DNA from: a virus
IMG/VR virus record: IMGVR_UViG_3300003476_000001
Coordinates: 1 to 23,797 of that record
DNA: 23,797 nucleotides
Direction: 5' to 3' (one strand)
Within the stretch, counting starts at the first letter, position 1. The number at the start of each line of letters is the position of its first letter. Made by a program: the position numbers and the translations under genes. The notes beneath the pieces were generated by a model. It made no database searches. It was not told the origin of the DNA and saw only the letters and a list, made by a program, of their open reading frames with translations. Below, piece by piece: positions 1 through 23,797 of this stretch.

Positions 1-422
1 AATATTACACTAGACTCTGTTTCTGATTCGTCAATTTGAAAAGTATCTATATTGCCTGAATATAATAGTAATGGGTCTGCAATTAGAGCATTACTGCTAT
101 CTAATAATCCTCTAAATATATCTACATCATCATTAACAACATTCTCATTCAAACAAGTAGATATAAATGTCTGATCTGCACCAGATAATGTTAAATTTAA
201 AGTTGTTTTAGTTACATCTGTTTCTTCTGTGAATGATGGTATTGATAATAAAAAAGATGATGGAGAGTAAGTTACACTTGAACCTGATATAGAAGATGTA
301 AGACTAAACCCACAATCTGTTATATTTACAGGTGTTCCAAAACCAATTGTAATGAGATGAACAGGTCTAATCTCATTTGCCGCTAATTCGTTTTTTACTG
401 CTGTTGTTAATGTTCTCGCCAT
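1..422 (-). CDS. Tail-tip/hub-like protein, 3' part cut by window edge
   Basis: The reading frame opens with ATG at 420-422 (MARTLTTAVKNEL...) and stays open to the left edge, giving about 140 residues of N-terminus. The visible part is beta-rich, with an early IRPVHLITIGF stretch and later LSGADQTFIS and FRGLLDSSNALIADP segments. These resemble the N-terminal part of the baseplate/tail-hub proteins (DUF2163-like) that follow the tape measure in siphoviruses and gene transfer agents. The gene begins inside the 3' end of the preceding 76-residue gene (50-base overlap), which implies translational coupling. Position downstream of tape measure and distal-tail genes fits a tail-tip role. The family assignment is from memory of motif style and position and is moderate. 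The C-terminus is not visible. Confidence 0.6.
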   Translation of the reverse strand, partial: MARTLTTAVKNELAANEIRPVHLITIGFGTPVNITDCGFSLTSSISGSSVTYSPSSFLLSIPSFTEETDVTKTTLNLTLSGADQTFISTCLNENVVNDDVDIFRGLLDSSNALIADPLLLYSGNIDTFQIDESETESSVI

Positions 423-603
423 AATCCTCGTAATAACTTCTTGTTATGCTTTCAGTTCCTTTTATCATGGTAAAATTAAATTTACTATCAGGTTTTTTAT
501 AAGCTTTTAAATCGTTTAAATTAGTATCTATTTCATCTTCATTGACAATTACTGTAGCTTCAAACTCTGCACTAATTAAATGAGTAATTTTATACTTTTT
601 CAT
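373..603 (-). CDS. Small hypothetical tail-module protein
   Basis: This 76-residue protein starts with MKKYKITHLISAEFEATVIV and has no recognisable domain, no membrane segment and a lysine-rich C-terminus. Its ATG (603-601) shares one base with the TAA of the upstream tail gene (TAATG), and it overlaps the next gene by 50 bases. The coupled arrangement argues that it is translated and is not a chance ORF. The position between a distal-tail-like protein and a hub-like protein suggests a small tail-assembly factor. That is inference from position only. Confidence 0.6.
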   Translation of the reverse strand: MKKYKITHLISAEFEATVIVNEDEIDTNLNDLKAYKKPDSKFNFTMIKGTESITRSYYEDYGENINNSSKKRISGK

Positions 604-1223
604 TATATGGATTCTTCTACATCAAACTCAAATTGATATAAAAGGTTTCCATCTTTGTCTGCACCTACAACACCAAACTCTTGTATGTCATTTGTTAAGT
701 GTACTGTAAAAGGTATATTGTCATAACTTACAGTTTCGTCATTTGCTAAAGCTGAAACTAAAGGTGGTTCTATTGTAACTGTAGCCGCACCTGATGAACT
801 TGTTACATCTGCTACAACCATATAAATTTTTGTGTGTCCATTAAATTTTATAAAATCACCTGTTCTTAATCTGTTTGCTGTATCTGCCGCAAATCCATCT
901 ATAGCAATCGTTGTATCTCCAGCAGTATGTGAACCATTAACAGCTAGTGTGCCTGTTTCTACACCTCTTGCATCTTCGACTTCAGGTGGGATTATTGTAA
1001 AGTTTTCTTTTGCTGATCTTTGTTTAATTATAAAAGCCATAAGTTCACCATAAATATCTGATCTTTTTCCTACAATAATTCTAGCAGTAAAACCAAATCT
1101 TTGATTATCTATTTGTCTTGAAAGTTTTTTACCTGATAATGATTTTGAAATTATTGTATTCTGTTTTGATTGAATACCCATTGTTTCAAAAGCGGCACTA
1201 GATATTGGAAATGCACCTGACAT
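603..1223 (-). CDS. Tail-tip / distal tail-like protein
   Basis: This is a 206-residue, beta-rich protein directly downstream of the tape measure. The first 65 residues contain SGKKLSRQ and QRFGFTARIIVGKR, a region I read as a tail-tube/distal-tail-like beta domain. Residues about 90-165 hold GDTTIAIDGF, LRTGDFIKFNGHTKIYMV and a glycine/alanine turn, the pattern of a small inserted beta-barrel seen in phage tail-tip proteins. The last part (PFTVHLTNDIQEF and YQFEFDVEESI) returns to the first domain. The start overlaps the tape-measure stop as TAATG, and the end overlaps the next gene in the same way. A distal tail (Dit-like) or minor tail role fits the gene order. No sequence motif proves the exact role. 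Confidence 0.6.
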   Translation of the reverse strand: MSGAFPISSAAFETMGIQSKQNTIISKSLSGKKLSRQIDNQRFGFTARIIVGKRSDIYGELMAFIIKQRSAKENFTIIPPEVEDARGVETGTLAVNGSHTAGDTTIAIDGFAADTANRLRTGDFIKFNGHTKIYMVVADVTSSSGAATVTIEPPLVSALANDETVSYDNIPFTVHLTNDIQEFGVVGADKDGNLLYQFEFDVEESI

Positions 1224-2929
1224 TAAATTAATTCTCCTCTACCTTTTTCTGCTAAAGCATTATTTATTATTGATGTAATAGTACCTCTGTTTTCTACTAA
1301 TGCTTGGTCAAACCCTCTTGAATCTATTGTGTTAATTGTAAAATTAACATTAACAGCACTACCACCTGTTCCCCTTGCGGCTTGTGTAATCTGCCCTGTA
1401 GAATTAGGTATAAACATTTCAGCACCTTGTTCTCCTACAATTATTGGTTTTCCTTTTGAAACTGCACCACCTTTAGCAAAACCTAAAAATGATCTTGCCA
1501 TACTAAATAATGAACCACCACCACTTAAAGCCGCTTGTTTTTCTTTTTCTCTTGTAATCAATTTTTCTATTGCTAACTCTGCTATTTTACGAGCAACTAT
1601 TTCAACAAGAGCCGCTACAATATTTATTAAAAATTTTTCTGCCATGTTTTTAAAAGTATCAGATAATTTTTCTCCCAATACTATTGATCTTGCGATTCCT
1701 TGTGACATAGTTGTTATGCCATTGTTTATACTTTCAGCAATAATCATTCTGATGTTATTAACTTTATCTTCAAATCCTTTTAAAACATTATCGTTCATTT
1801 CTTTAAATTTATTCATAGCTTTTTCTGTTGCTGATGGGACTCTTACAGATAGTTCATGTTCGAAATCCCTTATAATTTGCAAACTAGATTCTAATGGTTC
1901 GACAAAACCCTCATTAGCATCTGCACCTGATAATATATCTGATAAACTTTGTACTTCTTCTTTAACTTCTTTTGATACTCCAGCTAATTCTTTAAATCTT
2001 CTATTAATATCATTTATTATTAAACCAACCCCAGCTATTTTTGTTAAGAATCCACCAAATGTAATTGCTAATAATCCTATTACAGATTGAAAATCTCTAA
2101 AATTTTGTGTTAGAATTTTAAGAGCATTTGATAATTTTAAGATGGCTACTGCTAAATTTTCTCCCATCTGTTTGCTTAATCTTCTTATTGCTTCATCATT
2201 AGTTTCTGTAAATTTTTTTAAATCTCCTAATTGTGATTTAAGTTCATCAAAAAATCCTGCCGCTATTTCTGTTTGTATTGTAAAAAAAGCATCTTTTAAG
2301 TTTGATATAGTACCTGATAAAGTGTTTGCTAATTTATTTGTAAGTTCTCCAAACTTACCACCTGTTCCAAATGCTTTTGCTAATCCTTTTATTGATTCAT
2401 CAACACTAACTTTTACTCCAGCAGAAAACCCAGCCATAGCAGTAACAGCCCTATCTCTAAATAAATCTGCTGAACCTATACCAGCACTAAACGATCTTTG
2501 TATTTGCTGTGATGCTAAAGCAAAATCGCCACCTAATTGAACTGCTGTGTTACCTGTTATTTTTAAAAGTTCTTCAAATGTAATACCAAGAGATTCGGCT
2601 TTTTCTGAAACTGTTGCTAAAGCAGTTACACCTTGTTGTATATTAGATAATTCAAAAGGAGTTGTTTTTGCAAATTTAGTAACTGTATCTAGTGCGGCTT
2701 TACCTTTTCTTGCACTTCCAAATAATGCTTCTAATTGTACTCCCAATTCTTCAATTTGCATTCCAGCTTTGACTATTCCTCGAATGACAACTCCAGCACC
2801 AAGACCAATAAAAGCATTTCTTAAATTAAAAACAGCACCTTTGACTTTTGACAAAGCACCTTGAACATTATCAAGTGCTTTTTTTGTTTTATCTCGTGCT
2901 ACTATATCTATGTTTAATCTTTGTGCCAT
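1223..2929 (-). CDS. Tape measure protein
   Basis: A 568-residue protein that sets tail length and serves as the scaffold around which tail tube subunits assemble. The N-terminus (MAQRLNIDIVARDKTKKALD, then a glycine-rich hydrophobic helix near residues 35-55) matches the tape-measure N-terminal domain. ALFGSARKGKAALDTVTKFA and TPFELSNIQQGVTAL are typical of that family. Hydrophobic helices lie around residues 255-310 and 430-460. The C-terminus carries FAKGGAVSKGKPIIVGEQGAE, the motif common at tape-measure ends. It sits immediately after the frameshifted tail chaperone, the classical order, with its ATG overlapping the frameshift-frame TAA. The length is short for the family. At about 0.15 nm per residue it predicts a tail of about 85 nm (a known scaling rule; the tail itself was not measured). 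Confidence 0.93.
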   Translation of the reverse strand: MAQRLNIDIVARDKTKKALDNVQGALSKVKGAVFNLRNAFIGLGAGVVIRGIVKAGMQIEELGVQLEALFGSARKGKAALDTVTKFAKTTPFELSNIQQGVTALATVSEKAESLGITFEELLKITGNTAVQLGGDFALASQQIQRSFSAGIGSADLFRDRAVTAMAGFSAGVKVSVDESIKGLAKAFGTGGKFGELTNKLANTLSGTISNLKDAFFTIQTEIAAGFFDELKSQLGDLKKFTETNDEAIRRLSKQMGENLAVAILKLSNALKILTQNFRDFQSVIGLLAITFGGFLTKIAGVGLIINDINRRFKELAGVSKEVKEEVQSLSDILSGADANEGFVEPLESSLQIIRDFEHELSVRVPSATEKAMNKFKEMNDNVLKGFEDKVNNIRMIIAESINNGITTMSQGIARSIVLGEKLSDTFKNMAEKFLINIVAALVEIVARKIAELAIEKLITREKEKQAALSGGGSLFSMARSFLGFAKGGAVSKGKPIIVGEQGAEMFIPNSTGQITQAARGTGGSAVNVNFTINTIDSRGFDQALVENRGTITSIINNALAEKGRGELI

Positions 2930-3458
2930 TATCTATATTTATTTGCTTGTGCTAAGTTCTTTTGAGTTTTATACTCATCTTGTTCTTTTTTCAAGTAAGC
3001 TATCCATAAATTAAAATGATAAATAGGCATTTCAAGAACTTTTTGTATTGGTAGTTTAAGTCTATCAGCAACCACTAACATAGACTTTATATCAGGGTCG
3101 CTATTTACTTTTTTTCTGCGTACTCGTATGATGCGTCTGCAAGTATTTTATTGGCTATATTAGCAATAACATTTGAATCAGCTTTTCTTCTTAATTCTAT
3201 TTTATCTTCTAATTTAAAAGCTTTTTTAAGATTACCTTTTTCATCTTTTATTTGAAGTTTCATAATTAACAAATCAACTAATACTGTTAAATCAGCAAAA
3301 TTATTAGATTTCTTAAAAATTATATTTTTTTCTTCAAGTGTTAAAGGTTCAGAATAAAATAAAGATGGATTACCTTGATCGTCTTTCCATTCAGGAACTT
3401 CAATCGTAATCGTTTGCAGAGTCTCAAAATGAGTTTTGACTCTATCAATTATTGACAT
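2929..3458 (-). CDS. Tail assembly chaperone, -1 frameshift fusion (gpG-T analogue)
   Basis: Reading through the slippery heptamer A AAA AAG at 3114-3108 with a -1 shift joins the 117-residue upstream frame to 59 further codons, giving a 176-residue product. The extension starts VNSDPDIKSMLVVADRLKLP and contains HFNLWIAYLKKEQDEY, the tryptophan/acidic style of lambda T-like extensions. It ends at a TAA (2931-2929) that shares one base with the tape-measure ATG. In lambda-like phages this fusion bridges tail tube and tape measure during assembly and is absent from the finished virion. The extension has no convincing start codon of its own in the right place, and leaving it out would leave a 175-base gap in an otherwise packed operon. 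Recoding efficiency cannot be judged from sequence. Confidence 0.88.
3105..3458 (-). CDS. Tail assembly chaperone, unshifted product (gpG analogue)
   Basis: The 117-residue zero-frame product starts MSIIDRVKTHFETLQTITIE and contains EPLTLEEKNIIFKKS, LKKAFKLEDKIELRRKADSN and a helical C-terminus ending in YAEKK. The length, helical content and location between tail tube and tape measure match lambda gpG-type chaperones. The zero-frame stop TAA (3107-3105) lies directly after the slippery AAG codon, so most ribosomes would end here and a minority would shift. It begins 6 bases after the tail-tube stop with no strong ribosome binding site, which suggests coupling to that gene. Confidence 0.88.
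   Translation of the reverse strand: MSIIDRVKTHFETLQTITIEVPEWKDDQGNPSLFYSEPLTLEEKNIIFKKSNNFADLTVLVDLLIMKLQIKDEKGNLKKAFKLEDKIELRRKADSNVIANIANKILADASYEYAEKK
3108..3114 (-). other. Programmed -1 ribosomal frameshift slippery site
   Basis: On the minus strand the codons read GAA AAA AAG TAA. The heptamer A AAA AAG is in the correct X XXY YYZ phase and is the efficient bacterial slippery sequence known from dnaX. The stop immediately downstream would pause ribosomes on the site. I did not find a clear internal Shine-Dalgarno sequence 10-14 bases upstream or a strong stem just downstream. Confidence 0.88.
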
Positions 3459-3464
3459 AAATTA

Positions 3465-3851
3465 TTATTCAGTTCCGATTGTTAAAGCACCTGTTCCTTG
3501 AAAAGTAACTGATCTTGCAACTACTCCATCTAAAGGTTGTGATACTGACATTCCTGTAATAACACTTGCACCCTCAAATTTTCTATCACCAGATGAACTT
3601 CCCTCAGGTAGTAATTTAAAAGTTATACTTGCACCAGCGACTAATGATGTTTGGACACTATCCGCTTCGTCAAAGTGCATTTCTAAAGTACCTGAGAATG
3701 ATGTTCTACCAGCAATAAAAGTTTTTGCTGAATCAGCCATTTTTGTGCTTTCAACAACATCTCCTGTTGTTTCTAAAGTGAATGAAACAAGTTCGCCAAC
3801 TGCTGAGCCGCCAACTACTACTTCACCCTCTTTACCATGATGTACTGCCAT
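3465..3851 (-). CDS. Major tail tube protein
   Basis: A 128-residue protein starting MAVHHGKEGEVVVGGSAVGE, then FTLETTGDVVESTKMADSAK and TSFSGTLEMHFDE. The alternating beta strands, the D-V-V-E-S-T-K-M segment and the SFSGT turn are characteristic of the small tail-tube family of siphoviruses. The C-terminus (VARSVTFQGTGALTIG) is the usual closing strand with a TFQGTG turn. The start is preceded by AGGAGAAAAAA, a strong ribosome binding site consistent with high expression. It lies just upstream of the tail chaperone pair. Confidence 0.87.
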   Translation of the reverse strand: MAVHHGKEGEVVVGGSAVGELVSFTLETTGDVVESTKMADSAKTFIAGRTSFSGTLEMHFDEADSVQTSLVAGASITFKLLPEGSSSGDRKFEGASVITGMSVSQPLDGVVARSVTFQGTGALTIGTE

Positions 3852-3879
3852 TTTTTTCTCCTATAATTAAATTGTTATA

Positions 3880-4080
3880 TTAGTTTTCTTCTTCTTCGTC
3901 AATTTCTTCTTCTTCATCATCTTCAAATTCTTCTTCATCTTCAAATGACTCATCTTCTTCATCTCTAAGTTCAGCAAGTAAATCTTTGATTTCTTCACAC
4001 ATTAAAGATTCTTTATCATGCAGTTTTTCTACACTATCTATTTTCTTTTCTATTTTATCAATTATCTTATCTTTGTTCAT
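3880..4080 (-). CDS. Small acidic protein between tail terminator and tail tube
   Basis: A 66-residue protein starting MNKDKIIDKIEKKIDSVEKL. The start at 4080 is chosen over a longer frame reaching 4122 because AGGAGATATT sits directly before this ATG and the longer start lies inside the upstream gene. The first half is a predicted amphipathic helix. The last 30 residues are almost all glutamate and aspartate (for example EEEFEDDEEEEIDEEEEN). No family is recognised. Acidic tails of this sort can mimic nucleic acid or hold basic partners. Whether it is a virion part or an assembly factor cannot be told. Confidence 0.75.
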   Translation of the reverse strand: MNKDKIIDKIEKKIDSVEKLHDKESLMCEEIKDLLAELRDEEDESFEDEEEFEDDEEEEIDEEEEN

Positions 4081-4088
4081 AATATCTC

Positions 4089-4526
4089 CTATGGTGTTCC
4101 AGCTTGAAACTCGTAAGTACACCTAATAGTCATTCTTATACCGCCTATTGGAAACAATGTACCCTCGTCAGTTTCTACAGATATAACTTCTGTATCAAGT
4201 GCATTACCACTTCTTGTAATATCAGATTCTATGGCAGTTTCAATAGCAGTAATTAATTCATTTCTTTTTGTATCAATATTAACTTCTGCACCCTTGACAA
4301 ATCCTAATATAAGAAAATCAATAACACCTATCCTTGTTTTAGCACCAATACCTATTTCTTGATCTTCTCTTGTTTCTTCAGATGTTTGTATTATTACTGC
4401 TGGATATTGTTTATCTGATAATTCATCTAATTGAAAAGGTTGTCTTGTAGCTTTAATTATATCAGGGCTAGATATAGCTGATATGACAGATAATAAGTTT
4501 GATGCAATATTTTCTCTTTTACTCAT
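4089..4526 (-). CDS. Tail terminator / tail completion protein
   Basis: A 145-residue protein starting MSKRENIASNLLSVISAISS. It contains LDELSDKQYPAVIIQTSEE, RIGVIDFLILGFVKG and, near the end, GGIRMTIRCTYEFQAG. An N-terminal helix, then a beta sheet and a terminal strand with TYEF, match tail terminator proteins (lambda gpU-like) that cap the tail tube before head joining. Its order, after an HK97 gp10-like protein and before the tail tube, is the canonical one. The start overlaps the upstream stop as ATGA. Confidence 0.75.
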   Translation of the reverse strand: MSKRENIASNLLSVISAISSPDIIKATRQPFQLDELSDKQYPAVIIQTSEETREDQEIGIGAKTRIGVIDFLILGFVKGAEVNIDTKRNELITAIETAIESDITRSGNALDTEVISVETDEGTLFPIGGIRMTIRCTYEFQAGTP

Positions 4527-4999
4527 ATTTTAAACTTCCTTAATTCTTTTTCTACAAATTTATTGAATGTTCTTTGTATAATCTTTTCTGTCCTAGTATT
4601 AAAGCCAAAAAATTTTCTTTGTGGGTCAGTAGTTACTTGGTTGAAAAAAGCTTTGTCTATCTCATCTTTTCTACTAAATGCTAAAGATATTTTATGTTTT
4701 CCTGTTTTCTTTACCATTGATGGATTTAAAGAACCTAACATTCTACCTGTATAAAATAAATCAACTACTGTTGGTTTTCCCTCTCTTTGTAATTGTTTTA
4801 AATATCCCTCAGAATATGGTGCAAATCTTCTATCATTAAAATCAATACCTTTTTTAGTTTTAGTTCTAATTATATCTACTAATTGAAAACCAGCTTGTTT
4901 AACACCTTTGTCAATTATTCTTGGCAAGACAGAACCAAACTTTTTAAATTTAGCCGCTACTTGTTTTTGATTTGTTTTAATATTTAGATTGACAGCCAT
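4523..4999 (-). CDS. Neck protein, HK97 gp10-like
   Basis: A 158-residue basic protein starting MAVNLNIKTNQKQVAAKFKK. It contains IDKGVKQAGFQLVDIIRTKT, then FAPYSEGYLKQLQREGKPTV, the layout of HK97 gp10-like/virion morphogenesis proteins. These have an N-terminal helix, a loop carrying [RK]-x-x-PY, and a glycine-phenylalanine turn (RKFFGFN). The family joins head completion proteins to the tail. The start overlaps the previous stop as TAATG and the end overlaps the terminator gene by four bases. Confidence 0.75.
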   Translation of the reverse strand: MAVNLNIKTNQKQVAAKFKKFGSVLPRIIDKGVKQAGFQLVDIIRTKTKKGIDFNDRRFAPYSEGYLKQLQREGKPTVVDLFYTGRMLGSLNPSMVKKTGKHKISLAFSRKDEIDKAFFNQVTTDPQRKFFGFNTRTEKIIQRTFNKFVEKELRKFKI

Positions 5000-5484
5000 T
5001 ATCTATTCAATCGTCTATATCCATGTAAAGGTTCTCTTTCATTAGATACGATTGAACCATCTGCTGTAGAATCATATTCAACACCATCTTCTAGTATTGA
5101 TCTAAATTCTCTATTATATTCTGACATATAATATTCACCCATTCTTTCAAATCTATCTTTATCTGTTTCAGGTCTGAACTTTGTTAATGCTGGTAGATAA
5201 AATCTTCCTAAAAATAAATATACACCAGCCCTTTCAAACTGATCTAAATTTACTTTTGTGTTTTCCATCTCAACAGTATTTAAAACTGTAATATCTGTAT
5301 AGACATTTGTTTTGTAAGTTGGAAACCACTCTATTCTTAATTGTCTTAAAATATCATTTGTAGTTTGTGCTAGAAAATTTGTTGTTTCTGTAGCTGTTGT
5401 AGATATACCAAAATCAAAAGCATCAGGTTGATACTTTAAAACATCAGAAGTTGTTATTACATTTGCACCTGTAAAATTAGCCAT
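4999..5484 (-). CDS. Head-tail connector / adaptor protein
   Basis: A 161-residue protein starting MANFTGANVITTSDVLKYQP. The helical stretch with AGVYLFLGRFYLPALTKFRP and the arginine/tyrosine-rich region RMGEYYMSEYNREFRSILED fit the all-helical head completion (gp6/gp15-like) adaptors placed under the portal. The C-terminus (NEREPLHGYRRLNR) is extended and could contact portal or neck. Position between capsid and gp10-like genes supports it. A weak AGGTAAATGTC precedes the ATG. Confidence 0.65.
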   Translation of the reverse strand: MANFTGANVITTSDVLKYQPDAFDFGISTTATETTNFLAQTTNDILRQLRIEWFPTYKTNVYTDITVLNTVEMENTKVNLDQFERAGVYLFLGRFYLPALTKFRPETDKDRFERMGEYYMSEYNREFRSILEDGVEYDSTADGSIVSNEREPLHGYRRLNR

Positions 5485-5516
5485 GACATTTACCTATAAA
5501 CCAATCTACAAATTTT

Positions 5517-5732
5517 TTAATCTTTTTTTTTAGTTTTTTTAACATTCTTTTTTCTCTTTGGTTTTAATGTAACGACTTTATCAGAAATGTCATTTACTGT
5601 CGCTTTTTTAATTTCTTTTTTTACATCATCAAGAGGAACATAACCTCTCATTTTAAAATGTGCTACGTTTGCTTCGTATTGTATTTTTGATCTAATAATG
5701 GTTTTTTTTCCATTTGTTAATTTTATGTCCAT
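5517..5732 (-). CDS. Small basic protein downstream of capsid
   Basis: A 71-residue protein, MDIKLTNGKKTIIRSKIQYE at the start, with a lysine-rich tail (KPKRKKNVKKTKKKD). AGGAGATTAAT precedes its ATG. No family is recognised. Small proteins at this place, between major capsid and the first connector, are often head-completion or capsid-associated proteins. The basic tail could touch DNA. Function is unassigned. Confidence 0.65.
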   Translation of the reverse strand: MDIKLTNGKKTIIRSKIQYEANVAHFKMRGYVPLDDVKKEIKKATVNDISDKVVTLKPKRKKNVKKTKKKD

Positions 5733-5751
5733 ATTAATCTCCTTTTTAACT

Positions 5752-5775
5752 GCGAGGGCAGTCTCCCGCCCTCAC
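5752..5775 (-). promoter_or_regulatory. GC-rich hairpin after the capsid gene
   Basis: Read leftward, GTGAGGGC and GCCCTCGC can form an 8-pair stem (one G-U) around an 8-base loop. It lies 11 bases after the capsid stop and just before the next ribosome binding site. No T-run follows, so it is not a standard intrinsic terminator. It may protect the upstream capsid mRNA end, act as a weak attenuator, or be an RNA processing site. Confidence 0.55.
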
Positions 5776-5786
5776 AAAGTATTAAA

Positions 5787-6647
5787 TTATCCTTGAATTG
5801 ATGAGTCTGCTTCGATCTCACAACCATTAGCGTCATTTAATTCACCGACACCATATACTGCTGTTGCTACAATCTCGTCTGCTCTTAAACTCGCATCTCT
5901 TTGAGTTTCGATTTTTAAGTCTTGCATCATTGCTAATCCTAAAGCATCTGGATTAAATACTGCACCTTTGTAATCTCCTGTTGTTCCCGGATCATTACTT
6001 GATGAGTCTGTCATATTTGAAGTTTCAAATATATTTACACCAGCGATCTGACCTACTAAAGATGATCTTAGTATTTCATTTCCAACACCCGGATTTGGGT
6101 TTGCAAATGTATTTGTAAGACCTGATTTTAGATCAAATGCTACTTGTGGGTGGATTACAGCATTTAGGTTTTCACCTGATACACCAGCCGCTCTTAATTT
6201 TGCTACTGCTTGAAATATCAATGCCGCTGACATAACTGTTGAAGCTGAACCTACAGTAGTTGAAAAACCACCGAATAAAGCTGTTAAGTCTTTGTCAACT
6301 TTTTTTGCAATTGCCTCACCAAATAATCTACCAATATCTGCCGCAACATTTCTTGGTGCCGCATTTCTTCCTAGATCAGTTAATGTAGTCATAATTCCAT
6401 TTTCAGAACAAGTGATTGTTACTGAAGTTGGGTTGATTGCTGTGTTAGATAAATCAGATGCTTCCGATACTGCCGCCGCTGATACAGCCGCATAAATTGG
6501 AACTTCAACTGACTTTCCACCACCTGTTACTGCATAGTTTCTTACAAGTGGTCTCATTATTGATCTTTCACTTGCTACGAACAATGCTTCTGCCACTATC
6601 TCTGTGTATAGTTCCGATAGTGTAGAACTTGTGCTTTCGTTTGCCAT
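5787..6647 (-). CDS. Major capsid protein, HK97 fold
   Basis: A 286-residue protein starting MANESTSSTLSELYTEIVAE. Typical features are SIMRPLVRNYAVTGGGKSVE near residues 29-48 (N-arm to E-loop), TSVTITCSENGIMTTLTDLG, the spine-helix region IGRLFGEAIAKKVDKDLTAL, and AVIHPQVAFDLKSGLTNTF in the P-domain. AVFNPDALGLAMMQDLKIE and RDASLRADEIVATAVYGVGE close the fold, with the conserved D-x-x-x-R-A-D-E-I and Y-G segments. No N-terminal prohead protease delta domain is fused. A separate scaffold gene precedes it. AAGGTAAATAAAA before the ATG is the ribosome binding site. Confidence 0.92.
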   Translation of the reverse strand: MANESTSSTLSELYTEIVAEALFVASERSIMRPLVRNYAVTGGGKSVEVPIYAAVSAAAVSEASDLSNTAINPTSVTITCSENGIMTTLTDLGRNAAPRNVAADIGRLFGEAIAKKVDKDLTALFGGFSTTVGSASTVMSAALIFQAVAKLRAAGVSGENLNAVIHPQVAFDLKSGLTNTFANPNPGVGNEILRSSLVGQIAGVNIFETSNMTDSSSNDPGTTGDYKGAVFNPDALGLAMMQDLKIETQRDASLRADEIVATAVYGVGELNDANGCEIEADSSIQG

Positions 6648-6661
6648 TTTTATTTACCTTG

Positions 6662-7369
6662 TTATTTATTGTTTAAGTTTATTTGAGTAGGTGCAGAATC
6701 TCTTTGTTTGCGATACTCAGCATACTTTTTTCGATCCTCCGCCTTGCTCATGTCTAAGTCCTGAATATTAAAAGGTTTTACAGTTTTCCCCTCAATGCTA
6801 TTCTGGCTACCTGAACCAGACAATGACCCTTTTCGGAAATGTGGGTTAGCATCTAAAAACTCATTTACTCGATCTTCAATTGTAAGTAGTTCTCCCTTTG
6901 GGTTGTATCTTATGTTTTTATTATTATCAAGTATTTCTATTCGACCATCATCATTATAATTTACTTCGTTTTTTAATAATGACACTACTTGATCTGGTGC
7001 AATAGCATTACTTTTAGAAGCTAAAGATAATATAGAATTATCTACATTGATTGTTTTTACTTTGCTTTTCCAATCAGCTAATTCTTTGTCTTTCTCAGCT
7101 ATTCTAGCTTTCATAAGATTTTCTAAATCAGCTTTTGTTTTAGCTTCTTGTATTTGTTTTTCTTTTAAAATTTCTTCTTCTTTTTTTCTAGCTTCATCAA
7201 CTTGTCTTTGATGTTTTGCTTTCTCAGCTTCTAGTCTTTGCTTGACTATTCTATCAACATCTTCTTGATTAAAACTTGGTGTTGGTTTTGTTTCGTCAGT
7301 TTGAGTTTGTTTAACTTCAGCTTCCTGAACATCATTTTTCGGTTGATTAACCTGTTTGTCGTCTGACAT
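6662..7369 (-). CDS. Capsid scaffolding protein
   Basis: A 235-residue, highly charged protein with a glutamine/glutamate-rich N-terminus. A long coiled coil spans about residues 35-105 (IVKQRLEAEKAKHQRQVDE and repeats of KEEEILKEKQIQEAK). A looser C-terminal part contains DANPHFRKGSLSGSGSQN and a closing basic helix KAEDRKKYAEYRKQRDS. This is the standard build of a phage scaffold: coiled coil plus C-terminal helix that binds coat protein. It sits between MuF protein and capsid, the expected order, with GGAGAAACA before the ATG. Confidence 0.88.
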   Translation of the reverse strand: MSDDKQVNQPKNDVQEAEVKQTQTDETKPTPSFNQEDVDRIVKQRLEAEKAKHQRQVDEARKKEEEILKEKQIQEAKTKADLENLMKARIAEKDKELADWKSKVKTINVDNSILSLASKSNAIAPDQVVSLLKNEVNYNDDGRIEILDNNKNIRYNPKGELLTIEDRVNEFLDANPHFRKGSLSGSGSQNSIEGKTVKPFNIQDLDMSKAEDRKKYAEYRKQRDSAPTQINLNNK

Positions 7370-7383
7370 TGTTTCTCCTATGT

Positions 7384-8376
7384 TTATATTATTAGTTCGC
7401 CTTTTTTGTTATACCAATCAGGATTGACATAACTAAATTGATGTCTGCAATTATATCCACCTCTTACTACAAGTGGATTGCCTGATTTTTTTCCTGACCA
7501 CGATCTAGTAGTCCATAATCGCTTGATTTCATCAATTGTAAAAAGTCCACCATTTCTTCTGTTATATACACCATTAATTAGATTTCTGCAAAAATCTCTA
7601 GTGGTTGGAATTACATCTCCATAGTATTTAACAAAAGTAAGACCAGCATCATTAGCTTTATTAAAATTAAGGGTTGCATCAAAATCTCTTAATGAGTCGT
7701 TTAATATCTGACCAGCATATCTTTTCATATTTTCACCAGCCCTATCTCTTGCAAATTTAGTCTGTAATGTTTGAATAGACTTATCAACTTGTGATTGTCT
7801 TGATTTAACATATTTATTTCTATTGATATAATCTACTAATCTATTTGCTTCTGCATCATCTGAACTAGCATATATACCATTTATTGTTTGTCTTAGTTCT
7901 TTTTCTAATTCTGTAAAATCATTTCCAACTAATGTATTCTGATAAACCTTTTCTGATAGTCGTCTTGTAAATGTGTTTGATACATCTTTGAACTGAGTAA
8001 AGTATTGTTGTTTTAAATTTTGTACTAAAGCTAAATCACCTTTTGTAAGTTCTTGAAACTCTACAGGAATATTACCAATTCTTCTAAAAGCTTTTTCTAT
8101 TCTCTTTGCTTGTTTTGTAAAACCCTCTCTAACAACTGTATCTGACCAACCAAGATATTCTCTATCAACAATTGCTTTTATTTTTGGTCTAATTGCTATA
8201 GCCGCTTGAAGTTCTATAAGCTTTCCATCTGTTTGTGGTAAATCTCTATTGGCTAATGATACTACTTCTCTTTCTATTCTATCTAATGTTGCAACAAGAG
8301 TTTTATAATATTTTGCTTCTGCTAGTTCGATTTGTTTGATTCTATATTCTGTTGATCTTTGTACTATATCTGACAT
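7384..8376 (-). CDS. Minor head protein, MuF / SPP1 gp7-like
   Basis: A 330-residue, mostly helical protein. The last 80 residues match the MuF domain: VIPTTRDFCRNLINGVYNRR, then a tryptophan-rich stretch (LWTTRSWSGKKSG) and GGYNCRHQFSYVNPDWY. The conserved D-F-C-R and G-x-N-C-R-H residues are present, so the domain looks intact. In SPP1 and Mu relatives this protein binds the portal and may be injected with DNA. The gene follows the portal in most phages. Here a gene on the opposite strand lies between portal and MuF. No toxin or enzyme domain is fused to the C-terminus. Confidence 0.85.
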   Translation of the reverse strand: MSDIVQRSTEYRIKQIELAEAKYYKTLVATLDRIEREVVSLANRDLPQTDGKLIELQAAIAIRPKIKAIVDREYLGWSDTVVREGFTKQAKRIEKAFRRIGNIPVEFQELTKGDLALVQNLKQQYFTQFKDVSNTFTRRLSEKVYQNTLVGNDFTELEKELRQTINGIYASSDDAEANRLVDYINRNKYVKSRQSQVDKSIQTLQTKFARDRAGENMKRYAGQILNDSLRDFDATLNFNKANDAGLTFVKYYGDVIPTTRDFCRNLINGVYNRRNGGLFTIDEIKRLWTTRSWSGKKSGNPLVVRGGYNCRHQFSYVNPDWYNKKGELII

Positions 8377-8604
8377 AGAAATTGTCTTATCAAAAAAACA
8401 TCAAAAACGCAAAAAGTGTTTTAGTGTCGCATCAACCAGCTAACACCCTAAAATTTTAATCGTCTACTTTTCAACAAGTTCGTCAAAAGTAAAAAAAATG
8501 AAAAAGTGAATATGTTATAATGGGTTATTAAAGATTTATTTATAAATTTTTAATTAGCTATTTAACATTGTGAATATGATTAGTTGGTAGAGAGAGAGGT
8601 ATCT
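8377..8604. promoter_or_regulatory. Divergent spacer of the opposite-strand insert
   Basis: This 228-base noncoding stretch separates the leftward MuF gene from the rightward 8605 gene. It is AT-rich and holds the extended -10 element described separately and two copies of GTGAATATG (8506-8514 and 8570-8578) that flank the likely transcription start. I could not find a convincing leftward promoter for the MuF-scaffold-capsid genes, though one would be useful if the insert interrupts readthrough. Confidence 0.5.
8513..8521 (+). promoter_or_regulatory. Extended -10 promoter for the 8605 gene
   Basis: The sequence TGTTATAAT is a perfect extended -10 element (TGnTATAAT) reading rightward. No good -35 lies 16-18 bases upstream, where the sequence is mostly A, which is usual for extended -10 promoters. 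Transcription would start near 8528, giving a leader of about 77 bases before the ATG at 8605. Confidence 0.6.
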
Positions 8605-9150
8605 ATGGGTAGAGAAACAAATGATAGAGTTAATTTGCGAAATGCTTATAAAAAAGCAAATTCAACTTTACCAAAACAATTACCATTTATTACTTTTGCT
8701 GAAGCTGAAAGAGCATCAAGACTATTAGCAAGTAAATTTGGTAAATTAAAAGATGCGAGTCCAAATAAAATTTATCCTATGTATAAAAAGCAGTGGGTAA
8801 GAAAAGTTTGGGTTTGTTTAAGTGGTGATTCTTCAACTTTAAGTAGAGGTTGGAGAAGATTAATACACGATATGGCACACAGGATTTTTAGATATAGAAA
8901 TCCAAGTTTGCCAGATCATTGTACTTTTCAAGCTGATTTGGAAGCTGAAATATGTGAATATGTTAATAGATCAGGTTGGCTTGATGGTTCTCTAAAAACT
9001 AAACCAAAACCAAAACTATCTAGTGAAGAAAAAAAAGTTATAAAGATTGAGTTGGTTAAGGGAAGTATTTTAAGATGGGAAACAAAAATTAAAAGAGCAA
9101 ATACCTATCTTAAAAAATATAAAGCAAAACTAAAAAGACTAACAAAATAA
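8605..9150 (+). CDS. Lone opposite-strand gene, possible zincin-like protein
   Basis: A 181-residue basic protein. The ATG at 8605 is preferred over an upstream TTG at 8584 because GAGAGAGG lies just before it. Residues about 84-120 contain GWRRLIHDMAHRIF, then DHCTFQADLEAEICEYV and SGWLDG. H88-D89-x-x-H92 resembles the HExxH zinc motif with Asp for Glu, and E113/E115 lie where a third ligand could be. I have seen similar W-R-R-L-[IV]-H-D-x-x-H proteins in phages without assigned function. The C-terminus (from about 145) is a lysine-rich helix. It is the only rightward gene inside the leftward structural block, has its own promoter and carries an early-type ribosome binding site. Enzyme activity is inference. 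Confidence 0.72.
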   Translation: MGRETNDRVNLRNAYKKANSTLPKQLPFITFAEAERASRLLASKFGKLKDASPNKIYPMYKKQWVRKVWVCLSGDSSTLSRGWRRLIHDMAHRIFRYRNPSLPDHCTFQADLEAEICEYVNRSGWLDGSLKTKPKPKLSSEEKKVIKIELVKGSILRWETKIKRANTYLKKYKAKLKRLTK

Positions 9151-9170
9151 CCAACAATCATATTCCAATG

Positions 9171-10586
9171 TTAGATAGTTTCTTGCTCTACTTCTTGATC
9201 TTCTTGTGTTGCTTCATCTTGTGTGAACTCACCTACCTCTGCTTTTTGATCTATCTCGTCAAATATCTCATTTAGTTTTTCGTCATCATCTACAACTGCT
9301 CTTGCAATTTCTTTATCTACTTCTTTGTTAAATGTAGGTGAACCAATAGACATGGCTTTTGCTTGTTGATAGTAAATTAAATCAGTTGCATAATCTCTAA
9401 TGTTAAATGAGTCAGGGTAACTTATCTCACCATCAAATGTAGCATTTTGAAACATAGCATAACATCTAAATAATTGTTCTTCTGCTATTTGTAAATTATC
9501 TGCTTTTTCAGAAAGTCTTGCATTAAGTAATTCAAATTCTGTTTGTAAAGCAATCCCTGATGATACTTGTTGTTTAGTTGTTCTTACTGCACCTGTATGA
9601 GCAATCCTATTGATAGCTTCTACTTTGTGATTAATAGAGTCCATAAGACCAGATAAATTTTGACCTGATGGTTGTAGTAAGTATGGTTTTAAGTTTGGTT
9701 CCATTTCTTCAGGCATTTCAATAACTGCACCAGCACCAGCACTAGCATTTACACTTGGAGTTTTTACTAATGATGGGTGATTTGTTAATCTAATTAATTG
9801 TTCTATTTCTGAAAGTTCGTTGTATATACTTTTTTGCAAATCTGCTATGTCTGTAAGGTCTGATTGACCAATCCCTTTTTTGTGTGATTTGGAATTGTAT
9901 AAAATAACTGCTGGTATTTTGCCAATCAGATTATCGGCAGTATCTATTATAGTTGGGTCTGACCGATCATCTTTTGAATAAATTGTTTCTATTCGATCAG
10001 GAAACCACAATCTAAAATATGTACCACCATCTTTATCTACTTCCTCTCTGATTTTAAGATAGTCTAAATAATACTTACCATTTACTTCTCTTTTAAAATT
10101 CCAATCTAAAACATTTTCAGGTGTAACGATTGAAATATATGGTCTTATTTCTTGATTAAGTTCCTCTGCTCTTGTTCGTGTTTGTATTGTTGGTTTATCT
10201 AGGATCATAAAACAATGACCATAGATAGCCGAATAATTTTGAGCCTGTCGCATTACAGAATTAAAACTGTTACCCTCTAAATCTGCATCTTTTAAGAATG
10301 ATTCCAAACTAGGCTCGTCTGCCATAGAACCAAAATCTCTTGAAGCTTTTACTCTAAATAAGAAAGATGAATATATTTGTATGATATTTTTACAATGATT
10401 ATCACAAGGTGTATTAGCAAGTCTTTGATTAAACTCGTTATCTAATTCTAAATTGTATCTATTTAGATATTGACCAATCGTATAATCATAACCACCATTA
10501 TATGACCTGATGTAATATTCCCAAAGATTTACATTTTCTTTGTAATCTTTGTGAGTATCGTAAGCATCATCTCTTGTATAAGCCAT
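9171..10586 (-). CDS. Portal protein
   Basis: A 471-residue protein that forms the dodecameric DNA gate at one capsid vertex. It starts MAYTRDDAYDTHKDYKENVN and shows portal features: DNHCKNIIQIYSSFLFRVKA near residue 65, YIS-IVTPENVLDWNF, and KIPAVILYNSKSHKKGIGQS in the wing. QKSIYNELSEIEQLIRLTNH precedes the stem, then comes a long region with IEAINRIAHTGAV-like helices and QQVSSGIALQTEFELLNARL, which resembles the crown/clip of SPP1 gp6-like portals. The C-terminus is acidic and glutamine-rich. It starts one base after the large terminase stop, and it ends 20 bases from the convergent stop of the 8605 gene. Confidence 0.88.
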   Translation of the reverse strand: MAYTRDDAYDTHKDYKENVNLWEYYIRSYNGGYDYTIGQYLNRYNLELDNEFNQRLANTPCDNHCKNIIQIYSSFLFRVKASRDFGSMADEPSLESFLKDADLEGNSFNSVMRQAQNYSAIYGHCFMILDKPTIQTRTRAEELNQEIRPYISIVTPENVLDWNFKREVNGKYYLDYLKIREEVDKDGGTYFRLWFPDRIETIYSKDDRSDPTIIDTADNLIGKIPAVILYNSKSHKKGIGQSDLTDIADLQKSIYNELSEIEQLIRLTNHPSLVKTPSVNASAGAGAVIEMPEEMEPNLKPYLLQPSGQNLSGLMDSINHKVEAINRIAHTGAVRTTKQQVSSGIALQTEFELLNARLSEKADNLQIAEEQLFRCYAMFQNATFDGEISYPDSFNIRDYATDLIYYQQAKAMSIGSPTFNKEVDKEIARAVVDDDEKLNEIFDEIDQKAEVGEFTQDEATQEDQEVEQETI

Positions 10587-10587
10587 C

Positions 10588-11823
10588 TTATTTAATGTTC
10601 CATCTTGTCGGTTGTGAAGTTGGGATTTGTGTTACTAAAGGTTTTATGTAATCTATCATATATCCAAGAGCATCATTCATATGGTCAAATCCATCTTCTT
10701 TGTTAGGAATATTTGTATCTTCCTTGTACGTTTGTCTTTGTAATCCTTTTATAAGATATTTGCAAGAATTGGAAACAAAAATATGTCTATTACCTTTACT
10801 ATCTTTAAGTTTTGAATTTACTGCATTGATTCTATCTCTTACTGCTGGGTGTTTATGTTTTACTTTTACTGTAAAGCCACCATTCTGAAGTATAGATAAA
10901 TCTGTTCTACCACCAGCAGATGTTTTTCTTTGTCTTGAAGCTGGGTCAGGATAGATAAATATTGGTAATTGACTTCCATATCTATCTCTTATCTCTTGCA
11001 CCATTTCATCAGTATTACTTGAATAAATTACTATTTCATCAACTAGATATATCTTTTCTTTTTCTATTTGTGCTACACAACAAGACATTGGGTCTATGTT
11101 AAAGTCCATTCCAATATGTAAAGGTTTTTTCCAATCTATCTTTTTATTAACAACAGACTCAACAGGGTGAAAGTTATAGTAGATAGCACCAGCATAATTT
11201 TCAAATGTACCCTCAAACTCTTGTCTAAATGTTCTTTGGTCTAAGTCTTGTCTAGCTTGATCTATTTCTTTTGGTGTAACCATTCCACCATCTAATGTAG
11301 TAAATTGAAAGCTTTCCCATTCTTTATCTTGCTTACCTTTTAGATACATTTCATAAGACCAATTACCATAACCTTTAGGAGTTCCACACATTAATACTTT
11401 TCCTAATGTATCTGATATTGATGCTCTTAATACTTCAAACCAAGTTCTTTTATCTATATCTGCAAACTCATCTAATATTAAAAAGTTTAATCCTGTACCT
11501 CGTAATGAGTCAGGCATATCAGCAGACTTTAAGGATATTGTACTATTTGTTTTTCTAATAGTTATTGTAAGTGTTGTTTCGTTTATATCTTCTATCCAAT
11601 TAAATTGATTAAGAACTTCTTTTAAATTAGACCAACAAATATCTTTAGCCATTTTAAGAGTTGGTGCTACATACCATATCTTTTGATTAGGTATTGATGC
11701 AAATTTCATCATCTCAGTTATAGCAAGATATGTTTTACCAAATCTTCTACCTGATATTAAAACTCTAAATCTTTTATTTGATGATGATATAAGATGCTGG
11801 GGTTTTGTTAGAGTGATCTTCAT
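10588..11823 (-). CDS. terL: Terminase large subunit
   Basis: A 411-residue packaging motor. Start MKITLTKPQ at 11823 is chosen. An in-frame TTG nine bases earlier is possible. Walker A is SGRRFGKT (24-31), the adenine/Q-like region precedes it, and Walker B with catalytic Glu is LILDE (115-119). CGTP near residue 150 is the coupling motif. The nuclease domain begins with GMDFNIDP (about 240), has YPDPASRQRK, and ends with the conserved DHMNDALGYMIDY. All motifs of an active ATPase-nuclease are present. It overlaps the 3' end of the preceding small gene by 50 bases and is directly followed by the portal. The small terminase candidate lies about 1.7 kb upstream, separated by several tiny genes. 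Confidence 0.95.
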   Translation of the reverse strand: MKITLTKPQHLISSSNKRFRVLISGRRFGKTYLAITEMMKFASIPNQKIWYVAPTLKMAKDICWSNLKEVLNQFNWIEDINETTLTITIRKTNSTISLKSADMPDSLRGTGLNFLILDEFADIDKRTWFEVLRASISDTLGKVLMCGTPKGYGNWSYEMYLKGKQDKEWESFQFTTLDGGMVTPKEIDQARQDLDQRTFRQEFEGTFENYAGAIYYNFHPVESVVNKKIDWKKPLHIGMDFNIDPMSCCVAQIEKEKIYLVDEIVIYSSNTDEMVQEIRDRYGSQLPIFIYPDPASRQRKTSAGGRTDLSILQNGGFTVKVKHKHPAVRDRINAVNSKLKDSKGNRHIFVSNSCKYLIKGLQRQTYKEDTNIPNKEDGFDHMNDALGYMIDYIKPLVTQIPTSQPTRWNIK

Positions 11824-12016
11824 TACAACCAAAATTAATATATATCTTATGTTTGTTTATTTCTTCTCTGCCTATTTCTTCTGTCTTTTGTAAGGACATT
11901 TTATAACCATCTAACATACAATCATAACCATCTTTATAAAAATTATCTAGTCTAAAAGGTGGCAAACAAGTACCTGATGTAGCACTACATATTATCATTG
12001 TTAGAACAAAGTTCAT
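11774..12016 (-). CDS. Small exported-looking cysteine protein overlapping terL
   Basis: An 80-residue protein starting MNFVLTMIICSATSGTCLPP. The first 14 residues look like a short signal peptide. Cysteines at 10, 17, 33 and 64 could form disulfides in the periplasm. NFYKDGYDCMLDGYKMSL and EEINKHKIYINFGCNED follow. I associate similar short proteins with marine phages close to terminase, with no known role. The stop lies 50 bases inside terL, and its ATG directly abuts the stop of a 34-residue gene upstream. C10 preceded by M-I-I is not a good lipobox. Confidence 0.68.
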   Translation of the reverse strand: MNFVLTMIICSATSGTCLPPFRLDNFYKDGYDCMLDGYKMSLQKTEEIGREEINKHKIYINFGCNEDHSNKTPASYIIIK

Positions 12017-12121
12017 TTATTTTTTCTTTCTGTAATATTTTCTGTGAGTTTGTATTCTCCAAGACCAATGGAATATTGATCTTGCAACTTTGCCTATCTT
12101 TTCTACCACCCAATCTATCAT
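12017..12121 (-). CDS. Tiny basic amphipathic protein (34 aa)
   Basis: Reads MIDWVVEKIGKVARSIFHWS and then WRIQTHRKYYRKKK, ending in TAA directly followed by the ATG of the next gene. The N-terminal part can form an amphipathic helix and the end is strongly basic, so membrane-surface association is possible. The overlapping alternative frame from 12131 gives a 49-residue peptide that looks less natural and ends inside the next gene. Support is gene packing, not a known family. Confidence 0.45.
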   Translation of the reverse strand: MIDWVVEKIGKVARSIFHWSWRIQTHRKYYRKKK

Positions 12122-12137
12122 TGTTAAAACTCATAAA

Positions 12138-12338
12138 TTATTTTAATTTTTCTATCCTTATAATTTTATTATCTACATCTAGTTCAGCTTTGACTTTACT
12201 GCATATGTAAGTTGCGTTGCTGTTCCTAGTTGCAATTCTTTTCTTTTCTAAACACTTACTTATAGATGGAGTCCAAGTCATCTCTGTTAGTTTTTGATCT
12301 ACACCTACAAACATCAATAGAGCAATAATCGTTTCCAT
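12138..12338 (-). CDS. Small protein with N-terminal hydrophobic segment
   Basis: A 66-residue protein starting METIIALLMFVGVDQKLTEM, with a short hydrophobic N-terminus that may act as signal or anchor. It has two cysteines (SKCLEKKR and YICSKVKAELD) that could be paired outside the cytoplasm. The ATG overlaps the TAA of the upstream membrane protein as TAATG. No family is recognised. With its neighbours it forms a group of envelope-directed small proteins just before terminase. Confidence 0.65.
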   Translation of the reverse strand: METIIALLMFVGVDQKLTEMTWTPSISKCLEKKRIATRNSNATYICSKVKAELDVDNKIIRIEKLK

Positions 12339-12682
12339 TAATGATTACCATTTCTTAATTTTTCTATTTGTTTATTTATATTATCTACTTGTTCTTTTAA
12401 ATGATCTATATTGACTTTGTTATATCTACTAGCTTGTATCTCTTTTTCTATAGATTCTATTTGTGATGCTAAGTGTTCTATTAACATATACATTTCTAAG
12501 TTTTTTGGTTCTTGTTCAGCTTTCTTTAATAAATCTTCTTGGAATAATATATCGGCAGTTTCTAATTGATTGAGTCTTTCTATAACTCCAAAGTAAGCCC
12601 ATACTCCAATAGCAACTGCTGTGACTATTGCTAACATATTTCTTATTGGCATTGATATAGATGTGTTCTCACTTACTTTCAT
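12338..12682 (-). CDS. Single-span membrane protein with coiled coil
   Basis: A 114-residue protein. Residues about 14-31 (NMLAIVTAVAIGVWAYFGV) form one transmembrane helix after a short polar N-terminus. Residues about 55-112 form a charged coiled coil (IEHLASQIESIEKEIQ and LKEQVDNINKQIEKLRN). This N-in, one-helix, coiled-coil build is found in many marine phages and resembles i-spanin- or holin-accessory-like proteins, without proof. The start overlaps the previous gene by four bases. Confidence 0.75.
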   Translation of the reverse strand: MKVSENTSISMPIRNMLAIVTAVAIGVWAYFGVIERLNQLETADILFQEDLLKKAEQEPKNLEMYMLIEHLASQIESIEKEIQASRYNKVNIDHLKEQVDNINKQIEKLRNGNH

Positions 12683-12951
12683 ATTCTAAATCCTTTCTTC
12701 CATGATTGGATTGCCCAATAAGCTGGACTCAAAGTTTTCTGTCCTTTTACTTTTGCTAAGATAGGTCTAAATCTAGCAAAAAACATTCTCTGTCGTGTTG
12801 GATTATTCTTTCTGATTGGCATACCTTTTGCACCAAATCTGACTATCTGAACTCTACCTGATCTTTTATTTTTAACATAAACTCCAAACTTCTTTGAAGC
12901 TGATGGTGTTCTAAAAGGTTTATTTAATTTTTTATTTCCATGTAATGACAT
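12679..12951 (-). CDS. Small basic phage protein of a widespread virion-associated family
   Basis: A 90-residue, strongly basic protein. The core KKFGVYVKNKRSGRVQIVRF, then FGAKGMPIRKNNPTRQRMFF and a C-terminal SPAYWAIQSWKKG follow a pattern I know from many marine myo-, podo- and siphoviruses: K-F-x-V-Y-V-K, F-G, R-x-N-P-x-R-R, YW-x-x-x-x-W. It is usually encoded near head genes and is unassigned, perhaps capsid-internal. The usual cysteines in the C-terminal half are absent here. ATG is at 12951. A 19-base gap precedes it. Confidence 0.72.
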   Translation of the reverse strand: MSLHGNKKLNKPFRTPSASKKFGVYVKNKRSGRVQIVRFGAKGMPIRKNNPTRQRMFFARFRPILAKVKGQKTLSPAYWAIQSWKKGFRI

Positions 12952-12970
12952 AATTTGTCATTATCATTTA

Positions 12971-13177
12971 TCATTTACAAATGCACCCAAAAAGATAACC
13001 ACTACCATCATTCATCACATGAAGATTGATACTATCTACATAACCTGTAAGTTTGAGTCTTAAAATATCACATACATCAAAGCAAGTAACCTCACTTATA
13101 ATCTCAACACCTTTTAATATTTCTTTTGTTACCGGAACTAATTGATACACACCATCATTTAGAATTATAAGTTCCAT
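12971..13177 (-). CDS. Small hypothetical protein
   Basis: A 68-residue protein starting MELIILNDGVYQLVPVTKEI. It has cysteines in TCFDVCD and FGCICK, spaced as two CxxC/CxC-like pairs that could bind metal. It is beta-rich with no membrane segment. The ATG overlaps the TAA of the upstream gene as TAATG. No family is recognised. Confidence 0.6.
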   Translation of the reverse strand: MELIILNDGVYQLVPVTKEILKGVEIISEVTCFDVCDILRLKLTGYVDSINLHVMNDGSGYLFGCICK

Positions 13178-13380
13178 TATCTTTTAAAATGTCTTGGTCG
13201 CCACTTGTTGCAGACATAAGTATCTTTAACACCTTTTGTTCGATAGACTCCACAAAATGAATGAGGTCTTGAATAGAGTCCACAATTACCACATGAACCT
13301 CTACCTTGTGATGGTCTAAAATCTTGTGGCATTTGATAAGGTATAAACTCTCCATTAGGATAGAAGTTTGATCGTTTCAT
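13177..13380 (-). CDS. Four-cysteine HiPIP-like small protein
   Basis: A 67-residue protein starting MKRSNFYPNGEFIPYQMPQD. Cysteines lie at 30, 33, 43 and 57: C-x2-C-x9-C-x13-C-x2-W. The last part (YVCNKWRPR) and the C-x13-C-x2-W spacing equal the end of high-potential iron-sulfur proteins, though the middle loop is shorter and no export signal is seen. A structural zinc site is the simple alternative. Similar short proteins occur near head genes in marine phages. Its ATG overlaps the preceding stop as ATGA. Confidence 0.7.
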   Translation of the reverse strand: MKRSNFYPNGEFIPYQMPQDFRPSQGRGSCGNCGLYSRPHSFCGVYRTKGVKDTYVCNKWRPRHFKR

Positions 13381-13541
13381 CTACCTTGACCTCTATATCT
13401 TAATTGTTTTCTACTTCTACCTTGTCGCTTATGTTTGTTCATGGAATTTACTTTTTTAGGGTTCTTACCAATAGAAGTACCTTTGAACTTCTTTTCATAG
13501 ACAACTACTTGTCCATAAACATTACCCTTTTTCTTTGCCAT
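13377..13541 (-). CDS. Tiny arginine/lysine-rich protein (54 aa)
   Basis: Reads MAKKKGNVYGQVVVYEKKFK, then GTSIGKNPKKVNSMNKHKRQ and ends RYRGQGR. The order VYG-x-V-x-x-YEKK, G-T-S-I-G, NKHKR and YRGQGR matches a short protein repeatedly seen in marine phages next to terminase genes. Function is unknown, and the charge suggests nucleic acid binding. It starts 20 bases inside the end of the small terminase candidate and overlaps the next gene as ATGA. Confidence 0.7.
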   Translation of the reverse strand: MAKKKGNVYGQVVVYEKKFKGTSIGKNPKKVNSMNKHKRQGRSRKQLRYRGQGR

Positions 13542-13923
13542 TTAAGTCTTTAACATCTTCTGCTTGTGCTTCAATAATTAATGGTAAAGGTTCAGTTACA
13601 TTTGTTTGTTGTACTTTGTCTGACATACCAAGCATATTTTTGGAAAGAAATATCTGCATCATAGTATTATCTTTCTTTACTGCTTTGTCGTACATTTTCT
13701 TTCTTAAACTAGCTTTACCTTGTTCTTTGTATTGTGTAATTATTTCGGCAAAATTTCTTTTTAATGTTCTTGCTGATACATTCATTACTGAAGCTATTTC
13801 ATAAGTAGGACAACCAATAGAAGCTAGATTTTTCAATATCTCTACATCTACTTTTGCTTTAGGTCTACCAACACTACATTGTGGTTTCTTTGTGGCTTTA
13901 GCCATAATTTTGTCTGATTTCAT
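13522..13923 (-). CDS. terS: Terminase small subunit candidate
   Basis: A 133-residue protein. After a basic N-terminus containing GRPKAKVDVEILKNLASIGC, residues about 32-62 form a helix-turn-helix (TYEIASVMNVSARTLKRNF). The helical segment KAVKKDNTMMQIFLSKNMLG followed by MSDK is the hallmark of many small terminase-like proteins that recognise packaging DNA and stimulate the large subunit. The C-terminus is acidic. A second in-frame ATG lies six codons inside. It is upstream of terL in the same operon. Distance from terL is unusual but the content of the gap is only small genes. Confidence 0.78.
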   Translation of the reverse strand: MKSDKIMAKATKKPQCSVGRPKAKVDVEILKNLASIGCPTYEIASVMNVSARTLKRNFAEIITQYKEQGKASLRKKMYDKAVKKDNTMMQIFLSKNMLGMSDKVQQTNVTEPLPLIIEAQAEDVKDLNGKEKG

Positions 13924-13926
13924 ATG

Positions 13927-14205
13927 TTATATCTCTATCCTTTTTAACTCTTTTATGCAACCAATCGGAAATACATTACGATCACTAAAAGTTTCTTCAT
14001 CATAACTTGCAAATGTCCATAGATATTTTTTATCTTTTTTAAATACATAAGCATAAGTATTCATAGTAGCTGGTCGCATCTTTTCAAATTCAGAATAAGA
14101 AAAATGTGATGAGTCACCCAAAATATCAAGCCAAACTATATGATAAAAGTAATATTTCTTTTTGTTTATTGAAATATGTCTATATTTTGACTTTTTTCTG
14201 ACCAT
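13927..14205 (-). CDS. Small conserved-looking phage protein
   Basis: A 92-residue protein with YYFYHIVWLDILGDSSHFSY, MRPATMNTYAYVFKKDKKYL and WTFASYDEETFSDRNVFPIG. The succession V-W-x-D-I-x-G-D-S, then F-x-K-D-K-K and FSDRNVFP-G is one I recall from many marine phages. It is a compact beta protein without assigned role. The preceding stop directly abuts its ATG. The next gene starts three bases after its stop. Confidence 0.7.
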   Translation of the reverse strand: MVRKKSKYRHISINKKKYYFYHIVWLDILGDSSHFSYSEFEKMRPATMNTYAYVFKKDKKYLWTFASYDEETFSDRNVFPIGCIKELKRIEI

Positions 14206-14340
14206 TTAATGTTTGCTTTTATCTATTGATTCAACGACAGCCCTATAATACTCTAGTTGCCTTTTTAGCATTTTATTTTCAATTGATAATTTAATCAATC
14301 TTTTTCTGACATACTTAAATATTCTTAATAATCCTATCAT
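14206..14340 (-). CDS. Tiny basic protein (44 aa)
   Basis: Reads MIGLLRIFKYVRKRLIKLSI and continues as a charged helix to SKH. The ATG overlaps the upstream TGA as ATGA and the TAA abuts the next ATG, so it fills the gap exactly. The N-terminal helix is amphipathic and the second half may be a short coiled coil. No family is recognised. Coupling is the main support. Confidence 0.6.
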   Translation of the reverse strand: MIGLLRIFKYVRKRLIKLSIENKMLKRQLEYYRAVVESIDKSKH

Positions 14341-14912
14341 TTATATTCAGATATAGGCTCATTCTTCCATTTGTGCTTTTTGTATTTTTTGCCATTTCTC
14401 ATAATAATATTATAATGACCCCACTCGGACACTATCTTATCACCACTATTAACAACCTTATCTTTGCTAGACCCTATATTTAGAGATGTTAATTGTTTCT
14501 TGTTTATTAGTACTTCTTGCGACAACTGGTTTGTAACTGGTTTTTGGTTATCCACATATTGATATTTGTCGTAATTTATAAGTTGAATTAGGGTTACTTT
14601 TCTATTTTTGTGGTTTCCACAATGATGTAACTGGGCTGTTCTAGTGGTTATCATTTTTCTTCGTACTAGCCTTAGTATAAAAGACCTCATTTCAGAATAA
14701 GTCATAGCAAATCTTTTAGCTGTAACTCTGAGTGGCATAATCATTTCACCTCTACGAACAAATATTTTATTATCTAAAAATCTTAATTCTTTATCTTGAT
14801 GACTTGCTGAACTTATAAAATATATCCAACAACTAGCTTGTAATAAATTTTTAAATATAGGATTTCTCCATATATCTCTGTAACAAATAAAATATCCTGA
14901 TTTTCTACTCAT
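14337..14912 (-). CDS. DnaD-like replication protein, winged helix
   Basis: A 191-residue basic protein starting MSRKSGYFICYRDIWRNPIF. The opening G-Y-F-x-x-Y-R-D-I-W-x-N-P-x-F, then SCWIYFISSASHQDK, matches the N-terminal winged-helix region of phage replication initiators (DnaD-like). A second part with FVRRGEMIMPLRVTAKRFAM and MRSFILRLVRRKMITTR is a typical helix-turn-helix with wing. VTLIQLINYDKYQ follows, as in this family. The C-terminus is lysine-rich and disordered. No helicase-loader AAA+ domain or primase is attached. It presumably helps recruit host replication proteins to a phage origin. Confidence 0.75.
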   Translation of the reverse strand: MSRKSGYFICYRDIWRNPIFKNLLQASCWIYFISSASHQDKELRFLDNKIFVRRGEMIMPLRVTAKRFAMTYSEMRSFILRLVRRKMITTRTAQLHHCGNHKNRKVTLIQLINYDKYQYVDNQKPVTNQLSQEVLINKKQLTSLNIGSSKDKVVNSGDKIVSEWGHYNIIMRNGKKYKKHKWKNEPISEYK

Positions 14913-14913
14913 G

Positions 14914-15228
14914 CTAAAATATACTCGTTATACAATCCCATTCTTCTATTCTTTGTTTTATTTTTTTTTGTAAATATTGCTCTGTTCCATATTTTTCAAT
15001 AAATGCTTTTTTACCTAAATGAACTGATATTTTACCTGTCCTATGGTGTGAAGCACATAATGGAATAATATCAAAATGCGAGGGTCTTAGACCCATTCCT
15101 GTGTGGTTTCTGATATGATGTATCTCGGCTGGTGAAACTCTACCATCTATCTCACAAGCTATACACCCATGATTAGCGACTTTGTTCATGTATTCTCTCT
15201 CTGCTTTATTTGGTCTTTTCTTTGCCAT
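14914..15228 (-). CDS. Ref-like HNH nuclease
   Basis: A 104-residue protein. The ATG at 15228 is preferred over an upstream TTG at 15237. Residues show C22-x2-C25, EIHHIR (H37, H38), GLRPSHFDIIPLC (C58), H61-H62, H70 and KYGTEQYL. The C-x-x-C, E-[IV]-H-H, H-F, P-L-C-x-x-H-H and G-T-E pattern matches the HNH/zinc domain of P1 Ref, a RecA-dependent nuclease that cuts DNA at displacement loops. P1 Ref carries a long basic N-terminal arm. Here only a short lysine-rich one is present, so RecA dependence is uncertain. Overlaps the upstream gene by 43 bases. Confidence 0.85.
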   Translation of the reverse strand: MAKKRPNKAEREYMNKVANHGCIACEIDGRVSPAEIHHIRNHTGMGLRPSHFDIIPLCASHHRTGKISVHLGKKAFIEKYGTEQYLQKKIKQRIEEWDCITSIF

Positions 15229-15503
15229 AATACACAATCCCTACCATATTTTGATTTAGTTCTTTGGCCTGAGTCTATTACTAAATCTATTTTTTTAAGT
15301 TCATTTATTCTAGCACATATACTTGATAAAGGTTGTCCAAGTGCATCTGCTATTTGTTCGTTTGAATATAACCTTTCTAATAAAAGATTATAAACTTCTT
15401 CTCGTAATGTTAGTTTATTATTTTTTTGTGTCCAAGATTTGACACTTGTATCTGACGATTTTTGATATGCTTTGTAATCGCTAAACAAATCTAATTGGCT
15501 CAT
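15186..15503 (-). CDS. Winged-helix regulator/replication-associated protein
   Basis: A 105-residue protein starting MSQLDLFSDYKAYQKSS. Residues about 35-85 form a winged helix: LREEVYNLLLERLYSNEQIA, DALGQPLSSICARINELKKI and a wing LVIDSGQRTKSKYGRDC. This looks like the small HTH proteins next to recombination nucleases in many phages. It is the first gene of the leftward operon, preceded by CGAGAGAGGTAGATAG and by a hairpin whose loop can pair with that site. It may act on its own promoter region or in replication. Confidence 0.75.
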   Translation of the reverse strand: MSQLDLFSDYKAYQKSSDTSVKSWTQKNNKLTLREEVYNLLLERLYSNEQIADALGQPLSSICARINELKKIDLVIDSGQRTKSKYGRDCVLWQRKDQIKQRENT

Positions 15504-15525
15504 CTATCTACCTCTCTCGTTTGAC

Positions 15526-15556
15526 AAGGGGTTCAAGAGAGAGCAAAGAACCCCTT
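15526..15556 (-). promoter_or_regulatory. Hairpin with anti-SD loop in leftward leader
   Basis: AAGGGGTTC and GAACCCCTT form a perfect 9-pair stem with a 13-base loop. In leftward RNA the loop reads UUUGCUCUCUCUU, and the ribosome binding site of the 15186-15503 gene downstream is GAGAGAGG. CUCUCUC in the loop is fully complementary to GAGAGAG, so a pseudoknot that hides the site is possible. No T-run follows in either direction, so it is not an intrinsic terminator. Confidence 0.65.
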
Positions 15557-15565
15557 ATCTGTTAT

Positions 15566-15590
15566 GCTTACTTAATTCGGAACAGTAAGC
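15566..15590. repeat. Inverted repeat, candidate operator 1
   Basis: GCTTACT (15566-15572) and AGTAAGC (15584-15590) are perfect 7-base arms around 11 bases. Arm spacing gives a centre-to-centre distance near two helical turns, as expected for a dimeric phage repressor. Half-site style A[TA]GCTT recurs in candidate operator 2. Confidence 0.55.
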
Positions 15591-15627
15591 TTTTAACCTA
15601 AAAGTAGATATGAAAATTATATACTTT

Positions 15628-15643
15628 ATGCTTTTTCAAGCAT
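15628..15643. repeat. Inverted repeat, candidate operator 2
   Basis: ATGCTT (15628-15633) and AAGCAT (15638-15643) flank four bases. In leftward RNA it would be a 6-pair stem closed by a GAAA tetraloop. As DNA it carries the same ATGCTT half site as operator 1 and lies near a leftward TATAAT hexamer (minus strand, within 15618-15623). Confidence 0.5.
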
Positions 15644-15650
15644 TAATTTT

Positions 15651-15660
15651 GTATAACATA
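15651..15660 (-). promoter_or_regulatory. Candidate leftward extended -10
   Basis: On the minus strand TATGTTATAC contains TGTTATAC, close to the extended -10 TGTTATAAT used in front of the 8605 gene. No good -35 is seen. The two inverted repeats lie downstream, where a bound repressor would block it. Weak single-site evidence. Confidence 0.35.
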
Positions 15661-15697
15661 ACTAAATTATTTTTCATACTACTGATTCGATTACTAC

Positions 15698-15725
15698 TTG
15701 ATTTGTTTTTAAATTGCAAAATAAT
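15698..15725 (+). promoter_or_regulatory. Candidate rightward early promoter
   Basis: TTGATT (15698-15703), 16 bases, then AATAAT (15720-15725) match the -35/-10 consensus at four and five positions. Transcription would start near 15732, giving a leader of about 70 bases before 15801 or about 110 before the strong ribosome binding site at 15841. AT-richness makes chance matches common here. Confidence 0.4.
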
Positions 15726-15800
15726 AGTTTGAGTTGAAATATTTTACAAAAAAGCTAGGTTTTAAGCCATAAAATAAGGGGTTGCAATACAACTTGAAAT

Positions 15801-16145
15801 ATGGTCATAATCAGGAATATGTTAAATAAAAAAAATAAACAAGGAGAGAGCATAATCAAAACAGATATAAATAATAAGATAATTAAAGTTGGTTCTTTAG
15901 TTATAATAGATAGTGGTATGGGTAGAGAGTACCCTGACTATTGTGGTGGAAGAAAAGGTGTTGTTGTAAAAATAGGAAACAAATATTGTAAGGTAGAATG
16001 TTCTGCTAGAAATGGTGCAATCAATGTTAAGTTTAAAAATCTTGAAATAATTAGTAGAGATAGATTTGATAGCTTTGATAGTAATTGGTTAAATTTCTTT
16101 TATATTAGAAATGCAAATATATTAACTAACAAGGAGAGAGCATGA
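15801..16145 (+). CDS. Small KOW/Tudor-like barrel protein, first rightward gene
   Basis: The frame is open from ATG 15801 (114 residues), with another ATG at 15819. The core KVGSLVIIDSGMGREYPDYC followed by GGRKGVVVKIGNKYCKVE is a small beta barrel of the KOW/Tudor style, with G-x-x-G-x-V-V-x-I-x-x-x-x-x-x-V. Neither ATG has a good ribosome binding site. A perfect AAGGAGAGAG lies inside the frame at 15841-15850, and the codon at the normal start distance is ATA (15852), in frame. Start may therefore be 15801, 15819 or the ATA itself (97 residues). It overlaps the next gene as ATGA. Function is unknown. Confidence 0.65.
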   Translation: MVIIRNMLNKKNKQGESIIKTDINNKIIKVGSLVIIDSGMGREYPDYCGGRKGVVVKIGNKYCKVECSARNGAINVKFKNLEIISRDRFDSFDSNWLNFFYIRNANILTNKERA

Positions 16146-16411
16146 AAAAAGGTAATTATAATTGGACACCAAGATATAAAGTTGGTTCAATGTATAAATC
16201 TAAATTAAATAACAAAAGATATTACATTACAGGGTCAGGTTCTAAAACTTGTGCTTTAAGTGTAAGGATTTTAGAAAAAGGTGTTCTTTTAGATTTAAGC
16301 CCAGATGCTTTTTATAAACAAAAAGAAAATAAAAATATATTTTATGGTCTTATGCAAAAAGATTTAGATAAATTAAATTTAGTAGAAATAGAGGAGAGAA
16401 CAAATGGTTAA
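16142..16411 (+). CDS. Small early protein, likely paralogue of preceding gene
   Basis: An 89-residue basic protein starting MKKGNYNWTPRYKVGSMYKS, with RYYITGSGSKTCALSVRILE in the middle. AAGGAGAGAGC before the ATG is identical to the site in front of the in-frame ATA of the previous gene. Both genes then carry KVGS 12-13 codons after that start, encoded by the same AAAGTTGGTTC (15885-15895 and 16178-16188). This suggests a tandem duplication that has diverged. It is probably a small beta barrel. No family is recognised. Confidence 0.68.
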   Translation: MKKGNYNWTPRYKVGSMYKSKLNNKRYYITGSGSKTCALSVRILEKGVLLDLSPDAFYKQKENKNIFYGLMQKDLDKLNLVEIEERTNG

Positions 16412-16676
16412 AGTAATATTAAAAACACCATCATTTGATTTGATGGAAGATGTTAAAAAAAGATTTGGTGTGGAGTTTCACCCAAATACTCCTATCATAA
16501 AGATAGGAGAAAAACTAAAGGAGATAGGTTATGTTAAAGACATTACCCAAGCTTCAACAGCGATACGACAAACAGATAATGATAGAAAAGAATCTGTTGG
16601 AAAAGTTGAGGAAGCTACAAGAAAAGAAAAAACAGTTGGCGTTCAGATTGCACCAAGTAAAGCATCACCCAACTAA
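16404..16676 (+). CDS. Small early protein of unknown function
   Basis: A 90-residue protein starting MVKVILKTPSFDLMEDVKKR. Residues up to about 60 look folded (FGVEFHPNTPIIKIGEKLKE, then VKDITQASTAIRQ, possibly a helix-turn-helix-like helical pair), followed by a charged, disordered end. GAGGAGAGAAC precedes the ATG, which overlaps the previous gene by eight bases. DNA binding is possible but not shown. Confidence 0.65.
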   Translation: MVKVILKTPSFDLMEDVKKRFGVEFHPNTPIIKIGEKLKEIGYVKDITQASTAIRQTDNDRKESVGKVEEATRKEKTVGVQIAPSKASPN

Positions 16677-16701
16677 TTATTTGTAGAGAGAGATATAAGA
16701 T

Positions 16702-16983
16702 ATGAAAAAAAAGATACTTTTGACAATAGTCGTTTGCACTCTTTTAAATGCCTGTTCTACATATTCTCCATTGGTTGATACAATGGGAAGATCAGGAACA
16801 TTTGATGAGTCAAGAGCAGAGCATTTTTCAAATGATAAAGTTATCTGTGAACAGATAGCAACAAACAACACTACATTTTTTGGGAATATAGGTTTTTGGA
16901 TTATGAGTCCTGAAGCTGAAACAGAACACGATCATATTTATAAAAAATGTTTATCTAATCGTGGACACAGTTTATTGAGGTGA
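16702..16983 (+). CDS. Phage-encoded lipoprotein
   Basis: A 93-residue protein with a clear lipoprotein signal: MKKK, a hydrophobic core ILLTIVVCTLL and lipobox L-N-A-C with the lipidated Cys at 18. The mature part of about 75 residues has three cysteines (two likely to pair: VICEQIA and YKKCLSN) and a glycine/aromatic stretch FGNIGFWIM. Position 2 after Cys is Ser, which favours the outer membrane if Lol rules hold. GTAGAGAGAGATATAAGAT precedes the ATG. Located early in the operon, it may modify the cell surface or block superinfection, as other early phage lipoproteins do. An o-spanin role is less likely given its distance from lysis genes. Confidence 0.8.
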   Translation: MKKKILLTIVVCTLLNACSTYSPLVDTMGRSGTFDESRAEHFSNDKVICEQIATNNTTFFGNIGFWIMSPEAETEHDHIYKKCLSNRGHSLLR

Positions 16984-16985
16984 TT

Positions 16986-17207
16986 ATGCCTAAACCATCA
17001 ACAAGAAATAAAATACTAGCTTATATGTGTGCTAAATGTTTTACCACAAAAGCAGATATATTAAGTTGGTTTCAATCAGATTCTAGTATGTGGGCTAATA
17101 GCTTACTATGCAGAATATGCTTCAAAGAAGCTTTTAACAATCAATCAAAAGAGGAGAAAATGAAATGGGGGTTTTATGCTGATAGGCAGAAAAAACGAAA
17201 CTCTTGA
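16986..17207 (+). CDS. Small zinc-ribbon-like protein
   Basis: A 73-residue protein. ATG 16986 is chosen over GTG 16980 because GAGGTGATT sits before it. C15-x2-C18 (MCAKCFT) and C42-x2-C45 (LCRICFKEAF) form a CxxC...CxxC pair 23 residues apart with a helix-like segment (KADILSWFQ) between, a likely zinc site. The basic C-terminus suggests nucleic acid binding. The 3' end overlaps the repressor gene by 32 bases. Confidence 0.72.
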   Translation: MPKPSTRNKILAYMCAKCFTTKADILSWFQSDSSMWANSLLCRICFKEAFNNQSKEEKMKWGFYADRQKKRNS

Positions 17208-17553
17208 ATCAATTAACAATTCGATTCAACAGAATGTAAGTCGCTGGGGAGTATCTAACGAAATGAATGAGAAGATTATGACAAATATCGTTGGATTACA
17301 AATTAAGAAAATAAGACTTATAAAACACAAAACGCAAACTAGAGTTGCAAATAAACTTTCAGTAAGTTTCCAGCAAGAACAGAAATACGAGAAAGGAACT
17401 AATGAATGTAGATTTGTAAATCTTAAAAAATTAAGTGAGTATTTTGGAGTAGATATGGAATATTGGACAAGACCACTTGATGAAAGTAATTGTAAATTTT
17501 TAACTAAGAGAGAGGTAAATGGATATGACAAATATAACGAACAAATTCGGTAA
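17176..17553 (+). CDS. XRE-family helix-turn-helix repressor
   Basis: A 125-residue protein. Residues about 39-97 are an XRE/Cro-type domain: VGLQIKKIRLIKHKTQTRVA, NKLSVSFQQEQKYEKGTN and LKKLSEYFGVDMEYW. The T-Q-x-x-V-A ... S-x-x-Q-E-Q-K-Y-E-K-G-x-N spacing is canonical, and the VD-x-x-Y-W end is typical. There is no C-terminal peptidase domain, so RecA-triggered self-cleavage is not expected. The start is uncertain: 17176 (after GGGGG), or in-frame ATGs at 17263 and 17278. It sits inside the rightward operon and is a candidate to bind the inverted repeats at 15566-15643. Overlaps the next gene by 35 bases. Confidence 0.82.
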   Translation: MLIGRKNETLESINNSIQQNVSRWGVSNEMNEKIMTNIVGLQIKKIRLIKHKTQTRVANKLSVSFQQEQKYEKGTNECRFVNLKKLSEYFGVDMEYWTRPLDESNCKFLTKREVNGYDKYNEQIR

Positions 17554-18316
17554 TAATATTGCTTACAATTCAAAAGCAAAAAGTTATAGGTATTATGTAG
17601 ATGGTGAACCAAAATCAAGTGTAACTACTGCTATTGGAAAATATACTAGACCTAATTTGGAGAATTGGTATAAAAAGAATAGAGATGAAACATTTAAAGA
17701 ACTAATGCTTGAAGAAAAAAAACCTTTAAATGAGATTAATAAATTTATAGCAAGAGTAAAACAAATTTGTGATGCTAAAGAGTCTTTTGGTAGAAATGTT
17801 GGTACTGAATTACATGAATGGATTGATTTATTTTTAAAAAATAAAAATCCTGTAATACCATCAGATCAACCCTTAAAAAGAATGGCAGAAAAATTTACAG
17901 AATTTTGGAAAAAACACAAATTTCAAGTAATTGAAAGTGAATTACCATTGTATAGTAAAAAATTTGATATGTGTGGTACAAATGATGTAATTGTAACAAA
18001 ACCATCTTGGAAAGGTCAATTAGCAGTTCTTGATTGGAAAACAAGTAAAGATTATAAATTTGAAAATTGTATTCAAGTTGAAATGTATAGAAGATTTATA
18101 GAAGAAACTACAGACTTTAAAATACAAAAACTAGCAATTGTTAATATTCCAAAAGAAGATGGCAAACCCTTATCTTTTTTTGAAATTGATAGAAAATTAA
18201 TAAAAAGCGGTAGATATTTTAAAGCTTTTGAAGCTATCAAATGTTTATTTGATACCGAAAGTCAATTTAAAGAAGATCTAAAAAAATGGAAAAAGGAGAA
18301 TAAAATCAATGTTTAA
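17519..18316 (+). CDS. RecB/Cas4-like PD-(D/E)XK nuclease
   Basis: A 265-residue protein. Active-site elements are in order: G-T-E-L-H at 95-99, E139/E141 in VIESELPLYS, GTND with D156, LDWKT with D172 and K174, and Q186-V-E-M-Y190. This is the RecB-family exonuclease signature. All catalytic residues are present. No iron-sulfur cysteines of Cas4 type are seen. Such proteins act with SSB and recombinases in phage recombination/replication. Here the SSB-like gene follows immediately (eight-base overlap) and no recombinase (Erf, Bet, Sak) is recognised. AGAGAGAGGT precedes the ATG at 17519 and a second ATG at 17525. Confidence 0.88.
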   Translation: MDMTNITNKFGNNIAYNSKAKSYRYYVDGEPKSSVTTAIGKYTRPNLENWYKKNRDETFKELMLEEKKPLNEINKFIARVKQICDAKESFGRNVGTELHEWIDLFLKNKNPVIPSDQPLKRMAEKFTEFWKKHKFQVIESELPLYSKKFDMCGTNDVIVTKPSWKGQLAVLDWKTSKDYKFENCIQVEMYRRFIEETTDFKIQKLAIVNIPKEDGKPLSFFEIDRKLIKSGRYFKAFEAIKCLFDTESQFKEDLKKWKKENKINV

Positions 18317-18770
18317 AAGAAACTTTAACAAAGATGATTTCGAAACTCATAAGTTAGAAATTACATTAGTTCATAATAAAGGTAAATGGGATTATAAAAG
18401 TTTGCCTAAAGTAAATATGTGGGATTCAACTGCAAAAAAGAAATACTCCCCTTATGAGTTTGATAAGTGGTTACAAACACCACATATTAGAGGTATGATA
18501 GAAAAGGGTGCAAATTTAAAAATCGCTACTTATGATTATGAAGATACACCTACTAAACCACAATATGATGATGGAAATAGAAGAAAAGTAGTTTTTTATT
18601 TTAGTGCTTTAAAAAATCAACCAGCTAAACCAATTGATGGAATGAAACCAATCGGTCAAGCTATGCCACAATACAAAGAAGTGCCAATGACCCAAGCACA
18701 ACCATCAGCACCAGATAACGCAATACCTGTCCAAAAAATAGAGGATATGGATGACGAAATACCATTTTAA
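18309..18770 (+). CDS. Single-stranded DNA-binding protein-like
   Basis: A 153-residue protein. The first 105 residues form a basic beta-rich core (THKLEITLVHNKGKWDYKS and KYSPYEFDKWLQTPHIRGM, then RRKVVFYFSAL) that does not look like standard Ssb. From about 107 there is a proline/glutamine-rich linker, and the end is MDDEIPF. D-D-E-I-P-F is the exact style of the bacterial SSB C-terminal tip that binds replication and repair enzymes. Together with the adjacent nuclease, an ssDNA-binding role is a good inference. OB fold is not proven by sequence. Confidence 0.8.
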   Translation: MFKRNFNKDDFETHKLEITLVHNKGKWDYKSLPKVNMWDSTAKKKYSPYEFDKWLQTPHIRGMIEKGANLKIATYDYEDTPTKPQYDDGNRRKVVFYFSALKNQPAKPIDGMKPIGQAMPQYKEVPMTQAQPSAPDNAIPVQKIEDMDDEIPF

Positions 18771-18772
18771 TT

Positions 18773-19045
18773 ATGACAGATAAATTACAAGAACAACTAG
18801 ACATGAAAGAAAAACAAATTAAGTTTTTACAAAAAAAATGTCGAGATGCTGGTAACTTAATAAATGAGTTAAAATTAAGACATGAAAGAGAAACACAATC
18901 TCTTAAAAATGTTATTGATATGAAAGAAGTTCAAAACTCTGAATTAAGAAAAGTTAATGACGACCATAAAAAACTTAATGGTGAACTTAGAAAGGAAATA
19001 AATAATCTTAAAAAAGAAGCTAAAGATATGTTGCAATATCCATGA
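18773..19045 (+). CDS. Coiled-coil early protein
   Basis: A 90-residue protein that is nearly all coiled coil, starting MTDKLQEQLDMKEKQIKFLQ and continuing with heptads such as LRKEINNLKKEAKDML. It begins two bases after the SSB-like stop and overlaps the next tiny lipoprotein gene as ATGA. It is cytoplasmic by sequence. No function is recognised. Confidence 0.7.
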   Translation: MTDKLQEQLDMKEKQIKFLQKKCRDAGNLINELKLRHERETQSLKNVIDMKEVQNSELRKVNDDHKKLNGELRKEINNLKKEAKDMLQYP

Positions 19046-19158
19046 AAAAAATATTAATAAGTATAATATTTATATTTATGTTAGCTTCATGTAGTAAGAT
19101 TGATTTTGACCCAACTACTGCAACAATAAGATATTTATTAACAGGAGATAAAAAATGA
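19042..19158 (+). CDS. Tiny lipoprotein (38 aa)
   Basis: Reads MKKILISIIFIFMLASC and then SKIDFDPTTATIRYLLTGDK K. Residues 1-16 form a signal peptide with lipobox L-A-S-C, lipidated Cys 17. The mature peptide is only about 22 residues. The ATG overlaps the upstream TGA (ATGA) and the TGA overlaps the next ATG the same way, so it is embedded in the coupled operon. Possibilities are o-spanin-like, entry-exclusion or toxin-like membrane peptide. Confidence 0.75.
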   Translation: MKKILISIIFIFMLASCSKIDFDPTTATIRYLLTGDKK

Positions 19159-19493
19159 ACACACTAAATAGTAGAGAAGCATATATAGTTATGGAAAAAG
19201 CCGCTGAAGATTGGTCTAAGTGGATTGAAAAAGTAATACTATTAGATAATGGTAAGAAAGCTATGTTTGCAAAATGTTTTCTTAAATACAAACTTGATAC
19301 AAAAACAATTATAGAAGCAGAACATAAAGCAAGATTAGACCCTGAGTATGATGCAGTAGTAAAAAGTTTAGCACACGCAGAAAAAGAACTTATAAGAAGT
19401 AAATTAAAATATAATAATTTAGATAGATATTCTTCTATGAAACAAACAGAAATGAAAACAGATGTTAAGTTAGCAAATAAACAAGAGGGTTAA
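19155..19493 (+). CDS. Conserved-looking helical early phage protein
   Basis: A 112-residue helical protein starting MNTLNSREAYIVMEKAAEDW. Features are a central helix with NGKKAMFAKCFLKYKL, then RLDPEYDAVVKSLAHAEKEL and KLKYNNLDRYSSMKQTEMK. This pattern of K-A-x-x-D-W, K-x-x-x-A, S-P/D-P-x-Y and A-E-x-x-x-x-x-x-x-K-x-x-Y is common for small proteins next to phage SSB/recombination genes. Role unknown. AGGAGATAAAAA precedes the ATG. Its last four bases overlap the end of a convergent gene. Confidence 0.7.
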   Translation: MNTLNSREAYIVMEKAAEDWSKWIEKVILLDNGKKAMFAKCFLKYKLDTKTIIEAEHKARLDPEYDAVVKSLAHAEKELIRSKLKYNNLDRYSSMKQTEMKTDVKLANKQEG

Positions 19494-19726
19494 TGTTTGA
19501 CTATTTCAAAGCCATCTAAATTTGTTTTTTCAGTTATTGGTTCTATTTCGTAATTATAATCCACAAGCTTAACATCATCAAATTGTGATAATTCTCTAAT
19601 GAATGATGATAGCTTAATTAGACTTGGGCTTTCATCAACAAACCTTAGACAAATAAAATGTCCATATTCTGAGTAATCAGACTCCATTTTAAATTCAACA
19701 TCTATAATAACTGCATCTCGTATCAT
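19490..19726 (-). CDS. Small hypothetical protein, end of leftward block
   Basis: A 78-residue acidic protein starting MIRDAVIIDVEFKMESDYSE, with two beta-rich segments and FVDESPSLIKLSSFIRELSQ between. No family is recognised. It converges with the 19155-19493 gene and overlaps its 3' end by four bases, with no terminator between. A 35-base AT-rich gap separates it from the holin-like gene upstream. Confidence 0.6.
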   Translation of the reverse strand: MIRDAVIIDVEFKMESDYSEYGHFICLRFVDESPSLIKLSSFIRELSQFDDVKLVDYNYEIEPITEKTNLDGFEIVKH

Positions 19727-19761
19727 AGATTCTTAATACAGATATTTGAGAGATATTTATA

Positions 19762-20145
19762 TTACTTTTTTCCGTTACGAAATATTTGAGTTCCTTTTAT
19801 GCCATATATTGAAGCAACAACAAGAATCCATAAATTTGTGAACCAACTAGGAAGTGTTGAAAAATAATCAAAGAAAAGTTTTACTTTATCCATAGCACTT
19901 GGGTCATCACTTATTACTGCCCAAGCTAATACAACAATCGGTGCAGATAAAATAATTAATACAAATTCATCTTTCCAATCTGATTGTCTAGATTCTAATA
20001 ATTTACCTTGATATGCTTCCTCACCTTTTGCCATCTTTTCTGCATGATGATATTGGGCATCAGCCATTCTCATTTTTGTTTCTTGTCTTTTTTTGTAAAT
20101 ATGAGAAGCCGCATTTAAACCTAATTTTATTGCACTAAACCACAT
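19762..20145 (-). CDS. Holin-like membrane protein
   Basis: A 127-residue protein with a basic/amphipathic N-terminus containing QETKMRMADAQYHHAEKMAK, then SDWKDEFVLIILSAPIVVLA (TM1, about 61-78), a short acidic loop, and LPSWFTNLWILVVASIYGIK (TM2, about 101-118). The W-K-D-E-[FY] entry into TM1 and YG-[IM]-K-G after TM2 are common to a holin-like family in marine phages and GTA-like elements. With the M15 endolysin on the same strand it forms a lysis set. Exact class not proven. Confidence 0.75.
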   Translation of the reverse strand: MWFSAIKLGLNAASHIYKKRQETKMRMADAQYHHAEKMAKGEEAYQGKLLESRQSDWKDEFVLIILSAPIVVLAWAVISDDPSAMDKVKLFFDYFSTLPSWFTNLWILVVASIYGIKGTQIFRNGKK

Positions 20146-20146
20146 A

Positions 20147-20398
20147 TTATTCTTCTATCAATTCTATTCCAAGATCGCAATAATGCTTTATCTTTTCGTA
20201 TTTACTTTTTAATGATTCTCCCTTTTTATTTCTAACAGCATATTTCACAATATTACCATCTATCCAATTTAACTCATTTCCTAAAATAAACTCTGAAACT
20301 TGATACTTTAAATTTTTGTAATGGTTACCACCACTTTGCCTATCAATGGCTCTCTCTGTTGAGATATGGGCTTTTAATGTACCCTTTTTGTTCCTCAT
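20147..20398 (-). CDS. DUF3310 protein
   Basis: An 83-residue protein. SGGNHYKNLKYQVSEFILGN, then LNWIDGNIVKYAVRNKKGES and a helix with KYEKIKHYCDLGIELI match DUF3310: G-x-H-Y, E-[FY]-I, GN-[IV]-[IV]-K-Y-x-x-R, and a K-rich helix. The domain is often next to or fused with nucleotide-metabolism proteins in phages and its function is unknown. The start overlaps the stop of the metallophosphoesterase gene by four bases. Confidence 0.87.
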   Translation of the reverse strand: MRNKKGTLKAHISTERAIDRQSGGNHYKNLKYQVSEFILGNELNWIDGNIVKYAVRNKKGESLKSKYEKIKHYCDLGIELIEE

Positions 20399-21096
20399 AC
20401 AAGCTTATTAATCCAATTACCTTTGTTATTCAAGACCATAGGTAAAAGTCTTGGTATTCCATCAATAATAATACCACAACCTAGAATAAACCTTGTTTTG
20501 AAGTTCTTAGCATATGCAAAAGCTAATGATTTCTGATTTATCAAACAACCAACATTCATAGCAAAAAATAGGTTATCAGGATTAGCCCACCAAGATATAA
20601 CAAACTTAGTATGATAGTGACCTTGAACTGCTGACATACCCATAGTTTGAGATACTTTTAATACATCTGCTGATCTTCCATGTGTAAAAAAACATCTTTG
20701 TTTATTAGGTAGATCAAGTGTTAAATCATCTACCCACTTCCATTTTTTTGTACCTAAAAAATCACCATAATCTTTTAGAAACTCTTTACTCATTCCATAT
20801 TTTAATGCTCGTCTATAAACTAAGCTAGAATGATTAGATTCTACTTCTATCATTTTTGGATATATAGACTCTAGTTCTTTTACATATTTTCTTGATAGTT
20901 TTAGTTCATGTCCAGCAGAATATAAATCAGGGTCATGTGTGTGCATATTGATAGCATGAAAATCTAATAGATCACCAATATTTACTACAAAATCTGGTTT
21001 ATATTGTTTCTTAATTTCTTTTAAAAATTCTAATGAATCTTTGTGATGATATGGAATATGTAAATCCGAAATAACTAATATTCTCTTATAGGTCAT
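20395..21096 (-). CDS. Calcineurin-like metallophosphoesterase
   Basis: A 233-residue protein with the motifs in order: SDLH (D11, H13), GDLLD (D42, D45), SNHSS (N88, H89), HG (H139) and GHYH (H160, H162). All metal ligands are kept. The usual GNH[DE] third motif is SNHS. Similar proteins in phages are thought to act on DNA ends, nucleotides or RNA. Substrate cannot be predicted. FFAMNVGCLINQ and FILGCGIIIDG form the last strands. Overlaps the DUF3310 gene, so the two may work together. Confidence 0.85.
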   Translation of the reverse strand: MTYKRILVISDLHIPYHHKDSLEFLKEIKKQYKPDFVVNIGDLLDFHAINMHTHDPDLYSAGHELKLSRKYVKELESIYPKMIEVESNHSSLVYRRALKYGMSKEFLKDYGDFLGTKKWKWVDDLTLDLPNKQRCFFTHGRSADVLKVSQTMGMSAVQGHYHTKFVISWWANPDNLFFAMNVGCLINQKSLAFAYAKNFKTRFILGCGIIIDGIPRLLPMVLNNKGNWINKLV

Positions 21097-21112
21097 ATAC
21101 TGACCTATACAA

Positions 21113-21298
21113 CTATTTGGTGAGTAAGTAAAGTAATTGACCTAATACTAAAAGACCAACAGCACCTAAACCATATAAGATTCTGTCTATGTCTTGCTTC
21201 ATGTGATGTAAATGGTTTTTAATTATTAAATCTATTTTTTGATTTACTAATTTTATTCTACCATCTATTTCTACAAATTTTTCTTTACTCGATTTCAT
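21113..21298 (-). CDS. Single-span membrane protein, XhlA-like
   Basis: A 61-residue protein. Residues 1-38 are a charged helix (VEIDGRIKLVNQKIDLIIKN, then HLHHMKQDIDRI) and 40-59 one membrane helix (YGLGAVGLLVLGQLLYLL). This cytoplasmic coiled coil plus C-terminal anchor resembles haemolysin XhlA-type holin accessories. With the holin-like gene at 19762 it could be part of lysis. The start overlaps the upstream stop by one base. Confidence 0.72.
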   Translation of the reverse strand: MKSSKEKFVEIDGRIKLVNQKIDLIIKNHLHHMKQDIDRILYGLGAVGLLVLGQLLYLLTK

Positions 21299-21543
21299 TA
21301 TTTTTTTCGCTTTCTTCTAAGGTCTGTATCATGTTTTCTACTTCCACGCAAAAAACTATTTACACGACCCATTGACCAAGAAGCCATTGATGTACGAGGT
21401 CTTGAACCTGAACTTAAAAAAGCACCTTGACCTCTACGATATACTTTCTTTAAATCACCTAATGTAATATTTTTTCTATTTTTTGCTTTTGCTCTAAGTG
21501 TTGAAATAACTCTAGCAGATAATGGTTTTCTTCTAACAGCCAT
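21298..21543 (-). CDS. Small basic phage protein, DUF5824-like
   Basis: An 81-residue protein. RAKAKNRKNITLGDLKKVYR, then RGQGAFLSSGSRPRTSMASW and SMGRVNSFLRGSRKHDTDLR is a highly characteristic run seen in many marine tailed phages (DUF5824-like, by memory). It is very arginine-rich and may be packaged with DNA or sit in the capsid. It is joined to neighbours by one-base TAATG overlaps at both ends. Confidence 0.8.
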   Translation of the reverse strand: MAVRRKPLSARVISTLRAKAKNRKNITLGDLKKVYRRGQGAFLSSGSRPRTSMASWSMGRVNSFLRGSRKHDTDLRRKRKK

Positions 21544-21728
21544 TACTTATACCTCGCTTGGAACATTGATCTTGGAATTTTTTGGCCTCTTTTATAAGCT
21601 TCTGACATAGCTTTAATAAGATTTGCTCTAGCTGATCTTTTACCACCTTTAAGACCTGATAAATATTTTTTAGGTAAATCAGTTTCTTTATCTTTTGGTA
21701 CTTTTCTTCTTTTTCTTTTTTTTGACAT
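21543..21728 (-). CDS. Small lysine-rich phage protein
   Basis: A 61-residue protein starting MSKKRKRRKVPKDKETDLPK, then KYLSGLKGGKRSARANLIK and YKRGQKIPRSMFQARY. The order V-P-K-D-K-x-T-x-L-P-K-K-Y-[LV]-x-G-L and G-x-x-IP occurs in many marine phages next to the DUF5824-like protein. No function known. The start lies inside the 37-residue gene upstream. Confidence 0.78.
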   Translation of the reverse strand: MSKKRKRRKVPKDKETDLPKKYLSGLKGGKRSARANLIKAMSEAYKRGQKIPRSMFQARYK

Positions 21729-21801
21729 TTCTTCTTTTCTTTCTCATTGGAAATTTGTCTATCATTTCTTTTAAAGTAGTTGATGTTGTAAATCCAATCA
21801 T
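21688..21801 (-). CDS. Tiny basic protein (37 aa)
   Basis: Reads MIGFTTSTTLKEMIDKFPMR, followed by a run of lysine and arginine (KKRRNVKKKKKKK) and STKR. Its ATG overlaps the TGA of the upstream gene as ATGA. It overlaps the next gene by 41 bases in another frame. The first 18 residues look folded or helical, and the rest is a polybasic tail partly shaped by the A-rich start of the next gene. Confidence 0.55.
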   Translation of the reverse strand: MIGFTTSTTLKEMIDKFPMRKKRRNVKKKKKKKSTKR

Positions 21802-21902
21802 CTTTTTTTCTTTCTCTTTTTATGTGCAGAGTTTTTCATTAACCGCCCATCTGGCATATAGTGATACCCTCTAGGCGGTTTTTTTCTTGATTTTTTAACC
21901 AT
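21798..21902 (-). CDS. Tiny basic protein with YHYMPDGRLMKNSAHK motif (34 aa)
   Basis: Reads MVKKSRKKPPRGYHYMPDGR and then LMKNSAHKKRKKKR. P-R-G-Y-H-x-M-x-D-G-x-L-M-K-x-S-A-H-K is a short motif I recall from many marine phage mini-proteins. The start is coupled by TAATG and the end by ATGA. It is unassigned. The GGYH/DGxLM part could be a small beta hairpin. Confidence 0.72.
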   Translation of the reverse strand: MVKKSRKKPPRGYHYMPDGRLMKNSAHKKRKKKR

Positions 21903-21994
21903 TATCTTTTTCTTTTATTCATTTTTGGTTTCTTAGCTTTTTTCTTCTTCTTCTTCATTCCGCCATGAGAACCTTTTCCTGTATGATAGGGCAT
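21902..21994 (-). CDS. Tiny lysine-rich protein (30 aa)
   Basis: Reads MPYHTGKGSHGGMKKKKKKA and then KKPKMNKRKR. GCGAGGAAATA before the ATG is a good ribosome binding site, and both ends overlap neighbours as TAATG. M-P-Y-H-x-G-x-x-x-x-G-G-M-K-K is a style of mini-protein seen in related phages. A histidine/glycine head on a polylysine tail suggests nucleic acid or metal contact, unproven. Confidence 0.65.
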   Translation of the reverse strand: MPYHTGKGSHGGMKKKKKKAKKPKMNKRKR

Positions 21995-22086
21995 TATTTC
22001 CTCGCTTTCTTTTTAGTTTTCTTTTGTTTCTTCAATATAGCTTTTTGTAAAGCCATTGGAAGTTTCTTTTGTTTCTTTGTCAGCAT
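21994..22086 (-). CDS. Tiny basic helical protein (30 aa)
   Basis: Reads MLTKKQKKLPMALQKAILKK and then QKKTKKKARK. TAGGAGAAAAT precedes the ATG, and the TAA overlaps the next ATG. K-K-Q-K-K-L-P-x-x-L-Q-K-A-I-L-K recurs in related phages as far as I remember. It should form one basic helix. It is the first of the coupled mini-gene chain following the endolysin. Confidence 0.65.
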   Translation of the reverse strand: MLTKKQKKLPMALQKAILKKQKKTKKKARK

Positions 22087-22094
22087 ATTTTCTC

Positions 22095-22577
22095 CTAGTT
22101 TGCAAATTTACCATCTCGCCATTTTGCGTCAGGTAGATTGTTTGTATAGTTTTTTCCATCAAATGTTAAGACTTGTTTTCTATTAGAACCCTCTTTGAAA
22201 CTACAATGAATCCAACCAGCATTAGGGTCATCTTCTTTCCAATATTCTAATATAAGTTGGTCAAAATCTGTATTACTTTGAATCCAATATGCGACTTGCA
22301 AATTAGATATACCAGCTATCTCAAAATCTGCGGCTTCCCCTTTTGTATGTTGTGATGTTGCTTTTGAACCAATAGCTTCACATAAAGCTGGGCTTCTATA
22401 ACCTGATGTTATTGTGATTGGTTTATCAAACTTTGCTCGTACAGGTTCTAATACTCCATAACATAAATCTGTAAGATTTTTTATTTCTCCACTACCAGCT
22501 TTATTTTCAATACCCTTACGAGTAGCTGTCATTGATTTCTCAAATTCTTCTAATTTAAAATGTTTTGATAATTGCAT
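22095..22577 (-). CDS. Endolysin, M15-family peptidase
   Basis: A 160-residue protein starting MQLSKHFKLEEFEKSMTATR. Zinc peptidase motifs are SGYRS (58-62), S-Q-H77-T-K-G-E-A-A-D84, E111 in LILEYW and W-I-H124. This is the M15_3 (D,D-/L,D-carboxypeptidase-like) set, with the two His and Asp as zinc ligands. No signal peptide or cell-wall-binding domain is present, so release needs a holin. It would cut peptide cross-links of Gram-negative peptidoglycan. It is only two bases from the fibre gene upstream. Confidence 0.9.
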   Translation of the reverse strand: MQLSKHFKLEEFEKSMTATRKGIENKAGSGEIKNLTDLCYGVLEPVRAKFDKPITITSGYRSPALCEAIGSKATSQHTKGEAADFEIAGISNLQVAYWIQSNTDFDQLILEYWKEDDPNAGWIHCSFKEGSNRKQVLTFDGKNYTNNLPDAKWRDGKFAN

Positions 22578-22579
22578 AA

Positions 22580-23656
22580 CTACCTTGCGTTTGTTGGTAC
22601 ACCATTAGAATTTACAAAACTGCTCTCGCTGAAAGCCATAAAAATGTATGTTCCACCTGAAGCATTAAATTCTTCATCACTTGATTTAATTTTTATTCCA
22701 TTTGAAAGCATATCTATTGCTTTTGCTGAATCAACATTTTCAGTAGCAGTTGTATCTGCTCTTAATTTTTCATCAGTTAAATTAAAAGTGCTTCTTTTGT
22801 TGTCAAACATATACCAATTATTTGTAGTATCAGTTCTTTTACCCATCACCCAAGCTGGTCGAAATCCCAAATGAATATAGACTCCATCAGTTGAACCATT
22901 TCCTGTGTAGCTTCCAAATTTTGAGTAGCCTTTTTTTTCTGCGAAGCAGTAGGCAATAATATTATCTGTACTATGATTAGTAGCACCATCTCCACCAGTA
23001 TGAACTGAATATACACTTGAAGTTGGGTCTGTATCTCCCCATTCATTTGTAGTTGATGAAGCAGAATTAGAATTTAGTAAAGTTTTTTTATCATTAGCTG
23101 TTGCAAGACTACTATGATAAACAACCCAGTTTCCATAAGTTGCTCCACCATCTGTTCTATTTTTTGAAATAATTACATTTGGTGCAACTCCTAACCCATG
23201 ACCAACTGTCTGTGATGCTGAACCATTGGAAGTATAAGACACAATACTAAATCCAGCAGTAGTGTTAGCAGATACAGAAGTTGTTATGCTTCCATCTGTG
23301 TTTGATGATGCAGAGCCACCAGCTAACCAATTCCATGTGACTATACTATCTCCACTTTTATTAAAACTATTTAATTGTTCTACAACATCTACAGTAAATC
23401 CATCACTATCAAAACTTTGAAAATCTTTATCTGCATTAAGTGTTAATTCTGCACTAGTGTTATTACTACTTAATGCTTTTCTCCCTCTTACACTATCTAC
23501 AAGAGCATGGTCATTTGCTGAATTACGATTCTTAAACCATATCCAGTCTGGTTTGAATCCAATTCCTGTTATTGAATTGTTTGCTGAATTATTCCCTGTA
23601 AATATTTTAGTATTAAAATAATCTGTTGGTTTATCTAATCCATTTGTATAACTCAT
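22580..23656 (-). CDS. DUF7483-type tail fibre/receptor-binding protein
   Basis: A 358-residue, Ser/Thr/Asn-rich protein. It has about three related units opening with a FTGN/YTSN/YTGN-type segment, then G-[FL]-x-P-x-W-[IV]-x-x-K-x-R: ITGIGFKPDWIWFKNR near 28-44, VGHGLGVAPNVIISKNR near 150-166, and LGFRPAWVMGKR near 262-274. ALVDSVRG, LSSNNTSAE, FDSDGFTV and VTWNWLAGGSA are familiar from marine phage fibre proteins of the DUF7483 family. The last residues (YIFMAFSESSFVNSNGVPTN) are its usual closing. Host contact is the likely role. Confidence 0.8.
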   Translation of the reverse strand: MSYTNGLDKPTDYFNTKIFTGNNSANNSITGIGFKPDWIWFKNRNSANDHALVDSVRGRKALSSNNTSAELTLNADKDFQSFDSDGFTVDVVEQLNSFNKSGDSIVTWNWLAGGSASSNTDGSITTSVSANTTAGFSIVSYTSNGSASQTVGHGLGVAPNVIISKNRTDGGATYGNWVVYHSSLATANDKKTLLNSNSASSTTNEWGDTDPTSSVYSVHTGGDGATNHSTDNIIAYCFAEKKGYSKFGSYTGNGSTDGVYIHLGFRPAWVMGKRTDTTNNWYMFDNKRSTFNLTDEKLRADTTATENVDSAKAIDMLSNGIKIKSSDEEFNASGGTYIFMAFSESSFVNSNGVPTNAR

Positions 23657-23665
23657 AATAATATC

Positions 23666-23797
23666 CTATCCATATTCGGCTAAATTTTTTGTGTTAAGTG
23701 CATAATATCCTGATGGTACAGCATACTCAAAGTTTCCATAGCCATTACCATCACTATTTCCTGATGAGATTGAGTAAGGTGGGTTGCCGAAGTTTGC
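23666..23797 (-). CDS. Tail fibre C-terminus, SPRY-like, 5' part beyond window
   Basis: The frame is open from the right edge to TAG at 23668-23666, giving 43 residues of C-terminus. It contains ANFGNPPYSISSGN, YGNFEYAVPSGYYALNT and ends KNLAEYG. N-F-G near the start, a G-x-F-x-[YF]-x-x-P-x-G-x-x-A-L-[NC]-T-x-N-L closing is the end of SPRY/concanavalin-like domains found in phage fibres. Nine bases separate it from the next gene. It forms a pair of fibre genes with 22580-23656. Confidence 0.7.
   Translation of the reverse strand, partial: ANFGNPPYSISSGNSDGNGYGNFEYAVPSGYYALNTKNLAEYG

Follow-up and report, generated by a model that had tools for sequence, protein, structure and literature searches.

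Few examples are documented in which RNA folding at the start of a phage operon controls translation. In the leader of the plasmid genes repZ/repA of the IncI/IncB type, formation of a pseudoknot activates translation and is controlled by an antisense RNA. In preQ1-I and similar translational riboswitches, the loop or tail of a leader hairpin joins the Shine-Dalgarno (SD) sequence and hides the ribosome site, much as we propose below (PMC10622847, PMC11625349). Among viruses, the leader pseudoknot of gene 32 in phages T4, T2 and RB69 is, according to a review, perhaps the sole example of such autoregulation (PMC3014915). How pelagiphages, whose SAR11 hosts are the most abundant bacteria of the sea, time their gene expression is poorly understood. 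Our combined findings suggest, with a probability of roughly 0.7, that in the group named HTVC111P-type pelagiphages (PMC10504331) a structured leader RNA controls translation of the first gene of the leftward operon (replication and late genes) through an anti-SD in a hairpin loop.

The stretch of DNA analyzed here (23.8 kb, hereafter the window) is a pelagiphage fragment, kin of Pelagibacter phages HTVC026P, HTVC111P and HTVC202P. Its layout is divergent, with rightward early genes from position 15801 and a leftward operon from 15503 that encodes, in this order, a 105-aa winged-helix-like protein, a Ref-like nuclease, and replication and structural proteins. A preliminary description of the window had named the first two genes a regulator and a Ref-like nuclease. 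The nuclease (14914-15228, minus strand) was upheld, with a match to the RecA-dependent nucleases (PF16786, RecA_dep_nuc, E 3e-11) and 81% identity to the HNH nuclease of HTVC026P, but the small winged-helix-like protein (15186-15503, minus strand, 105 aa) gave only a weak match, below the cut-off (Pfam PF0610-like_N, E 0.049). The two genes overlap by 43 nt, which makes translational coupling plausible. Most leftward genes have little SD, and several of the early genes at 15842-16700 share an unusual SD dialect, AAGGAGAGAGC.

Translation of the first leftward gene starts at an AUG (15503-15501) preceded by the spacer UAGAUAG and the SD GAGAGAGG (15511-15518, minus strand). Four nucleotides farther upstream (AAAC, 15522-15519) ends the main hairpin (15523-15559, minus strand). 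The perfect stem of 9 pairs with a 13-base loop noted in the preliminary description was found again as the core of a 12-pair stem that includes one U.G (15559-15548 with 15534-15523). In the leftward RNA its 5′ arm reads GAUAAGGGGUUC, its loop UUUGCUCUCUCUU (15547-15535) and its 3′ arm GAACCCCUUGUC. The loop carries the anti-SD CUCUCUC (15537-15543, minus strand), which matches GAGAGAG in the SD (15518-15512) over 7 Watson-Crick pairs, as previously claimed. The leftward RNA folds at -34.8 kcal/mol (z of -3.2 versus shuffles), compared to a z of only -1.2 for the rightward strand. No second 9-bp hairpin with a loop of the 13-nt type was found elsewhere in the window, and a shuffled window contained on average 0.17 such hairpins with 5 or more G-C pairs, and 0.18 with a 7-nt match between loop and downstream sequence. 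However, the window contains 10 copies of GAGAGAG versus 1.9 expected, an excess that points to a ribosome-site habit of the phage, and the complementarity within the window is thus weak evidence on its own. It is the comparison with relatives, rather than the window itself, that decides whether the element is real.

Relatives were found by protein similarity and one motif search, and their upstream sequences were then read. Stem pairs were counted outwards from the loop; a plain MAFFT alignment misplaced the hairpin arms. Stem covariation, a check put forward in the preliminary description, came out in favor of the hairpin: 6 of the 12 pairs differ on both sides between the window and L005, and none on one side, with an identical 13-nt loop. 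Similarly, L253 and L265 are separated by 3 double and no single changes around an identical 25-nt loop, and between groups the stem sequence is almost wholly different with pairing maintained. This pattern shows that the main hairpin is an RNA hairpin in an mRNA leader, conserved through compensatory changes. It also makes it very hard to credit that the inverted repeat, located as it is in a divergent promoter region, is a DNA feature such as a palindromic operator, or a transcription terminator: the stem turns over freely with pairing kept, G.U included, and the loop is conserved but the arms are not. Nor does it resemble an intrinsic terminator, a G+C-rich hairpin with a U run behind it; no U run lies behind the stem on either strand, the hairpin is followed by AAACGAGAG, and it was absent from the terminator scan. 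A background scan of unrelated contigs gave 2 matches to the element in 1.37 million strand-bases. A search with an exact-stem pattern returned many stretches, which outside the window's relatives had no link to this gene and were set aside as chance inverted repeats.

The preliminary description had tied the hairpin to the first leftward gene. This did not hold, as the same element precedes other, unrelated first genes in the cultured isolates HTVC202P and HTVC111P, and other first genes again in L277, L287/L295, L288, L290/L299 and L298; it thus belongs to the operon leader and not to one gene. In L018 and L019, upstream of 5001, an insertion of ~75 nt with its own hairpin (ATCTTTAAG/CTTAAAGAT, 13-nt loop) separates the element from the gene, whose SD is now AAAAGGAGATGAT. 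Compared with the window, HTVC026P (L002) has its block of early genes turned around with respect to the late ones, so that the same first gene comes in line behind the early genes, and the leader element with its main hairpin is absent from the region upstream of that gene. Relatives that keep the SD and not the complementary loop, which the preliminary description had held to speak against an interaction, do occur among genomes with this in-line order (HTVC026P and L272, both with a purine SD), but there the whole leader is missing and the gene lies behind the early genes.

Loop and SD vary in step among the leader types. CUCUCUC is found with GAGAGAG, UUCUCUC with GAGAGAA (HTVC202P, L270 and L290), ACUCUCUC with GAGAGAG (L287), UCUCCC with GGAGA (L250-L265 and L276) and GCUCUC with GAGAGC (L285), and the commonest change in the SD, from GAGAGA to GGGAGA, turns a U-A into a U.G and so preserves the pair. 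Where the loop is without an anti-SD, one is present in the 5′ flank (L022, L262, L250 and L306). Swapping partners among 18 types, with loops only, weakened the pairing from -8.7 to -7.5 kcal/mol (p = 0.002). With flank anti-SDs included, whose segments were chosen by eye, the pairing weakened from -10.3 to -8.7 kcal/mol among 17 types (p = 5e-6). In neither test are the types independent, as a tree was used to show; they are connected through descent and recombination. When the comparison was confined to types with a CUCUC loop, the loop-SD p value was 0.045, so that most of the power lies in contrasts from type to type. A second sample had some overlap with the first; in it, loop and SD were complementary in 43 of 46 distinct hairpins; L368 and L371 kept the loop with another SD, and L377 had neither. 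The co-conservation of loop and SD expected in the preliminary description is thereby borne out, and these comparisons indicate that the anti-SD is complementary to its own SD and changes with it, more weakly so inside the CUCUC types. The same covariation bears on a different role for the loop, that of aiding translation as a place where the 30S subunit or ribosomal protein S1 docks, with complementarity to the SD as a by-product. Ribosomal protein S1 prefers pyrimidines, and the loop is pyrimidine-rich and near the SD. Nonetheless we find this role most improbable, since loops change as SDs do (UCUCCC with GGAGA, UUCUCUC with GAGAGAA) and the flank types retain an anti-SD in place of a pyrimidine loop.

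The preliminary description considered two partners for the loop, the SD and the early sites. Most relatives carry a further one, lost in the window: an upstream copy of the SD, which reads AGAGAG, or GAGAAAUGAUU, UGUUGAGAAAA or AUAGAGAUAAUU in other types, and which in the CUCUC types lies directly 5′ of a small hairpin, often with a GNRA loop. In a swapping test that used a fixed window of sequence, copy and anti-SD scored -9.9 with their own partners and -8.2 when swapped, and none of 200,000 permutations did as well; within the CUCUC-loop types alone p was 0.067. Both SD and copy are purine-rich, so that much of this complementarity would come cheaply. In L377 copy, loop and SD are all lost together with the remaining leader intact, and in the window, L005, L006 and L007 the copy alone is lost. 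Overall, the sequences show that loop, SD and, in relatives, the SD copy are kept complementary. The copy could even be the loop's real partner, the two forming a tertiary contact that stabilizes the leader; the SD, which resembles the copy, would then match the loop incidentally. Its presence in 28 of 29 further leaders would fit, as would the retention of copy and loop, with a different SD, in L248, L368 and L371, and linkers of 45-80 nt would make pairing of loop and copy sterically easy. We consider this rather unlikely, however, because the window, L005, L006 and L007 are without the copy, yet their loop and SD stayed unchanged while the stem turned over. In L248 (1-154) a leader of the CUCUC type precedes a gene from the other protein clade and no longer matches the SD, which suggests that leaders move by recombination.

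Pairing of the loop in trans with the GAGAGAG sites of the rightward early genes had been the second proposal of the preliminary description. In this scheme the late leader would pair with the ribosome sites of the early mRNAs and shut them down. Within the window's own subgroup it could operate, as the loop UUUGCUCUCUCUU matches the early sites GAGAGAGCAAAUG over 9-13 nt (13/13 in L007) and its own SD over a shorter 7-8 nt. It is not general, however: in other genomes the early sites are variable and their match to the loop does not exceed that of its own SD, and the loops of HTVC202P and L270 follow their own SD. As the explanation of the loop, action in trans therefore seems to us improbable.

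The rest of the leader begins at a probable promoter. The candidate (15691-15719, minus strand) consists of TTGCAA (15719-15714), 17 nt and TAGTAA (15696-15691), with the start of the leftward transcript expected near 15684. In relatives it is clear (TTGCAA-17-TATAAA in L270), with a conserved AAATCA...GAATCA block, but in the window it is weak, and a consensus promoter scan of the window did not pick up the candidate at 15719-15691; from the relatives we infer transcription through the hairpin. A box, AAAAAGCTAGGTTTTA (leftward AACCTAGCTTTTT; window 15740-15790), is kept between the divergent promoters in nearly all genomes, HTVC026P included. The rightward early leader (15774-15798 in the window, before gp04 in HTVC026P) has an inverted repeat of its own, AAGGGTTGTAATTCAACCTT in HTVC026P, and ATAAGGGGTT at 15774-15798 in the window is an exact inverted copy of hairpin positions 15549-15558.

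Downstream of the promoter, an inverted repeat with GUAUGAAAA as its 5′ strand (15671-15679, minus strand) may form a helix, P1. Its GAUAUGA...UCAUAUC is kept in relatives and nearly invariant, so that the helix is a candidate and the repeat could instead be a DNA site. A small hairpin with a GNRA-type tetraloop, AUGCUU-GAAA-AAGCAU (15628-15643, minus strand), has a stem that changes with pairing kept and is found in many relatives with GAAA, GUAA or GCAA loops, placed after the SD copy. Helix P2 (15601-15627, minus strand), read by eye, pairs AAAGUA (15627-15622) with UACUUU (15606-15601) and encloses the 3′ strand of P1, UUUUCAUAUC (15616-15607); in relatives, again by eye, the AAGUA...UACUU helix changes in sequence and keeps its pairing. 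An optional hairpin, GCUUAC...GUAAGC (15566-15590, minus strand), is missing from many relatives. A leader peptide starting AUGUUAAGAGAG was also considered and dropped, as HTVC202P, HTVC111P and L155 lose the AUG yet keep AGAGAG.

The pairing of loop and SD had been described as a pseudoknot acting on the first gene. The complementarity is kept among relatives, as shown above, but the pseudoknot is sterically too tight with the 12-bp stem intact: on geometric grounds a linker of ~7 nt is required to span 12 A-form pairs, and the window has 4 (2-7 nt across types). The linker is thus too short in most types unless 1-4 basal pairs open, and an H-type pseudoknot, in which the linker spans stem 1, would form only with these pairs open; they often include a U.G. 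With basal pairs opened, a net gain of about -5 kcal/mol is predicted, not counting a pseudoknot penalty, which it may be too small to cover. The energies would then be so closely balanced that binding of a factor could decide the pairing.

Under the reading that we favor, control by the loop anti-SD, the promoter near 15719-15691 would drive transcription of the leader, and pairing of the anti-SD with the SD would block ribosome binding and lower translation. In most relatives SD copy, anti-SD and SD would make up a three-part switch, in which the upstream copy beside the GNRA hairpin takes the loop and frees the SD. In the window, where the copy is lost, the remaining choice would be an SD blocked by the loop or free. 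Control of the first gene would probably extend, through the overlap, to the Ref-like nuclease, and some signal, be it a phage protein, a ligand or the stage of infection, would shift the balance. A more elaborate version, in which P1, P2 and the GNRA hairpin form the sensing domain of a viral riboswitch-like RNA that decides whether SD copy or SD takes the anti-SD loop, and so times translation of the operon, is tentative and in our judgement somewhat doubtful. Because natural variants exist that have lost the copy, the SD, or copy, loop and SD together, simple reporters would suffice to put the mechanism to a direct test.

We found no description of this leader element in the literature. In Rfam 15 the window leader had no match at or near a gathering score (best E 3.8-4.9), and the HTVC202P leader scored 23.3 bits against 100 for SpF14, 17.5 against 49.9 for freshwater-2 and 16.4 against 50 for SpR10, weak matches that we rejected because the folds are not homologous. 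As far as we found, the leader is a new and widespread RNA. It shows strong covariation, its anti-SD changes along with the SD, and a copy of the SD would compete for the anti-SD. By analogy it is expected to work like SD-hiding leaders such as preQ1-I, yet it falls outside that family: the pelagiphage leader has a much longer stem 1, a loop anti-SD of 6-10 nt and an upstream SD copy, lacks any sequence or Rfam match, and precedes a phage operon rather than queuosine genes. As in the IncI/IncB repZ/repA leader, a hairpin loop would pair beside the ribosome site and decide translation, but here the proposed loop-SD pairing blocks, and no antisense RNA is known for the pelagiphage leader. Gene 32 of T4, T2 and RB69 differs in that its pseudoknot, 67 nt upstream, serves to nucleate the binding of gp32 and is not itself paired to the SD, but as a phage mRNA leader pseudoknot involved in translation control it is the nearest viral precedent (PMC3014915).
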